Positions 1-64,000 of a DNA stretch of 64,000 nucleotides are shown piece after piece; within the stretch, counting starts at the first letter, position 1, and each line of letters begins with the position of its first letter. The stretch is from Blautia sp. (GTDB lineage: Bacteria > Bacillota > Clostridia > Lachnospirales > Lachnospiraceae). The notes below the pieces were generated by a model. That model did no database searches, had not been told where the DNA came from, and saw only the letters and a list, made by a program, of their open reading frames with translations. The translations under genes were made by a program, and so were the position numbers. The stretch spans positions 1-64,000 of the forward strand of contig JAETNR010000003.1 of assembly GCA_021772055.1 (NCBI GenBank). The letters are read 5' to 3'.

Positions 1-86
1 CTTGAAGACGACGAGGTAGATAGGGCAGGGGTGGAAGTACAGTAATGTATGGAGCTGACTGCTACTAATCGGTCGAGGGCTTGACC
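1..86 (+). rRNA. 23S ribosomal RNA, 3' end
   Basis: The first 86 bases read as the conserved 3' end of bacterial 23S rRNA, including the GACTGCTACTAATCGGTCGA stretch and an ending at CTTGACC. The 5' part lies outside the window. Directly after it CCAAAAACACT (85-95) can pair with AGTGTTTTGG (130-139), consistent with a processing stem. No 5S rRNA is recognisable before the terminator at 245-268, so the 5S gene of this operon is absent or elsewhere. Confidence 0.92.
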
Positions 87-244
87 AAAAACACTTAGCG
101 AAGACAAGACGGAGTCGCAGGCTGAGTTTAGTGTTTTGGTCGTTCCATTGAACGAAGTGAGATGGAACTTCCTAGACAGTGAATGCAAGGTTCAAGATTT
201 GAGAATGTCAACATGTATGTAGTTTTGAAGATACAGTTTATACA

Positions 245-268
245 GCAGCCGAAGGGCTGCTTTTTTTT
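245..268 (+). terminator. rRNA operon terminator
   Basis: GCAGCC and GGCTGC form a perfect 6-bp stem with a GAAG loop, followed by eight Ts. It lies 160 bases after the 23S end and before the GH3 gene, so it most likely ends the rRNA transcript. Confidence 0.85.
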
Positions 269-457
269 GTATGTATGCAGGAAATTCCTGTTCATCTGTG
301 AGAAAACGGTCTGGCATAAGAGATAAATGCCCGGTGCTTTTTGGGGAATGGTAGGAGTTTTACGGTTTGGAAATCTGTGTATATAAGGCTGGTGAATTTT
401 CGGAGATTATGATAAAATATTCTCTGATAAAACTGCATCAGGAGAAAGGAGTCCGTT

Positions 458-2689
458 ATGAGACAAAGTGAATTAGAGGCGTTGTTGAAAGACATGTCTC
501 TTCAGGAAAAAGCAGATCAGCTTCTCCAGCTTAACGGGACATTTTATACAGGAGAACTGGATGAAATTGCAACGGGACCGATTATGGAGATGGGCTTAAA
601 AAGCGAGGATATCTGTCAGGCAGGGAGCATTCTTGGAACCTATGGCGCCGAAAGGCTGAAGGAAATACAAAAAAAGTATATGGAAAAACAGCCCCATCAT
701 ATTCCCATGCTTTTTATGATGGATGTAATTCATGGCATGAAGACAATCTTTCCCATGCCGCTGGCCATGGGAGCTGCCTTTGACCCGTCGGTTGCCTATA
801 CGGCAGCAGAAATTGCGGCAAAGGAGGCTTCAGTAAGCGGGCTTCATGTAACGTTTTCTCCAATGGCGGATCTTGTAAGGGATGCCAGGTGGGGACGTGT
901 GATGGAATCCACAGGAGAAGATGCCTATATGAACAGCTTATATACTGCGGCACAGGTGAAAGGATTCCAGGGAGATTCCGGTAATCTCAGAGAAAAATAT
1001 AAGGTCGCTTCCTGTGTGAAACATTTTGCTGCGTATGGAGGTGCAGAGGCAGGAAGGGACTACAATACCGTAGAATTGTCGGAACAGACGCTTCGGGAGT
1101 ATTACCTGCGCAGTTATCAGGCAGGAATCGATGCGGGGGTGGCTCTGGTGATGACCAGCTTTAATACAGTAAATGGGGTACCGGCGAGTGTGAATACCTG
1201 GCTGATGAGAGAGGTGCTTCGAAAAGAAATGGGATTTGAAGGTGTTCTAATTTCCGATTATGCTGCTATTGAGGAAACCATCTGCCATGGAGTGTCGGAA
1301 GACAAAGCCGATGCGGCAGAAAAGGCCCTGAAAGCCGGCGTAGATATTGATATGATGACATCCTGCTATTCCGGTCATCTTGCAGGGCTGATCAGAGGCG
1401 GAAAACTGGAAGAGGGTATTCTTGACGAAGCGGTAATGCGCGTACTTCAACTGAAAAATAAACTTGGATTATTTGAGAATCCTTATAAAGATGCTGATCC
1501 GGAGGAAGAAAAGAGATGGATTCTCTGTGAAGAACACAGAAAAGCAGCAAGAGACGCGGCATGCAAAACATTTGTCCTGCTGAAGAATGAAAGAGATTCT
1601 GACGGGACAGCACTGTTGCCTTTGAAGAAGGGTAAAAGAACTGCATTCATCGGGCCCTATGTGGAGAATCAGGAATTGCTCAGTTCCTGGGCAGTTACCG
1701 GAAGTAAGGAAGACTGTGTTACCATAAGGAACGCAGCAGAGGCTGTATTGGGAGAAGAGGCAGTGTTTGCCTGCGGGTGCCCCATATTTGGAAACGATAT
1801 GGAAATTCCGTCTTTTAACGGGAATATTCGCTGCGATGTTTCAGAAGCAGAGAGAAAGGGCATGCTGGAAGATGCTCTTAAAAAAGCGTCAGAGGCGGAG
1901 CAGGTGGTGCTTTGTCTGGGAGAACACAGTGCACAATCGGGAGAAGCAGCCAGCAGAACTATGCTGGATATTCCTGAAATACAGATGGAACTGTTTCGGG
2001 AAATTTATAGGGTGAATCAGAACATTGTGGTGGTTCTTTTTAGTGGAAGACCTCTTGACCTTCGGGAGATTTCCCGCAAGGCACGTACAGTGCTGGAAGT
2101 ATGGTTCCCCGGGACAGAGGGAGGAAATGCCATTCTTGACGTATTGACAGGTGTCCAAAGCCCAAGTGGGAAACTTCCCATGAGTTTCCCTTATTGTGTT
2201 GCTCAGGAACCTCTTCACTATGATCATTATAATACCGGCCGTCCAAATCCAAATGGCCGGGTGGAAAAATTCCGCTCAAGATATCTGGATGCTCCAAACG
2301 AACCGTTGTATCCTTTCGGATATGGATTGACCTATACAGAGTTTTCGCTTTCTGAGGTCAGACTGGATCGGGAGCAGATGGAGGCAGATGGAATGATCGC
2401 TGCTTCTGTAATCATGAAAAATGAAGGAACTGTATTTGGAACAGAGACAGCGCAAATGTATATCAGAGATCTTACTGCTTCCGTGGTACGTCCTGTACGG
2501 CAGTTAAAGGGAATTCAGAAGGTTTCGCTAATGCCTGGAGAGAGCAGGACGGTATCTTTTGAAATCACCCGGGAACAACTGCAGTTTATGGCATCTGACG
2601 GAAAAGAAGTTCTGGAGTCCGGAAGATTTGCAGTATATATTGGGACAGATTCCACAACGGAAAACTGTGCGGAGTTTGTACTGATATAA
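458..2689 (+). CDS. bglX: GH3 beta-glucosidase
   Basis: Glycoside hydrolase family 3 enzyme of 743 residues, the usual length for BglX-type beta-glucosidases, which release glucose or xylose from the non-reducing end of beta-glycosides by a retaining mechanism. The N-terminal TIM-barrel carries KHFAAYG and the nucleophile motif VLISDY (Asp about residue 267). The alpha/beta sandwich follows, and a fibronectin III-like domain closes the protein (PLYPFGYGLTYTEF, then VVRPVRQLKGIQKV). No signal peptide, so it acts in the cytoplasm on imported oligosaccharides. AGGAGAAAGGAG precedes the ATG. The gene is monocistronic next to GH42 and GH43 genes. Substrate is not fixed by sequence; beta-xylosidase or mixed activity is possible. 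Confidence 0.92.
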   Translation: MRQSELEALLKDMSLQEKADQLLQLNGTFYTGELDEIATGPIMEMGLKSEDICQAGSILGTYGAERLKEIQKKYMEKQPHHIPMLFMMDVIHGMKTIFPMPLAMGAAFDPSVAYTAAEIAAKEASVSGLHVTFSPMADLVRDARWGRVMESTGEDAYMNSLYTAAQVKGFQGDSGNLREKYKVASCVKHFAAYGGAEAGRDYNTVELSEQTLREYYLRSYQAGIDAGVALVMTSFNTVNGVPASVNTWLMREVLRKEMGFEGVLISDYAAIEETICHGVSEDKADAAEKALKAGVDIDMMTSCYSGHLAGLIRGGKLEEGILDEAVMRVLQLKNKLGLFENPYKDADPEEEKRWILCEEHRKAARDAACKTFVLLKNERDSDGTALLPLKKGKRTAFIGPYVENQELLSSWAVTGSKEDCVTIRNAAEAVLGEEAVFACGCPIFGNDMEIPSFNGNIRCDVSEAERKGMLEDALKKASEAEQVVLCLGEHSAQSGEAASRTMLDIPEIQMELFREIYRVNQNIVVVLFSGRPLDLREISRKARTVLEVWFPGTEGGNAILDVLTGVQSPSGKLPMSFPYCVAQEPLHYDHYNTGRPNPNGRVEKFRSRYLDAPNEPLYPFGYGLTYTEFSLSEVRLDREQMEADGMIAASVIMKNEGTVFGTETAQMYIRDLTASVVRPVRQLKGIQKVSLMPGESRTVSFEITREQLQFMASDGKEVLESGRFAVYIGTDSTTENCAEFVLI

Positions 2690-2917
2690 GCTTTATTGAG
2701 CGTAAATCAGAAATCCGGATAGGAGATCTATTTGCTGTGTGTTTTTTGATATGTTATTTCAGATAATCATCCTATATGGAATGATATATATTGACTGGTA
2801 TGATGAATGGAGAATTGAGGATTATGAATGAATACTGGTCAAAAGGGAACCGAAAACGGTTCCCTTTTACAAAACATTTTCCGGTAACAGACTGGTGGGG
2901 AATCAGCCCGGTTATTT

Positions 2918-3445
2918 TCAATAAAGGTCAAGCAGTTTTTCCGCATCTGCTTCTTCCAGGTTGTATTTTTCCATGACATGCTGTTTTGCCTCTTTGCGGT
3001 CAGAAAGGAATTCCTGAAGGAGTTCAATATAGTCGGCAGTTATCTGCTGCCTGACAGCGTTCACCTCTGCTTTTTATACCTTGTTCAGCATCATCAGAAG
3101 GGATAAACCGTCTCCAGTCCAGGTTTCTTTTTCCCAGTCTTTTCAGATACACACCATATAGGTGAGAAGCTGCATGGAAACATTATGGTCTACTTTACTT
3201 TTGTGGTCAATGAGCGAAACAATGTAAATAGGAAGCTCATCTGTCTCGGGGTTCTGCCTGATGCGTACAACGATGTCGGAGTTCAGCTCTACTTCATCAA
3301 AAGTATGGTAGCGTAAGGAGACCTTCTCAATATCTTCCAGCTGTACATTCTGAAGTGCAGAGTCATCATATTTTGCCGTTTGGGAAGCTATGCTTTTAGC
3401 TTTATTTGTTTTACTGCGGTATTTGGTTTTGCTGCTTTTTTTCAC
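2918..3445 (-). pseudogene. Rpn-family PD-(D/E)XK nuclease relic
   Basis: Read leftward from a GTG at 3445 (good AAAGGAGG before it) one frame encodes a recognisable Rpn/YhgA-like nuclease segment: ELNSDIVVRI, then LPIYIVSLIDHKSKVDHN, QLLTYMVCI, then after an in-frame TGA (3143-3145) KDWEKETWTGDGLSLLMMLN, then TAA, then EFLSDRKEAKQHVMEKYNLE, ending in TGA at 2918. The two internal stops and the missing N-terminal part mark it as decayed. Family members are usually about 300 residues and are often annotated as recombination-promoting nuclease/putative transposase. Another, intact Rpn-type gene lies at 32417. Confidence 0.75.
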
Positions 3446-3614
3446 GGATCCTCCTTTTACACTTAGTGATACAGGAGGAAACCTGCGCGAAAGAGATGAA
3501 GTTCTCTTAAGTAGGAGACATCCTAAGAAACCAGGTACACCTGAAAGAATGTCTGAACATATAGTACTATAGAATTGTTTCCGATGCAACTATTTTTCAA
3601 TAAATAAAAGTATA

Positions 3615-3657
3615 TTGAAAAAGGTTTTTTCCTATGCTATGATGCCAATAGGAAAAA
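3615..3657 (+). promoter_or_regulatory. Promoter with overlapping inverted repeat, GH42 gene
   Basis: TTGAAA (3615-3620) and TATGAT (3638-3643) are 17 bp apart, a good sigma-A promoter. A perfect 10-bp inverted repeat, TTTTTCCTAT (3626-3635) and ATAGGAAAAA (3648-3657), covers the -10 region and the probable transcription start. It is placed like a repressor operator. The regulator is unknown. Confidence 0.55.
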
Positions 3658-3695
3658 GCGAGTCTAGACGTATATTCACAGGAGAAAGAAGACTT

Positions 3696-5768
3696 ATGAG
3701 AAAACAAAATTTTCAATGGACAGAAATGACAATGGGAGTCTGCTATTATCCGGAGCACTGGGATAGGTCCCTCTGGAGAGAGGATCTGCGCAGAATGAAA
3801 GAGGCAGGGATTTCGGTCGTTCGCGTGGCAGAGTTTGCATGGAACAAGGTGGAGCCGGAGGAGGGAAAATTTACTTACACATTCTTCGATGAATTTCTGG
3901 ATATCTGCCTGGAAGAAAAAATGAGTGTGATCTTTGGGACGCCCACAGCAACTCCTCCGGCATGGCTGACAGAAAAATATCCTGAGGTACTAAACTGCCG
4001 GGAAGACGGCACTGCTTACCGACATGGAGGGAGACGGCATTATAATTATAATTCTGTAAAATACCAGAAAATGGCCGGACGCATTGTAGAAAAACTGGCA
4101 TCTCATTACGGAAAACATCCGGCAATCGTGGGATGGCAGGTGGATAACGAGCTGAACTGTGAAACGTACGAGTATCATTCAAAAGCGGATACAGAGGCTT
4201 TCCGGGGGTTTTTGAAAGAGAAATACGGTACGCTGGATGCATTGAATGAAGCCTGGGGAACGACATTCTGGAACCAGACTTATACGGCCTGGGAACAGAT
4301 TTATGTACCCCGTCCTGTTCTGAATGACGGCTATAATCCCCACATGTATCTGGATTATGACCGCTTTATTTCCGAAAGTACCATCCGGTTTTGCCGGATG
4401 CAGGCGGAAATCATAAGGAAGTATAAAAAAACAGGTGATTTTATCACGACCAATGGAATGTTCTGGAATATTGACAACCATAAAATGGCAGAGGAATGCC
4501 TGGATATATATACCTACGATTCTTATCCAAGCTTTGCTTTCGGGCTGGACCGGGATCCGAAAAATGCCAGGGATCTGAATGACCGCCATGTGTCAAAAAA
4601 TCTTACAGAGGTACGTTCCATCTGTCCCCATTTCGGAATTATGGAACAGCAGTCCGGGGCTAACGGATGGGTGACCCGCATGGCTGGCCCGGCTCCACGG
4701 CCAGGGCAGATGCGGCTATGGGCTATGCAGAGTGTGGCACATGGAGCTGACTATATTTCTTTTTTCCGTTGGAGAACCTGTACTTTCGGAACCGAGATTT
4801 ATTGGCATGGGATTCTGGACTATGATAACCGGGATAACAGGAAGCTTTTGGAGGTGAAGGAATTTTACCGGGATTTCAAAAAGCTGGACGGGCTGTGCGG
4901 CGCAGAGTATGCGGCGTCATTTGGTGTCCTGAAGGATTTTGATAATGTCTGGGATACTAATATTGATGAGATTCACAGGATCGTGAACGGGACAAGTGAG
5001 GAGGAAATTTTTAAAGTTTCCCAGCTGACGCATACTCCCTACAATCTGGTTTATCTCCGTGAGGAAAGTACATTGGAGGATCTGGTTTCTTATCCTGTTT
5101 TGTTTTATCCCCATCCTGTGATCATGACAGAGAAGAGAGCGGAACTTCTGAAAGAATATGTAATTCAGGGAGGAACACTGGTGATCGGATGCCGTTCCGG
5201 CTATAAACAGGAAAACGGCAAATGTGTGATGATGCCTCAGCCTGGACTTCTCCGGGTTCTGACCGGATCCGATGTGAAAGAGTTTTCCTTTACTCATGGT
5301 ATGGAAGAACCGGTGTGGGCGGACTGGAACGGGAAACATATGGAAATGCCTGTTTTCAATGATATTATGGAAATAGCAGAGGAATCCTGTGAGAATACCA
5401 AACTCCTTGCTTCCTACGGAAACAGCTTCTACTCAGGAAAAGCCGCTCTGATCGAAAAGAAAACAGGAAAAGGACGCACCCTTCATCTGGGAAGTACATT
5501 CTCCAGGCAGAATATGGAATTGTTGCTGGATTATCTCGGGGTAAAAGAACCGTTCAGGCAGCTTGTGGAAGCGCCGGAGGGTGTGGAACTGGCCATGAGA
5601 CGCAAAGAAGGACGGGAGTATCTTTTCGTGCTGAATTATCAGTTTGAACCGCAGAAGATTGTCTTGAAAAAGACAATGAGAAGCGTATTTAGAGAAACGG
5701 ATGTATGCGGTGAAGTGGAAATACCGATATTTGGAGCAGAAGTTTTTGAAGTGCCTGTGACGAAATAA
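3696..5768 (+). CDS. GH42 beta-galactosidase
   Basis: 690-residue glycoside hydrolase family 42 enzyme that removes terminal beta-galactose from oligosaccharides, probably in the cytoplasm because no signal peptide is present. The family hallmark is clear: MGVCYYPEHW near the start, acid/base Glu in WQVDNELN (about residue 152), nucleophile Glu in GIMEQQSG (about residue 317), then a trimerisation-type domain (from about 390) and a small C-terminal beta domain. The ATG at 3696 is chosen because AGGAGAAAG stands before it and because the longer in-frame start at 3615 would overlap a good promoter. A terminator follows at 5787. Confidence 0.92.
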   Translation: MRKQNFQWTEMTMGVCYYPEHWDRSLWREDLRRMKEAGISVVRVAEFAWNKVEPEEGKFTYTFFDEFLDICLEEKMSVIFGTPTATPPAWLTEKYPEVLNCREDGTAYRHGGRRHYNYNSVKYQKMAGRIVEKLASHYGKHPAIVGWQVDNELNCETYEYHSKADTEAFRGFLKEKYGTLDALNEAWGTTFWNQTYTAWEQIYVPRPVLNDGYNPHMYLDYDRFISESTIRFCRMQAEIIRKYKKTGDFITTNGMFWNIDNHKMAEECLDIYTYDSYPSFAFGLDRDPKNARDLNDRHVSKNLTEVRSICPHFGIMEQQSGANGWVTRMAGPAPRPGQMRLWAMQSVAHGADYISFFRWRTCTFGTEIYWHGILDYDNRDNRKLLEVKEFYRDFKKLDGLCGAEYAASFGVLKDFDNVWDTNIDEIHRIVNGTSEEEIFKVSQLTHTPYNLVYLREESTLEDLVSYPVLFYPHPVIMTEKRAELLKEYVIQGGTLVIGCRSGYKQENGKCVMMPQPGLLRVLTGSDVKEFSFTHGMEEPVWADWNGKHMEMPVFNDIMEIAEESCENTKLLASYGNSFYSGKAALIEKKTGKGRTLHLGSTFSRQNMELLLDYLGVKEPFRQLVEAPEGVELAMRRKEGREYLFVLNYQFEPQKIVLKKTMRSVFRETDVCGEVEIPIFGAEVFEVPVTK

Positions 5769-5786
5769 ATAACATATTTTAGCTTG

Positions 5787-5826
5787 GGACCTTGCTGCAG
5801 ATGAAAATTGCAGCAGGGCCTTTTTT
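5787..5826 (+). terminator. Terminator after GH42 gene
   Basis: GGACCTTGCTGCA and TGCAGCAGGGCC form a long stem followed by TTTTTT, 20 bases downstream of the GH42 stop codon. Confidence 0.85.
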
Positions 5827-5952
5827 GAGGAATGGGACTGCCGTTCTGCGTATCAGTCGTTTTTTTGATAGTTTTGGTCGGAAACTGCATGGTTGGCTTA
5901 GGGAACTGAGAAAATAAGTTGTTCAAAAGATATTTGAATAAGTACACGGTGA

Positions 5953-6063
5953 TCTATTTATATCACGGGCACGTCGGGAATCTGTGATACCACCAGAACT
6001 CTGGTTCAGAGCGGGGGAATTCCCAATATGTATCCGGAAGTCTATAAACAATTGATAACGTAA
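5953..6063 (+). pseudogene. Possible short coding relic
   Basis: A 36-codon open stretch reading SIYITGTSGICDTT and RTLVQSGGIPNMYPEVYK and ending in TAA at 6061 has a protein-like composition but no start codon or upstream coding context in frame. It may be the last piece of a deleted gene just before the GH43 gene. I do not recognise the family, and chance is possible. Confidence 0.25.
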
Positions 6064-6080
6064 AGAAAGAAGGAAAAAAT

Positions 6081-7619
6081 ATGAAGAAGCACCAAGTTTT
6101 TAATCCATATCTGCCATCTTTTGAGTACATTCCTGATGGGGAACCTCATGTATTCGGAGACAGGATCTATCTTTATGGAAGCCATGACCGTTTTGGAGGA
6201 GCGGGGTTTTGCCTGAATGATTATGTATGCTATTCTGCGGATGTGAATGATCTGACAGACTGGAGGTATGAGGGGGTGATCTTCAGGAAAGAGCAGGATC
6301 CCAGAAATCAGAATGTTCCAAAGGATGCACAGGAACAGATTCTTCTGTTTGGAATTTCACCGGAATCCCCGGAAGACCTGAATCCCAAAGGAATCCATGC
6401 TATGTGGGCACCGGATGTAGTGAAAGGTTTGGATGGAAGATATTATCTGTATTATTGTCTGGACTTTTTGCCGGAGATCGGAGTGGCAGTGTGCGACAGC
6501 CCGGCCGGTAAGTATGAATTTCTGGGGCTTGTGCGGCATGAGGATGGGACACCTCTTGGAACGAGGGAAGGAGATCTGATCCAGTTTGATCCGGGGATTT
6601 TTATTGATGATGATGAAACCGTTTATTTATATTCCGGAAATGCTCCCATGAAGCCGGAACAGGATAACGGACAGCAGGGGTCCCAGGTAATGAAGCTGGA
6701 GAAGGACATGCTGACGATTAAAGAAGAACCTAAGAAGCTGATGCCGGACATTATGGAGAGCGAAGGAAGCGGATACGAAGGACATGAGTTTTTTGAAGCA
6801 AGCTCCATACGGAAGATCCATGGAAAGTATTATTTCGTATACTCTTCTGTAAGGAGCCATGAGCTTTGTTATGCGGTCAGTGACAGACCGGATGCAGGCT
6901 ATCGGTTTGGAGGTACGCTTGTGGATATCGGAGATATCTTCCTGGATGGACGTACAGAAGAACAGTCGGTAAATCATCTTGGAAATACCCACGGCGGTAT
7001 CGAAAAGGCTGGGGAACAGTGGTATGTATTTTATCACAGGCAGACCAACCGGACGAATTTCAGCAGACAGGGATGTGCAGAAAAAATCTGGTTTGATGAA
7101 GAGGGAAACATTCATCAGGCAGAAGTGACTTCCTGTGGCCTGAATAAAGGTCCTCTTGCCGGAAAAGGATGTTATCCGGCATATATCTGCTGTCATCTTA
7201 CAGCAGCGAATGGAGTGGCTTTTTCCCATCCGGATACTATGAAGATGGATTATCCGTATCTGACACAAGATGTAAAAGATATGGAACCTACGGAGAAACT
7301 GATGGAACAGGATCGCCTGGAACCGGTTCAGTATATTAAAAATATGCAGGATGGTTCTGCGGCAGGGTATAAGTATTTTGATCTGGAAAATCCATCCGGT
7401 ATCAGTATGGAAATCAGAGGCAGAGCGGAAGGAATCGTGGAGATCAGAACCAGGCCGGAAGGCGAAAAAATCGGAGAAATCGGGATCTGCGTTTCCGGCA
7501 TGGAGTGGCAGAATTTTTCCGGAAGCCTTAAGGCAGAGGTTGGAAAAACGGCCTTGTATTTTGTTTTTCACGGGAAGGGAAGTTTTGATTTCAGAAGGTT
7601 TGCTTTTGAAATTTTGTGA
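6081..7619 (+). CDS. GH43 glycosidase (arabinofuranosidase/xylosidase type)
   Basis: 512-residue family 43 glycoside hydrolase, an inverting enzyme of arabinoxylan, arabinan or xylo-oligosaccharide breakdown. The five-bladed propeller motifs are visible: base Asp in EYIPDGEPHVF (about residue 19), the pKa-tuning Asp in QFDPGIFIDDDE (about 170), and acid Glu in GHEFFEASSIRK (about 239). The last 100 residues resemble a carbohydrate-binding beta-sandwich of CBM6 type. No signal peptide, so the substrate is probably imported. AGAAAGAAGG precedes the ATG and a terminator follows. Exact substrate cannot be read from the sequence. Confidence 0.88.
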   Translation: MKKHQVFNPYLPSFEYIPDGEPHVFGDRIYLYGSHDRFGGAGFCLNDYVCYSADVNDLTDWRYEGVIFRKEQDPRNQNVPKDAQEQILLFGISPESPEDLNPKGIHAMWAPDVVKGLDGRYYLYYCLDFLPEIGVAVCDSPAGKYEFLGLVRHEDGTPLGTREGDLIQFDPGIFIDDDETVYLYSGNAPMKPEQDNGQQGSQVMKLEKDMLTIKEEPKKLMPDIMESEGSGYEGHEFFEASSIRKIHGKYYFVYSSVRSHELCYAVSDRPDAGYRFGGTLVDIGDIFLDGRTEEQSVNHLGNTHGGIEKAGEQWYVFYHRQTNRTNFSRQGCAEKIWFDEEGNIHQAEVTSCGLNKGPLAGKGCYPAYICCHLTAANGVAFSHPDTMKMDYPYLTQDVKDMEPTEKLMEQDRLEPVQYIKNMQDGSAAGYKYFDLENPSGISMEIRGRAEGIVEIRTRPEGEKIGEIGICVSGMEWQNFSGSLKAEVGKTALYFVFHGKGSFDFRRFAFEIL

Positions 7620-7629
7620 ATAGGAATGA

Positions 7630-7666
7630 ATTCGGCATCCTGTTGTAGACGGGATGCCGAATTTAT
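7630..7666 (+). terminator. Terminator after GH43 gene
   Basis: ATTCGGCATCC and GGGATGCCGAAT form a long stem followed by a modest T-rich tail. It separates the GH43 gene from the SNF2 gene. Confidence 0.7.
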
Positions 7667-7748
7667 TCCCGGACTTCTGTTGAAAAGATGACAGAAATAG
7701 AATATAATTGTCAAAGAATTATAGGAAACAGAGTATGAGGACAATCGG

Positions 7749-10700
7749 ATGTACGAGTGGGAGAGCAGTTTTATCGAGGATGTATTGAACAGGGGAAGAA
7801 ATCTTTTTTTAAATCATAAGGTCGTAGATCTGAAGGAGACGGAAAAAGGATTTTCAGCAGCAGTTCTTATGAGAGAAAGAATGGAAGTGTCTGCCAGAAA
7901 GACAGATTCCGGGATATGGCGTATGAGCTGCAGATGCCCGGTTTCCAGAGCAGGGAGGAATTGTGAACATATGGCAGCTTTGATGTATGCGGTGGAAGCT
8001 TCCAAAGAAGCCAAAGAGAATGCAATCCAGGAGAAAGAATTATTTGAAAAATGGAAAAAGATGGATGAAGAGCTCCGCCAGGAGGAACTTCGGGCTGAAG
8101 AAGAGAAGAAGCTGAAAAAATGTCAGAGGGAAGATCGTAAGCGTAAACGTGAGGAAAAGCAGGCAGAACTCCTGCGTTTTGCTGAGGAAAAGAAAGCAGA
8201 AGAAGAGCGGAAACAAAGGGAGAAGGAGGAAAAGAAAAAAGAGGCAGAGGAAAAGAAGAGGGCAGCAGAGGAACAGAAGCGTCAGGAAAAAGAGCGTGCA
8301 GCCCGCAGGCTTGCCAGAGAGGAAAGAAAAGCAGAGCAGGCGCGAAAGAAAGAAGAGCAGAAGCGCCGCGCGGAGGAAGCTGCCAGGGCAGAATATGAAA
8401 AACAGGCGGCTCTGGAAGCCCGCAGAGAAAAAATCCGTCAGGAAAAGGCAGAAGAAGCCCGCCGCCGTGCAGAAAAGCGGCAAAAAGAGTTAAAAGAGCA
8501 GGAAATACGCCGCAAGCAGGAAGAACAGCGCCGCCTTGCAGAAGAAAAGAAGCGGCAGGAAGAAGAAAAGAAGCGCTTTGCAGAAGAGAAAAAGCGCATT
8601 GCCTGTGAAAAGAAGGAAAAAGAAGAGGAACAGCGTCTGAAAGAGGAACTGCAGCGTAAAGAAGAGGAGCAGAGGATGGCAGAAGAAGAAATACGTCAGG
8701 AAGAAATGCAGAGAAAGACAGACTACACCCTTCTGGGAGGGTCCTGGGATGAGGATTCTGAATCCGGGGATTCCGGCAATTCACAGAAAATGTCACAGAA
8801 ATTGGTGGAATACCGGTACTTTAACGGCTCTGCTATCAGAAATTCAGTAAAAATACCAAAAGCTGTAACAGCAGAAGGAGAAAAACTCTGCAGCCTGGGA
8901 AAGGTCGTTCTCCAAAATGTTATATCCGGATTTGACGGACGGAATCCAGAACGCAGAGGACAGATGAATGCAGTGGGATATGAACAGAAAAGAGATTTTC
9001 CCATCCAGATTATTTTTAACAGGACAAAGGTTCTTGCACTGAATTGTCAGTGCAAAAACTGCAGAAATGATTATTATGCCATGTATGATCCTTCCAAGGC
9101 AAATTGTCCTTACAAAGCAGGCGTCCTGAAGCTTCTGGAAGAACATCTGAAGGAGCATAATGTGGGAGACGCTACTGATATCCGGGGCTACAGACTGATC
9201 ACCGCCTTTGAAGCAAAAAGAGCCAATATGGTAATGTCGGATGCGGAAGTAAAAGCAGAAAGCCTCCGCCTGGTTCCTCGCCTGACCAGAAAAGACGGAA
9301 AGCTTACCGTTTCTTTTAAGGTGGGAGAAAATAAATTATTTGTGATCAAGAAGCTGGATGTTTTCTGTGATAATGTACGAAATTCCCTGAATGACACCTA
9401 TGGAACCAGTACGGAACTGAACCATGATCCTGCCAACTTTACGGAGGAAGGAAGACGATGGATCCTTTTTATGAATAAGATCGTCCGGGAGGAAATCAAG
9501 TTTCAGGAGAGAATGTATTCGTCCCGGTATTTTTACGGAAGGGAAAAAGATAGTGTGGGAGGCTCCCTGGAACTTTTCGGATGGAGACTGGATGAGCTTT
9601 ATGAAAGTCTGGGAGAAAATTCTATTGATTTTGAGGATAAGGACAGGGGAACGAAGTGTGCGCTCACCTGTATAGATCAGAACCCAAGGCTGTCCATCAG
9701 GATTTCCGAAGATCTGATCCCGGGAAATAAGGAGTTTCATGGAATTAAAGTGGAGGGACAGTTCCCTGATCTGTATTACGGGACAGATTCCGCTTACTAT
9801 ATCACAGACAAGCATCTCTGCAGGGCAGAGCAGGAATTTCTGGAAAAGGCGGAGCCTCTGGCAAATATGACTGGGGAAAGTGACCGTTTTTCTCTTTCTG
9901 TGGGCAGAAACCGTATTTCTGAATTTTATACCTGGGTGATGCCGCAGTTAGAGTCTATTGCAGAAATTACAGAGACACAGCCGGAGAAATTCAGGTCCTA
10001 TGTGATGCCGGCTGCCCATTTTGTTTTCTACCTGGATGCGGTGGAAGAGGATGCGGTATGCAGGATTTTTGCTGTCTATGACGGAAAGGAATACTCTGTC
10101 CTGGAAGGCCTGGAAAAAGCAAAGACAGGGGGCCTGGAGCCTTTTCGCGATTCGAGCAGAGAAAAAGAGATTCTCTACTATGTAAACATGTGGTTCCCGG
10201 AAATCCGGTGGGCTGAGGATGAACTTTGCTGCGGGAAAAATGAAGAGGTGATCTACAGGTTAATGAAACAGGGCACCGAAAGGCTGATGGAGATTGGAGA
10301 GGTGCGCTGTACCAAGCGGTTTCTGGGCTATCACAGTGTGAGCAAAGCGAAAGTTTCCGTCGGGGTTTCTCTTTCTTCCGGACTCCTTAATCTGGATGTG
10401 ACGATCGAGGATATTCCGGCTGCAGAGCTTCTGGAAATTCTGAAAAGCTACCGCAGAAAGCAGAAATACTACAGGCTGAAAAACGGTTCTTTTGTTGATC
10501 TTGAGGAGCCTTCTCTGGAAATGCTGGCAGAGCTTGCAGAGGCAATGAATCTGAAAGATAAGGAGCTTCTGAAAGGAAAAATGAAGCTTCCCATGTACCG
10601 GACGCTGTATCTGGATAAAATGCTGGAGGAGCACGATACTGTCATAAGCAGCCGTGACAGCCGCTTTAAAGAGGTGGTAAAAGGTTTCAAGACAGTGAAA

Positions 10701-12128
10701 GATGCAGATTTTGAAGAGCCGGTATCATTGTCAAAGCAGATGCGCAAATACCAGAAGGATGGCTACAAATGGCTGCGTACCATGGAATCATGGCAGTTTG
10801 GGGGAATTCTAGCAGATGATATGGGACTGGGAAAAACACTTCAGGTGATTGCAGTCATGCTGGCGGCGAAGGAAGAAGGCAGAGAGGGGACTTCTCTTGT
10901 GGTAACCCCGGCTTCTCTGGTATTTAACTGGGGTGCGGAATTTGAGAGGTTTGCCCCGGGGCTTACAGTTTCTCTGATTACCGGAAGTCTTGAGGAACGC
11001 CAGAAGAAGATCGATGCTTACCAGGAAGCGGATGTGCTGGTGACCTCCTATGACCTTTTGAAAAGGGATATTGCCATGTATGAGGAAAAAGAATTCTCTT
11101 ATGAGATCATTGATGAGGCCCAATATATCAAGAATCATACAACAGCGGCTGCCAAGGCGGTCAAAGTGATCCACAGCAAAGTACGTTATGCGCTGACAGG
11201 TACGCCCATTGAAAACAGACTTAGCGAATTGTGGAGTATTTTTGATTATCTGATGCCCGGCTTTTTGTACGGGTATGATGTTTTCAAAAAAGAAATAGAA
11301 ACTCCTATCGTAAAAAACAATGATGAAAAAGCCCTTAAACGTCTGCAGAAAATGACAGGACCGTTTATTTTGCGGCGTCTGAAGGAGGATGTTCTGAAGG
11401 ATCTTCCGGAAAAACTGGAAGAATACCGTTATGTGCGCCTGGGCAGTACCCAGCAGAAGCTTTATGACGGACAGGTGATCCATATGAAAGAGCAGTTAGC
11501 GCGGCAGAATTCTGAAGATTTTAACAAAAACAAACTGCAGATTCTCGCTGAACTTACCAGACTCCGCCAGATTTGCTGTGACCCGTCTCTCTGCTTTGAA
11601 AATTATGACGGGGAAGCAGCCAAGCTGGAGGCATGTCTGGATCTGGTGCAGAGTGCAATGGACGGCGGTCATAGAATACTGCTGTTTTCCCAGTTTACTT
11701 CCATGTTGGAAATCCTGCAGAGGGAGCTTACAGGGCGTGAGATTCCCTACTATGTGATTACAGGAAGCACCTCCAAGGAAAAGAGAATGGAACTGGTGAG
11801 AAAGTTTAATGAAGGCACAGTGCCCGTCTTTCTGATTTCCCTGAAAGCAGGAGGAGTGGGACTGAACCTGACCGGCGCTGATGTGGTCATCCACTATGAT
11901 CCCTGGTGGAACCTTGCGGCACAGAACCAGGCTACAGACCGTGCCCACAGAATCGGACAGAAAAAGAAAGTGACGGTCTACAAGCTGATCGTCAGACATA
12001 CCATAGAAGAAAAGATTCAGAAGCTGCAGGAAACAAAGAAAGATTTAGCTGACCAGGTGATAAACGGCGAGGGCGGCACCTTGGGAAGCATGAGCAGAGA
12101 GGAGCTTCTGGAACTTCTGGAAGTGTGA
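7749..12128 (+). CDS. SNF2-family helicase with SWIM finger and long charged helix
   Basis: 1459-residue Swi2/Snf2 DNA translocase. Order of parts: an N-terminal SWIM zinc finger (C61-x-C63-x8-C72-x-H74); an extreme Glu/Lys/Arg/Gln-rich stretch of roughly 235 residues (about 86-322); a bacterial SNF2-associated region; then the ATPase with Walker A DDMGLGKT (about 1022), box II DEAQ (about 1122), ALTGTPIENRL, and the second RecA lobe with SLKAGGVGLNL and QATDRAHRIGQ. Firmicute relatives are usually near 1000-1100 residues, so the charged segment explains most of the extra length. It probably remodels protein-DNA complexes, but bacterial members are poorly characterised. The gene stands alone with a strong terminator after it. 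Confidence 0.92.
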   Translation: MYEWESSFIEDVLNRGRNLFLNHKVVDLKETEKGFSAAVLMRERMEVSARKTDSGIWRMSCRCPVSRAGRNCEHMAALMYAVEASKEAKENAIQEKELFEKWKKMDEELRQEELRAEEEKKLKKCQREDRKRKREEKQAELLRFAEEKKAEEERKQREKEEKKKEAEEKKRAAEEQKRQEKERAARRLAREERKAEQARKKEEQKRRAEEAARAEYEKQAALEARREKIRQEKAEEARRRAEKRQKELKEQEIRRKQEEQRRLAEEKKRQEEEKKRFAEEKKRIACEKKEKEEEQRLKEELQRKEEEQRMAEEEIRQEEMQRKTDYTLLGGSWDEDSESGDSGNSQKMSQKLVEYRYFNGSAIRNSVKIPKAVTAEGEKLCSLGKVVLQNVISGFDGRNPERRGQMNAVGYEQKRDFPIQIIFNRTKVLALNCQCKNCRNDYYAMYDPSKANCPYKAGVLKLLEEHLKEHNVGDATDIRGYRLITAFEAKRANMVMSDAEVKAESLRLVPRLTRKDGKLTVSFKVGENKLFVIKKLDVFCDNVRNSLNDTYGTSTELNHDPANFTEEGRRWILFMNKIVREEIKFQERMYSSRYFYGREKDSVGGSLELFGWRLDELYESLGENSIDFEDKDRGTKCALTCIDQNPRLSIRISEDLIPGNKEFHGIKVEGQFPDLYYGTDSAYYITDKHLCRAEQEFLEKAEPLANMTGESDRFSLSVGRNRISEFYTWVMPQLESIAEITETQPEKFRSYVMPAAHFVFYLDAVEEDAVCRIFAVYDGKEYSVLEGLEKAKTGGLEPFRDSSREKEILYYVNMWFPEIRWAEDELCCGKNEEVIYRLMKQGTERLMEIGEVRCTKRFLGYHSVSKAKVSVGVSLSSGLLNLDVTIEDIPAAELLEILKSYRRKQKYYRLKNGSFVDLEEPSLEMLAELAEAMNLKDKELLKGKMKLPMYRTLYLDKMLEEHDTVISSRDSRFKEVVKGFKTVKDADFEEPVSLSKQMRKYQKDGYKWLRTMESWQFGGILADDMGLGKTLQVIAVMLAAKEEGREGTSLVVTPASLVFNWGAEFERFAPGLTVSLITGSLEERQKKIDAYQEADVLVTSYDLLKRDIAMYEEKEFSYEIIDEAQYIKNHTTAAAKAVKVIHSKVRYALTGTPIENRLSELWSIFDYLMPGFLYGYDVFKKEIETPIVKNNDEKALKRLQKMTGPFILRRLKEDVLKDLPEKLEEYRYVRLGSTQQKLYDGQVIHMKEQLARQNSEDFNKNKLQILAELTRLRQICCDPSLCFENYDGEAAKLEACLDLVQSAMDGGHRILLFSQFTSMLEILQRELTGREIPYYVITGSTSKEKRMELVRKFNEGTVPVFLISLKAGGVGLNLTGADVVIHYDPWWNLAAQNQATDRAHRIGQKKKVTVYKLIVRHTIEEKIQKLQETKKDLADQVINGEGGTLGSMSREELLELLEV

Positions 12129-12150
12129 GAAAAGATACGATATGGATATT

Positions 12151-12175
12151 GCGGACTCTTCGGAGTCCGCTTTTT
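12151..12175 (+). terminator. Terminator after SNF2 gene
   Basis: GCGGACTC, a TTCG tetraloop, GAGTCCGC and five Ts form a textbook intrinsic terminator. Confidence 0.9.
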
Positions 12176-12324
12176 GTATGCAGTAAAAAAACGAATATTT
12201 TATATAAAATGCAAACGAAAAAGTGAAAAAATAACTTAGAAAAATCGAGAAATATGAATATTCATATTGGATACTGTCTGAATTAATAGTATAGTAAAAA
12301 CATGGAATGTGAGGAGTGATATTT

Positions 12325-12615
12325 ATGTTGATAATGTTTAGAATTAAGAATTTTGCATCTTTCAAAGATGAGGTTATTATTGAACAAAGTGAAAAGAATA
12401 AAAAAGCTCAGCTAATATTTACTACACATGATATATCATTAATGAATAGAAGGCAATTCAGAAGAGATGAAATAGCATTTGTTGATAAAAATAAGAGAGG
12501 AGAGTCCTCTATTTATACGTTAACAGATATAAGAGCGAGATCCGATGCAAGTTTTTCAAAAGACTATTTATCTGACTGTTCCGCTTTACACAGCAATGGC
12601 CGGCATCGGTGCTAA
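12325..12615 (+). pseudogene. AAA/OLD-type ATPase relic with internal deletion
   Basis: The reading frame joins the typical beginning of a SMC/OLD-like AAA ATPase (MLIMFRIKNFASFKDEVII) directly to its typical end (QLIFTTHDISLMNRRQFRRD, then IAFVDKNKRGESSIYTLTDI). The Walker A region and most of the centre are missing. Full-length proteins of this group run to about 400 residues, here only about 95 remain. Such ATPases are often found in abortive-infection-type defence loci, but this copy cannot bind ATP normally. GAGGAG precedes the ATG at 12325. Beyond the stop another frame reads AMAGIGANKDLVGIKADAMG, perhaps a fragment of a different gene. Confidence 0.7.
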
Positions 12616-12720
12616 TAAGGATCTGGTTGGAATTAAAGCTGACGCAATGGGCAAATACAATGTATGTGACTGGTCCAGGGCAGAATAATCAGGAATAACG
12701 GGGGGCAGCAGCAAACGATT

Positions 12721-12776
12721 AAAAAAGACTCGCAGAAGGTGGTATGGGGACCACTTTTGGGCGAGTCTTTTTGGGG
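12721..12776. terminator. Bidirectional terminator
   Basis: GACTCGC (12727-12733) pairs with GCGAGTC (12761-12767), with an inner hairpin between, and T-runs on both strands. It probably ends the leftward M18 gene. Confidence 0.8.
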
Positions 12777-12781
12777 ACGCT

Positions 12782-14080
12782 TTAGTTAAAAAATGCCTTC
12801 ACAAAACGGGCAAGGGAAATCTGATCCTGAACGCCCATAAATTCCCGGCTGGAATGCATGGCAAGAAGACCAACACCTACGTCTGCTGTTTTCATGGGCA
12901 GATGGGAGGAAATGACGGAAGCAATGGTTCCGCCGCCCTTGCTGTTGGAATGTTTGGCAAAGCGTTGGAAAGGAATTTCTTCCTGCTCACATAATGCGAT
13001 CAGAGAACCGATGATCTCGCAGTCCCACGCATAGGACTGATTGCTTGCGGATTTTAAAATAATCCCACCGTTGGTGATGGGATAATTGGTGATATCCTGT
13101 GTGCCTGCATGGTTTGGATGATATGCGTGCGCCACATCCAGAGAAAGCATAAGGCCATCAGAAATATCAGCCATACATTCCACGGAATTTTTGCCGAAGG
13201 ACTGCCAGATCTTGCCAAGAATCACGGAAGGAAGAGCGGAATCTGCACCCTGTTTGCTGAGACTTCCCACTTCCTCATTATCAAAAAGGCAGACAAGATT
13301 TACACGGTCGTCATTGCTGCTTTCTGCAAGGCCGTGAATCAATGCACATACGGAAGTAATATCGTCCAGACGGGGAGAAGATAGAAACTCCCGGGAAATT
13401 CCCACAAGTGCAGGCTGTTCCAGGCAATATACGCAGAGATCATAGTCCAGGATATCCTTGCTGCTGACACCGATCTCATCGGACAGAAGATCCATAAGAG
13501 TGGTATCCTTGCTTAACTGCTCATTGATGGTTCCGAGAATGGGAAGCAGGTGCTTCTGGTTGTCAATGGAAACTCCTTTTTCATTAATTTCACGGTTCAT
13601 ATGGATGGCAAGGCTGGGAAGATAGAGTACGGGACGTTTGAAATCAACAAAGCGGCATACTGGTTTGTCGTAGCGCTCCCCGCGTACCACTACTTTTCCT
13701 GCCAGAGAAAGGGGACGGTCAAAAAAGGTATGAAGTATAGGTCCTCCGTAAACCTCTGTATTCAGCTGGAAATAGTTATGGCTGATGATCTCCGGGTTTG
13801 GTTTTATTTTAATGGCCGGAAAATCCGTATGGGCGCCTCCGATATGTATGCCGTTAGAAAGCCTGCATGCACTGCCGATGGTAAATGCATATAAGGTCGT
13901 TCCAAAAGGAGCACAGAAGTAATGCCCGCCCGGTTCAAGCTTCCAGTCTTCCTTCAGAGAAAGCTCCTGAAAACCTGCATCCCGAAGCACTTTTTTGCTG
14001 TGCTCCACAACGTGAAATGCGGACGTTCCGTTTGTTAAATAATCCATTAACTGCTGGATTTCTTTTGGGTTTGTGTTCAT
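12782..14080 (-). CDS. apeB: M18 family aminopeptidase
   Basis: 432-residue zinc aminopeptidase of family M18 (aspartyl aminopeptidase type), which removes N-terminal, often acidic, residues from peptides in the cytoplasm. The full length matches the family. Metal ligands are visible in GGAHTDFPAI (His84, Asp86), in CLFDNEEVGS and in a C-terminal HSNSKGGGTIAS His. It forms large oligomers in characterised relatives. The gene is single and leftward; the start ATG at 14080 is the only good one. ApeB is used as a likely name because M18 clostridial proteins are so annotated. Confidence 0.93.
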   Translation of the reverse strand: MNTNPKEIQQLMDYLTNGTSAFHVVEHSKKVLRDAGFQELSLKEDWKLEPGGHYFCAPFGTTLYAFTIGSACRLSNGIHIGGAHTDFPAIKIKPNPEIISHNYFQLNTEVYGGPILHTFFDRPLSLAGKVVVRGERYDKPVCRFVDFKRPVLYLPSLAIHMNREINEKGVSIDNQKHLLPILGTINEQLSKDTTLMDLLSDEIGVSSKDILDYDLCVYCLEQPALVGISREFLSSPRLDDITSVCALIHGLAESSNDDRVNLVCLFDNEEVGSLSKQGADSALPSVILGKIWQSFGKNSVECMADISDGLMLSLDVAHAYHPNHAGTQDITNYPITNGGIILKSASNQSYAWDCEIIGSLIALCEQEEIPFQRFAKHSNSKGGGTIASVISSHLPMKTADVGVGLLAMHSSREFMGVQDQISLARFVKAFFN

Positions 14081-14260
14081 AGTATTTCAGATCCTTTGCT
14101 ATATAGTTCTAGGATATTTTAGCATAAACAGGGTGGTATATCAATGGAAAATACGGGAATGACCAGGTGCAAAATCAGCACATGACATTTGGAAAAATAT
14201 ATGTTACAATGCACGAAAAGAATCGCAGATATCATATGATGAAATTTGGAGGACACGGTA

Positions 14261-14659
14261 ATGAAAATGATTGATAAAGTTGCTTTTTTATATTTAAAAG
14301 ACGGAGAGATTCTCAGCACCCGTTCCAAAGGAAAGGACAAATATTATATTCCCGGCGGGAAAAGAGAAGGAAACGAAACGGATCTGGAAACTCTGGTGAG
14401 GGAGGTAAAGGAAGAGCTCAGTGTTGATATTAGAGAAGAAAGCGCAGAATTCTACGGGATTTTTGAAGCACAGGCTCATGGAAAAGCAGAAGGCGTCCGG
14501 GTTAAAATGACCTGTTATACTGCGGAATTTGAAGGGGAACTGAAGGCGGATTCCGAAATCGCGGAGATCGTGTGGCTTACCTATGGAGATCTTGATCTGA
14601 TCTCTCCTGTGGATCAGCTTATTTTTGCGGATCTGCATGAAAAGGGGCTGCTGAAATAA
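14261..14659 (+). CDS. Nudix hydrolase
   Basis: 132-residue Nudix protein that hydrolyses nucleoside-diphosphate-linked substrates. The Nudix box is intact in GKREGNETDLETLVREVKEE (G-x5-E-x7-REVKEE), preceded by YYIPGGK. The ATG at 14261 is preferred over an upstream TTG because GGAGGA lies 7 bases before it. The closest small Nudix families act on 8-oxo-dGTP or similar nucleotides, but the substrate is not predictable here. It sits alone between divergent and convergent neighbours. Confidence 0.88.
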   Translation: MKMIDKVAFLYLKDGEILSTRSKGKDKYYIPGGKREGNETDLETLVREVKEELSVDIREESAEFYGIFEAQAHGKAEGVRVKMTCYTAEFEGELKADSEIAEIVWLTYGDLDLISPVDQLIFADLHEKGLLK

Positions 14660-14684
14660 GAAACAGCGCATGATTGTAAAAAAA

Positions 14685-14735
14685 TATCCCGCACTGTATA
14701 CGCCAAATGACGAGCACAGTGCGGGATAATTCTTT
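14685..14735. terminator. Bidirectional terminator
   Basis: TATCCCGCACTGT (14685-14697) and ACAGTGCGGGATA (14716-14728) form a perfect 13-bp stem between the convergent Nudix and malic enzyme genes. A run of seven As on the left gives the leftward transcript its U-tract, and the right side is T-rich. Confidence 0.88.
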
Positions 14736-14751
14736 CATTTGAGACAAAGGG

Positions 14752-15927
14752 TTAAATCCGTGCCACTCCTGTATCACGTGCAGCCTTTGCTACTGCGGCA
14801 GCTACAGTTTTTCCAACTCTCGGGTCGAATGCTTTTGGAATAATATAATCCTCATTTAACTCGTCCTCCGAAATCAGGTCTGCAAGCGCCTGAGCAGCGG
14901 CAAGTTTCATCTCTTCATTGATATCGCTGGCTCTTACATCGAAGGCACCGCGGAATACTCCCGGGAAAGCCAGGACATTATTGATCTGGTTGGGGAAGTC
15001 GCTTCTTCCTGTGGATACCACTTTGGCACCGCCTGCTTTTGCATCCTCCGGGAAAATTTCGGGAGTAGGATTTGCACATGCAAAAATGATAGCATCCTTA
15101 TTCATGGTTTTTACCATCTCAGTGGTAACCTGTCCCGGAGCAGAAACGCCGATGAAGACATCCGCACCAACCAGCATTTCAGCTAAAGTGCCCTGTTTTT
15201 TCTCCGGATTCGTTACAGCAGCCATTTCTTCTTTGATCCAGTTCATATTATTGGGACGTCCGGCATAGATTGCACCTGCGCGGTCGCACATAACCACGTT
15301 TTTGAAACCTGCGGATAAAAGCAGTCTGACAATGGAAATAGCAGCAGCGCCTGCTCCGGAGGTAACGATCTTAACGTCTTCTTTTTTCTTTCCTACTACT
15401 TTGAGGGCATTGGTCAGTCCCGCAAGTGTGATGATGGCAGTTCCGTGCTGATCATCGTGGAAAATGGGAATATCACACTTTTCTTTCAGTTTCCGTTCGA
15501 TTTCGAAGCATCTTGGTGCGGAAATATCCTCCAGGTTTACACCTCCGAAGGAGCCGGAGAGCAGATAAACGGTATTAACGATCTCATCCACATTTTTGGA
15601 TTTGATACAGAGCGGAAAGGCATCTACATCACCGAAGGCTTTAAAAAGGACACATTTTCCTTCCATCACCGGCATGCCTGCCTCCGGGCCGATATCCCCC
15701 AGTCCGAGAACCGCACTTCCGTCAGTGATAACGGCACACATATTGTGGCGCCTGGTCAGCTCATAGCTCTTGTCAATATCTTTCTGGATTTCCAGACAAG
15801 GCTGGGCAACACCCGGGGTGTATGCCAGAGAAAGATCGTCCTTTGATGCAACAGGAACACGGGAAACAACCTCGATTTTTCCTGCCCATTCACCGTGAAG
15901 CCTTAATGATTCTTTTGCGTAATCCAT
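14752..15927 (-). CDS. NAD(P)-dependent malic enzyme
   Basis: 391-residue malic enzyme of the short bacterial type, which oxidatively decarboxylates malate to pyruvate with reduction of NAD(P). Motifs include SLAYTPGVAQPCLEI, the catalytic Lys region KCVLFKAFGDVDA, the divalent metal site FHDDQHGTAI, and the dinucleotide fold VTSGAGAAAISI. The start at 15927 (MDYAKESLRLHGEW) is chosen because AAAGGAGAA lies before it; an upstream in-frame ATG would add 23 unconserved residues. Monocistronic. Coenzyme preference is not assigned. Confidence 0.94.
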   Translation of the reverse strand: MDYAKESLRLHGEWAGKIEVVSRVPVASKDDLSLAYTPGVAQPCLEIQKDIDKSYELTRRHNMCAVITDGSAVLGLGDIGPEAGMPVMEGKCVLFKAFGDVDAFPLCIKSKNVDEIVNTVYLLSGSFGGVNLEDISAPRCFEIERKLKEKCDIPIFHDDQHGTAIITLAGLTNALKVVGKKKEDVKIVTSGAGAAAISIVRLLLSAGFKNVVMCDRAGAIYAGRPNNMNWIKEEMAAVTNPEKKQGTLAEMLVGADVFIGVSAPGQVTTEMVKTMNKDAIIFACANPTPEIFPEDAKAGGAKVVSTGRSDFPNQINNVLAFPGVFRGAFDVRASDINEEMKLAAAQALADLISEDELNEDYIIPKAFDPRVGKTVAAAVAKAARDTGVARI

Positions 15928-16170
15928 GATAATATTCTCCTTTATTGGTATTTTCTTATGGCGTGTGATACTGTGCTGACAATAAAAAAACGACATAAAT
16001 AAACACCACCACTGGTGCTCTTACATCGCATCTCCTCGCTCACGCTCAAATTATAGAATTAAGTTTACTATAACATTGATGAAAGGCAGTGTCAAGAGGG
16101 AGAATTTTGTTGCAAAAAAATAGGCATTATGTTAGGATTTTTATACAAGAGACAGCAGAGGGGGATAAGG

Positions 16171-16740
16171 ATGAATAGTGATTTTTATGAATTGATGGAG
16201 TCGAATCCTGTTATTGCAGCGATCAAGGATGACAAAGGACTGGAAACCTGTTGTTTATGTGAGAACATTCGGGTGGTTTTTATTTTATATGGAAATATCT
16301 GCACCATTGACAATATTGTAGAGCGCGTTAAAAAAGCAGGAAAAGTGGCCATCGTCCATATTGACCTGATGGAAGGGCTGAGCGGTAAGGAAATTGCGGT
16401 AGAGTTTATCAAATCCCATACAAAAGCGGACGGGATCATTTCCACAAAACCGTCTTTGATCAAAAAAGCGAGGGAACAGGGACTTTATACCATTCTCAGA
16501 ATTTTTATCCTGGATTCCATGGCATTTCAGAATGTGCACAAGCAGATTACGGCAGCTACACCGGATATGCTGGAGATCCTTCCGGGGCTGATGCCGAAAA
16601 TCATCCGGAAGGTGGGAGGAATCGCAAGGATTCCGGTTATCGCAGGCGGCCTGATCTCCGACAGGGAAGATGTCATGGGGGCACTTTCAGCAGGAGCTAT
16701 TTCTGTATCCACCACGAACCCGGAAGTTTGGGAGATGTAG
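16171..16740 (+). CDS. glpP: Glycerol-3-phosphate responsive antiterminator GlpP
   Basis: 189-residue protein of the GlpP family, a TIM-barrel-like RNA-binding antiterminator that, in Bacillus, lets transcription pass leader terminators of glycerol genes when glycerol-3-phosphate is bound. Typical segments are NPVIAAIKD, HIDLMEGLSGKE, DGIISTKPSLIKKAREQGL and RIPVIAGGLISDREDV. The start at 16171 follows GGGGGATAAGG. No glpK, glpF or glpD is nearby, so its targets lie elsewhere. Confidence 0.92.
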   Translation: MNSDFYELMESNPVIAAIKDDKGLETCCLCENIRVVFILYGNICTIDNIVERVKKAGKVAIVHIDLMEGLSGKEIAVEFIKSHTKADGIISTKPSLIKKAREQGLYTILRIFILDSMAFQNVHKQITAATPDMLEILPGLMPKIIRKVGGIARIPVIAGGLISDREDVMGALSAGAISVSTTNPEVWEM

Positions 16741-16742
16741 AA

Positions 16743-16770
16743 TTGACTTTATTACCAGAAAAAGTATAAT
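16743..16770 (+). promoter_or_regulatory. Promoter of the ROK regulator gene
   Basis: TTGACT (16743-16748) and TATAAT (16765-16770) with a 16-bp spacer form a strong sigma-A promoter directly after the glpP stop codon. Confidence 0.7.
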
Positions 16771-16775
16771 TGACT

Positions 16776-16792
16776 TGTAGAATAAATTTGCA
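16776..16792. promoter_or_regulatory. Candidate ROK operator 1
   Basis: TGTAGA-ATAAA-TTTGCA lies just downstream of the -10 box of the ROK gene and matches the architecture TGTARA-N5-TTTRCA found at the same place in the dehydrogenase promoter (18062-18078). The likely role is autorepression by the ROK protein. Confidence 0.5.
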
Positions 16793-16812
16793 AAATAATG
16801 GTGGTGGTTTTT

Positions 16813-17940
16813 ATGAGAAAGGAATCCAATGTGCATCTGGATCTGAAATGGGAAAACAGAAACAGGGTGTTCAATAAAATCCGTGAGGCGGGCAGTATTT
16901 CCGGGCCGGTGCTTTCTTACGAGCTTAAGCTCAGCAGGCCTACAGTGAAACAGAACCTGGATGAATTATTAGAAGAAGGGTATATTTATGAAAGCGGTTC
17001 TTTTGGGCATACAGGCGGGCGGAGAGCAAGGGCCTATTCGGTTTCTGCATTAAAAAAGGTTTCCATTGGAATTGACATTACGAAAAATCACATTACCGTG
17101 ATCATGGTGAATCTGTGCGGCAGCATGATTTATGAAAAGCGGATCCGGCAGGCTTTTTCTCTTGAAGAAGAATATAGGAAGCTTCTTGGAAACCTGGTAG
17201 AAGAGGCGGTAAGGGAGATGCAGGTGCCAAAAGAGAACGTTTTAGGCGTAGGTCTGGCGGTTCCCGGATTGATCACAGAAGACCACAATAAAATCTTTTA
17301 TGGGAAAATCCTGGATTTTACCGGACTTACGGCAGAAGAAATCGGAAAGTACATCCCATATCCATGCCGTTTATATAACGATGCCGATTCTGCAGGCTAT
17401 GCGGAAATTTCACAGAGTGAGGACATAGACGGTGCGTTCTATATTAGTCTCAGCAATAATGTGGGCGGCGCTATCCTGATCAATCATAAGGTTTATAAAG
17501 GCGAAGGCTCCCGCAGCGGAGAGATTGGACATATGACTGTGGTGCCGGATGGAAAGGACTGTTACTGCGGGCAGAAGGGCTGTTTTGAGACTTACTGCAA
17601 CGCAGCTCTTCTGTCAGGAATGTGCGGCGGAGATCTGGCGGCTTATTTTGAAAAGCTGGAGCAAAAGGATGAGGCCTGCGGGAAAGCCTGGGAGGAATAT
17701 CTGAAATACCTGACCATCGCAGTAAATAATATAAGGATGCTGTTTGACTGCAAGGTGATTCTTGGAGGATACGTAGGCGCATATATGGAGAAATACCTTC
17801 CAAGGCTTAAGCAGATGGCAGCAGAGAGAAATACATTCGAAGATCATGCAGATTATCTGATTGCCTGCAGGGTAAAAAAAGAGGCTCTTGCTCTGGGAAG
17901 TGCACTTCCTTTTATTCATGAATTATGGAAGCAGATTTAA
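16813..17940 (+). CDS. ROK family transcriptional repressor
   Basis: 375-residue NagC/XylR-type repressor: an N-terminal winged helix-turn-helix (ELKLSRPTVKQNLDELLEEG) followed by a sugar-kinase fold with the zinc site CYCGQKGCFETYC. The glucokinase-like ATP motif is degenerate, as usual in repressors. ROK regulators release DNA when a sugar or sugar phosphate binds. The start at 16813 (MRKESN) lies behind GGTGGTGG; an in-frame start at 16798 is also possible. It precedes a zinc dehydrogenase that shares its candidate operator, so the pair probably works on the same sugar or polyol. Confidence 0.9.
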   Translation: MRKESNVHLDLKWENRNRVFNKIREAGSISGPVLSYELKLSRPTVKQNLDELLEEGYIYESGSFGHTGGRRARAYSVSALKKVSIGIDITKNHITVIMVNLCGSMIYEKRIRQAFSLEEEYRKLLGNLVEEAVREMQVPKENVLGVGLAVPGLITEDHNKIFYGKILDFTGLTAEEIGKYIPYPCRLYNDADSAGYAEISQSEDIDGAFYISLSNNVGGAILINHKVYKGEGSRSGEIGHMTVVPDGKDCYCGQKGCFETYCNAALLSGMCGGDLAAYFEKLEQKDEACGKAWEEYLKYLTIAVNNIRMLFDCKVILGGYVGAYMEKYLPRLKQMAAERNTFEDHADYLIACRVKKEALALGSALPFIHELWKQI

Positions 17941-17954
17941 AATAAAGAAATACG

Positions 17955-17987
17955 AAAAGGTGTCCTGCGAAAAGCAGGGCCTTTTTT
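17955..17987 (+). terminator. Terminator after ROK gene
   Basis: AAAAGGTGTCCTGC, a GAAAA loop, GCAGGGCCTTTTTT: a stem with U-tract between the ROK gene and the dehydrogenase promoter. Confidence 0.75.
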
Positions 17988-18026
17988 ATATAGAAGGATC
18001 CCGGTGCTTTTTTTTATTTTCCTGGA

Positions 18027-18055
18027 TTGACAAAGCGCAGAAAAGATAATATAAT
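18027..18055 (+). promoter_or_regulatory. Consensus promoter of the dehydrogenase gene
   Basis: TTGACA (18027-18032) and TATAAT (18050-18055) are both perfect consensus boxes with the ideal 17-bp spacer. Such a strong promoter normally needs a repressor; the operator at 18062 fits. Confidence 0.85.
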
Positions 18056-18061
18056 TTGTAA

Positions 18062-18078
18062 TGTAAAACGGATTTACA
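18062..18078. promoter_or_regulatory. Candidate ROK operator 2
   Basis: TGTAAA-ACGGA-TTTACA is a perfect 6+6 palindrome covering the predicted transcription start of the dehydrogenase gene. It has the same half-site spacing and position as the site before the ROK gene. A catabolite (CcpA) element is an alternative because it contains CG at the centre. Confidence 0.55.
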
Positions 18079-18121
18079 AAACGAGATAACTTAATAGAAC
18101 AATAATCAGGAGGAAGAAACC

Positions 18122-19198
18122 ATGAGCAAAGTACCTGAAACAATGAAAGCCTTAGTAGCATATGGAAAAGGGGACTATAAGCTTGAACTGAACTATCCGA
18201 CACCGAAATGCGGCCCGGATGATATTATTATAAAGACAGAAGGCTGCGGCGTGTGTGCAGGAGATTTAAAATGCTTTCATGGGGCAGCCATGTTCTGGGG
18301 AGATGAGATCCAGCCGTCCTGGGTTCAGCCGCCTTTTATTCCGGGACATGAATTTTTGGGCCATATTGTGGAGATTGGAGAAAATGTAAAAGGATTCCGG
18401 CTGGGAGAGCGAATCACCGCAGATCAGATCGTTCCCTGCGGAGAATGCCGATTCTGTAAGAGCGGAAGATACTGGATGTGCCAGCCCCATGCAACCTTTG
18501 GCTTTCAGAAGGGAAACAACGGCGGTATGGCGGAATATGTGCGCTATCCCAAAACCGCAGTGATCTCAAGGGTGCCGGAGGAGATGTCTCTGAAGAAGGC
18601 TCTGCTCATTGAGCCTTATGGATGCTCCAAGCATGCTGTGGACCGCGCGCAGATCCGCAATGAAGACGTAGTGGTAATTTCCGGAGCAGGGACACTGGGC
18701 CTTGGAATGGTTACTTATGCAAGAATGCAGAATCCTGCAGAACTGATTGTGCTGGACCTGGCAGATAACCGGCTTGAAAAAGCAAAGGAATTCGGAGCAG
18801 ATCTGGTTATGAATCCGGGAAAGGAAGACGTAGTAGGGAAAGTCCTTGAACTTACAGAAGGATACGGATGTGATATCTATATTGAGGCAACAGGCCATCC
18901 GTCAAGTGTTCAGCAGGGCCTGAATATGGTAAGAAAACTTGGAAGGTTTGTAGAATTCAGCGTCTTTGGGGAGCCTGCCACAGTAGACTGGTCCATTATC
19001 GGAGACAGGAAAGAGCTGGATATCCTCGGATCTCACCTGAGCCCGTACTGCTATCCTTTTGTAATTGAGAATATTGCAAAAGGCACTTTAAAAACCGACG
19101 GCATTGTATCCCGTATATTCTCCATAGAAGAATGGGAGAAAGCCTTTGAATATGCAACCGGAAAATACGGGGATTTCAAGGTTGCCATTCAATTTTAA
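18122..19198 (+). CDS. Zinc-dependent sugar alcohol dehydrogenase
   Basis: 358-residue medium-chain dehydrogenase. Catalytic zinc ligands are Cys45 (GVCAGDLK) and the GHE pair (76-77); structural zinc ligands are Cys106, 109, 112 and 120. The Rossmann motif is VVISGAGTLGLGMV. The overall pattern resembles polyol dehydrogenases of the erythritol/threitol or sorbitol type, which oxidise a sugar alcohol to a ketose with NAD+. AGGAGGAAG precedes the ATG. It probably belongs with the upstream ROK repressor. Exact substrate unknown. Confidence 0.85.
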   Translation: MSKVPETMKALVAYGKGDYKLELNYPTPKCGPDDIIIKTEGCGVCAGDLKCFHGAAMFWGDEIQPSWVQPPFIPGHEFLGHIVEIGENVKGFRLGERITADQIVPCGECRFCKSGRYWMCQPHATFGFQKGNNGGMAEYVRYPKTAVISRVPEEMSLKKALLIEPYGCSKHAVDRAQIRNEDVVVISGAGTLGLGMVTYARMQNPAELIVLDLADNRLEKAKEFGADLVMNPGKEDVVGKVLELTEGYGCDIYIEATGHPSSVQQGLNMVRKLGRFVEFSVFGEPATVDWSIIGDRKELDILGSHLSPYCYPFVIENIAKGTLKTDGIVSRIFSIEEWEKAFEYATGKYGDFKVAIQF

Positions 19199-19223
19199 TA
19201 CGGAAATGATTTTTACGGAATTT

Positions 19224-19286
19224 AAGAAATCCTTCCACTGCTTCCGGATATTTGTAACGGAAAGCAATGGAAGGATTTCTTTTTTG
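19224..19286. terminator. Terminator between dehydrogenase and esterase genes
   Basis: AAGAAATCCTTCCACTGCTT (from 19224) pairs with the segment GCAATGGAAGGATTTCTT (19265-19282), with a few mismatches, followed by Ts. It lies between two convergent genes. Confidence 0.75.
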
Positions 19287-19290
19287 CAGG

Positions 19291-20604
19291 TTACCGGAAG
19301 GTACGAATGTAACAGGAATCTAAAGTACAGGGTTTCCAGTCAGGACAACCTGGGGTATTGGGATTTCCTGTTTTCATGAAACTGGTCCAGCAGGCCACCA
19401 TTTCCTCTGAAAGCCTGTAATCCTCTTTTGTCATGGGACGCCAGCAGCGGGAGAGGGTTCCGAAGGTATACCATAGCTCGCTGGAATGGAAGGCTCCATC
19501 CGGACTTCCCGGGAGATCATGGCAGAATTCATATACATATACGGGTGGATAGTGGATGCTGTTGCACATCCGGGCATAAGAGACTGCAGCCTTGTAAAGA
19601 CTGCCCTCACGGTGGGAAGCCGCTCCTTTGGGAATCAGGAGATCGTTCTTGGTGGAGCCGATGAGGTAGGGGACTTTTGCAAGCATACCCTTTTGCACCA
19701 TAATGGAGGGGTGTTCCGGCAGAACATATCCGTCAATGACAGGACGGAAGGGAAGACTTGAATAAAAGGCCATCAGTTCATCCGCTTTCTCAAGCAAAAA
19801 CTCAGCGGGAAATTCCTTCAGCTTTTCAAGAGAGGAGACACCGCATAATTCATATACCTTCTCTGTAATAGAAAGCGCCTCTTCTCTTGTAAGATAGAGA
19901 TTCCGAAAAGCTTCCAGACCACCTCCGCTCTGGAGAATCGCTCTTTTGATATAGGGGCCGGACAGCGGGCTTAAGGCAAGTACCTGGGTGCTGATGGCAC
20001 CTGCTGACTGTCCCATGAGCGTTATATTTTCCGGGTCTCCCCCAAAGGAGCGGATGTTCTCATAAACCCATCGTAAGGCCCTGATCTGATCCAGGAATCC
20101 CTGGTTGCCGCTGTGACCAAGACGGGCTTCCTGTTCTTCTGTATAGAGAAATCCAAAAAGATTTACGCGGTATGCAACGGATACGAGAATAACTCCTTTT
20201 TGGCAGTAGGCTTCTCCGTCAAATTCCAGTTCTGCGGCAAATCCATGCTCCAGGCCGCCGCCATGGATCCAGACGGCTACAGGAAGATGTTCGTCTGCAC
20301 CGGCGGCAGGCGTCCAGATATTCAAATACAGGCAATCCTCTGAAATAGGAAACTGATAGGCAGGATTGCTGTAAAATTCCTTCTGATACATTCCCACCGG
20401 ATCTGTGAAATGCTGCATGGCAATGGGAGGAAAAGTATCTGCATTTTGAACGCCGTCAAAACAATCTGGCTCTGCAGCTGGTTCAAAACGAAGCGCTCCG
20501 ACAGGAGCTTTGGCATAGGGAATTCCTTTGAACAGAGTGTGATTTTTCATTGGGCATCCACGGAATGTTCCCTGGGGAGTGACTGCTGTTGTTAAAAGTT
20601 TCAT
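19291..20604 (-). CDS. Carboxylesterase type B
   Basis: 437-residue alpha/beta hydrolase of the carboxylesterase B (para-nitrobenzyl esterase) family. The oxyanion hole is WIHGGGLEHG (about 112-121) and the catalytic serine is in GQSAGA (Ser200); SEDCLYLNIWTP is also typical. It is shorter than most relatives (about 500 residues) but appears complete, with AAGGAGG before its ATG. No signal peptide. It reads away from the ABC sugar operon across a shared upstream region filled with operator palindromes, so it may act on acylated sugars imported by that transporter; this is an inference. Confidence 0.9.
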   Translation of the reverse strand: MKLLTTAVTPQGTFRGCPMKNHTLFKGIPYAKAPVGALRFEPAAEPDCFDGVQNADTFPPIAMQHFTDPVGMYQKEFYSNPAYQFPISEDCLYLNIWTPAAGADEHLPVAVWIHGGGLEHGFAAELEFDGEAYCQKGVILVSVAYRVNLFGFLYTEEQEARLGHSGNQGFLDQIRALRWVYENIRSFGGDPENITLMGQSAGAISTQVLALSPLSGPYIKRAILQSGGGLEAFRNLYLTREEALSITEKVYELCGVSSLEKLKEFPAEFLLEKADELMAFYSSLPFRPVIDGYVLPEHPSIMVQKGMLAKVPYLIGSTKNDLLIPKGAASHREGSLYKAAVSYARMCNSIHYPPVYVYEFCHDLPGSPDGAFHSSELWYTFGTLSRCWRPMTKEDYRLSEEMVACWTSFMKTGNPNTPGCPDWKPCTLDSCYIRTFR

Positions 20605-20628
20605 ATAGCTGCCTCCTTATTTATAGAA

Positions 20629-20944
20629 ATGAATCTGTTTCAATTTTTTTTAAAAAAACAAAGATTGAATAAATTCAAAAAAATGGGAAATTTTGCGAGA
20701 ATAATAAACAGATTCAGAAAAAACAGGAAATTTTAAAGAAAAACACGATGAACCTGTTCAAAAACACGGCAAAATATCTAGATAGACTTATTATAAGGAC
20801 TTTGAATTGAAAAGTCTATATGGTAAATTGCATAAAAATGGATGGCAAATTTGGTAAAAAAACACATATTGAATTATTCAAAATATTGTTATATAATGAC
20901 TTCAACATAAAAAAAACAACCAACACGCATTTTGAACGATTCAA
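20629..20944. promoter_or_regulatory. Operator array between esterase and ABC sugar operon
   Basis: Several palindromes share the arms TTGAA and TTCAA: TTGAATAAATTCAA (20665-20678), TTGAATTATTCAA (20869-20881) and TTGAACGATTCAA (20932-20944), with related sites TGAACCTGTTCA (20749-20760) and TGAATCTGTTTCA (20630-20642). A separate inverted repeat, GACTTT and AAAGTC, lies at 20798-20816. The site at 20869 overlaps the -35 box and the site at 20932 lies downstream of the start point, typical of LacI-type repression. The LacI protein encoded at 24274 is the natural candidate. Confidence 0.6.
20869..20897 (+). promoter_or_regulatory. Promoter of the ABC sugar operon
   Basis: TTGAAT (20869-20874) and TATAAT (20892-20897) with a 17-bp spacer. 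The -35 box is inside an operator palindrome. Confidence 0.65.
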
Positions 20945-20981
20945 AAAGAAAAAATGCACAATGAAAAGGAGGATATTAGTT

Positions 20982-22283
20982 ATGCAGAAAAAAGTTGTAT
21001 CAGCAGTTCTTGCTACAACAATGATCATGGGAGGCATGATGGCCGGAACAGTGTCTGTCGGCGCTGCCGAAAGAGGAGATTTTGAAGGTGTTTCCATTGA
21101 AATGCTGAACACAAAATCCGAGATTCAGCCGCAGTTGGAAGCAGCAGCAGAACAGTGGGGCGAACTTACCGGAGCTACTTTGGAAGTTTATACCATCGGA
21201 AGTGGTTCTCCATCTCAGGAAATTTCCGCAAGATATGCTGCTAATAATGCACCTGCTCTGATCATGGGAGATATTCAGGATGTAGTAAGCATTTGTGAAG
21301 AAAAAGGTGTTGACCTTGCTGATCAGGCATGGGCTGCTAACGGCGGTATGGATTACGGATATACCATCGACGGCAAGCTTTACAGTTTCCCGTTCTGCAT
21401 TGAAGGCCGCGGACTGATCTACAATAAAACTGCAATCGAAGATATTCTTGGAGAAGAGTGGGATCCGTCTTCTGTTACCAATATGGACGACTTGAAAGCT
21501 CTGCTGGACAAGCTGGTTGAGAATGGAATGGAATCTCCTGTTACGTTAAATCAGGAAGACTGGAGCCTTGCAGGACATTACTTCACTTTAGTATATGAAG
21601 AGCAGGACGGAACTCTGGAAGGCGCTGAAGCATTTATCAACGACCTGAAGGGCGGAGCAGACCTGATGGAAAATGCAAGATTCAACAGCTTAATGGATAC
21701 TTTTGAACTTTTAATGGAATATAACATTAACAAAGATGACCCGATGGCAGCAGACTACGATGAAAACGCAGCGAACCTGGCAGAAGGTGAAGTAGCATTC
21801 TGGTTCAACGGAAACTGGGCATGGGCAGAAATCTCTGATTATATTGAAGAAGGTACCGAGCTTGGAATTATGCCGGTTGTTCAGAACGATACTACAGGAA
21901 ATGAAAATGTAAATAATTATGTTGGCGGATCCGCTTCGAAACATATCATGATCGACAAAGAATGCAACGATGAAAAGCAGCAGGAAGCAGCAAAAGATTT
22001 CCTTGACTGGCTGGCTAATACAGAAGAAGGAAATGCAGTGCTTATTGATGAGTGCTCTCTTGTTCCTCCTTTCACCAACATTACAGCAGAAGCTACAAAT
22101 GATCTTGGAAAATCCATTCAGAACTATGCAAAGAATGGACAGCTCTTCCCGGGCGTAACAGATTATCCTGGAGATCATTGGGCAGAAGTTGGTGCTCTGA
22201 TGCAGAAATACTTTGCAGGTCAGACAGACCGTGCAGGCTTCGCAGCAGATGTCAGCGCTTACTGGACAGCATTGGCTGAATAA
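20982..22283 (+). CDS. ABC transporter sugar-binding protein
   Basis: 433-residue family 1 extracellular solute-binding protein for an oligosaccharide importer. A signal peptide is clear (hydrophobic VVSAVLATTMIMGGMMAG, cleavage probably after SVGAA). Unlike most Gram-positive binding proteins it has no lipobox cysteine in the first 40 residues. The typical core follows: NNAPALIMGD, SFPFCIEGRGLIYNKTA, WFNGNWAWAEI. The start at 20982 is set by AAAAGGAGG; upstream in-frame starts would include the promoter's transcript leader. It opens the operon with two permeases, separated by a strong RNA hairpin. Substrate likely a fructoside or sucrose-like sugar because a GH32 enzyme follows. Confidence 0.92.
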   Translation: MQKKVVSAVLATTMIMGGMMAGTVSVGAAERGDFEGVSIEMLNTKSEIQPQLEAAAEQWGELTGATLEVYTIGSGSPSQEISARYAANNAPALIMGDIQDVVSICEEKGVDLADQAWAANGGMDYGYTIDGKLYSFPFCIEGRGLIYNKTAIEDILGEEWDPSSVTNMDDLKALLDKLVENGMESPVTLNQEDWSLAGHYFTLVYEEQDGTLEGAEAFINDLKGGADLMENARFNSLMDTFELLMEYNINKDDPMAADYDENAANLAEGEVAFWFNGNWAWAEISDYIEEGTELGIMPVVQNDTTGNENVNNYVGGSASKHIMIDKECNDEKQQEAAKDFLDWLANTEEGNAVLIDECSLVPPFTNITAEATNDLGKSIQNYAKNGQLFPGVTDYPGDHWAEVGALMQKYFAGQTDRAGFAADVSAYWTALAE

Positions 22284-22335
22284 TCTGTATGATTGAAATA
22301 CTTCCATATTATAAGTAGGAAAGAAAAGAAACGTA

Positions 22336-22367
22336 AAGTATGCGTGGCAATTGCCACGCATACTTTA
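22336..22367 (+). other. 32-bp perfect palindrome, intra-operon hairpin
   Basis: AAAGTATGCGTGGCAA and TTGCCACGCATACTTT are perfect reverse complements with no spacer. Located between the binding-protein gene and the first permease gene, it probably forms a 3' stabilising or partial-termination hairpin that allows more binding protein than permease. A short A-rich tail follows rather than a U-tract, so full termination is unlikely. Confidence 0.75.
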
Positions 22368-22391
22368 AAAAAGGAAAGGGTATAAGGGACA

Positions 22392-23276
22392 ATGAAAAAA
22401 AAGAATCAGAAATTATATGACATTGGTACCTTTCTGGCTTTTGCCGGACCTGCGTCTTTTGCCTTTATTGCAGTGATCATTGTACCATTCTTATATGGTT
22501 TATATCTCACTTTTACCAGCTGGGACGGAATGTCAAAGGCAAAACCATTTGTAGGTCTTGACAATTATAAGGCAGTTATTGCAGACAGCAGCTTCTGGAG
22601 TTCCCTGGGATTAACCGTGCTATATGTGCTGATTTCTGTAGTCCTGATCAATGTAGTTGGATTCCTTCTCGCGCTGCTTGTTACCGGCAAAATCAAGGGA
22701 AAGAATTTCTTCCGTGCCGGTTTCTTTACACCAAACCTGATCGGTGGTATTATCCTTGGTTATATTTGGCAGTTTGTATTTAACAGAATCATTGTATATG
22801 TTGGAAAGGATCTTGGAATTGGATTTTTGAGCAAATCCATGCTGTCTTCTCCTGCCACCGCATTTGCCGCACTGGTTATTGTCAGCATCTGGCAGTATTC
22901 CGGCTACATGATGCTGATCTACATAGCAGGTCTTACAGGCGTATCCCCTGATTTAAGAGAAGCAGCCAGAATTGACGGATGTACGGAAAAACAGGTAACC
23001 AGACATATTGTTCTTCCTTTGATGAGGGCATCCTTTACGATCTGTTTATTCTTGTCTATTACCAGATGCTTTATGGTATATGATGTGAACCTGTCATTGA
23101 CAGAGGGAGGTCCGTTTGGTTCTACGAGATTGGCGGCTATGTATGTATACGATAAGGCATTTGAGTCCAAACAGTACGGTGTCGGTCAGACGGAGGCAAT
23201 TATTCTGTTTATCATTACGGCAATTATTGCGGTAACACAGACAATGATCAATAAACGGAAGGAGGTAGAGGCATAA
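22392..23276 (+). CDS. ABC sugar transporter permease (MalF/UgpA-like)
   Basis: 294-residue membrane protein with six probable transmembrane helices. The EAA loop that contacts the ATPase is visible (LREAARIDGCTEKQVTRHIV). It belongs to the first-permease type of carbohydrate uptake family 1. It starts after AAGGAAAGGG and overlaps the next permease by one base (TAATG), showing translational coupling. No ATPase gene is in this operon, so a shared MsmK-like ATPase from elsewhere must energise it. Confidence 0.92.
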   Translation: MKKKNQKLYDIGTFLAFAGPASFAFIAVIIVPFLYGLYLTFTSWDGMSKAKPFVGLDNYKAVIADSSFWSSLGLTVLYVLISVVLINVVGFLLALLVTGKIKGKNFFRAGFFTPNLIGGIILGYIWQFVFNRIIVYVGKDLGIGFLSKSMLSSPATAFAALVIVSIWQYSGYMMLIYIAGLTGVSPDLREAARIDGCTEKQVTRHIVLPLMRASFTICLFLSITRCFMVYDVNLSLTEGGPFGSTRLAAMYVYDKAFESKQYGVGQTEAIILFIITAIIAVTQTMINKRKEVEA

Positions 23277-24136
23277 TGAATAATAATGAGCCAATGAATA
23301 CTTCCAGGAAAATTGCAGGGGTTATTAAAACGCTTGTGACAATTGTGATTTTTGTTTTTTATATGTTTCCGTTTTATCTGATTGTGCTGAACTCTTTTAA
23401 AGCTAAAAGAGATATTATTAAGAGTCCACTTTCCTGGGGCGGTAAAAAAGGATTTACCTTAGACAATTTTGTGACAGCTTTTGAGAAAATGGATTTCCTC
23501 CATGTACTTGGGAATTCTGTTATCATCACAGTCTGCAGCGTATTGCTGATCATTATCTTTTCTTCCATGGCAGCATGGATTTTTGTAAGAAAAGACTGGC
23601 TGATCAATAAAGTTTTATTTATGCTGATGCTGTTTTCTATGGTAATTCCTTTCCAGGTAGTTATGATTCCGTTGATTTCTATTTATGGAGGAACTTTTGG
23701 ACTTTTGAATCATCGTGGAACACTGATATTCATGCATTTAGGATTTTCGGTTTCAATGGCTGTATTTATGTTCCATGGGTTTATTAAGGGAAGCATTCCG
23801 CTGTCTCTCGAAGAAGCGGCTCAGATCGACGGGGCCAGCAGATTTCGGACATTTTTCCAAATAGTATTCCCATTGCTGAAGCCCACCACAGCGACTTTGA
23901 TTATTCTGTACGCTTTATCTGTATGGAATGATTATCTGCTGCCAAGCCTGATCTTAACAGGCAAGTCACTGTATACACTTCCGATTGCAACCAAATTATT
24001 TCAGGGTGCTTACGGAAATGATATGGATCTTTTGATGGCAGCGCTTGTTATGACCATCATACCGGTAATCATTTTGTATATTGCATTGCAGAAATATATC
24101 GTTGCCGGCGTTGTTGCTGGAGCTGTAAAGTCTTGA
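23276..24136 (+). CDS. ABC sugar transporter permease (MalG/UgpE-like)
   Basis: 286-residue second permease with six likely helices and EAA motif LEEAAQIDGASRFRTFFQIV. Partner of the preceding permease in the same importer; together they form the membrane channel for the sugar delivered by the binding protein. The last gene of the operon, followed by a strong terminator. Confidence 0.92.
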   Translation: MNNNEPMNTSRKIAGVIKTLVTIVIFVFYMFPFYLIVLNSFKAKRDIIKSPLSWGGKKGFTLDNFVTAFEKMDFLHVLGNSVIITVCSVLLIIIFSSMAAWIFVRKDWLINKVLFMLMLFSMVIPFQVVMIPLISIYGGTFGLLNHRGTLIFMHLGFSVSMAVFMFHGFIKGSIPLSLEEAAQIDGASRFRTFFQIVFPLLKPTTATLIILYALSVWNDYLLPSLILTGKSLYTLPIATKLFQGAYGNDMDLLMAALVMTIIPVIILYIALQKYIVAGVVAGAVKS

Positions 24137-24150
24137 TGAGGTGATAAATA

Positions 24151-24203
24151 AATGGCCGTCGTTACCGAACCTTGAAGGTATTGGTTTCTGACGGCCATTT
24201 TTG
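24151..24203 (+). terminator. Terminator of the ABC operon
   Basis: AATGGCCGTC at 24151 pairs with GACGGCCATT at 24190, with an inner stem-loop between and a TTTTT tail. Confidence 0.85.
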
Positions 24204-24205
24204 AC

Positions 24206-24233
24206 TTGTGTTTTATCAGAAAACGGTTATAAT
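24206..24233 (+). promoter_or_regulatory. Promoter of lacI-type gene
   Basis: TTGTGT (24206-24211) and TATAAT (24228-24233) with a 16-bp spacer directly after the ABC operon terminator, so regulator and GH32 probably form a second transcript. Confidence 0.5.
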
Positions 24234-24273
24234 GAATGAAGGTGTGTTAAAAAATGAACGGGGGTGGAACACA

Positions 24274-25305
24274 ATGGCAACAATTAAAGATGTTGCAAGA
24301 GATGCCGGTGTCTCCGTTGGTACTGTTTCCAATGTAATAAATGGTGCAAAGGTAGGAGATGAAAAAAGGGCACTGGTTGAAAATTCCATTAGGAAACTGG
24401 ACTATCGTGTAAGCGGATGGGCCAGAGGACTTAAGACACAGAGAACAGACTGTGTGCTGATCATTCTGCCAAGCCTTGAGAATCCATTTTTTACTATGCT
24501 GCTGAGCGCTTTGGAGAAGAAGCTGTATGCATGTAAAAAACAGATTTTTTTGTGCATCTCCGATGGGGATAAAGAAAAAGAGGCTAAGTTTATTGAATTA
24601 GCAGTAGAGAACAAAATAGATGGTATTATTGGAATTACTTACAGCAATATTGAAGAGTATTTGACAGAACCGATTGTGTTTGTCTCGCTGGATCGGCATC
24701 TGCAGGCATTTTTTCCGATTCCTGTGGTGGCAAGTGATAATCGCCTGGGTGGCAGAACTGCAGCAGAAGTTCTTCACAGGGGAGGCTGTCATAAACTGCT
24801 TTGCCTTTTGACGATTTCTTCCAGAAATACGGAGGTACGGAAGCGGAAAACAGGCTTTGAAGAGTATTGCCAGGAAAATGACATTTTTTACAATAGTATT
24901 GAGATTTCTGAAAATCAGATCAAATCTATTTATTCTTCTTTTGAATCCAGAAAGCTGATTCATGATATTCTGCTGGCCTATATGAACAGTGACTTTGGAG
25001 ATGGATGTATTGACGGGATTTTTGCAAGTACAGACCACTTGGGAATTGTAATTTGTGAAGAACTGAGAAAGATGGGAAAAAGAGTTCCGGAGGATGTGCA
25101 GGTGATCGGTTTTGACGGTTTGAAGCTGATTAATCAGGGCGACGTATTGATTTCCAGTATTGAACAGCCTGTGGAACTGCTTGCAGAGACTGCGGTGGAT
25201 AGTCTTCTGAAGCTTTTGAACCATGAAGAGGTACCGGATGTAACAAATCTTCCCATACGATTTGTAGATGGAGGAACGACAAAGACGCGGTACAGTGACG
25301 TGTGA
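24274..25305 (+). CDS. LacI family transcriptional regulator
   Basis: 343-residue LacI-type repressor. The N-terminal helix-turn-helix is ATIKDVARDAGVSVGTVSNV; the sugar-binding core follows (VLIILPSLENPFF, GIIGITYS, VIGFDGLKLINQGD). The start at 24274 is where the family normally begins, with GGGGGTGG before it. It lies between the ABC operon and the GH32 gene and probably controls both through the TTGAA-TTCAA palindromes at 20.6-20.9 kb; the effector is likely the imported sugar or its product. Confidence 0.92.
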   Translation: MATIKDVARDAGVSVGTVSNVINGAKVGDEKRALVENSIRKLDYRVSGWARGLKTQRTDCVLIILPSLENPFFTMLLSALEKKLYACKKQIFLCISDGDKEKEAKFIELAVENKIDGIIGITYSNIEEYLTEPIVFVSLDRHLQAFFPIPVVASDNRLGGRTAAEVLHRGGCHKLLCLLTISSRNTEVRKRKTGFEEYCQENDIFYNSIEISENQIKSIYSSFESRKLIHDILLAYMNSDFGDGCIDGIFASTDHLGIVICEELRKMGKRVPEDVQVIGFDGLKLINQGDVLISSIEQPVELLAETAVDSLLKLLNHEEVPDVTNLPIRFVDGGTTKTRYSDV

Positions 25306-25351
25306 ATTGGAACATTTTATTACGGACAAGAAGAAACAGGAGGAAAAATGT

Positions 25352-26668
25352 ATGCAGAAAATCCACGTGAAGGCTCCGAAAAACTGGATCAATGATCCCA
25401 ATGGCTTTATTTGGTATAAAGGAGAGTATCATCTGTTTTATCAGCATTTTCCCTTTGAACCCAGATGGGGGACAATGCATTGGGGACATGCGGTAAGCAA
25501 GGATCTGGTGCATTGGGAGCATAAGGATATTGCGCTGTTTCCATCCAAATTTGATGATCAGAGCGGCTGCTTTTCCGGAAGTGCCGTGGAGAAGGATGGG
25601 AAGCTTTATTTGTACTATACGGGAGTACGGTATCTTGAAAAGGATCCGGAGGATATCCATAGATGTCTGAATGATCAGTTTGTATCTGCGCAGTTATTGA
25701 TTACATCAGAAGACGGGGAGCATTTTGACAATATTAAGGATAAAAAGACGGTGATTCCTCCTTTGGAAAACAGAGAGATCGGCTGTAAGACCCATACAAG
25801 GGATCCGAAGGTGTGGCGTGGAAAAGATGCCTGGTATATGATGCTTGGAAGCCGTACAGAGGAAGGTAAAGGAAAACTTCTGTTTTACCGAAGCGAAGAT
25901 CTGATGAACTGGTCTTTTGTGAACGACGCGACGAAAGATGGTCAGTGGGGTTGGATGTGGGAGTGCCCGGACTTCTTTGAAGCAGGAGGGGAGAAGGTTC
26001 TTGCGATTTCCCCTATGGACTTTGTGAAAGACAAAGGGACAGATCCCAATCAGACAATCTGTATGTTTGTGGACTTTGAGGAAGAGAATTGCAGAATGAA
26101 GATTCCGGATTCCTATCAGTTTATGGATTATGGAATGGAAACTTATGCCCCTCAGAGCAATCTGGATGAAGAAGGCAGGCGCGTAGTATTTTTATGGGTA
26201 CGTATGCCTGAATCACCGGACGGAACCTGGATTGGAATGTTTGCTGCGCCAAGAGTGGCGGAGGTAAAGAATGGTCATATTTATTTCCGCGTGCATCCGA
26301 ATGTAAAGGCTGCGTATACAAGAAAAATTGATACACCGTTGGACGCGGATGAGTCCGGATACCGTCTGGAAACGGAATTGGAGGACGGAGAGGAGATTCA
26401 TATTGGCGGTTATCGTATTTTCCGAAAAGGAAATCGGATCTGTACGGACCGAAGTGCAGTACTGCGGGGGCACGAGGAATGCAGAAGCCAGTTTGAGACA
26501 CCGGAGTTAAGGGACGGTTTCCGGATAGAGGTCTATGTGGATGAGAATCTGATCGAAGTGTTTGTAAATGACGGGGAATATGTGATCACCAATGTAGTGT
26601 ATGACCTGGGCAGGGAAATACAGACAGAAAATGGAAAAGAGGCTCCGCTTTATACATTGGAAGGCTGA
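25352..26668 (+). CDS. GH32 beta-fructofuranosidase (sucrase/fructanase)
   Basis: 438-residue family 32 glycoside hydrolase that releases fructose from sucrose, fructo-oligosaccharides or levan fragments. All three catalytic motifs are intact: nucleophile WINDPNG (Asp15), RDPKVW (Asp151, transition state) and WECPDFF (Glu204, acid/base). A short C-terminal beta-sandwich ends with ENLIEVFVNDGEYV. No signal peptide, so it cleaves imported sugar in the cytoplasm. The ATG at 25352 follows CAGGAGG; gap to the lacI-type gene is 46 bases. Because import is by ABC transporter and not PTS, an unphosphorylated fructoside is the more likely substrate. Confidence 0.94.
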   Translation: MQKIHVKAPKNWINDPNGFIWYKGEYHLFYQHFPFEPRWGTMHWGHAVSKDLVHWEHKDIALFPSKFDDQSGCFSGSAVEKDGKLYLYYTGVRYLEKDPEDIHRCLNDQFVSAQLLITSEDGEHFDNIKDKKTVIPPLENREIGCKTHTRDPKVWRGKDAWYMMLGSRTEEGKGKLLFYRSEDLMNWSFVNDATKDGQWGWMWECPDFFEAGGEKVLAISPMDFVKDKGTDPNQTICMFVDFEEENCRMKIPDSYQFMDYGMETYAPQSNLDEEGRRVVFLWVRMPESPDGTWIGMFAAPRVAEVKNGHIYFRVHPNVKAAYTRKIDTPLDADESGYRLETELEDGEEIHIGGYRIFRKGNRICTDRSAVLRGHEECRSQFETPELRDGFRIEVYVDENLIEVFVNDGEYVITNVVYDLGREIQTENGKEAPLYTLEG

Positions 26669-26687
26669 GTTTTGTCTCCGCAAAGCA

Positions 26688-26722
26688 TCCTACAGGAGCT
26701 GCCGGTGGCAGGCCCTGTAGGA
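26688..26722. terminator. Hairpin between convergent GH32 and hydF genes
   Basis: TCCTACAGG (26688-26696) and CCTGTAGGA (26714-26722) form a 9-bp stem with an inner GCC-rich loop. A U-tract is poor on both strands, so the role as terminator is only probable. Confidence 0.45.
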
Positions 26723-26750
26723 AAAGAACAGAATGGTATCTGACAAAAGT

Positions 26751-27941
26751 TTATAATTCTTCCGAAAAAAGTTCCAGGGACCGATCCAGTATGCCGTGCA
26801 TTTTTGCCATAGCGGTTCCGTAATTGGTGATGGGGATGCCTGTCTCCCTGCATTGGCGGATACGCGATTTCATTTCACGCTCATTGAGCATACAGCCTCC
26901 GCAATGAATCACAAGAGAATAAGGAGAAAGAACTTCCGGGAATTCGGTGCCTGATGTAAAGGAGAAACGGAGGTTCTTTTTTGTATAGCTCAAAAGCCAG
27001 GCCGGCATTTTTACGGTACCGATGTCATTGCACTGCCTGTGATGGGTGCAGCCTTCAGAAATTAATACGGTGTCGCCGTCCTTCAGAGAATCAAGAGCAG
27101 CCGCTCCCTGTGCCAGTGTAGAAAGATTTCCTTTATAGCGCGCAAAAAGGATGGAAAATGAGGTCAGGGGAATTTCGGCAGGAGTGATCTTGTTCACCTG
27201 TTCAAAAGCCTGGGAATCGGTAATGATTAAGCGCGGGCGTTTGTTTAATCCCAAAAGTGCGTCGGGAAGTTCTTTTTCTCTTACAACAACCGGGATTGCC
27301 CCGGCTTCCAGGGCATCCCGGATCGTCTGCTGCTGGGGCAGGATCAGCCTCCCCTTGGGCGCTGCGGAATCAATGGGAACCACTAATACCACAAAATCTC
27401 CCGGGGATATGAGATCCCTGACAATTGTCTTTTTCTGTTCTTCCTGCCGGGTAAGGCGGCCGATCATTTCTTTGAGCTCATGAATATTGATTTTCCGCTC
27501 TGCGCTGACATAAATCTCGTTTGAAGCAGAGGGTGGAATCTTTGTAAAGAGATCTGCTTTATTATAGGCCAGGATGTAGGGGATAGCTTTTTCCTGAAAA
27601 AGCCGGATCAGTTTCCTGTCAGCCGGTCCGCACCCTTTTGTTCCATCTACTACTAATACAGCGATATCTGCATAATTTAATACCTGCCTTGCGCGTTTGA
27701 CGCGAAGATCTCCTAAGGGACCACAGTCGTCTATTCCTGGGGTATCAATGATAACTACCGGACCAAGGGGCAAAAGCTCCATGGCTTTTTTTACCGGATC
27801 AGTGGTAGTTCCCTTGATTTCGGAAACGACAGCTAAATTCTGTCCGGTTACAGCATTTACAAGGCTTGATTTTCCGGCATTCCTAAGGCCGAAGAAACCA
27901 ATGTGCAGGCGTTCAGCAGAAACCTGATCGTTTAAACCCAT
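26751..27941 (-). CDS. hydF: FeFe-hydrogenase maturation GTPase HydF
   Basis: 396-residue HydF, the GTPase scaffold that assembles the 2Fe subcluster of the FeFe-hydrogenase H-cluster and hands it to the hydrogenase. The N-terminal G domain has GLRNAGKSSLVN, the GTTTDP switch, DTPGIDD and NKAD. The C-terminal cluster domain has the Cys-rich motifs EGCTHHRQCNDIG and HCGGCMLNEREM that hold the 4Fe-4S cluster. It is the last gene of the leftward operon, 22 bases after hydG. No hydrogenase gene lies in the window. Confidence 0.96.
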   Translation of the reverse strand: MGLNDQVSAERLHIGFFGLRNAGKSSLVNAVTGQNLAVVSEIKGTTTDPVKKAMELLPLGPVVIIDTPGIDDCGPLGDLRVKRARQVLNYADIAVLVVDGTKGCGPADRKLIRLFQEKAIPYILAYNKADLFTKIPPSASNEIYVSAERKINIHELKEMIGRLTRQEEQKKTIVRDLISPGDFVVLVVPIDSAAPKGRLILPQQQTIRDALEAGAIPVVVREKELPDALLGLNKRPRLIITDSQAFEQVNKITPAEIPLTSFSILFARYKGNLSTLAQGAAALDSLKDGDTVLISEGCTHHRQCNDIGTVKMPAWLLSYTKKNLRFSFTSGTEFPEVLSPYSLVIHCGGCMLNEREMKSRIRQCRETGIPITNYGTAMAKMHGILDRSLELFSEEL

Positions 27942-27963
27942 TTCGTTGCTCCTTTCTGTCTGC

Positions 27964-29412
27964 TTAGAAACGGAAGTCCCTGCAATCGGAGGTCTTGATG
28001 GCTTCGATATTCCTGGCGGCGATTTCCCGGGTTTTCTCCCGCGGAATCTTCTTTAACTCTTCCTCGATCATGGAAAACCCCTTCTTCTTTGTTTCTTCGG
28101 AAGCATAGTCCGTAAGATATTCTGCCAGGGTCATGAGTGCGTTTGGATGACAGCAGTTTAAAATCTGGCCGTTTTTGCAAAGAGACATAAATCGGTCTCC
28201 TGTGCGTCCTTCCCGGTAACAGGCGGTGCAGAAGGAGGGGATATGCTTTTGGTCAATAAGCCATCCGATTACTTCGTCCAGTGTTCGCTGATCGGAAACA
28301 TCAAATTGTTCCGAATCATGAGGCCGTTCTTCCTCTGTATAGCCTCCTACAGAGGTGCGGGAGGCACCGCTGATCTGAGAAATACCAAGCTCCAGCACTT
28401 TTTCCCGTACCTCCTGGCTTTCCCTGGTGGACATGATCATGCCGGTGTAGGGAACTGCAATGCGGATACAGGCTATGATTTTTTCAAAGATTTCATCGCT
28501 TAAGCCATTGTCGAATACGCTGGGATCAATATCGTCTGCACGTTTTACTCTGGGGACACTGATGGTGTGCGGGCCGCAGCCGCATGCAGCTTCAAGATGC
28601 TCCGCATGCATGAGAAGTCCGGCAAATTCGTATTTGTATTTTTCTAAGCCGAAGAGAACACCGAGACCTACATCATCGATACCGCCCTCCATGGCACGAT
28701 CCATGGCTTCCGTGTGATAGTCATAATCATGCTTTGGACCTGTGGGATGAAGTTCCAGGTAGCTCTGCTTGTGATAGGTTTCCTGGAATAAAATGTAGGT
28801 GCCAATGCCTGCTTCCTTTAACTTTCGGTAGTTTTCCACAGTAGTGGCTGCAATGTTTACATTCACCCTGCGAATAGCTCCGTTTTTGTGATTGATGCTG
28901 TAAATAGTCTTAATAGATTCCAGAATGTATTCGATTGGGTTCATGGAAGGATGCTCTCCGGCCTCAATGGCAAGACGCTTGTGTCCCATATCCTGAAGGG
29001 CGATGACCTCTTTTTGTATCTCTTCCTGCGTAAGCTTGATTCTGGATATATGTTTATTCTTTGTGTGATAGGGACAATAAACACAGCTATTGATACAATA
29101 GTTGGATAGGTAAAGAGGCGCAAAAAGGACAATGCGGTTGCCGTAGAAAGCAAGTTTGATCTCTTTGGCCAGCCGATACATTTCCTCGATTATTTCCGGA
29201 ATATCGCAGGCGAGAAGAACAGAAGCCTCCCAATGGTTCAGGCCTGTACAGTGGAGCCCGTTTTCTGTTTTTTGCGGACGGGCTTTTTCAAGAATTTGTC
29301 TGATCAGCGTCATATTGTGTTTGTTTTCTTCGGCATAACGCAATGTTTCAAGAATTTCCTCGTGGTTAATAAACTCTTCTGCCTTGTGTGATTTTGGATT
29401 GTAGATTGCCAT
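27964..29412 (-). CDS. hydG: FeFe-hydrogenase maturase HydG
   Basis: 482-residue radical SAM tyrosine lyase that supplies the CO and CN ligands of the H-cluster iron. The SAM-cluster motif is CINSCVYCPYH; the auxiliary cluster near the C-terminus uses FCTACYREGRTGDRFM and CKNGQ. Full length for the family. Start with AAAGGAAAA before it. The interval of 188 bases from hydE contains a long inverted repeat (29488-29536). Confidence 0.96.
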   Translation of the reverse strand: MAIYNPKSHKAEEFINHEEILETLRYAEENKHNMTLIRQILEKARPQKTENGLHCTGLNHWEASVLLACDIPEIIEEMYRLAKEIKLAFYGNRIVLFAPLYLSNYCINSCVYCPYHTKNKHISRIKLTQEEIQKEVIALQDMGHKRLAIEAGEHPSMNPIEYILESIKTIYSINHKNGAIRRVNVNIAATTVENYRKLKEAGIGTYILFQETYHKQSYLELHPTGPKHDYDYHTEAMDRAMEGGIDDVGLGVLFGLEKYKYEFAGLLMHAEHLEAACGCGPHTISVPRVKRADDIDPSVFDNGLSDEIFEKIIACIRIAVPYTGMIMSTRESQEVREKVLELGISQISGASRTSVGGYTEEERPHDSEQFDVSDQRTLDEVIGWLIDQKHIPSFCTACYREGRTGDRFMSLCKNGQILNCCHPNALMTLAEYLTDYASEETKKKGFSMIEEELKKIPREKTREIAARNIEAIKTSDCRDFRF

Positions 29413-29487
29413 AATTTTTTTCCTTTCTTGAGGTCAGAGGGGTACCCCGGCTCTTTCCCGTCAGATGTATTTTTGAACTGCCGTCCT

Positions 29488-29536
29488 TGTACATCGGTTT
29501 CGAATAAAGTCTGGCTAATTACGAACCGATGTACTT
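29488..29536 (-). other. Inverted repeat in the hydE-hydG gap
   Basis: TGTACATCGGTTTCG (from 29489) and CGAACCGATGTAC (29522-29534) form a long imperfect stem with a loop of about 18 bases. No clear U-tract follows, so processing or attenuation between the two genes is more likely than termination. Confidence 0.5.
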
Positions 29537-29600
29537 GTTTATTGTCCGGATGGCGGAGACATTATCTGGATTTTGACTTACTTGATTTTACCGACTTATT

Positions 29601-30653
29601 TCAGTCTCTGTTTACATCCCCACGGTCAGTGGCAACCTGATAGCCAATGGCCTTAATTCTTTTTTTTAGGGAATTGAGACATTCTGCAGATTCTTCATCA
29701 GTGCAGCTTTTGTTGTTGTACAGCTCATAGTTTTTTCGCACGGAAACGGGAGACAGGTTGGGCATTACCACATTGGCTCCTGCAAGGATTCCCATTTCGC
29801 GGCCTTGGGGGTGAATCGTGCTTAAGGCGGTGGTAGCAGGCAGGAGAACGTGGGGGACGATCAGACGGATCAGGGACAATAGCCATAAGGTTTCCTTAAG
29901 TGATCCGGCCTTCTGATTTTTAAAGGGCGTTTCTTTGTGGGGGATAAAGGGTCCGATTCCGCACATATCCGGAGAAAATTCTTCAATGAATTTTAAATCC
30001 ATTGCCAGTGTTTCCGGGGTTTGGAAGGGAGAACCTACCATAAAGCCGCAGCCTGTCTGATAGCCGATGCCCTTTAAGTTCCAAAGGCAGTGCATGCGAT
30101 TGGACAAGGATAAATCTTTTGGATGAAGCTTTTCATAGTGAGCCGCATCTGTTGTTTCATGGCGCAGAAGATAGCGCTCTGCGCCTGCATCAAAGAGCTT
30201 TTGGTAGCTTTCTTTTGAGCGTTCTCCAATGGAGAGGGTGATGGCACAATCCGGATATCGTTCTTTGATGTTTTGCAGCAGGGGAATGAGGACTTCATCT
30301 GTCCAGTATCGGTCTTCACCACCCTGGAGGACGAAGGTGCGAAACCCCAGCTGATAGCCTGCTTCGCAGCAGGAAAGGATGTCCTTCCGGGTGAGCCTGT
30401 AACGGCTGCAATGGTGGTTGGAACGGCGGATTCCGCAGTACAGGCAATCATTTTTACAGATATTGGTGAACTCAATCAGGCCTCTCACATAAACAGAATT
30501 TCCGTAGATTTCTTTTCGGATGCGGCAGGCCTTCTCTGCTGCATATTTCATGGCTTCGTCTGTAGGATTTCCGGCCAGAAAAGCATATTCCTCCAGGGGG
30601 AGTGCATGTTGGGATTCCAGCGTGTCAATGAGAGAAAAGAGCCTGTCACGCAT
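29601..30653 (-). CDS. hydE: FeFe-hydrogenase maturase HydE
   Basis: 350-residue radical SAM enzyme that works with HydG and HydF in building the dithiomethylamine-bridged 2Fe subcluster. The SAM-cluster motif is ICKNDCLYCGIR, followed by FVLQGGED. The length matches the family. Its ATG at 30653 overlaps the end of the upstream regulator by 8 bases, so the two are translationally coupled. Confidence 0.95.
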   Translation of the reverse strand: MRDRLFSLIDTLESQHALPLEEYAFLAGNPTDEAMKYAAEKACRIRKEIYGNSVYVRGLIEFTNICKNDCLYCGIRRSNHHCSRYRLTRKDILSCCEAGYQLGFRTFVLQGGEDRYWTDEVLIPLLQNIKERYPDCAITLSIGERSKESYQKLFDAGAERYLLRHETTDAAHYEKLHPKDLSLSNRMHCLWNLKGIGYQTGCGFMVGSPFQTPETLAMDLKFIEEFSPDMCGIGPFIPHKETPFKNQKAGSLKETLWLLSLIRLIVPHVLLPATTALSTIHPQGREMGILAGANVVMPNLSPVSVRKNYELYNNKSCTDEESAECLNSLKKRIKAIGYQVATDRGDVNRD

Positions 30654-30906
30654 TGGTTCCTACATTGGAGTAAGCGATTTTCACACTGACTCCTTTTAAA
30701 TTTCCGATTTTCCCTGAGAGGGAAGCGATGATGCTCTGGGGAGCATCTATGGCTACGGATACGATGTTGATATTTTTTTCTCTGTATGGAATCCCCATTC
30801 TTCCGATGATATAGCTGGCATATTCGTGCAAAAGCGAGTTAAGTTTCGCAGCAGATTCCGTATCTTCCACGATAATGCCCATTATGGCAACACGGGTTTC
30901 TGTCAT
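30646..30906 (-). CDS. TM1266-like iron-only hydrogenase system regulator
   Basis: 86-residue small ACT-like protein of the TM1266 family (putative iron-only hydrogenase system regulator), typically encoded next to hydE/F/G. Recognisable segments: TRVAIMGIIVEDTESA, YIIGRMGIPYREK, INIVSVAIDAP and LKGVSVKIAYSN. The ATG at 30906 follows CGGAGGAAA; a longer in-frame reading reaches 31026 but runs through a terminator hairpin. First gene of the maturation operon. Molecular action is unknown in the family; regulation is inferred from context. Confidence 0.88.
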   Translation of the reverse strand: MTETRVAIMGIIVEDTESAAKLNSLLHEYASYIIGRMGIPYREKNINIVSVAIDAPQSIIASLSGKIGNLKGVSVKIAYSNVGTNA

Positions 30907-30950
30907 GTTTTCCTCCGTTTCTGATGTGACTGCAGCAGCAGGAACATCTA

Positions 30951-30980
30951 AAAAAGCCGTACCACAAGAAAGGTACGGCC
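30951..30980 (-). terminator. Leader terminator/attenuator of the hyd operon
   Basis: On the minus strand GGCCGTACC, an 8-base loop, GGTACGGC and TTTTTT form a strong intrinsic terminator only 45 bases upstream of the regulator's start codon and about 130 bases after the predicted promoter. This is the layout of a transcription attenuator. Confidence 0.65.
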
Positions 30981-31114
30981 TTAAAATCCTATGCAAAAAA
31001 GAGCGAAAAGGAACTCTTTCCGGCAACAGCGAACTACGGCCCCTTTCACTTCAGAATCTGCTGGTACAGAAACTTGGCGGCAGGGTGTCTGAATATTCTT
31101 TTTTCTGACTTTAT

Positions 31115-31142
31115 TTTATATGAAAATATAGTCATAAGTCAA
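31115..31142 (-). promoter_or_regulatory. Promoter of the hyd maturation operon
   Basis: On the minus strand TTGACT (31142-31137) and TATAAA (31120-31115) with a 16-bp spacer. The leader from here to the first gene is about 200 nt and contains two terminator-like hairpins. Confidence 0.6.
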
Positions 31143-31314
31143 GGGTAATGTTTATAATTGTGCGAAAATCACAGAATTGGAAAGGAAAGTGGAATCATAT
31201 AAAAATAAATGATATTTGAAATGGCGTTAGCAAAGAGAATCTGGTATAATAAGCAGACAGAAAACAAAAATATAAAGTTTTTATTGTTCATATATTTTGT
31301 ATGAGGAGAAAATG

Positions 31315-31461
31315 ATGGGAAAAAGGATGCGCACATGTGCAGGAATCTGTATGGCGGTTTTGGGAATGGGAATGATGGCGTACGGTGTTTTCCGTGGAGA
31401 GATGGAGGTCGTGATGATGAAAGCTATTAATCTATGTCTGGAGTGTATCGGAATTGGATAA
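31315..31461 (+). CDS. CD1871A-type CXXC mini-protein
   Basis: 48-residue protein, easily missed by size filters. It has one hydrophobic helix (ICMAVLGMGMMAYGVF), then RGEMEVVMMKAINLCLECIG with a C-terminal CLEC motif, the signature of the CD1871A-like CXXC family of Clostridia. GAGGAG stands 6 bases before the second of two adjacent ATGs (31315; 31312 is possible). Its end overlaps the start of the polyferredoxin gene by 8 bases, so the two are translationally coupled and likely work together, perhaps in membrane electron transfer. Function is not known. Confidence 0.85.
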   Translation: MGKRMRTCAGICMAVLGMGMMAYGVFRGEMEVVMMKAINLCLECIGIG

Positions 31462-32311
31462 GAAGAGAAAAAAGACTGAATGGACAAGGCACGGGATACA
31501 GGTACTTTGGACATTGCTGACAAATAGTTATCTGGCTGGTTTTGCCCGGGGGAAAATATATAAGGGGCAGTTAAAAAAGCTTTGCCTTCCGGGCCTGAAC
31601 TGCTATTCCTGCCCGGGGGCACTGGGGGCATGTCCGATTGGAGCTTTGCAGGCTGTGATCGGAAGCTGGAATTTCAGGTTTGCATTTTATGTGGCAGGTT
31701 TTCTTATGTTTGTGGGGGCGTTGATGGGAAGATTTGTGTGCGGCTGGCTGTGTCCTTTTGGATTGCTTCAGGATCTGCTGCATAAGATCCCTGTTCCGGG
31801 GAAAATAAAAACATTTCGGGGGGATATGCTTCTGCGGAAATTAAAGTATGTGATTCTTGTGGTGTTTGTAATTTTGCTTCCGATGTTTTTGGTGGATATG
31901 CTGGGGCAGGGGGCACCGTACTTTTGCAAGCTGATCTGTCCGGCCGGAACATTGGAAGGCGGGCTTCCCCTGGTGATTCTCAATAAGTCTCTCCGCAGAG
32001 CCATTGGCTGGCTGTATGCATGGAAGATGGTGATTTTGGCTGTTATGATCCTGTTGTCTATCTTCGTTTATCGGCCTTTTTGTAAGTACATATGTCCCCT
32101 TGGGGCAATCTATTCCATTTTTAATCCTATTTCCGTGTTTCGATACCATGTGGACAGAGATCAATGCATAAGCTGTGGGGCATGCTCCAGAGCCTGCAAA
32201 ATGGAGATAGATCCGATTCTCAATGTAAACCATCCGGAATGTATCCGCTGCGGGCAGTGTAAAAAGGTATGTCCTACAGGTGCGATTTGTTCAGACAGAA
32301 ATTTACAGTAA
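31454..32311 (+). CDS. Membrane polyferredoxin, NapH/YccM-like
   Basis: 285-residue integral membrane 4Fe-4S protein with about five helices. Cysteine motifs: NCYSCPGALGACPIG near the N-terminus, CGWLCPFG and CKYICPLG at helix ends (NapH-type), and two C-terminal ferredoxin clusters CISCGACSRACK and CIRCGQCKKVCP. The start is a TTG at 31454 inside the preceding mini-gene; no ATG fits, and the protein begins where relatives begin. It probably moves electrons across or along the membrane; donor and acceptor are unknown. Confidence 0.88.
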   Translation: MDKKRKKTEWTRHGIQVLWTLLTNSYLAGFARGKIYKGQLKKLCLPGLNCYSCPGALGACPIGALQAVIGSWNFRFAFYVAGFLMFVGALMGRFVCGWLCPFGLLQDLLHKIPVPGKIKTFRGDMLLRKLKYVILVVFVILLPMFLVDMLGQGAPYFCKLICPAGTLEGGLPLVILNKSLRRAIGWLYAWKMVILAVMILLSIFVYRPFCKYICPLGAIYSIFNPISVFRYHVDRDQCISCGACSRACKMEIDPILNVNHPECIRCGQCKKVCPTGAICSDRNLQ

Positions 32312-32340
32312 TGAATTTCGGGATAAGAAGAAAATAATGC

Positions 32341-32369
32341 TTGAATTTCCCATCCCTTTTCCATATAAT
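32341..32369 (+). promoter_or_regulatory. Promoter of the Rpn nuclease gene
   Basis: TTGAAT (32341-32346) and TATAAT (32364-32369) with a 17-bp spacer, giving a leader of about 40 nt. Confidence 0.65.
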
Positions 32370-32389
32370 GAAAATATACAGAATGCATT

Positions 32390-32424
32390 CTTGCCATACG
32401 GATGTAAGGAGTACATATGGCAAG
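32390..32424 (+). promoter_or_regulatory. Hairpin over the start codon of the Rpn gene
   Basis: CTTGCCATA (32390-32398) and TATGGCAAG (32416-32424) are perfect complements. The start ATG (32417) is inside the stem and the ribosome site AAGGAG (32406-32411) is in the loop, so the structure should limit translation of the nuclease. Confidence 0.65.
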
Positions 32425-33328
32425 AAAAAAGTTTGAGGAACTAAGTTTAAACAATGCTTTTCTTTTTGCAGCAGCGATGCAGGATGCAGAAACCTGTCAG
32501 ATGGTTCTGGAAATCATTCTGGGAAGGTCGGTTTCTAATGTGGCAGTCCATGTGGAGCATACGTTGCTGTACAGCTCAGATTTTCGGGCTGTGCGGCTGG
32601 ATGTATATGCCAGCGAAAATATGGAAGTGGCCTATAATCTGGAGATGGAAAACTGGGATAAGGAGCAGCTTCCAAAAAGAAGCCGCTTTCACCAGGCAGA
32701 GATGGATGTGGCTGCACTGAAGCCAGGAGAAGACTTTTCTGATTTAAAACCAAGCTATGTGATTTTTATCTGCACATTTGATCCTTTTGGCTATGGGCTT
32801 TATCGCTACACATTTGAAAACCGATGTCTGGAACGCGATTTTGGTCTGGGTGATGAGTGTTGCAGGATCTTTTTAAGCACCAAAGGAACCAATGGGGATG
32901 AGGTGCCGAAACTTCTGGTTGATTTTCTGCGTTATGTAGAAGACAGCAGCGATGCATGTGCTGCCGAAATTTCTGAACAGCGGATAGAAAAGCTGCATGA
33001 GAAGATCCGCGTGCTGAAGAAAAGCAGAACGTGGGAGGCTAAGTATATGACAGTTGAAGAGTATATGAAAAGAGCCGAAAAACAAGCAATGCAGGATGGA
33101 ATGGAAGAGGGCATGAAACAAGGCATGAAACAAGGCATGAAACAAGGCATGAAACAAGGCATGAAACAAGGCATGGAACAAGGTATGCTGGAAGGCCAGG
33201 AAAAAGGTCAGCAGCGATTATTAAAGTTAATTGAACTGATGTCCGCCGGTGAAGATGCTTTCCTGATACCAAATCTTGCAAAAGAGGAAACTCTGCTTAA
33301 GCAGATGTACGAAAAATACCACCTATGA
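32417..33328 (+). CDS. Rpn-family PD-(D/E)XK nuclease with MKQG repeats
   Basis: 303-residue Rpn/PDDEXK-type nuclease, a family of recombination-promoting DNases often labelled putative transposase. Catalytic acidic residues fit RLDVYASEN and NLEMENWDK. Further motifs are YVIFICTFDPFGYGLYRYTF and FLSTKGTNGDEVP. The C-terminal region has GMKQGMKQGMKQG repeats coded by a 12-bp tandem repeat. Low-stringency expression is suggested by the hairpin on its start codon. Whether it is mobile, a defence factor or a repair factor is unsettled. Confidence 0.88.
   Translation: MARKKFEELSLNNAFLFAAAMQDAETCQMVLEIILGRSVSNVAVHVEHTLLYSSDFRAVRLDVYASENMEVAYNLEMENWDKEQLPKRSRFHQAEMDVAALKPGEDFSDLKPSYVIFICTFDPFGYGLYRYTFENRCLERDFGLGDECCRIFLSTKGTNGDEVPKLLVDFLRYVEDSSDACAAEISEQRIEKLHEKIRVLKKSRTWEAKYMTVEEYMKRAEKQAMQDGMEEGMKQGMKQGMKQGMKQGMKQGMEQGMLEGQEKGQQRLLKLIELMSAGEDAFLIPNLAKEETLLKQMYEKYHL
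33110..33181 (+). repeat. 12-bp tandem repeat (MKQG codons)
   Basis: Five perfect copies of GGCATGAAACAA (33110-33169) and one with a single change (33170-33181), in frame and encoding Gly-Met-Lys-Gln units. A degenerate seventh copy follows. Copy number can change by slippage without a frameshift. Confidence 0.95.
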
Positions 33329-33373
33329 TTTCTTGAAAAAATACGAATGATAAAAGTCTTTTGAATTCTATAC

Positions 33374-33394
33374 CCGGCTGCGTGATGCAGCCGG
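33374..33394 (+). terminator. Hairpin after the Rpn gene
   Basis: CCGGCTGC, loop GTGAT, GCAGCCGG: a perfect 8-bp stem 45 bases after the Rpn stop. No U-tract follows, so termination is uncertain. Confidence 0.4.
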
Positions 33395-33513
33395 AGTCAA
33401 CTATAAATCCCGGATTTTATGTATGGTAAGAGGCATTCTGCATATGATTCTTGTCATAATTAATATATGTTTTTTACTTTGATCATATTGTTGCGCAGTT
33501 TTATCCCGGCGCA

Positions 33514-33790
33514 TTATTCTCCGAAATATTCCATGATTTCAGTCATTTGCTGAGACTGTGCCACATGGAATGGACATCTGCTGTCACAATGTCCGCATTT
33601 TATGCAGTCGGAGGCTTTTTTCTCAAGGGTGAGATAATGCTCTTTTGCAAGAAAATCGCCAAGTCGGGCCAGGTCATAATATTTATTGATGAGACCGATA
33701 TCAAGTCCTGCAGGACAGGGATGGCAATGAAGTTCCCATTCCAATTACACTGATTTGCTCCTCACCGTGAGGAAGTTTTCTGTATTCCAT
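33514..33790 (-). pseudogene. Aldo/keto reductase relic with internal deletion
   Basis: Leftward from an ATG at 33790 (GGAGG before it) the sequence encodes a typical aldo/keto reductase start, MEYRKLPHGEEQISVIGMGT, then reaches a stop. In another frame, immediately overlapping, the typical ferredoxin-type C-terminus follows: LHCHPCPAGLDIGLINKYYD, then CIKCGHCDSRCPFHV. About 270 central residues, including the whole barrel, are gone and the join is out of frame. The two ends share ATGGGAACTTCA-like sequence, so a microhomology deletion is plausible. Confidence 0.85.
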
Positions 33791-34078
33791 TTTTATTCAG
33801 CCTCCCTTTGTTTTTTTGTAAATTTTTTTATATTATTTTACTACATGGAGTTCACTTCAGGTCAATATGTATTTTTTCGTTCAAAGTAAACTTTGATAGA
33901 AAACGTAGCAAATGTCGGACATAAGAACTGCATTTATTTTGACAATTGAATGCGTGATGTCAGATAACGGAGTTTTTGACTTTGGGGCTTGTGGAAATCA
34001 AGAATATGGTGTAAAATCGTGATACTTAGGGTTATGGAGCAGAAAATTTTAAGATAAAGAAAAAGGTTTTATAAAGAT
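33791..34078. other. Intergenic region before MATE gene
   Basis: AT-rich stretch of 288 bases with no gene-like reading frame. A weak promoter candidate is TTGACA at 33939-33944 with GATAAC about 18 bases later. Nothing else recognisable. Confidence 0.4.
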
Positions 34079-35392
34079 ATGAATACTGGAAAGACAATGG
34101 AAAAGAGGACAACAGAGCGGCAGTTTGTAAAGTACGTATCACAGAATATATTGGGGATGCTGGGGATTTCCGCCTACATCCTTGCGGATACTTTTTTTAT
34201 TTCCGGGGCCGAGGGTGCAAAAGGGATTACTGCGCTGAATCTGGTACTTCCCATATACAGCCTGATTTTCGGAATCGGTGCGATGATGGGAGTGGGGTCG
34301 GCAATCCGGTTCAATATCCTGCGTTCAAGGAAGGATCAGAGAGCGGATCTTTATTTTTCCAATGCTGTTCTATTTGCGGTGATCTTGGGAGCGGTGTTTA
34401 TGCTGATGGGAGCTCTGATTCCCGGTCAGATCATTGCTGCTTTGGGAGGCGATGCAGTAATTGTGAAGATCGGCACACCGTATACCAGAACTTTTCTTAT
34501 GTTTACACCGTTTTTTATGGGAAATTATATATGCAATGCGTTTGTAAGAAATGACGGGAATCCTTCCAGGGCTATGCAGGCGACCGTCATCAGTAGCCTG
34601 TTCAATATTGTGATGGATTATATTCTGATGTTTCCTCTTGGAATGGGCATGACAGGAGCTGCACTTGCAACGGCATTTTCGCCGGTTGTGGGGATTCTGA
34701 TCTGCTGTACACATTTGTTCTCAAAGAAAAGTACTGTAAAATTTGTCTGGCAGAAGCCCTCTTTAAGGCGCCTTGTGGAATCCTGCCAGCTTGGAACGGC
34801 AGCTTTTATCGGAGAACTTTCTTCCGGCGTGACGACTGCAGTCTTTAATTTCCTGATCCTTGGTCTGACGGGAAATGACGGCGTTGCGGCTTACGGAATC
34901 GTGGCAAATACGGCTATTGTTGCAACATCCATTTTCAACGGAGTTTCCCAGGGCGTCCAGCCGCTTTTGAGCGAATCCTACGGAAAAGGGGATCCGACTT
35001 CTGTGAAAAAAATTTTAAAGCTGTCCGTGGAAACCGCGCTTGTGTTGGCTGTTCTGATCATTGTTTTTACGGGCTGCTTTACAGAAACGATTGTGGATGT
35101 GTTCAACAGTGAGAAGAATGAGCAGATGGCAGCTTATGCGCTGGTGGGAGTGAGACTGTATTTTACAGGATTTTTGTTCGCAGGATTTAATATTGTGGGA
35201 ACAGGGTATTTGAGCGCTACGGAATCTGCGAGGTGGGCATTCATTACCTCCATTGTGCGGGGAGTGGCAGCTATCATTGTGTGCGCATTTGTTTTGGCAT
35301 GGCTGTTCGGCATGACCGGAATCTGGCTGGCCTTCCCGGCAGCGGAGTTTATTACAGCAATTTTAATGATCGTTGCCATCAAAAAGAGCTGA
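34079..35392 (+). CDS. MATE family multidrug exporter
   Basis: 437-residue multi-antimicrobial extrusion protein with twelve predicted helices, exporting cationic drugs or metabolites with Na+ or H+ antiport. Typical features are the paired six-helix bundles and segments such as NAFVRNDGNPSRAM and QGVQPLLSESYG. Ribosome site is weak (AAAGG). An HD hydrolase gene follows by 28 bases, probably in the same transcript. Substrate unknown. Confidence 0.9.
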   Translation: MNTGKTMEKRTTERQFVKYVSQNILGMLGISAYILADTFFISGAEGAKGITALNLVLPIYSLIFGIGAMMGVGSAIRFNILRSRKDQRADLYFSNAVLFAVILGAVFMLMGALIPGQIIAALGGDAVIVKIGTPYTRTFLMFTPFFMGNYICNAFVRNDGNPSRAMQATVISSLFNIVMDYILMFPLGMGMTGAALATAFSPVVGILICCTHLFSKKSTVKFVWQKPSLRRLVESCQLGTAAFIGELSSGVTTAVFNFLILGLTGNDGVAAYGIVANTAIVATSIFNGVSQGVQPLLSESYGKGDPTSVKKILKLSVETALVLAVLIIVFTGCFTETIVDVFNSEKNEQMAAYALVGVRLYFTGFLFAGFNIVGTGYLSATESARWAFITSIVRGVAAIIVCAFVLAWLFGMTGIWLAFPAAEFITAILMIVAIKKS

Positions 35393-35420
35393 AAAATAAG
35401 AGAAAGAGAGAAGAAGGATT

Positions 35421-36002
35421 ATGGAAAAAATTACAAGAGAGGAAGCATTCAGACTGCTGGAAAAATATAATAAGGATCCGTTTCATATTCAGCACGCCCG
35501 TACGGTTGAAGCGGTTATGCGGTGGTTTGCAAAAAATCTGGGATACGGGGAAGAAACGGAATTTTGGGGAATCGCAGGACTCCTTCATGATATTGATTTT
35601 GAATTGTTTCCGGAAGAACATTGCTTAAAGGCACCTGAATTATTGCGCGGTGCAGGTGTTTCAGAAGAGATGATCCATGCGGTATGTTCTCATGGATATG
35701 GAATTACCGTTGGCTGCGGCGCGACAATAGAAGTGGAGCCGGTCAGGGAAATGGAAAAAATACTTTTTGCAGTAGATGAGCTTACAGGACTTATTTGGGC
35801 GGCTGCCTTGATGAGACCGTCAAAAAGTACAAAGGACATGGAACTGAAATCATTAAAGAAAAAATATAAGAGCAAAAGCTTTGCGGCAGGCTGCTCCAGG
35901 GAAGTGATCGAAAGGGGCAGCGAACAGCTTGGATGGGAATTGGATAAATTGCTTGCACTGACTTTGCAGGCAATGCAGGAATGTGAGGATGAGTTGAAGT
36001 AA
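35421..36002 (+). CDS. HD domain phosphohydrolase
   Basis: 193-residue HD-domain protein. The metal motif is HARTVEAV with LLHDIDFEL, and a later His in SHGYG. Such small clostridial HD proteins are metal-dependent phosphohydrolases of unknown substrate. It lies 28 bases after the MATE gene with GAAGGA before the ATG and a hairpin after it. Confidence 0.82.
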   Translation: MEKITREEAFRLLEKYNKDPFHIQHARTVEAVMRWFAKNLGYGEETEFWGIAGLLHDIDFELFPEEHCLKAPELLRGAGVSEEMIHAVCSHGYGITVGCGATIEVEPVREMEKILFAVDELTGLIWAAALMRPSKSTKDMELKSLKKKYKSKSFAAGCSREVIERGSEQLGWELDKLLALTLQAMQECEDELK

Positions 36003-36055
36003 ATTTTTTGCTATGGTTAATGAATAAATTTACTGAGTTTAATGAAGAAAATGTT

Positions 36056-36102
36056 GAAACCGCCCGAAGAACTCAAATGAGGTTTTCAGGCGGTTTCGCT
36101 TG
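36056..36102 (+). terminator. Terminator after HD gene
   Basis: GAAACCGCC and GGCGGTTTC form a 9-bp stem with an inner loop, followed by CGCTTGTT. Moderate U-content. Confidence 0.6.
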
Positions 36103-36145
36103 TTGTATGCAGAAGAATTTACTGTAAAATCTGCATCGGCAAATG

Positions 36146-37231
36146 TTATAGAAGGGGCATGGCCTCCGGTTTTTCACAGGTGGATTCCAGACGGATTTCC
36201 CGGTGTTCCTCGCTGCTGGTATGTATTTTTTCCATAATTTCCAGAACATGGAGTGCTAATTTTCCGTTTGCACGGTGATTGGTCCTGCCGAAAAGCAGGG
36301 CATCTGCCATATCGGACAGACCGATTCCGCGGCTGTTTTCACTGTTTTCGGTGACAAGCGGGCAGAGTTTGAATTCCGTGTCAAAATACTGCTGGACTTT
36401 GACTTCTCCGCCAAAGGTATTGGGGTCAGGAACAATCATACTTCCCCGGGTACCATAAATTTCAATTCTCGGAAGAACGGAACCCCAGACATCAAAGGAA
36501 GTGATGATATTTCCGATAGCACCGTTGGAGAAACGAAGAAGCCCGTTGACATGGGTCGGCACCTCTACCTGGATGATTTCTCCATACTTTGGCTGGCTTG
36601 TAATCTTTCGAGTGGGGAAACTGATGGCTGTCATGCCGGATACACTGTCCACAGGGCCGATCATATTCACAAGTGCGCTCAGGTAGTACGGACCCATATC
36701 AAACATGGGGCCTCCGCCCTTTTTATAATAAAATTCCGGACCGGGATGCCAGCTTTCATGACCATGACAGATCATGAAGGCCGCTGCACCGATGACATCT
36801 CCGATGATACCCTGGTCGATGATATGGCGGCAGGTCTGGATTCCGGCTCCCAGGAAGGTGTCCGGTGCACATCCAAGAAGAAGACCTTTCTCTTCTGCCA
36901 GAGAGACCAGTTCCTTTCCTTCCTCATATTTCAGAGACAGGGGTTTTTCCACGTAAACATTTTTTCCGGCTTCAAGTGCCCGTTTGCATAACTGATAGTG
37001 AAAAGGAGGTGTGGTCAAATTCAAAACAATCTGTATATTAGGATCCTGGATAATCTCCTCAAAGGTCATGATTTTACTGATACCGAATTTTTCTGCTTTC
37101 GTCCTTGCATTTTCTTCAATCAGGTCAGAAATTGCATACACCTCAACATTGTGAAAATGTTTCGTCAGGTTTTCCAGATAAATACTGCTGATATTACCGC
37201 AGCCGACTACTGCAACATTTACTTTTTTCAT
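36146..37231 (-). CDS. Gfo/Idh/MocA family oxidoreductase
   Basis: 361-residue NAD(P)-dependent sugar or inositol-type dehydrogenase. Rossmann motif VNVAVVGCGNISSIYL, then YVEKPLSLKYEEG with the conserved EKP, and a C-terminal domain with GGGPMFDMGPYYL. The start at 37231 (MKKVNVAVV) follows CGGAGGG; a longer reading to 37420 would run into the ThuA gene. It forms a leftward pair with thuA, a combination common in disaccharide or keto-sugar breakdown. Substrate unknown. Confidence 0.9.
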   Translation of the reverse strand: MKKVNVAVVGCGNISSIYLENLTKHFHNVEVYAISDLIEENARTKAEKFGISKIMTFEEIIQDPNIQIVLNLTTPPFHYQLCKRALEAGKNVYVEKPLSLKYEEGKELVSLAEEKGLLLGCAPDTFLGAGIQTCRHIIDQGIIGDVIGAAAFMICHGHESWHPGPEFYYKKGGGPMFDMGPYYLSALVNMIGPVDSVSGMTAISFPTRKITSQPKYGEIIQVEVPTHVNGLLRFSNGAIGNIITSFDVWGSVLPRIEIYGTRGSMIVPDPNTFGGEVKVQQYFDTEFKLCPLVTENSENSRGIGLSDMADALLFGRTNHRANGKLALHVLEIMEKIHTSSEEHREIRLESTCEKPEAMPLL

Positions 37232-37244
37232 AATATCCCTCCGA

Positions 37245-37895
37245 TCAGCGGGCTGCCCAAAGGAATCCGCGGCGCATGATTTCCTTTGCTGCAGGAATGG
37301 TTTCAAAGATTTGATAGGTGTGACCAAGAGAACTGTAGAAGACTTTGCCTTTTCCCCACAGCTTGGTATATACAACCGGGATATCCACCTTGCCGTTGGA
37401 ACTGTGGGGACCCTCCACAACAGGGAAGTTGGTGGTTGCGTATACTTTGACAGCAGGATCTACATGGATATAATACTGCTCTGAATGAATGGAGAAGTCT
37501 TCAAGGCCTTCTGTAAAAGGATTGCCGGGTTTTAAGTTTACCCTGTAGCCCACCTCGCCGCCGGGATGCGCTACCCACTGGGATCCGGTCATAAACTGCC
37601 AGTCTGTGCTTTCGCGGAAACTGTCGCACATACCGCCGTGACAGCCTGCAATGCCTGCCCCTTCTTCCACTGCGCGTGAGATATTCCGGCACTGGTCAGC
37701 TGATATGCTTCCCATCGTCCACATGGGAATAAATAAGTCATATTTTGTGATTGACTCATAGGAGTCAAGAACAGACAAGGTATCTGAAACAGTAACCTCA
37801 TACTGCTCTACTTCCAGCATGTCTTTGAAAAGATATGCGGTCTCTTTTGGGGTATGTCCGTCCCATCCGCCGTAGAAAATCAACGCTTTTTTCAT
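37245..37895 (-). CDS. ThuA domain protein
   Basis: 216-residue ThuA-like protein with a class I glutamine amidotransferase-like fold (MKKALIFYGGWDGHTP, GAGIAGCHGGMCDSF, YYIHVDPAVKVYATT). ThuA in rhizobia takes part in oxidising trehalose-like disaccharides to 3-keto forms together with Gfo/Idh-type enzymes, and the next gene here is such an oxidoreductase. Ribosome site AAAGGATGAA before the ATG. Divergent from an AraC regulator that may control it. Confidence 0.85.
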   Translation of the reverse strand: MKKALIFYGGWDGHTPKETAYLFKDMLEVEQYEVTVSDTLSVLDSYESITKYDLFIPMWTMGSISADQCRNISRAVEEGAGIAGCHGGMCDSFRESTDWQFMTGSQWVAHPGGEVGYRVNLKPGNPFTEGLEDFSIHSEQYYIHVDPAVKVYATTNFPVVEGPHSSNGKVDIPVVYTKLWGKGKVFYSSLGHTYQIFETIPAAKEIMRRGFLWAAR

Positions 37896-38066
37896 ATTGT
37901 TTCATCCTTTCGCATTTCGATATGCAGGCGGCTGCCTGCGATGATTCCATTTTATAAAACAGGAATGGAAAATACAAGTACAAAACTCTTGAAAATATAG
38001 TCAATAATTGATATGATGCGATTATGCCAGGAGATACAAAAATTTGCAGGAGAAAGGAAAAAACAA

Positions 38067-38894
38067 ATGTTGTATTATGAAAACCGGGTCAGTGATTTTC
38101 ATGTAACTCCGGTGTCAAACTGGGGATTTTTTCCCCATACGCATCACAATATGGAAATTCTCGTATGCACCTCCGGGATATTCGGTGTAAGCTGCAGAGG
38201 AACAAATTGTGATTTGAATCCAGGTGATATGATGATCGCTTTTTCCCATGATGTCCATTCTTATAGAAAAACGGGAGAAGGGGACGGGATTCTGATGATT
38301 ATCAATCCACAGGTGCTGCCTCTTTTTCGGACACGTTTTCAGGAAAGAAGATATGAAAATTTTCTGATGGGAGGCGGTAGGTTCTATATATCGGTGGCGG
38401 AGGCCATATGTCAGGAATATCTGACAGACCGGAAAAGAGAGATTTTAGTGGGATATCTGTATGTCCTACTAGGTTCTGCATTCAAAACACTTTCTTATAC
38501 CAAGGCCGATCCGGGGGTCAGTGAGGATTTGTTTTCCAATGTGATGGAATATCTTTCTGAGCATTACAGCGAGCATATTTCTTTGAAAACAGTGGCAAAA
38601 ATCTTTGGTGTGGATCCCTGCCATTTGTCCAGGACATTTACGAAGCACTTGTCCTACGGATTTTTAAAATATCTTCATATGCTTCGGGTGGAGTATGCAA
38701 AAGATTTGCTTAAGAACAGCAATATGAAAATGAGTGAAATCATGGAAAACAGTGGTTTTGCAGATCAAAAGACCTTTAACCGGGTTTTCAGGGAATTGGT
38801 GAACATGACGCCGAGAGAATATCGCCGATGTGAGGATGATTCGGAACGGACTAACTTGAAGCGAGATTTTTCTGTTCATGGATATCGGAACTGA
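38067..38894 (+). CDS. AraC family transcriptional regulator
   Basis: 275-residue regulator with an N-terminal cupin sensor (PHTHHNMEILVCTSG, LNPGDMMIAF) and a C-terminal double helix-turn-helix (LKTVAKIFGVDPCHLSRTF and MSEIMENSGFADQKTFNRVF ending in TPREYRR). The start at 38067 (MLYYENRVSD) is chosen for its AGGAGAAAGG; an ATG at 38013 lacks a site. It reads away from thuA-Gfo/Idh and probably activates that pair in response to a sugar. Confidence 0.88.
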   Translation: MLYYENRVSDFHVTPVSNWGFFPHTHHNMEILVCTSGIFGVSCRGTNCDLNPGDMMIAFSHDVHSYRKTGEGDGILMIINPQVLPLFRTRFQERRYENFLMGGGRFYISVAEAICQEYLTDRKREILVGYLYVLLGSAFKTLSYTKADPGVSEDLFSNVMEYLSEHYSEHISLKTVAKIFGVDPCHLSRTFTKHLSYGFLKYLHMLRVEYAKDLLKNSNMKMSEIMENSGFADQKTFNRVFRELVNMTPREYRRCEDDSERTNLKRDFSVHGYRN

Positions 38895-39310
38895 AGAGTT
38901 CCTGGCAAGGGAATTCAAAGGTACTGTATCCCTTAATAATGCTAAAATGGAGGCAGAAGCGACCTTCTCCACTGACAATAAGGCAGCAGGACAGACCGCT
39001 GGCGAAGAGATGAAGAAAGCCCTGGAAGATGGCTTCCGTGCAGCTTTTGAGGAAACAGACTTTGAACTGATGGAAACACAGTACGGCGAAGACGATGCTG
39101 CAAAATCTCAGAGTATTGCAGAAAATTAGGTTACCAAGGGGTGTTGGTATCTTTGGATTCAACGAAGGTTCTACAACCGGCGCCGGTAATGCAATCAAAG
39201 CATCCGGAAACTCAGACATCATCGGTGTTGACTTTGGCAAATCTGATGCAATCATCAATCTGATTCAGGATGGATTCTGCTCTGTACAATGGATCAGAAT
39301 CTTGATATAA
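38893..39310 (+). pseudogene. Sugar-binding protein (Peripla_BP_4) relic
   Basis: Two overlapping frames encode pieces of a ribose/galactose-type periplasmic binding protein: STDNKAAGQTAGEEMKKALE and MQYGEDDAAK-type sequence ending at a TAG (39127), then in another frame VGIFGFNEGSTTGAGNAIKA and SDIIGVDFGKSDAIINLIQD. Signal peptide and first domain are missing and the frame breaks at least once. It begins right at the AraC stop, so an ABC sugar operon probably stood here before deletion. Confidence 0.75.
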
Positions 39311-39545
39311 TGGGTGAAAAAGGGGGTGAAGCCTGCATAAAGGCTATCTCCTCTTTTGCATGATATTGGCATGGATGACATTTCACCAGATCATACGGAA
39401 ATATGCAGACTCCGTTTTTTCGTTTTTGGATATCACGCCTCATCTTGAGGAGAGTGCTATGATCGGTGACAGGACAGCCCTTTTATCTTTCAGGAGTATC
39501 AGGATGAGGTGCCCTGGAAATACCTTTATGAATAAAGAAGAATAA
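39311..39545 (+). other. Decayed stretch before the isomerase gene
   Basis: Broken reading frames with protein-like patches (HDIGMDDISPDHTEICRLRF; EYQDEVPWKYLYE) but no intact gene. I cannot name the parent family. It continues the relic zone upstream. Confidence 0.35.
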
Positions 39546-39562
39546 TTTTGGAGGGAATAAAT

Positions 39563-40792
39563 ATGAACAGAAAGTATCAGATTGACACAGCGGAAAACAA
39601 ACAGTTTTTGAAGGAACTGACAGAGGGACTTTTGTCCTTTGGACATCAGTTTCCTTCTCCGGGAGGTTCTTCCTATTATTTAGGAGATGATGGAACCCCA
39701 TGGAAGGAACGCAGCCGGGAGACATGGATCACAAGCCGTATGGCTCACGTTTACAGTATCGGAACCTTCCTTGGACACGAGGGCAGCCGGGAACTTGCGG
39801 CTGCAGCGATAAAAGGCCTCAGGGGAGAGCTTCAGGATAAAAAGAACGGCGGCTGGTATGCGGGACTGACGGCGAAAAATGAGATCCTTCCTAATAAACA
39901 ATGCTATGCCCATGCATTTGTGATTCTGGCCGCAACTTCAGCGCTTCTGGCTGAAATTTCCGGGGCGGATGAGCTTCTTCACGATGCTTTGGAACTTTAT
40001 GATTTGCGTTTTTGGAATGAGAAGGAAGGGCTTTCCTGCGACACATGGAATACGGAATTTACTGTTCTGGATGATTATCGCGGACTGAATGCAAATATGC
40101 ACAGCGTTGAGGCATTTTTGGCTGTTGCGGATGTTGCCGGAAAAGAAGAGTACCGTGTCAGAGCAGGACGTATTATTGCCCAGGTACTTACATGGGCATC
40201 TGAAAATAACTGGAGAATCCCGGAACATTTTACAAAAGAATGGAAACCGGATCTGGAATGCAACAAAGAGAAACCGGATGACCAGTTCAAGCCTTACGGA
40301 GCAACTCCGGGACATGGAATTGAATGGGCAAGGCTGATTACCCAGTGGGCGCTTTCTGCTTACCGGGAGAACAGAGAAGGGGCTGATTCCTACATTGCGG
40401 CCGCTGAAAATCTGTATAACCGTGCCGTGGCGGATGCATGGAATGCGGACGGTGCACCGGGAATTGTTTATACAACTGACTGGAATGGAAATCCGGTGGT
40501 TCATGACAGGATGCACTGGACTTTGGCGGAAGCAATCAACACATCTGCTGTTCTTTACCATGTAACTGGAAAATCGAAGTACGCGGATGACTATGAACAG
40601 TTTATGAAATATCTGGATGAAAAAGTGGCGGACCATGAGACAGGCTCCTGGTTCCATCAATTGGATGAGAAAAATCGTGTAATTGGAACTGTATGGCCGG
40701 GTAAATCAGATATTTACCATGCACTGCAGGCAACCCTGATTCCTTATTCCGCACCGGATGTTTCGATTGCTTTGGCTGTAAAGCAAAGATAA
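39563..40792 (+). CDS. AGE family isomerase, YihS/mannose isomerase type
   Basis: 409-residue alpha/alpha-barrel isomerase of the N-acylglucosamine 2-epimerase superfamily. It matches E. coli YihS along its length: TWITSRMAHVYSIG, DKKNGGWYAG, YRGLNANMHSVEAF, YGATPGHGIEWARL, GIVYTTDWNGNPVV and GKSDIYHALQ. The catalytic histidines of the family are the His in NANMHSVEA, in TPGHGIEW and in SDIYHAL. YihS isomerises sulfoquinovose to sulfofructose and also mannose to fructose; which applies cannot be decided because no sulfo-pathway genes are nearby. GGAGGG precedes the ATG. Gene relics flank it on both sides. Confidence 0.88.
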   Translation: MNRKYQIDTAENKQFLKELTEGLLSFGHQFPSPGGSSYYLGDDGTPWKERSRETWITSRMAHVYSIGTFLGHEGSRELAAAAIKGLRGELQDKKNGGWYAGLTAKNEILPNKQCYAHAFVILAATSALLAEISGADELLHDALELYDLRFWNEKEGLSCDTWNTEFTVLDDYRGLNANMHSVEAFLAVADVAGKEEYRVRAGRIIAQVLTWASENNWRIPEHFTKEWKPDLECNKEKPDDQFKPYGATPGHGIEWARLITQWALSAYRENREGADSYIAAAENLYNRAVADAWNADGAPGIVYTTDWNGNPVVHDRMHWTLAEAINTSAVLYHVTGKSKYADDYEQFMKYLDEKVADHETGSWFHQLDEKNRVIGTVWPGKSDIYHALQATLIPYSAPDVSIALAVKQR

Positions 40793-40858
40793 GGCGGCAG
40801 GAGTTCGGAAACCATTCCTACTGTGTTTCCTGGCTTTTATGAATAGAAGGGAGCAGCA

Positions 40859-41076
40859 GAGGCACTTTTGGAATTGTATGCAGAAGATGATACTGCCCGG
40901 TTTATTTTTGTTCTGGATGAATGGGATTATATCTTTCACCAAAACTTCATTACACAAAAAATTCCAGTGGTTCAGAGCTGAATATGTTCAGCGAATTTAC
41001 GATGGTGTCTGAGGAGAGGCTTTTAGAATACTTTGGATTTACAGTAAAGGAAGTGGATATTGTCCAGGCAGAATAG
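40859..41076 (+). pseudogene. AAA-ATPase/DUF1703-type nuclease relic
   Basis: Two pieces of the common clostridial AAA-ATPase family with PD-(D/E)XK C-terminus are fused: DTARFIFVLDEWDYIFHQNF (the Walker B region) and, in a shifted frame, SSGSELNMFSEFTMVSEERL then EYFGFTVKEVDIVQAE and a TAG. In intact members these segments are roughly 40-60 residues apart and belong to a protein of about 500-550 residues. Both ends and the middle are lost. No promoter or start is visible. Confidence 0.75.
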
Positions 41077-41231
41077 GATGACACTATTTTTGGCCATATA
41101 AGATTGCCATTGAGAATGATTTAAAAGTACAGTATAATATTTCGTGGAATATAATAAAAATGATATTCATAGTAATTCGCGATGCAAAACATACCGTATC
41201 CTAATTAAAATCAGTCTATAGGGAGGTCCAA

Positions 41232-41879
41232 ATGATGAGAATAAAAGTGTTAGCCTGCGAGACCCTGCGGGATGAAATAGAAAGCATTATGCAAAAGCAT
41301 AATCTGGATTATGAGGTGATATGGCTGGAATCAGGATTACATAATACACCAAAGAAACTCTTTGAATGCATGCAGAAAAAATTAGATGCTATTACCGAAT
41401 GTGACAGATTGCTGATGGTAATCGGGCGCTGCGGCAATTCTGTATTGAATCTGATGACAGGCGTTTATGAAACAGTGATGCCCAGGGTGGATGACTGTAT
41501 TTCCCTTTTCTTTGGTTCAGATAAAGCGCGTAATGATTATGGCCGTGAACATGCAGCAATTTACATGACCGAAGGCTGGCTGCGCGGAGAAAGCAATATT
41601 GTTTCCGAATATGATCATATGCTTGAAAAGTATGACGAAGAAACAGCGAGAGATATTATTGAAATGATGTATGGCCATTATAAAGAACTGGCTCTTCTTG
41701 ACACTGGCGTATATCCCATAGACCGTTTATATGAAAAAACCGAAATGGTCGAAAATATAACCGGTCTTAAAAGAGAGTGTGTATCTGTAAAACTTGATTA
41801 TCTGGAGCAGCTGTTTATCGGGCCTTTAGATACAGAAAAATTCTGGATATTCCCTGCACATACGAAAATAGAGATATGA
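41232..41879 (+). CDS. DUF1638 protein
   Basis: 215-residue protein of the DUF1638 family, known mainly from anaerobes that use corrinoid methyltransferases. Conserved features: VLACETLRDEIE at the start, VIGRCGNSVLNL (the family's Cys-Gly-Asn-Ser), RVDDCISLFFGSD and MTEGWLRGE. GGAGGT before two adjacent ATGs (41235 has the better spacing). It lies upstream of a MATE gene and near a DUF2284 gene. Function unknown; no methyltransferase is in the window. Confidence 0.82.
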   Translation: MMRIKVLACETLRDEIESIMQKHNLDYEVIWLESGLHNTPKKLFECMQKKLDAITECDRLLMVIGRCGNSVLNLMTGVYETVMPRVDDCISLFFGSDKARNDYGREHAAIYMTEGWLRGESNIVSEYDHMLEKYDEETARDIIEMMYGHYKELALLDTGVYPIDRLYEKTEMVENITGLKRECVSVKLDYLEQLFIGPLDTEKFWIFPAHTKIEI

Positions 41880-42007
41880 CGGGGATCAAAGCATAGCATT
41901 TTCTATGTTTAAACCTTTTCAAGGTTCTATAGTAGGGACTTTTGATCCAAAATCATGGAACAAGATTAAGGACAATATGTCCGAAATATACTTGAGGGAG
42001 AAAAAAT

Positions 42008-43351
42008 ATGGAAAAAAAGAACTTTTACAAAGCATTTTTTGCCATGTATGTTGTTCTTGTGCTGCAGAATGTGATATCGTTAAGTGTCAATCTGGCAGAT
42101 AACCTCATGCTTGGATCATACAGCGAAACAGCGCTGTCCGGTGTGGCGGCTGTGAATCAGATTCAGTTTGTTTATCAGCAGCTGCTTGTGGCAATTGGGG
42201 ACGGGCTTGTGATTCTGTGCAGTCAGTACTGGGGCAAAAAGCAGACAGAAGCTATGCGAAAGATTGCAGCAACAGCCATGCGTACGGCGCTGACTGTTGC
42301 TGTAGTAATGTTTGTTCTTGTCAGCCTTTTTCCTGAAAAAGCAATGGGATTTTTTACCACGGACGCGGCCATTGCAGAGCAGGGAATGCTCTATATGGGG
42401 ACAATCCGTCATACCTACATATTTTTTGCAGTGACAATGATTTTGCTGGCTTCCATGCGCAGTGTGGAAACGGTAAATATTGCTTTTTATCTGTCTGTTT
42501 CTACACTGATAATCAACTGCTGTATGAATTATACCCTGATCTTTGGTCATTTCGGAGCACCGGAGCTGGGAGTGACAGGTGCAGCAATCGGCACACTGAC
42601 TGCCCGTATTGTGGAGTGTGCCGCAATGATTTTTTATGTCTGGAAAAAGGATAAAAAACTGAATCTGTGTTTGCGTGATTATTTACACAGAGCTCCTATT
42701 CTCAGCAGGGATTTTTTCCGTGTAAGCCTTCCCATAATGTTTATTTCGAGTCTGTGGGGGCTGAATAACGCGCTTCAGACAGCTATCCTGGGCCATATGA
42801 CATCCATTGCGATTGCTGCCAACAGTGTGGCCTCCACTCTGTTTCTTGTAGTGAAATCAACGGCAGTAGGAGCAGCATCTACTGCGTCCGTGATTATCGG
42901 AAAAGCCGTAGGAGTGGGGGACATGGACGTTGTAAGGAAGTATGCAATCCGGCTCCAGAAAATGTTTCTTGTGATTGGTATTATTTCCGGAACGCTGCTG
43001 TATTTCATTAGGATTCCAATCCTGTCTCTTTATGATCTTTCACCAGAGACAAGGGAAATGGCCAATGCATTCCTGATCATCCTCAGTGTGGTATGTATGA
43101 CAATGTCTTATCAAATGCCGGTGAACAACGGGCTGATCCGTGGAGGCGGCAACCCTATGTTTGTGGTAAAAATGGACCTGATTAGTATCTGGGGGATTGT
43201 GATTCCTCTGTCACTTATTATGGCGTTTGTAGTAAAAGCTTCCCCTATTGTGGTGGTTTGCTGCCTGAATTTAGACCAGGTATTTAAATGTATTCCGGCA
43301 TTTCTGGAAGTAAATTTCGGACATTGGGCCCGGAAACTTACCAGAAATTAG
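42008..43351 (+). CDS. MATE family efflux transporter (second)
   Basis: 447-residue MATE-type exporter, not closely similar to the copy at 34079. Twelve helices; segments LSVNLADNLMLGSYSETALS, GAAIGTLTARIVECA and NNGLIRGGGNPMF are typical of the NorM/DinF-like clostridial branch. TTGAGGGAG precedes the ATG. Its stop codon overlaps the stop of the convergent DUF2284 gene by four bases. Substrate unknown. Confidence 0.9.
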   Translation: MEKKNFYKAFFAMYVVLVLQNVISLSVNLADNLMLGSYSETALSGVAAVNQIQFVYQQLLVAIGDGLVILCSQYWGKKQTEAMRKIAATAMRTALTVAVVMFVLVSLFPEKAMGFFTTDAAIAEQGMLYMGTIRHTYIFFAVTMILLASMRSVETVNIAFYLSVSTLIINCCMNYTLIFGHFGAPELGVTGAAIGTLTARIVECAAMIFYVWKKDKKLNLCLRDYLHRAPILSRDFFRVSLPIMFISSLWGLNNALQTAILGHMTSIAIAANSVASTLFLVVKSTAVGAASTASVIIGKAVGVGDMDVVRKYAIRLQKMFLVIGIISGTLLYFIRIPILSLYDLSPETREMANAFLIILSVVCMTMSYQMPVNNGLIRGGGNPMFVVKMDLISIWGIVIPLSLIMAFVVKASPIVVVCCLNLDQVFKCIPAFLEVNFGHWARKLTRN

Positions 43352-43827
43352 AGGGAAAAGAGAATCTGTGAGAAATATCTCACATTGCCATCGTCTTTCC
43401 AGCAGTCAATACCGACCGTGTCTGCCATTTTCTGTGCATCTACGCAGTAGGCAGACATACAGGAATGCTGCTTATGAGGTCCGGCAGTCATAAGGAGAAC
43501 GTCTTTATAACCGTTTTCCTGCATCTGCCGGGCCAATTTTTCTGTCAAAATATTGTGCTGCACTTTTGCCTTCTTAAAAAGGGCGGAATCCATTGGCGGA
43601 GCAATCTGGATCGTCTGCAGGACAAGCGCCTTCTCATATTGCATTGCACGGTCTTGCATTTCTTCCGGTGTTCCGGATTCCGGCGGACATGCCGGCAGCA
43701 GATCATAATTGCCGCATAGATTATCTGCACAAAACTGTCTGTACTCCGGCACAAAAACCAGGTCTTTTGTATCCATGACAGCTGCGTTGGAAAAACCAAG
43801 GCTGAGTGCTTCTTTTATCAGATTCAT
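43348..43827 (-). CDS. DUF2284 metal-binding protein
   Basis: 159-residue protein of the DUF2284 (predicted metal-binding) family. Conserved cysteines in ADNLCGNYDLLPACPPESGT and HSCMSAYCVDAQKM suggest an Fe-S or zinc site. AAGGAGGAA precedes the ATG. It ends on top of the MATE stop codon. DUF2284 and DUF1638 are both proteins of anaerobes linked to corrinoid or metal chemistry, which may explain their closeness here. Function unknown. Confidence 0.85.
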   Translation of the reverse strand: MNLIKEALSLGFSNAAVMDTKDLVFVPEYRQFCADNLCGNYDLLPACPPESGTPEEMQDRAMQYEKALVLQTIQIAPPMDSALFKKAKVQHNILTEKLARQMQENGYKDVLLMTAGPHKQHSCMSAYCVDAQKMADTVGIDCWKDDGNVRYFSQILFSL

Positions 43828-43868
43828 GAGAATTCCTCCTTGTAGTCAGTGATGAATAGTTTATATTG

Positions 43869-45854
43869 TCAGGATAGCTCGGCAAGATTTTTCTTCAGAT
43901 CAAGCATCTTATCCCGCAGTTCGGCAGCCTGCTCGAAATTCAGATCGGCAGCAGCAGCACGCATCTGCTTCTCCACTTGAGAGATAAGCTTGGTAAGCTC
44001 TTTTCTGTTCATGGATTCCGGATCTTTTTTCAGCTTTTCTTCTGTCTTTGCCACTGCTTTTGATACGGCGATAAGATCCCGGACTGCCTTCTTGATCGTG
44101 GTGGGTGTAATTCCGTGTTCTTTATTATATGCTTCCTGAATGGCGCGCCGTCTTTCTGTTTCTTCAATGGCATTGCGCATGGAGTCAGTCATATTATCCG
44201 CATACATGATGACATGGCCTTCACTGTTGCGGGCTGCACGTCCGATTGTCTGAATCAGGGAGATTTCCGAACGCAGGAAGCCTTCCTTATCTGCGTCAAG
44301 GATGGCTACCAGTGTAATTTCCGGAATATCCAGTCCCTCCCGGAGAAGGTTGATTCCGATCAGTACATCGAAAACATCAAGACGCATATCGCGGATGATT
44401 TCCGCACGCTCCAGAGTATCGATGTCCGAGTGAAGATACCGGACACGGATTCCCACCTCCCGCATATATTCTGTCAGGTCCTCTGCCATTCGTTTCGTAA
44501 GAGTGGTGATTAGGATTTTATTTTTTTTGACCACCTCTTTATTTATCTCACTGATAAGGTCGTCAATCTGCCCTTCTACAGGACGCACCTCGACTTTTGG
44601 ATCCAAAAGTCCTGTGGGACGGATGATCTGTTCTGCCCTTAACAATTCATGCTCATATTCGTATTTACCGGGAGTAGCAGAAACAAACAGCACCTGATCC
44701 AGCTTGGACTCAAATTCCTGGAAATTCAGCGGACGGTTGTCTTTGGCAGAGGGAAGACGGAAACCATAATCCACCAGTGTCTGTTTCCTGCTCTGGTCTC
44801 CGGCAAACATGCCTCCTACCTGGGAAATTGTCTTATGGGATTCATCTATAATAAGAAGAAAGTCATCACCAAAATAGTCCATCAGGGTATAGGGCGGCTG
44901 TCCGGGTTCCAATCCGGACAAATGTCTGGAATAATTCTCGATTCCGGAACAAAAACCTGTCTCCTTCATCATCTCAATGTCAAAGTTCGTCCGTTCGGCA
45001 ATACGCTGTGCTTCCAGAAGCTTGTCCTCACTCTTGAAATATGCGACCTGCTCTTTCATCTCTGCCTCAATGGCATCTGCAGCCTTAAGAATCTGCTCCA
45101 TAGGCACTACATAATGGGATGCAGGGAAGATTCCCACGTGGGTATCTTCACATTTGATCTCACCGGTAAGTACATCAATATCCGTGATCCGGTCGATTTC
45201 ATCTCCGAAGAACTCCACCCGGACTGCGCAGTCCGTATAGTTTGCCGGATAAATTTCCAGCACATCCCCGCGTACCCGGAAAGTCCCCCTGTGAAAATCC
45301 ATTTCATTTCTTGTATACTGGATATTGATCAGCTGTCTGATGACATCATCCCTGTCCTTCGTCATTCCCGGCCGCAGGGAGATCATCATATCCTGAAAAT
45401 CCTTGGGGGAACCTAACCCATAAATACAGGATACGGAAGAGATAATGATCACATCCCGCCGTTCCGAAAGTGCGGCTGTGGCTGAAAGCCGAAGCTTGTC
45501 GATTTCATCATTGGTGGATGCATCTTTGGCAATGTAAGTGTCGGTAGACGGAACATAGGCCTCAGGCTGGTAGTAATCGTAATAGGAGACAAAGTATTCC
45601 ACTGCATTATTCGGAAAAAATTCTTTGAATTCTCCATATAGCTGTGCAGCCAACGTCTTGTTATGTGCCAATATTAAAGTAGGCTTATTTAATGCCTGTA
45701 TTACATTTGCCATAGTGAATGTCTTACCGGAACCGGTAACACCCAGTAAAGTTTCACACTGGTTTCCTTCCTTAAATCCCTCCACCAGTTTGGCGATTGC
45801 CTGCGGCTGATCACCTGTGGGGGCGTATTCGGATACTAATTCAAAATGATCCAT
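43869..45854 (-). CDS. uvrB: Excinuclease ABC subunit B
   Basis: 661-residue UvrB, the damage-verifying helicase-like subunit of nucleotide excision repair, acting with UvrA and UvrC. Walker A GVTGSGKT (about 38-45), the DNA-clamping hairpin region [20 protein letters not shown], helicase motifs LFVSATPG and QTIGRAARN, and a C-terminal UVR domain ([20 protein letters not shown]). The start at 45854 has AGGGAG before it. A LexA-type box lies upstream, fitting SOS control. Usually followed by uvrA; here the next leftward gene is unrelated. Confidence 0.97.
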
Positions 45855-45906
45855 AAATTTCTCCCTTATAAACATGTTTTTTACAAAATTAATCCAACCC
45901 TGTTCA

Positions 45907-45918
45907 GAACATTTGTTC
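45907..45918. promoter_or_regulatory. LexA (SOS) box upstream of uvrB
   Basis: GAAC-ATTT-GTTC is a perfect match to the Gram-positive LexA/DinR core GAAC-N4-GTTC, 53 bases upstream of the uvrB start, with an overlapping TGTTC-A-GAACA palindrome on the left. Confidence 0.75.
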
Positions 45919-46024
45919 TAACTACGATTTTATCAGAAGTTATAGAGAAATACAAGGACTAAAATTCATTTGCTTCTTATTTTAGGAACTTTAAGAACTT
46001 TTTTAGAAAAAAATGTGAATACTA

Positions 46025-46053
46025 TTGACAAATGGAACCAACGGTGCTATCTT
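46025..46053 (+). promoter_or_regulatory. Promoter of the hrcA-dnaK operon
   Basis: TTGACA (46025-46030) and TATCTT (46048-46053) with a 17-bp spacer, just before the CIRCE element. Confidence 0.75.
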
Positions 46054-46066
46054 AACAATGTAAATG

Positions 46067-46093
46067 TTAGCACTCCACTGAAATGAGTGCTAA
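46067..46093. promoter_or_regulatory. CIRCE heat-shock operator
   Basis: TTAGCACTC-N9-GAGTGCTAA, a perfect match to the HrcA operator. It lies at the transcription start of the hrcA-grpE-dnaK-dnaJ operon, so HrcA represses its own operon. Confidence 0.97.
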
Positions 46094-46119
46094 CAAATCG
46101 GACAGAAGGGAGCGGAGAG

Positions 46120-47163
46120 ATGGAAGAAGCGCTGAATGATCGTAAGAAGAAAATTTTAAAAGCGATTATTAAGACTTATATGGAGACAGGCGAACCGGTT
46201 GGCTCCAGAACAATTTCCAAGTATACGGATCTGAATATCAGTTCAGCCACTATCCGCAATGAGATGTCCGACCTGACAGACCTGGGATATATCGTACAGC
46301 CCCATACCTCGGCGGGCAGGATCCCATCTGACAAAGGTTATCGCCTTTATGTTGATGAATTGATGAAGGAGAAAGAATCAGAAGTAGCGGAACTTCGTGA
46401 ATTGGTTCTTGAAAAGACGGATAAGATGGAGAAGGTGCTGAAGCAGGCTGCGAAGCTTTTGGCAACCAACACCAATTACGCGACCATGATTTCCGTACCC
46501 CAGTACAGCGGGAGCCGTCTGAAATTCATCCAGCTGTCCAGAGTCAGCGATCTGCAGTTAGTTGCAGTGGTGGTTTGTGAAAATAATGTAATCCGGAACC
46601 AGATCATTAATCTGGAAGAAGAGATGGATGATGAAACGATCCTGAAACTGAATCTTCTTCTGAATACGAATCTGAATGGACTTCCCATACAGGATATTAA
46701 TCTTGGCATGATCGCAAGGCTGAAAGAACAGGCAGGCGTTCACAGCGGAGTGGTGGCCACAGTACTTGATGCGGTTGCAGCTACCATCCATGTAGATGAA
46801 GAAGATCTGGAGATATATACATCAGGAGCTACGAATCTTTTCCGGTATCCGGAGCTTTCGGATAAGAGTAAGGCAACAGAATTGATTTCTACTTTTGAAG
46901 AGAAACAGCAGCTTGCAGATTTGGTGAAGGAGCGGCTTTCCAATACCAGCAATACAGGAATTCAGGTATATATCGGTGATGAATCCCCGGTGAAGACCAT
47001 GAAGGACTGCAGCGTGGTGACAGCTACCTATGAACTGGGAGAAGGCATGACCGGCACCATTGGAATTATAGGGCCGAAACGAATGGATTACGAGAATGTA
47101 GTAGATAACCTGAAAACCTTAAAAGTAGAATTAGATAAGATATTCAGAAAAAAGCTTGAATAA
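46120..47163 (+). CDS. hrcA: Heat-inducible transcription repressor HrcA
   Basis: 347-residue HrcA, which binds CIRCE and is kept active by GroEL. Winged helix with ISSATIRNEMSDLTDLGYI and HTSAGRIPSDKGYR, then a GAF-like domain. The ATG at 46120 (MEEALNDRKKKIL) fits the usual family start and follows AAGGGAG; a GTG at 46087 would lie in the CIRCE element. First gene of the heat-shock operon. Confidence 0.96.
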   Translation: MEEALNDRKKKILKAIIKTYMETGEPVGSRTISKYTDLNISSATIRNEMSDLTDLGYIVQPHTSAGRIPSDKGYRLYVDELMKEKESEVAELRELVLEKTDKMEKVLKQAAKLLATNTNYATMISVPQYSGSRLKFIQLSRVSDLQLVAVVVCENNVIRNQIINLEEEMDDETILKLNLLLNTNLNGLPIQDINLGMIARLKEQAGVHSGVVATVLDAVAATIHVDEEDLEIYTSGATNLFRYPELSDKSKATELISTFEEKQQLADLVKERLSNTSNTGIQVYIGDESPVKTMKDCSVVTATYELGEGMTGTIGIIGPKRMDYENVVDNLKTLKVELDKIFRKKLE

Positions 47164-47184
47164 AAGAAAGGCGGTAGAAAAAGA

Positions 47185-47835
47185 GTGTTAGAAGAAAATA
47201 GAACCACATCTGAAGTGCAGGAAGAAGAAATGGCTTCTAAGGAAGCAGATCCTGTAACAGAAGAGGAAATCACAGAAGCATCCGCAGAAACTGCGGAGAG
47301 TGAGTCGGCGGAGGAGGAGAAGACTTCGGTAGAACCTGAGACACCGGAAAACGGTCAGGAATCTAAGACAAAAACTTCTTTCTTCGGCAAGAAGAAAAAG
47401 GAAAAAGACAAATTTGAACAGCAGATTGAAGAACTGACAGATCGTCTGAAACGAAGCATGGCAGAATTCGATAACTTCCGTAAGCGTACAGAGAAAGAAA
47501 AAGCAAGTATGTATGTGATTGGGGCAAGAGAGATCATTGAGAAAATCCTTCCGGTTGTGGATAATTTTGAGAGAGGACTTGCACAGGCGGCAGAGGGAGA
47601 TGCATTTGCAGAAGGAATGAAGATGATCTACAAGCAGTTAATGACTACGCTGGATGAGCTGGGTGTGAAAGTAATTGATGCTGTCGGCCAGGAATTTGAT
47701 CCGAATCTGCATAATGCGGTAATGCATGTGGATGACGAATCCGTTGGCGAGAACATTGTGGTGGAAGAACTTCAGAAGGGCTACACCTACAAGGACTTTG
47801 TAGTTCGCCATAGCATGGTAAAGGTTGCAAACTAA
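47185..47835 (+). CDS. grpE: Nucleotide exchange factor GrpE
   Basis: 216-residue GrpE, the ADP-release factor of DnaK. A long acidic disordered N-terminus (about 1-75) precedes the coiled coil (QQIEELTDRLKRSMAEFDNF) and the beta domain (IDAVGQEFDPNLHNAVMHVD). The start is a GTG at 47185 behind AAAGGCGG; no ATG fits. Second gene of the operon. Confidence 0.95.
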   Translation: MLEENRTTSEVQEEEMASKEADPVTEEEITEASAETAESESAEEEKTSVEPETPENGQESKTKTSFFGKKKKEKDKFEQQIEELTDRLKRSMAEFDNFRKRTEKEKASMYVIGAREIIEKILPVVDNFERGLAQAAEGDAFAEGMKMIYKQLMTTLDELGVKVIDAVGQEFDPNLHNAVMHVDDESVGENIVVEELQKGYTYKDFVVRHSMVKVAN

Positions 47836-47853
47836 TGAAAGATAGATTTATGA

Positions 47854-49758
<1,905 letters not shown>

Positions 49759-49784
49759 GACGATCATTATAGGAATGAAGAATT

Positions 49785-50966
49785 ATGGCTGATAAGAGAG
49801 ATTACTATGAAGTCCTTGGCGTAAGCAAGACCGCTGATGACGCTGAGTTGAAAAAAGCATATCGTAAGTTGGCCAAGAAATATCACCCGGATGTAAATCC
49901 GGGTGATAAAGATGCAGAAGCAAAATTTAAAGAAGCTACGGAAGCTTACACCATTTTGAGCGACCCGGAAAAGAGAAAACAGTATGACCAGTTCGGCCAT
50001 GCAGCTTTTGAAAACGGCGGCGGTGGAGCAGGCGGCTTCGGTGGATTTGACTTCAGCGGTGCTGATATGGGTGACATTTTCGGCGATATTTTTGGCGATT
50101 TATTTGGCGGCGGAAGTAGAAGGCGTTCTAACAACGGACCTATGAAAGGCGCTAATCTTCGTGCGCGCGTAAATATTACCTTCGAGGAGGCTGTATTTGG
50201 CTGCGAGAAGGAACTGGAGATCATGTTGAAGGACGAATGTACCGCCTGTCACGGAACAGGGGCAAAGCCCGGTACGCAGCCTGTTACCTGTCCGAAGTGT
50301 AATGGAGAGGGACAGATCGTGTATACGCAGCAGTCCATGTTCGGGATGGTCCGGAATGTCCAGACCTGTCCGGAATGTCATGGCTCCGGCAAGGTAATTA
50401 AAGAAAAATGTACTTCCTGCCGCGGTACAGGATACACTTCCTCCAGGAAAAAGATTCAGGTTTCCGTACCTGCAGGAATTGATAATGGCCAGAGCATCCG
50501 CATTCGTGACAAGGGTGAGCCGGGAACCAACGGCGGCCCGAGAGGCGATCTGCTGGTAGAGGTAAATGTGGCACGTCATCCGATTTTCCAGAGGCAGGAT
50601 ATGAATATCTTTTCTACTGCCCCCCTTACCTTTGCACAGGCTGCACTGGGCGGAACTGTGCGCATCAGTACCGTTGACGGTGATGTGGAGTATGATGTGA
50701 AGCCGGGAACACAGACCGATACCCGGATCCGTCTCAAGGGGAAAGGTGTTCCTTCTCTGAGAAATAAGAATGTGCGGGGGGATCACTATGTGACTTTGGT
50801 GGTACAGGTGCCCACAAATTTAAACAGCGATGCAAAAGAGGCTCTGCGCAAATTTGATGAAGCCTGCGGAAATGCTCCGTCAGGATCATCCAATACCACT
50901 TCCGATAAAAGTGAAAAGAAGAAAAAGAGCTTCATGGATAAGCTGAAAGAAACTTTTGAGGAATAA
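49785..50966 (+). CDS. dnaJ: Chaperone DnaJ (Hsp40)
   Basis: 393-residue type I DnaJ: J domain with [10 protein letters not shown] (HPD motif), Gly/Phe-rich stretch ([20 protein letters not shown]), four zinc repeats ([32 protein letters not shown]) and C-terminal substrate domains. Stimulates the ATPase of DnaK. Last gene of the operon, followed by a terminator. Confidence 0.97.
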
Positions 50967-50984
50967 AAAGAAAGAAAACGATGG

Positions 50985-51014
50985 AAAAGAGGAGGAATCC
51001 TCTTTTCTTTTTTT
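50985..51014 (+). terminator. Terminator of the dnaK operon
   Basis: AAAAGAGGA and TCCTCTTTT form a 9-bp stem with a tiny loop, followed by CTTTTTTTT. Confidence 0.88.
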
Positions 51015-51082
51015 ACTACTTCGTGTATTATATCATAAGGGCGCAGACTGACGGATGTAATTAGAAAGGACAGATTAAGATT

Positions 51083-51778
51083 TTGAAAAACAGACAGAAG
51101 CTTTCTTTTGCAGAATTTCTGCCCAAATGGGCGATCCTTCCCCTGCTTTCGATTTTTTTACTGAATTGCCTGATTTATTGGGGAAGTGGTGTACTTACTG
51201 CGGGAAGCTATCACTATGATTTTACGATGGAGATTGACAGAGCAGTTCCGCTGATTCCGGAATTTGTCTGGATCTATGTGCTGGCATTTCCCTTCTGGGC
51301 TGTCAATTATATATTATCTGCCCAGAAGGGAAAAGATGCATTTTACAGATTTGTGGCAACAGATCTGACAGTACATGTGACCTGTTTCGTGCTGTTCCTG
51401 TTGCTCCCTACTACCAATGTAAGGCCGGAAATTCCGGGCAATTCTCTGTCGGAGGAACTGCTGAAGCTGATCTATTTGCTGGATGGGGGAAACAGCCCTT
51501 CCAACCTGTTTCCGTCAATTCATTGTTATGTAAGCTGGCTTTGCTGGCGTGGACTGAAGGACTCAGACAAAATTCCAAAGTGGTACCGGAATTTTTCCCT
51601 GGCATTTGCCATACTGATCATTTTATCCACACAGGTGTTGAAACAGCACTATCTTGTGGATGCAGCTGCAGGAGTTGTCCTTGTGGAAGCTGCATGGCAC
51701 TTTTTTCAAAAAGGAAATCGTCATAGCAGGATAAGAGATTTCTTTGAGGCAATGAACAGAAAAGTCTGGAATAGATAA
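51083..51778 (+). CDS. PAP2 family phosphatase
   Basis: 231-residue membrane protein with about six helices and the acid phosphatase motifs of the PAP2 superfamily in reduced form: FPSIHCYVSWLCW and KQHYLVDAAAG. Relatives dephosphorylate lipid phosphates such as phosphatidic acid or undecaprenyl-pyrophosphate. The TTG at 51083 follows AGAAAGGAC. Exact substrate unknown. Confidence 0.82.
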   Translation: MKNRQKLSFAEFLPKWAILPLLSIFLLNCLIYWGSGVLTAGSYHYDFTMEIDRAVPLIPEFVWIYVLAFPFWAVNYILSAQKGKDAFYRFVATDLTVHVTCFVLFLLLPTTNVRPEIPGNSLSEELLKLIYLLDGGNSPSNLFPSIHCYVSWLCWRGLKDSDKIPKWYRNFSLAFAILIILSTQVLKQHYLVDAAAGVVLVEAAWHFFQKGNRHSRIRDFFEAMNRKVWNR

Positions 51779-51812
51779 AAAACAGGAAATTAGAAGAGAT
51801 GGGAGAAGATTT

Positions 51813-52766
51813 ATGAAGTGGAATCGCTTTACCGTAAAAACGAAAACAGAGGCGGAAGATATGGTAATCTGCACTTTGGCAGAAGCCGGTGTGGAAGGGG
51901 TGGAAATCCAGGATAAGCAGCCTTTGACAGAAGAGGATAAGGCCCAGATGTTCGTGGATATTATGCCGGATGGTCCGGAGGATGACGGCATTGCTTATTT
52001 AAACTTCTATTTGGAAGAAGATGCTGACAAAGATACGATCCTTGCCAATGTCCGTGCTGCTTTAGAGGAACTGAAAGGGTATATGGATATCGGGGAAGCT
52101 ACGATTGAAGAATCCCAGACAGAGGATAAGGACTGGATCAATAACTGGAAGGAGTATTTCCATCAGTTCTATGTGGACGATATTCTGATCGTCCCGTCAT
52201 GGGAGGAAGTGAAGGCAGAGGATCGTGATAAAATGATCCTGCATATTGACCCCGGCACAGCCTTTGGTACCGGTATGCATGAAACAACACAGCTTGTGAT
52301 CCGACAACTGAAAAAATATGTTACAAAGGACACGGAGTTTTTGGACGTAGGAACAGGAAGCGGTATTCTGGGAATCGTAGCATTAAAGCTTGGGGCAAAG
52401 CATGTGGTGGGTACGGATCTGGATCCCTGTGCCATTCCCGCAGTTGCGCAGAATAAAGCGGCAAACCAGATCTCGGATGAAGCTTTTGATATGGTAATCG
52501 GAAATATCATTGATGACAAGGTAGTGCAGGACAAAGCAGGATATGAAAAATACGACATTGTTGCGGCCAATATTCTGGCAGATGTGCTTCTTGCACTGAC
52601 ACCGGTGATCGTCCATCAGATGAAGAAAGGGGCATATTATATCACATCGGGTATTCTGGATGTAAAAGAAGAGGTGGTTGTTGACGCAGTGAAGAAGGCA
52701 GGCCTTACACTTATCGAGGTAACCAGACAGGGTGAATGGGTCTCTGTGACAGCCAGAAAGGACTGA
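51813..52766 (+). CDS. prmA: Ribosomal protein L11 methyltransferase
   Basis: 317-residue SAM-dependent methyltransferase that methylates ribosomal protein L11. N-terminal substrate domain, then the SAM motif EFLDVGTGSGILGIVALKLG, VGTDLDPCAI and DIVAANILADVLL. First of a tight run with rsmE (gap of 3 bases) and a cysteine desulfurase gene (no gap). Confidence 0.95.
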   Translation: MKWNRFTVKTKTEAEDMVICTLAEAGVEGVEIQDKQPLTEEDKAQMFVDIMPDGPEDDGIAYLNFYLEEDADKDTILANVRAALEELKGYMDIGEATIEESQTEDKDWINNWKEYFHQFYVDDILIVPSWEEVKAEDRDKMILHIDPGTAFGTGMHETTQLVIRQLKKYVTKDTEFLDVGTGSGILGIVALKLGAKHVVGTDLDPCAIPAVAQNKAANQISDEAFDMVIGNIIDDKVVQDKAGYEKYDIVAANILADVLLALTPVIVHQMKKGAYYITSGILDVKEEVVVDAVKKAGLTLIEVTRQGEWVSVTARKD

Positions 52767-52769
52767 TGC

Positions 52770-53516
52770 ATGCAGCGTTTTTTTGTGGAACCCTATCAGA
52801 TTGAAGAAGACGAGCATCGGATTCATATTACAGGAAAAGATGTAAAGCATATCCGCAATGTGCTGCGCATGAAAACAGGGGAAGAACTCTGGATCAGCGA
52901 TGGCGGGGAAAAGGAATATCACTGCACGATCGAAGCTGTGGAAGAGGAGGAGGTTCTGCTTCATATCCTTTATGCCCAGGAGCCGGAGTACGAGCTTCCA
53001 AGCCGCATTTATCTGTTTCAGGGACTGCCGAAAGCAGACAAGATGGAGCTGATTATTCAGAAGGCTGTAGAACTTGGTGCTTTTGAGATCATTCCGGTGG
53101 AAACAAAGCGCTGCGTAGTAAAGCTGGATGCAAAAAAGGCAGACAAAAAGATCTTAAGATGGCAGCAAATCGCAGAAAGTGCGGCAAAACAGTCAAAACG
53201 GATGCTGATACCGACTGTCAGGTCTGTGATGACTTTTCAAGAAGCGGTCTCTTATGCGAAGGAACTGGATATCATACTTATTCCCTATGAACTGGCAAAA
53301 GGAATGAAAGAAACAAAGGAAATCCTCCGCTCTTTGAAACCGGGCCAGTCCATTGGAATCTTTATCGGGCCCGAAGGTGGATTTGAAGAACAGGAAGTGA
53401 AAGATGCTGTTTCTGCAGGAGCAAGCCCCATAACTCTTGGAAGACGGATCCTGCGTACAGAAACCGCCGGGCTTGCAATCCTGTCCGTGCTGATGTTTCA
53501 ATTGGAGGAAGCTTAA
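52770..53516 (+). CDS. rsmE: 16S rRNA (uracil1498-N3)-methyltransferase
   Basis: 248-residue RsmE, a SPOUT-fold methyltransferase acting on U1498 in the decoding site of 16S rRNA. N-terminal PUA-like domain (HRIHITGKDVKHIRNVLRMK); SPOUT knot with IGIFIGPEGGFEEQEV and LGRRILRTETAGLA. Follows prmA by 3 bases and touches the next gene. Confidence 0.95.
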   Translation: MQRFFVEPYQIEEDEHRIHITGKDVKHIRNVLRMKTGEELWISDGGEKEYHCTIEAVEEEEVLLHILYAQEPEYELPSRIYLFQGLPKADKMELIIQKAVELGAFEIIPVETKRCVVKLDAKKADKKILRWQQIAESAAKQSKRMLIPTVRSVMTFQEAVSYAKELDIILIPYELAKGMKETKEILRSLKPGQSIGIFIGPEGGFEEQEVKDAVSAGASPITLGRRILRTETAGLAILSVLMFQLEEA

Positions 53517-54671
53517 ATGGAAGCATATTTTGACAATTCAGCCACTACCAGATGTTATGCATCTGTGAAAGAGATTGTGGTAAAGACTATGACAGAGGAT
53601 TTCGGGAATCCTTCTGCCATGCATAAAAAGGGAATTGAAGCAGAAAATTATGTAAAAGAATCTGCAAGGATCCTTGCAGGAATTTTGAAGGTGCAGGAAA
53701 AAGAGATTCTGTTTACTTCAGGCGGAACGGAGTCCAACAATCTGGCTCTGATCGGCGGCGCTATGGCAAATAAGCGAAGCGGCCGCCATATCATAACCAC
53801 CTCTGTAGAACATGCTGCCGTAGGACAGCCTGTGGCTTATCTGGAGGAACAGGGATTTGAAGTGACCTATCTTCCTGTAGATGAACGGGGGGTAGTAAAG
53901 CTGGATGCACTGGAAGAGGCACTGCGTCCGGATACGATCCTGGTATCTGTGATGTACGTAAATAATGAAGTAGGCGCTGTCATGCCTGTGGGAGAAATAG
54001 GCAGGCTGGTACATGAGAAAAGCCCGAAGGCCCTGTTTCATGTAGACGCTATCCAGGCATTCGGAAAATATCGGATTTATCCGAAAAAGCTGGGAATCGA
54101 TCTTTTGTCTGTGAGTGCCCATAAGATTCACGGACCAAAAGGCGCAGGCTTTTTATATATTCAGGAAAAAGCGAAGATTCAGCCTCAGATTTTAGGCGGA
54201 GGACAGCAAAACGGTATGCGTTCCGGTACAGATAATGTACCCGGGATCGCCGGTTTGGGGATGGCGGCAAAAGAGGTTTATGAGAAACTGGATGAAAATG
54301 TGGAGCATTTATATCAGCTGAAGGAACGCCTTGCCGTGGGCTTAGAGTCCATGGATCAGGTGGTGATCAACGGAATGGCTTTAAGGGAGGGTGCCCCGCA
54401 GATTTTAAGCGCCAGTTTCTTAGGAATTCGAAGCGAAGTGCTTCTTCATACATTGGAAGACCGGGGCATTTATGTTTCAGCAGGAAGCGCCTGCTCCAGC
54501 CATAAAAGAAAAGGCAGTGGAACCCTCCTGGCTATGGGGATGCCCAAAGAACAGAAGGAGAGTACCCTTCGCTTCAGTTTTTCGGAGGAAAATACCTTCG
54601 AACAGGTGGATTACTGCATAGAGGTATTGAAGGAAGTACTTCCCATGCTGCGCAGATATGCACGCCGCTGA
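53517..54671 (+). CDS. Cysteine desulfurase (NifS/IscS type)
   Basis: 384-residue PLP enzyme that takes sulfur from cysteine as a persulfide. PLP lysine in SVSAHKIHGPKGAG and the mobile catalytic Cys in SAGSACSSHK; FDNSATTRCY near the start. ThiI follows 29 bases later, so this enzyme is probably the sulfur donor for 4-thiouridine in tRNA (NifZ/IscS-like role), as in Bacillus. Confidence 0.93.
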   Translation: MEAYFDNSATTRCYASVKEIVVKTMTEDFGNPSAMHKKGIEAENYVKESARILAGILKVQEKEILFTSGGTESNNLALIGGAMANKRSGRHIITTSVEHAAVGQPVAYLEEQGFEVTYLPVDERGVVKLDALEEALRPDTILVSVMYVNNEVGAVMPVGEIGRLVHEKSPKALFHVDAIQAFGKYRIYPKKLGIDLLSVSAHKIHGPKGAGFLYIQEKAKIQPQILGGGQQNGMRSGTDNVPGIAGLGMAAKEVYEKLDENVEHLYQLKERLAVGLESMDQVVINGMALREGAPQILSASFLGIRSEVLLHTLEDRGIYVSAGSACSSHKRKGSGTLLAMGMPKEQKESTLRFSFSEENTFEQVDYCIEVLKEVLPMLRRYARR

Positions 54672-54700
54672 CATTATAGGATCATATAAAGGAGAGACAC

Positions 54701-55882
54701 ATGATATTTCATGCATTTTTGATTAAATACGCAGAAATAGCCATTAAAGGCAAAAACCGCTATCTGTTTGAAGATGCCCTTGTAAAGCAGATGCGCATTG
54801 CCCTTTCGAAGGTGGAAGGGGACTTTAAGGTAACAAAGGAGCAGGGAAGAGTCTATGTATTCTGCCCGGAGGTTTACGATTTTGACGAGGCAGTGGAAGC
54901 ACTGCAGCGTGTATTCGGTATTGTGGAAATCTGCCCTGTCGTCATTTACGAAGACCTGGGCTTTGAGAAGATGGCAGAGGATGCGGTAAATTATATGAAA
55001 AACCGCTATCCCGGCTATGCAGGAACTTTTAAGGTTTATACAAGACGTGCCAAAAAGTCTTACCCCATGACTTCCATGGAGGTGAGTGCAGAGCTTGGAG
55101 GAAGGATCCTGGATGCGTTTCCGGAGGCGTCCGTGGATGTCCATGCGCCGGAGCTTACATTGTCTGTGGAGATCCGTGAGAAGATTTATATTTATTCGGA
55201 TTCCATTCAGGGACCGGGAGGAATGCCCATCGGTACCAACGGAAAAGCAATGCTCCTTCTTTCCGGAGGTATTGACAGCCCGGTGGCAGGCTATATGATC
55301 GCAAAGCGCGGTGTCAAGATTGAAGCCGTTTATTTCCATGCGCCGCCTTACACCAGCGAGCGGGCGAAACAGAAGGTGGTGGATCTTGCAAAGCTGGTTG
55401 CCAGATACAGCGGCCCCATCCGGCTTCATGTAGTGAATTTTACAGATATTCAGCTTTATATTTATGACCAGTGCCCGCATGATGAGCTGACCATTATTAT
55501 GCGCCGTTATATGATGCGTATTGCAGAGCATTTTGCAAAGAAGGATAAGTGCCTTGGACTGATTACAGGAGAAAGCATCGGGCAGGTGGCAAGTCAGACC
55601 ATGCAGAGCCTTGCAGCCACCAATGAAGTCTGTACCCTTCCTGTTTACCGTCCTGTGATCGGATTTGACAAGCAGGAGATCGTGGAAATTTCCAGAAAGA
55701 TCAATACCTTTGATACATCGATCCAGCCGTTTGAGGACTGCTGTACGATTTTTGTAGCAAAGCATCCCGTGACGAAACCAAACCTGAATGTGATTCGGGG
55801 ATCCGAAGAAAAGTTGGCGGAGAAAATTGATGAGCTGATGGAAGAGGCATTGAACTCGACAGAGATCATTGAGATTGAGTGA
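54701..55882 (+). CDS. thiI: tRNA 4-thiouridine synthetase ThiI
   Basis: 393-residue ThiI that adenylates U8 of tRNA and inserts sulfur. Ferredoxin-like and THUMP domains (about 1-170), then the PP-loop SGGIDSPVAGYMIAKRG. The C-terminal rhodanese domain of enteric ThiI is absent, the normal short Gram-positive form; the adjacent cysteine desulfurase supplies sulfur. AAAGGAG before the ATG. Confidence 0.95.
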   Translation: MIFHAFLIKYAEIAIKGKNRYLFEDALVKQMRIALSKVEGDFKVTKEQGRVYVFCPEVYDFDEAVEALQRVFGIVEICPVVIYEDLGFEKMAEDAVNYMKNRYPGYAGTFKVYTRRAKKSYPMTSMEVSAELGGRILDAFPEASVDVHAPELTLSVEIREKIYIYSDSIQGPGGMPIGTNGKAMLLLSGGIDSPVAGYMIAKRGVKIEAVYFHAPPYTSERAKQKVVDLAKLVARYSGPIRLHVVNFTDIQLYIYDQCPHDELTIIMRRYMMRIAEHFAKKDKCLGLITGESIGQVASQTMQSLAATNEVCTLPVYRPVIGFDKQEIVEISRKINTFDTSIQPFEDCCTIFVAKHPVTKPNLNVIRGSEEKLAEKIDELMEEALNSTEIIEIE

Positions 55883-55892
55883 GAAAAGATAT

Positions 55893-55937
55893 ACGGGAGA
55901 ACGAAAAAAGAGGAACTGTTTCCAGTTCCTCCCGTAC
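55893..55937. terminator. Bidirectional terminator thiI / HPr-like gene
   Basis: GAGGAACTG (55910-55918) and CAGTTCCTC (55923-55931) with a TTTC loop, plus an outer ACGGGAG/CTCCCGT pairing. The A-rich left flank gives a U-tract to the leftward transcript. Confidence 0.8.
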
Positions 55938-55948
55938 GCTCTCTGGGA

Positions 55949-56185
55949 TCAGTCAATTACATACTGGCTGACAACCTTCATAACTTCTTCCAGCGGTGTG
56001 CCGTCGGCATGAATGTTCAGGTCGATGGGTTTGGATAAATCCAGGCTGAAGATTCCCATGATAGATTTTGCATCAATGACATACCTGCCGGATACAAGAT
56101 CGAAATCGCAGTCGAATTTGCTGATTTCATTAACGAATGCTTTAACTTTATCAATGGAGTTCAGTGAGATTTTAGCTGTTTTCAT
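55949..56185 (-). CDS. HPr-fold protein lacking the active His (Crh-like)
   Basis: 78-residue protein with HPr fold. The regulatory Ser46 region is kept (DAKSIMGIFSL, Ser41), but where PTS HPr has His15 in a GLHARPA motif this protein has NSIDKVKAFV with no histidine. It therefore cannot pass phosphate in sugar transport, but could be phosphorylated on Ser41 by HPr kinase, like Crh of Bacillus, a co-regulator of CcpA. GGGAGG precedes the ATG. Such proteins are annotated simply as HPr family in Lachnospiraceae. Confidence 0.85.
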   Translation of the reverse strand: MKTAKISLNSIDKVKAFVNEISKFDCDFDLVSGRYVIDAKSIMGIFSLDLSKPIDLNIHADGTPLEEVMKVVSQYVID

Positions 56186-56327
56186 GATTAGACCTCCCTA
56201 CTTAATTTGAAAATATTTACAGCTTCATCTTATACGTACCCCTACAAAAAGTCAAGGTGTAAAGGGATAAAATTTACATGAATGAGATATGTTTTTTATT
56301 ATTGCGATCAGAAACTGAGGTAAAAAC

Positions 56328-57656
56328 ATGAAAAAAAAGGTTGCACTTCACAATTTGGGCTGCAAGGTCAATGCTTATGAGACAGAGGCCATGCAGCAGC
56401 TTCTGGAGCAGGCAGGCTATGAGATCGTGCCTTTTGAGCCGGGAGCAGATATTTATGTGATCAATACCTGTACTGTAACAAATATTGCGGACAGGAAGTC
56501 TCGCCAGATGCTTCATAAGGCAAAAAAAATGAATCCGGATGCCATTGTGGTGGCTGCAGGATGCTATGCCCAGACAGATACCGGGAAGCTTCTGGAAGAT
56601 AGAACTGTGGACTTAATCCTTGGAAATAATCAGAAAAAGAATATTGTGGAAGCTCTTTTGGAGTATGAGGAGAAGCATCAGAAGGCCTCTCATGTGCTCA
56701 TGATTAATCAGACAAAGAACTATGAGGAGCTTTCCATTGCCTATACAGCTGAGCACGTAAGGGCATATCTGAAGGTACAGGACGGCTGCAACCAGTTCTG
56801 CACCTACTGTATTATTCCCTATGCCAGAGGCAGGGTGCGCAGCCGCTCTCTGGAGAGCCTTCTAAAGGAGGTACATGCTCTTTCAAAACGGGGTTACAAG
56901 GAAGTGGTGCTTACAGGAATTCATTTAAGTTCCTATGGTGTGGACTTCCCCGAAGAAGAGAGAACGGATCTTCTGGCTCTCATTCGGGCAGTGCACAAGG
57001 TAGATGGAATTGAACGAATCCGCCTTGGCTCCCTGGAACCGGGAATTGTTACCGAGGAGTTTGTAAAGGGAATCGCAGAGCTTCCGAAAATGTGCCCGCA
57101 TTTTCATCTGTCTCTGCAAAGTGGCTGCGACGAAACATTAAAGCGCATGAACCGCAGGTATGATTCCGAAGAATATGCCATGCGCTGTGCACTTCTTCGG
57201 AAATATTTTGAAAACCCGGCAATTACGACGGATGTGATCGTAGGCTTCCCTATGGAAACGGAGGAGGAGTTTTGGAAATCCCATGATTTTGTAGAGAGTA
57301 TTCACTTTTATGAAACACATATTTTTAAATATTCCAGACGTCAGGGAACCAAAGCTGCAGTGATGGAAGGACAGCTTACAGAAAAGGTGAAAGCTGAGAG
57401 AAGTGATATCATGCTTGCCCTCCATGAGCAAAGGGCAAAGGAATACGAGCGGTCTTTTCTCGGAAAAAATCTGGAAGTCCTTTTGGAGGAAGAAATCCTG
57501 ATCGAGGGGCGCGCTTATTATGTGGGCCACAGCAAGGAATATGTAAAGGCAGCCGTGGAGAAACAGGAAGGCCTGGATGTGAACGATATTGTATCTTTAA
57601 GGGCAGAAAAATTCCTGGAAAAGCACCTGCTTTTGGGAACAAAAATGAATTTTTAA
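56328..57656 (+). CDS. mtaB: tRNA t6A37 methylthiotransferase MtaB
   Basis: 442-residue radical SAM methylthiotransferase that makes ms2t6A at position 37 of tRNAs. N-terminal MTTase domain NLGCKVNAYETEAM with VINTCTVTNIADRKSR; radical SAM motif CNQFCTYCIIPYARG; C-terminal TRAM-like domain. Weak ribosome site (GAGGTAAAA). Monocistronic, before the ireB operon. Confidence 0.94.
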   Translation: MKKKVALHNLGCKVNAYETEAMQQLLEQAGYEIVPFEPGADIYVINTCTVTNIADRKSRQMLHKAKKMNPDAIVVAAGCYAQTDTGKLLEDRTVDLILGNNQKKNIVEALLEYEEKHQKASHVLMINQTKNYEELSIAYTAEHVRAYLKVQDGCNQFCTYCIIPYARGRVRSRSLESLLKEVHALSKRGYKEVVLTGIHLSSYGVDFPEEERTDLLALIRAVHKVDGIERIRLGSLEPGIVTEEFVKGIAELPKMCPHFHLSLQSGCDETLKRMNRRYDSEEYAMRCALLRKYFENPAITTDVIVGFPMETEEEFWKSHDFVESIHFYETHIFKYSRRQGTKAAVMEGQLTEKVKAERSDIMLALHEQRAKEYERSFLGKNLEVLLEEEILIEGRAYYVGHSKEYVKAAVEKQEGLDVNDIVSLRAEKFLEKHLLLGTKMNF

Positions 57657-57726
57657 GTTTTCATTGTATTTTACATAAAATTATATTAAAATGAATAAGA
57701 AATACAGAGTAAGGACGTGAGAGAAA

Positions 57727-57999
57727 ATGGCAGAGAATAATCTGGGAAATACCCAATATTTCAGGACAAAACCTGATGTGGAACTGGAAGTGAAGGAAGT
57801 TCTGGATCTGGTATACACTGCAATGGATGAAAAGGGCTACAATCCGGTGAATCAGATTGTAGGATATATCATGTCAGGAGACCCCACTTATATTACCAGT
57901 CATAAGGGTGCCAGAAGCATGATCATGAAAGTAGAAAGAGATGAATTAGTGGAAGAGCTTCTTAATGAGTATATTAAGAACAGATCCTGGGAAGACTGA
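57727..57999 (+). CDS. IreB family regulatory phosphoprotein (UPF0297)
   Basis: 90-residue IreB-like protein ([38 protein letters not shown]). In Enterococcus IreB is a target of the Ser/Thr kinase IreK and affects cell-envelope stress resistance. First gene of the conserved ireB-ruvX-DUF1292 cluster; its stop overlaps the ruvX start (TGATG). Confidence 0.93.
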
Positions 58000-58451
58000 T
58001 GATGAGAATTCTGGGATTGGATTATGGCTCAAAGACGGTTGGTGTGGCTGTCAGTGATCCTCTGGGACTGACAGCGCAGGCTGTGGAAACCATTTGGAGA
58101 AAACAGGAGAATAAGCTTCGCCGGACATTGGCCCGGATCTGCGAACTGATAGAAGAATATCAGGCAGAGCTGCTTGTTGTGGGATATCCGAAGAATATGA
58201 ACAATACGATTGGAGAGCGGGCGCAGAAATCTCTGGAGTTTAAGGAAATGCTGGAAAAAAAGACCGGCCTGCCTGTTGTGATGTGGGACGAACGCCTGAC
58301 CAGTGTAGAAGCAAACCGTACTTTGATGGAGGCCGGAGTGCGCCGGGAGAACCGGAAGCAGTACATGGACGAATTAGCGGCTGTTTTTATTTTGCAGGGA
58401 TATCTGGATTCCCTGGCTATGAGTAAGGATGAACATGATGGAGAAAATTAA
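57999..58451 (+). CDS. ruvX: Holliday junction resolvase-like protein RuvX
   Basis: 150-residue YqgF/RuvX nuclease with RNase H fold ([50 protein letters not shown]). Acts in 16S rRNA 5' maturation or in junction resolution. Coupled to ireB by overlap; its last codons overlap the next gene. Confidence 0.93.
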
Positions 58452-58695
58452 ATTTCAGTCTGAGGACGGCACAGTTGAGGAATTTTATATAGAGGAACAG
58501 ACCAGAATCGGCGGAATTGCTTATCTTTTAGTGTCCGATTCCATGGAGGAAGAAGCATCCGCCTATATTTTAAAAGATGTATCAGAGGATACCTGTCAGG
58601 AAGCCTGTTATGTGATGGTGGAAGATGAGGAAGAGCTTGAGGCTGTTTTTAAAGTGTTTGAACAGATGATGGAAGATGTAAATTTAAAAATGTAA
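58438..58695 (+). CDS. DUF1292 protein (UPF0473, YrzB-like)
   Basis: 85-residue very acidic protein of the DUF1292 family ([31 protein letters not shown]). It always travels with ireB and ruvX; function unknown. Start chosen at 58438 because AAGGA (58425-58429) is spaced 8 bases away; 58429 and 58435 are alternatives. It overlaps the ruvX end. Confidence 0.88.
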
Positions 58696-58706
58696 CAATA
58701 AATCAG

Positions 58707-58936
58707 GCAATTTATTCTATTGCCGGTAAGCCTCCGGCATAAGGCCTGGGAGGATGTAAGGGCATAACGAATCTGAAAATTATGATCCTGCGAAGCAGGA
58801 AACTTTTTCGTGCCCAAAATATGAGAGATCGGTGATACCTGGAGACGTGAGAATGTATCAGGTATGGTAATGAGAAACGGATTCCAAATCCGGTAAAGGA
58901 ATAAATTGCACAGCAAATTAATGTGGAGGTGCAATT
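58707..58936 (+). ncRNA. Structured leader of RNase J gene, candidate switch
   Basis: GCAATTTATTC (58707-58717) pairs perfectly (11 bp) with GAATAAATTGC (58899-58909), closing a multi-branch element. Inner hairpins: TGCCGG/CCGGCA (58721-58739), GGGCA/TGCCC (58760-58815) capped by CCTGC-GAA-GCAGG, ATACCTG/CAGGTAT (58835-58865) and CGGATT/AATCCG (58878-58892). The 3' arm of the closing helix can instead form AATTGCAC/GTGCAATT (58904-58911 with 58929-58936), which places the ribosome site GGAGG in a loop right against the TTG start. The two forms exclude each other, as in a riboswitch or autoregulated leader. I do not recognise a known RNA class. Confidence 0.6.
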
Positions 58937-58937
58937 A

Positions 58938-60779
58938 TTGAAGAACGACAACAATGAGACTTACAGAAAGAGCAGCAGCCAGAATGCTGCAGATAAAAAA
59001 CAGGTAACAAGACAGAAAAACAGCAGGTATAAACAGCCATCCAGAAATAACAGATATCCGGAAAAAAGCAGCAAACCTATTTTTAAGGCTCCGGTAAAGA
59101 CCGCTTCCCGCAGGGGACGCAAAAACAGCGAATCCAGACTGAAGATTATTCCTCTTGGCGGCCTGGAGCAGATTGGAATGAATATCACTGCATTTGAATA
59201 TGAGGAGAGCATCGTTGTGGTAGACTGCGGGCTTTCTTTTCCGGAAGATGATATGCTGGGAATCGACCTGGTAATTCCGGATGTGACTTATTTAAAAGAA
59301 AATATTTCCAAAGTCAAGGGATTTGTGATCACCCACGGACATGAGGACCATATCGGTGCTCTGCCCTATATACTGAAAGAGGTTAATGTCCCCATTTATT
59401 CTACAAAGCTGACCATTGGGCTGATTGCCAATAAGCTGAAAGAGCATAATCTTGTGCGCACAACGAAGATGAAAGAAGTAAAGCACGGACAGGTGATCAA
59501 CCTGGGTGATTTTTCCATTGAATTTATTAAAACCAACCATAGTATTCAGGATGCATCCGCACTGGCAATTTATTCGCCTGCGGGAATCGTAGTGCATACC
59601 GGTGATTTTAAGGTGGATTATACTCCTGTTTTTGGAGATGCCATAGATCTGCAGCGTTTTGCTGAAATCGGAAAAAAAGGTGTTCTGGCGCTGATGTGCG
59701 ACAGTACCAATGCAGAGCGCCCCGGGTTTACCATGTCAGAACGTACTGTGGGACATGTATTTGACAATTTGTTTAATGAGCACAAGAGTTCCAGAATCAT
59801 CATTGCCACGTTTGCATCGAATGTGGACCGTGTACAGCAGATCATTAATACTGCGTACCGCTTTGGACGGAAGGTGGCAGTGGAAGGCCGCAGCATGGTA
59901 AATGTAATTACCACAGCTTCCGAGCTTGGCTATCTTCGCATTCCGGATAATACGCTGATCGAGATTGACCAGGTGAAGAATTATCCGGATGAACAGGTGG
60001 TTCTGATCACCACAGGCAGCCAGGGGGAATCCATGGCAGCTCTGTCCCGTATGGCAGCCAACATTCATAAGAAAATTACGATCAAGCCAAATGATACGAT
60101 CATTTTCAGTTCCAACCCCATTCCGGGCAATGAGAAAGCGGTTTCCAAGGTAATTAACGAGCTTTCCATGAAAGGGGCAAAGGTGATCTTCCAGGATGCC
60201 CATGTTTCCGGACATGCCTGTCAGGAGGAGATTAAGCTTATTTATTCTCTGGTGCGCCCGAAATATGCTATTCCGGTGCATGGGGAATACCGCCACCTTA
60301 CTGCACAGAAGCATGTGGTAGAGGATTTGGGAATCCCCAAAGAAAATATTTTTATTCTTTCTTCAGGAAATGTTCTGGAGCTGGATGAGCAGGGAGCGGA
60401 AGTGACAGGAACCGTTCATACAGGCGCGATCCTGGTAGACGGCCTTGGCGTTGGCGATGTGGGAAATATTGTGCTTCGTGACCGTCAGCATCTGGCAGAG
60501 GACGGTATTATGATCGTTGTTATGACGCTGGAACGCCACAGCAATGTAGTGCTTGCAGGACCGGATATTGTATCCAGAGGATTTGTTTATGTAAGAGAAT
60601 CCGAAGATCTGATGGATCAGGCAAGAGAAGTGGTAGAAGAGGCACTGGATGCCTGCCTTTCCAGAAATATTACGGATTGGGGCAGAATTAAAACCATGGT
60701 AAAGGATGCGTTGAGCGATTTCCTCTGGAAGCGGACCAAGAGAAGCCCCATGATCCTTCCGATTATTATGGAGGCTTAA
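58938..60779 (+). CDS. rnj: Ribonuclease J
   Basis: 613-residue metallo-beta-lactamase nuclease with 5'-3' exo- and endonuclease activity, central to mRNA decay and rRNA maturation. Metal motif THGHEDHIGALPY, then HTGDFKVDYTP, DSTNAERPG and the beta-CASP part (SNPIPGNEKAV; IPVHGEYRHL). About 70 N-terminal residues are basic and low-complexity (KNDNNETYRKSSSQNAADKK onward), an unusual extension that may bind RNA. The TTG at 58938 follows GGAGG by 8 bases; an in-frame GTG at 58923 overlaps that site. YlbF follows 5 bases later. Confidence 0.95.
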   Translation: MKNDNNETYRKSSSQNAADKKQVTRQKNSRYKQPSRNNRYPEKSSKPIFKAPVKTASRRGRKNSESRLKIIPLGGLEQIGMNITAFEYEESIVVVDCGLSFPEDDMLGIDLVIPDVTYLKENISKVKGFVITHGHEDHIGALPYILKEVNVPIYSTKLTIGLIANKLKEHNLVRTTKMKEVKHGQVINLGDFSIEFIKTNHSIQDASALAIYSPAGIVVHTGDFKVDYTPVFGDAIDLQRFAEIGKKGVLALMCDSTNAERPGFTMSERTVGHVFDNLFNEHKSSRIIIATFASNVDRVQQIINTAYRFGRKVAVEGRSMVNVITTASELGYLRIPDNTLIEIDQVKNYPDEQVVLITTGSQGESMAALSRMAANIHKKITIKPNDTIIFSSNPIPGNEKAVSKVINELSMKGAKVIFQDAHVSGHACQEEIKLIYSLVRPKYAIPVHGEYRHLTAQKHVVEDLGIPKENIFILSSGNVLELDEQGAEVTGTVHTGAILVDGLGVGDVGNIVLRDRQHLAEDGIMIVVMTLERHSNVVLAGPDIVSRGFVYVRESEDLMDQAREVVEEALDACLSRNITDWGRIKTMVKDALSDFLWKRTKRSPMILPIIMEA

Positions 60780-60784
60780 GCATT

Positions 60785-61123
60785 ATGGAAGCAGTCAATA
60801 AAAATATTAAAGTACTTCTTTCGATCATTAAAAAGACAGACGTATATCGGGAATATAAGAAACAGGAAGAGATTATCACCAAAGACCCGGAACTTTTGGA
60901 TCGGGTGGATCAGTTTCGCTCAGACAATTTCCGGCTTCAGAATGAAGCCGGAAGTGATAGTCTTTTTCATGTTGCGGAACAGATTTTTAAAGAGTCTGCA
61001 GAGCTTCGCAGGATTCCGGAAGTTAATGCCTATCTGGATGCGGAGCTTGCATTATGTAAAATGATGCAGACCATATGCAGGGAGTTAATAGAAGGAATTA
61101 ACGTACATGTTCCCAATCTTTAA
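60785..61123 (+). CDS. YlbF/YmcA family regulator
   Basis: 112-residue helical protein of the YlbF/YmcA family (LLSIIKKTDVYREYKKQEEI; DQFRSDNFRLQNEA). In Bacillus such proteins form the Fe-S Y-complex that guides RNase Y and affects sporulation and competence. Here the gene directly follows RNase J, linking it again with mRNA decay. RBS GGAGG overlaps the end of the RNase J gene. Confidence 0.9.
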   Translation: MEAVNKNIKVLLSIIKKTDVYREYKKQEEIITKDPELLDRVDQFRSDNFRLQNEAGSDSLFHVAEQIFKESAELRRIPEVNAYLDAELALCKMMQTICRELIEGINVHVPNL

Positions 61124-61154
61124 TGCCGGATAACAGCACCGAAAAGGAGGATTT

Positions 61155-61556
61155 ATGGGTAACACAAGAGAACGGATTGGAGCAGCCGGTGTGGCTGTGG
61201 CAGGAGGATTTTTCAGAATCGTACTTTATACCTGTGTGGTAGTTCTGATCTTCTGGCTTGGCAAGACAACGTACAATTTTGGGTATAATATTTTTAACCA
61301 ACAGGCTATGAGCCCGGGGGAGGGTCAGGAGGTTACGGTAGTCATTAAAGACGATAACTCAGTTTATAAGATTGCCAAGACACTGGAGCGCAAAGGACTG
61401 ATCAAGGATGCACTGGTATTCTACGTGCAGGAGAAGCTGTCCAACTACAGCGGTAAGCTGAGACCGGGTACATATCTATTGAGTACAGCATATACGCCAA
61501 CCAGGATCATGGGGATTCTGGCAGGAGATGCAGAACAGGGAGGAACTGGTTCGTGA
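61155..61556 (+). CDS. MltG/YceG-like protein without catalytic domain
   Basis: 133-residue membrane-anchored protein: one N-terminal helix (IVLYTCVVVLIFWLG), then a LysM-like subdomain typical of the start of MltG (VVIKDDNSVYKIAKTLERKG; KLRPGTYLLSTAYTPTRIM). The lytic transglycosylase domain is absent, so it should not cut glycan. Such short forms are common in Lachnospiraceae and are probably not broken. Overlaps the next start by 4 bases. Confidence 0.8.
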   Translation: MGNTRERIGAAGVAVAGGFFRIVLYTCVVVLIFWLGKTTYNFGYNIFNQQAMSPGEGQEVTVVIKDDNSVYKIAKTLERKGLIKDALVFYVQEKLSNYSGKLRPGTYLLSTAYTPTRIMGILAGDAEQGGTGS

Positions 61557-62209
61557 TAGTGGAAGAGAGGATGCGCATTTATATCAATTCACTAGATCCG
61601 GGCAACACCCCCTTCTTAGAGGAGTTGGAGCAAAGTGCCCATGCAGATCGTGTTCCCATTATCCGAAGAGAAATGCAAAGTTTCATAAAAGTGCTTCTGG
61701 AAATTCAAAAGCCGAAGCGAATCCTGGAAGTGGGGACAGCCATAGGCTTCTCCACACTTCTTATTTGTCAGTATGGTCCGCCGGACCTGCACATTACGAC
61801 CATTGAAAATTATGAGAAGAGAATCCCCATCGCAAAAGAGAATTTCAGAAGGGCCGGAAGGGAAAGACAGATTACTTTTCTGGAAGGAGATGCAGGAAAA
61901 TATCTGAAAGAACTGGAAGGGACTTTTGACCTTATTTTTATGGATGCGGCGAAGGGACAGTATATTAACTGGCTGCCAGATGTACTGCGGCTGATGAAAG
62001 AGGGCAGTGTTCTGCTGTCGGATAATGTGCTGCAGGAGGGAGATATTGTTGAGTCTCATTACCTTGTGGAACGACGAAACCGTACCATTTATAAAAGAAT
62101 GCGGGAATATCTTTATGAATTGAAGCATTGCCCGGAGCTTGTTACCAGCATCCTTCCCCTTGGGGACGGAGCGGCAGTGAGCGTAAAAAAAGGGCAGCAG
62201 GAGGAATAA
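61553..62209 (+). CDS. trmR: tRNA 5-hydroxyuridine O-methyltransferase TrmR-like
   Basis: 218-residue SAM-dependent O-methyltransferase (RILEVGTAIGFSTLLICQYG; DLIFMDAAKGQYINWLPDVL; SVLLSDNVLQEGDIV). In Bacillus, TrmR methylates 5-hydroxyuridine at tRNA position 34 to 5-methoxyuridine. The hydroxylation enzyme TrhP is the next gene (no gap), so the two steps of one wobble modification are encoded together. Start is a GTG at 61553 overlapping the previous stop. Confidence 0.88.
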   Translation: MIVEERMRIYINSLDPGNTPFLEELEQSAHADRVPIIRREMQSFIKVLLEIQKPKRILEVGTAIGFSTLLICQYGPPDLHITTIENYEKRIPIAKENFRRAGRERQITFLEGDAGKYLKELEGTFDLIFMDAAKGQYINWLPDVLRLMKEGSVLLSDNVLQEGDIVESHYLVERRNRTIYKRMREYLYELKHCPELVTSILPLGDGAAVSVKKGQQEE

Positions 62210-63436
62210 ATGAGAAAGCCAGAATTGTTGGTACCGGCAAGCAGCCTGGAGGTTTTAAAAATAGCCGTGATGTTTGGCGCTGATGCTGTGTATATCGGAG
62301 GAGAAGCTTTCGGGCTGCGCGCCAAAGCGAAGAATTTTTCCGGGGAGGATATGGCGGAAGGAATCGCTTTTGCCCATGCTCACGGAGTGAAAGTCTATGT
62401 GACGGTAAATATCCTTGCCCATAACTCTGATCTGGAAGGCGTGAAGGAGTATCTTGGAGAACTCCGGAAATTGAAACCGGATGGACTGATTATTGCAGAC
62501 CCGGGGATTTTTACCTATGCAAAAGAAATCTGCCCGGAGATTGAACGCCATATCAGTACTCAGGCAAATAACACCAATTATGAGACATACCGTTTCTGGT
62601 ATCAGCTCGGTGCGAAGAGAGTGGTGACTGCAAGAGAACTGTCCTTAAAAGAAATCCGGGAAATCCGTGCCCATATTCCGGAGGATATGGAGATTGAAAC
62701 ATTTGTCCATGGAGCGATGTGTATTTCTTATTCCGGCAGATGCCTTCTGAGCAATTATCTGGTGGGAAGAGATGCCAACCGGGGAGAATGTACCCATCCC
62801 TGCCGCTGGAAGTATTCCATTGTGGAAGAAACAAGGCCGGGAGAATATATGCCTGTATTTGAAAATGAGAGAGGCACTTATATTTTTAACTCTAAAGATC
62901 TGTGTATGATCGAGCATATGGATGATATTCTCACAAGCGGGATTGACAGCCTGAAAATCGAGGGACGTATGAAAACGGCTCTGTATGTGGCTACTGTGGC
63001 AAGAACCTACCGAAAAGCCATTGACGATTATCTGGAAAGCCCGGAGAAGTATCAGGAAAACATGGAATGGTACAGGGAACAGATTTCCAATTGTACCTAT
63101 CGTCAGTTTACCACAGGCTTTTTCTATGGAAAGCCTGACGAGAATACGCAGATTTATGACAGCAACACCTATGTGAAGGAGTATACTTATCTGGGCTATG
63201 CAGAAGCGCTGGATGAACGGGGCTATGTGCAGATCACCCAGAGAAACAAGTTTACAGTAGGTGAGATGATCGAGATCATGAAGCCGGACGGCAGAAATCT
63301 TCTGGTGCAGGTTCGGGCAATTTATGATGAGGAAGGAAATTCTGTCCAAAGCGCTCCCCATCCCCAGCAGAAGCTGTTTGTGGATCTTGGAGAGGGAATG
63401 GAAGTCTATGACCTTCTTCGAAGAGCAGAGAAATAA
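62210..63436 (+). CDS. trhP: Peptidase U32 family tRNA hydroxylation protein TrhP-like
   Basis: 408-residue U32-family protein. Family signature EIETFVHGAMCISYSGRCLL with nearby cysteines (GECTHPCRW) that bind an Fe-S cluster. U32 members TrhP/RlhA use prephenate to hydroxylate uridine 34 of tRNA; adjacency to trmR strongly supports this over protease activity. GGAGGAA before the ATG. Confidence 0.9.
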   Translation: MRKPELLVPASSLEVLKIAVMFGADAVYIGGEAFGLRAKAKNFSGEDMAEGIAFAHAHGVKVYVTVNILAHNSDLEGVKEYLGELRKLKPDGLIIADPGIFTYAKEICPEIERHISTQANNTNYETYRFWYQLGAKRVVTARELSLKEIREIRAHIPEDMEIETFVHGAMCISYSGRCLLSNYLVGRDANRGECTHPCRWKYSIVEETRPGEYMPVFENERGTYIFNSKDLCMIEHMDDILTSGIDSLKIEGRMKTALYVATVARTYRKAIDDYLESPEKYQENMEWYREQISNCTYRQFTTGFFYGKPDENTQIYDSNTYVKEYTYLGYAEALDERGYVQITQRNKFTVGEMIEIMKPDGRNLLVQVRAIYDEEGNSVQSAPHPQQKLFVDLGEGMEVYDLLRRAEK

Positions 63437-63457
63437 AAGAGAAAACTGTGAGGATAG

Positions 63458-63504
63458 ATCCCCGGGTACCCTGTATTTTCTGAACACAGGGGCTCGGGGA
63501 TTTT
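63458..63504 (+). terminator. Terminator after trhP
   Basis: ATCCCCGGGTACCCTGT and ACAGGGGCTCGGGGAT form a long stem with a loop of about 9, followed by TTTT. Lies between convergent trhP and sigK. Confidence 0.75.
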
Positions 63505-63513
63505 GGCTGGGCT

Positions 63514-64000
63514 TCAGGAGCTTTTTGGAAAAAGTGTTCGCAGTTTTTGCAGCGCATTTTTCTCAATCCGTGACACATAGGATCTGCTGATATGAAGATT
63601 CCTGGCAATTTCCCGCTGCGTCTGCTCTTTTTTCCCAAACAGCCCGTACCGGAAGCAGATTACCTGGAATTCTTTTGGTGAGAGAACGGATTCCAGTGAA
63701 CCCATCAGCAGCCGGATATCGTTCCTTGTAGAATAATCCTCCACCACATCCACAGGCGGACTTTCAATAATATCCAGAAGGTTGATCTCGTTTCCCTCCT
63801 TATCCGTACCGATGGGGTCATAAAGAGACACCTCTTTCGAATGTTTCTTCTTGGAACGAAGCATCATCAGAAGCTCATTATCAATACACCGGGCTGCATA
63901 GGTGGAAAGCCTGGTGGCTTTTTCTGCATCAAAGGTGTTGATCGCTTTGATGAGGCCTATGGTGCCGATGGAAATCAAATCATCCAGATCCTCGTCTGTG
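63514..64000 (-). CDS. sigK: Sporulation sigma factor SigK (5' truncated by window end)
   Basis: C-terminal 162 residues of an RNA polymerase sigma factor, open to the window edge. TDEDLDDLISIGTIGLIKAI (region 2), YAARCIDNELLMMLRSKKKH, EVSLYDPIGTDKEGNEINLL match SigK more than SigE. Region 4 helix-turn-helix: TQREIARNLHISRSYVSRIE. SigK drives late mother-cell genes of sporulation, so the organism is or descends from a spore former. No sign of a skin-type interruption in the part seen. Confidence 0.9.
   Translation of the reverse strand, partial: TDEDLDDLISIGTIGLIKAINTFDAEKATRLSTYAARCIDNELLMMLRSKKKHSKEVSLYDPIGTDKEGNEINLLDIIESPPVDVVEDYSTRNDIRLLMGSLESVLSPKEFQVICFRYGLFGKKEQTQREIARNLHISRSYVSRIEKNALQKLRTLFPKSS

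Follow-up and report, generated by a model that had tools for sequence, protein, structure and literature searches.

The closest described systems are ribonuclease genes that are controlled through their own messages. PNPase of Escherichia coli controls pnp through a double-stranded leader that RNase III cleaves (PMC3997798, PMC5371410), and RNase E binds a stem-loop in the 5' UTR of rne in a negative feedback (described in part of PMC3997798). In Bacillus subtilis, the ribonuclease encoded by rny controls its own mRNA, with RNase J1 entering after cuts in the 5' UTR, as set out in a portion of PMC10303841. For RNase J itself, negative feedback via the 5' UTR has been suggested for rnj of Helicobacter pylori and linked to RhpA and the degradosome (sections of PMC5874925). 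RNase J is central to RNA decay in many bacteria, and control of its level seems to have been little studied; a phrase search of the open-licence PMC literature on RNase J autoregulation matched only the H. pylori paper (PMC5874925).

Here we analyse the leader of the RNase J gene, rnjA, in a stretch of 64,000 nucleotides, referred to as the window, and in its Blautia-like relatives, which are gut bacteria. One predicted fold of this leader hides and the other exposes the translation start of RNase J, by which the cell may set RNase J levels, and a conserved leader with defined, testable competing folds is a concrete object for the question of how that level is controlled. No description of this leader was seen in the open-licence PMC literature among the matches listed, and a term search of the main texts of PMC8040213, which reports thousands of human-microbiome candidates, PMC11109978, PMC8632094 and PMC2864571 found neither 'RNase J' nor 'Blautia'; an unnamed earlier listing of the leader, for example in supplements, is possible.

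The rnjA leader and its closing helix

The window contig belongs to a Blautia-like genome, and among its closest named RNase J relatives many come from Blautia. The gene order is ireB-like, ruvX, DUF1292, leader and rnjA, with the leader running from the DUF1292 stop (58695) to the rnjA TTG start (58938), and the rnjA product matches Pfam RNase_J_b_CASP and RNase_J_C (Table 1). It is the one RNase J match in this genome, in which genes for RNase III, RNase Y and PNPase were also found. The RNase J core is preceded by a basic, low-complexity N-terminal extension (58938-59135, about 66 aa here) that is found genus-wide, and the frame ahead of the core is much shorter at most loci from other Lachnospiraceae genera. 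Two genomes of the genus, G052 (L156) and G018, carry a second, more distant RNase J-like gene, with 67% and 55% identity. The sole sigma70-like promoter match within 57600-59100 is weak, one being found against 3.4 expected by chance, and would yield an ireB-ruvX-DUF1292-rnjA transcript. A promoter within the leader itself was rejected, since none was found in the window and the two among 14 leaders lie at different places (overlapping the 5' arm in L101, and in L144). A leader peptide was likewise rejected, with no separate plus-strand ORF of at least 20 aa between DUF1292 and rnjA.

Table 1. Coordinates of the features of the rnjA leader and its surroundings in the window.
Feature	Position	Strand	Remarks
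Sigma70-like promoter match	57658..57687	+	sole match within 57600-59100; weak
DUF1292 gene	58429..58695	+	upstream of leader; Pfam PF06949
P1 5' arm (putative decoy strand), GCAATTTATTCT	58707..58718	+	partner 58898-58909
P2 5' strand, TTGCCGG	58720..58726	+	partner 58890-58896; letters vary among relatives, pairing largely kept
P3 5' strand (possible), GGGC..ACGAA	58760..58771	+	complementary to 58807-58815; absent from window MFE fold
Small hairpin TCCTGC-GAA-GCAGGA, then AACTTTTTCG	58786..58800	+	weak terminator-like; from scan
P3 3' strand (possible), TTCGTGCCC	58807..58815	+	partner of P3 5' strand
P4 stem-loop, ATACCTG-GAGACGTGAGAATGTAT-CAGGTAT	58835..58865	+	recurrent loop motif ACGTGA
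P2 3' strand, CCGGTAA	58890..58896	+	partner of P2 5' strand
P1 3' arm, GGAATAAATTGC	58898..58909	+	partner of P1 5' arm
Anti-ribosome-site strand, AATTGCAC	58904..58911	+	common to P1; partner 58929-58936; kept in 13/14 members, window included
Shine-Dalgarno of rnjA, GGAGG	58925..58929	+	8 nt before TTG
Start-site partner strand, GTGCAATT	58929..58936	+	partner of 58904-58911; covers last G of Shine-Dalgarno and most of spacer
rnjA (RNase J)	58938..60779	+	TTG start, 613 aa; NCBIfam TIGR00649 644 bits (cut-off 400)

An earlier note on this DNA had proposed that the leader is closed by a perfect 11-bp helix, and this helix is indeed present, GCAATTTATTC (58707-58717) being perfectly complementary to GAATAAATTGC (58899-58909). 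It continues with a U-G pair (58718/58898), one A/A mismatch and a further 7 bp (58720-58726 with 58890-58896), giving 12 + 7 pairs in P1 and P2, a long near-continuous helix as in leaders of the pnp/rnc type that are processed by RNase III. The leader (58698-58911) folds with an MFE of -71.3 (z -5.63) and the leader with its flanks (58690-58970) with a z of -3.74, in each case with equally stable shuffles in 0/200. The 3' arm pairs with the upstream leader at -25.1 kcal/mol, against -9.9 +/- 1.8 for shuffles, which were as good in 0/500.

RNase J was found in 64/64 genomes of the window's genus, and the genus counts are based on the 63 with a readable rnjA upstream region; they leave out L158 (at a contig edge, in G010), L156 (the second rnjA-like gene of G052), L001-L013 and L094 (the same places as other loci) and L014-L093 (partly the same genomes, partly other genera). 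By the rule used, no in-frame Shine-Dalgarno was present in 5/63, and in 35/63 the leader was shorter than 95 nt or such a site was missing. The closing helix occurs in 15/63: fourteen leaders carry the ends GCAATTTATTCT ... AATAAATTGCAC ... GGAGGTGCAAT, original or slightly altered, and L150 keeps the pairing with different letters. In the other 48 no P1 was detected; many of these have almost no leader. Measured from a point 4 nt ahead of the 5' arm to one about 10 nt beyond the start codon, the fourteen members span 192-445 nt. Compared with the window, the 12-nt 5' arm is identical in 8/13 relatives and has one to three letters changed in the other 5; this near identity is not just recent ancestry, because the 4-fold degenerate rnjA sites of the window and the other 13 are only 34-59% identical. 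Mapped onto an rnjA tree of 55 rows, of which 14 have the leader (L150 is absent from the tree) and in which several deep forks are weakly supported, the leader needs 5 changes. Since both early branching lineages and the window's clade contain it, the leader may go back to the ancestor of the genus and have been lost several times.

Some leaders in which no P1 was detected have hairpins of their own. Eight (L114, L116, L118, L121, L122, L126, L127 and L129) share a short hairpin GGAATGCC..GGTATTCC, followed by a GAGTTTTCGTGC-like sequence, before the ribosome site, and the start-site hairpin of L137, AGUCUAUGUA/UACAUAGAUU, has 10 bp and an unrelated sequence.

Conservation and covariation of P1+P2 are supported by arm swaps, shuffles, a sequence-blind search and a covariation score. 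In 14/14 nothing else in the upstream leader pairs as well with the 3' arm as the 5' arm does, and among 500 shuffles none was as good in 11 members, one in two members and 10 in L098. Matched arms pair at -21.3 kcal/mol and arms swapped between species at -16.8 kcal/mol, an average loss of about 4.5 kcal/mol (0 of 20,000 permutations; P2 alone 0, P1 alone 52). In the P1+P2 alignment, whose structure was derived from the same 14 sequences, 90.3% of cells are paired, against 37-52% with the partners slid, and the covariation score is 0.281 against 0.178 when shuffled (0/500). P1 displays wobble changes and one A-U to U-A exchange, and P2 displays repeated double changes. The sequence-blind helix search over the 28 leaders that were long enough recovered 13/14 at p <= 0.01, with L098 failing (p 0.42), and added L150 (arms GUGUAAUUGAUAUUUGA/UCAGAUAUUAUUUACAC, 16/17 paired, 0/300 shuffles). 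Other closing helices, in L113 (p 0.007), L153 (0.02) and L129 (0.05), were not counted as P1, and L154, with a P1-like relic visible by eye and not significant (0.13), was counted as without P1. When duplexes were surveyed against block shuffles with a longer 3' window of 45 nt, 7/14 stood at <= 1/100 and the worst at 85/100 (L145); as long bulges let other pairings win, this survey gave way to the sequence-blind search, which is gapless.

Start-site pairing and the balance of the two folds

The overlap described in the earlier note was found at the coordinates it gave: the 3' arm of the closing helix shares letters with AATTGCAC, which can also pair with GTGCAATT in the start region of rnjA. 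The latter strand (58929-58936) starts at the last G of GGAGG and stops short of the TTG (58938-58940); a GTG at 58923 is in the same frame as this TTG, but ahead of the Shine-Dalgarno site. With AATTGC common to both, the two pairings are mutually exclusive. P1 is well conserved outside AATTGC too, and dual pairing accounts for this only partly. Likeness of the 5' arm letters to the ribosome site is, by itself, mostly not significant, and such mimicry was rejected; the best match overlaps the 5' arm in 10/15 (in L131 only at the edge), with p <= 0.05 for a match overlapping the arm only in L131 and L150.

Taken alone, the 8-bp start-site hairpin of the window is weaker evidence (5/500 shuffles; p = 0.03 in a separate test), and its support comes from the relatives. 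The alternative helix is kept in 13/14 of the members recognised by sequence and, with other letters, in L150, but the 14-member alignment contains zero double compensatory changes, because the letters of the hairpin hardly vary. The case for it is therefore built on co-occurrence with P1, on position and on L150, in which ACUGCA pairs with UGCAGU, and UCAGAU, part of the P1 strand of L150, with the start codon region. L145 is without the hairpin, which misses p <= 0.05 in L144 (0.264) and L098 (0.056), and in L097, L098, L099, L100, L102 and L146 three extra pairs reach the start codon. A hairpin at p <= 0.05 was found in 12/15 leaders with P1, against 4/43 without P1 and 5/96 control ORFs taken from the window and L095-L123 (Fisher 7e-7 and 6e-10, respectively); dropping three near-duplicate P1 members gave 2e-5, near-identical members without P1 (e.g. 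L117, L123-L125) being left unmerged in these tests. Counted over the members without the 14-member leader, it is 5/44, L150 among the five. The closing helix, the overlap and the competing pairing in the window are not chance, and the comparison of relatives shows two predicted, exclusive pairings of one strand that are conserved together: 13/14 members and L150 have a strand common to two exclusive helices, one of them over the start region, as in alternative pairings that sequester a ribosome-binding site.

This co-occurrence bears on a simpler explanation, in which P1/P2 governs mRNA stability, as an RNase III site or as a protective clamp, without any switching, the complementarity to the start site being a by-product. 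With about 20 nearly continuous pairs around a variable loop, the helix does resemble processing stems, the stem is better conserved than the interior and the genome has an RNase III gene, but a processing stem leaves unexplained why start-site hairpin and P1 occur together (12/15 vs 4/43), and we consider this explanation unlikely.

Partition functions were then used to describe the balance between the two folds. Within the whole leader, P1 has a probability of 0.98 or more in 10/14 and the start-site hairpin <= 0.03 in 11/14, whereas removal of the first 30 nt, comprising the 5' arm and P2 strand, raises the start-site hairpin to >= 0.78 in 12/14, the exceptions being L144 (0.45) and L145 (no hairpin). 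Similarly, the hairpin is present in the MFE fold of 58727-58975 of the window, from which the 5' arm is omitted. The earlier suggestion that closing the long helix would free translation is thus borne out by the predictions for most members, but L146, where the start-site hairpin is favoured (0.88) despite the presence of the 5' arm, disagrees, and L098 and L105 give a mixed picture. On average the unpaired probability of the site drops only slightly, from 0.45 to 0.35, so that a modest effect is predicted.

The variable interior and the search beyond the genus

It is unusual for a closing helix to be conserved while, among species of a single genus, the domain inside it changes almost completely. 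The stretch between the P1 arms measures about 125 to 375 nt in the fourteen members and about 60 in L150, with no alignable core. The four further hairpins that had been described inside the helix are broadly right for the MFE fold of the window, and most of this interior is not conserved between species. Terminator-like sites occur in 6/14 leaders against 0.66 expected, one of them in the window, at differing positions. They would fit a region between DUF1292 and rnjA that attenuates or terminates transcription and in which P1 has no importance for translation; given weak tails, varying places, none found in 8/14 and no promoter match at a common place in the leaders, this seems very improbable indeed.

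Within the interior only P4, a covarying stem-loop, was found to recur. A 7-bp stem around an ACGUGA or ACGGA loop passes a strict test in 9/14 leaders, with differing stem letters, and a P4-like stem is also present in L141, outside the fourteen. In this test 4-25/300 shuffles pass per leader and the motif was chosen after seeing the data; in the swap test the stems were hand-chosen, so that the shuffle count alone was used. The loop motif GGARACGUGAR (58835-58865) looks like a candidate binding or tertiary-contact site. One could accordingly imagine a metabolite riboswitch, with the interior as an aptamer and a ligand that, by binding to it, closes P1 and opens translation. A closing helix adjoining an expression platform is a typical architecture, and P4, whose stem letters change around a recurrent ACGUGA-like loop, would suit such a riboswitch as well. 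We regard it as quite improbable because no constant aptamer was seen: an interior of about 60 to 375 nt with no alignable core has none of the conserved core of an aptamer, nothing constant was seen that would be large enough for a usual one, P4 is missing in 5/14 by the strict test, no Rfam family matched, the leader turned up in a single genus and RNase J does not point to any metabolite.

The earlier note had recognised no known riboswitch motif, and the Rfam searches agree with it. A scan of the window with Rfam 15 at gathering thresholds gave no match to the leader, its one hit being rRNA at 1-88, where the 3' end of a 23S rRNA gene lies; a permissive scan of 58600-59100 gave two miRNA models far below threshold (E 3.9 and 9.6), and the leaders of 13 relatives gave 0 matches. 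A known riboswitch or other Rfam RNA was rejected on these scans.

Beyond the genus, a model of the 3' module (R1) was searched against 397 genomes of 334 genera, with strict filters and genus-trained, such that diverged leaders could be missed. Eleven genomes, including the window's own, matched at E <= 0.01; among the other 10 loci, five (L160, L162-L165) contain the RNase J core and show no P1 in their predicted folds, and the remaining five showed no match to the RNase J core. The genus-trained sequence model showed no P1 leader in other genera of the family. A motif scan of 80 RNase J loci found the two ends, in order and ahead of the start, in L014 and L015 alone, with the same end distances as L099 and L105. 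By eye, L164 and L165, from other genera, have a Fur-like frame between DUF1292 and rnjA that is absent in the window.

A candidate switch and its relation to known ribonuclease leaders

We consider it probable, on the comparison of related leaders, that the element acts in cis as a translational switch in which the 5' arm is a decoy competing with the start-site pairing. Such a switch would stand open by default and close upon removal or occupation of the 5' arm; from the pairings we infer the effect on translation, the default open state and the input. The 5' arm would compete for the strand that otherwise covers the ribosome-binding region. Because it is transcribed first, P1 formation is likely the default, leaving the start site freer, and its removal or occupation would let the 3' strand fold onto the start region, so that translation drops.

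As the likeliest input we tentatively propose ribonuclease processing, through which RNase J could sense itself: a cut in or near the leader, with exonucleolytic loss of the decoy, would close the start at high nuclease capacity, broadly like the control of pnp by PNPase in E. coli. Alternatively, a protein or RNA might bind the P4 stem-loop. We prefer a nuclease-linked feedback because the closing helix is conserved while the enclosed domain is not, and because the gene encodes a nuclease and several ribonuclease genes are described as self-regulating (parts of PMC3997798 and, for H. pylori rnj, PMC5874925). The sharper proposal, that the switch is read by an exonuclease, with excess RNase activity consuming the decoy that keeps the rnjA start open, is rather doubtful. 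If true, the message of a 5'-3' exonuclease would gauge exonuclease capacity via loss of its own decoy, and the domain between the arms would be free to diverge, since mainly the closing helix would matter.

Leader autocontrol of E. coli pnp involves the removal of one strand of the leader. Like the pnp leader, the rnjA leader has a long helix in a ribonuclease mRNA, and the removal of one strand would change expression; unlike it, the freed strand here can pair with the start region, and no sequence relation was found (no Rfam match). With E. coli rne it shares a structured leader on a ribonuclease gene and, under the input proposed here, negative feedback, whereas the enzyme and the phylum differ and the rnjA leader matches no Rfam family. 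B. subtilis rny differs in that control there operates largely by cleavage in the first 100 nt of the ORF and not by alternative pairing, according to the account in part of PMC10303841. H. pylori rnj is, like rnjA, an RNase J gene, in a distant organism and, in the sections describing it, with a link to RhpA and the degradosome.
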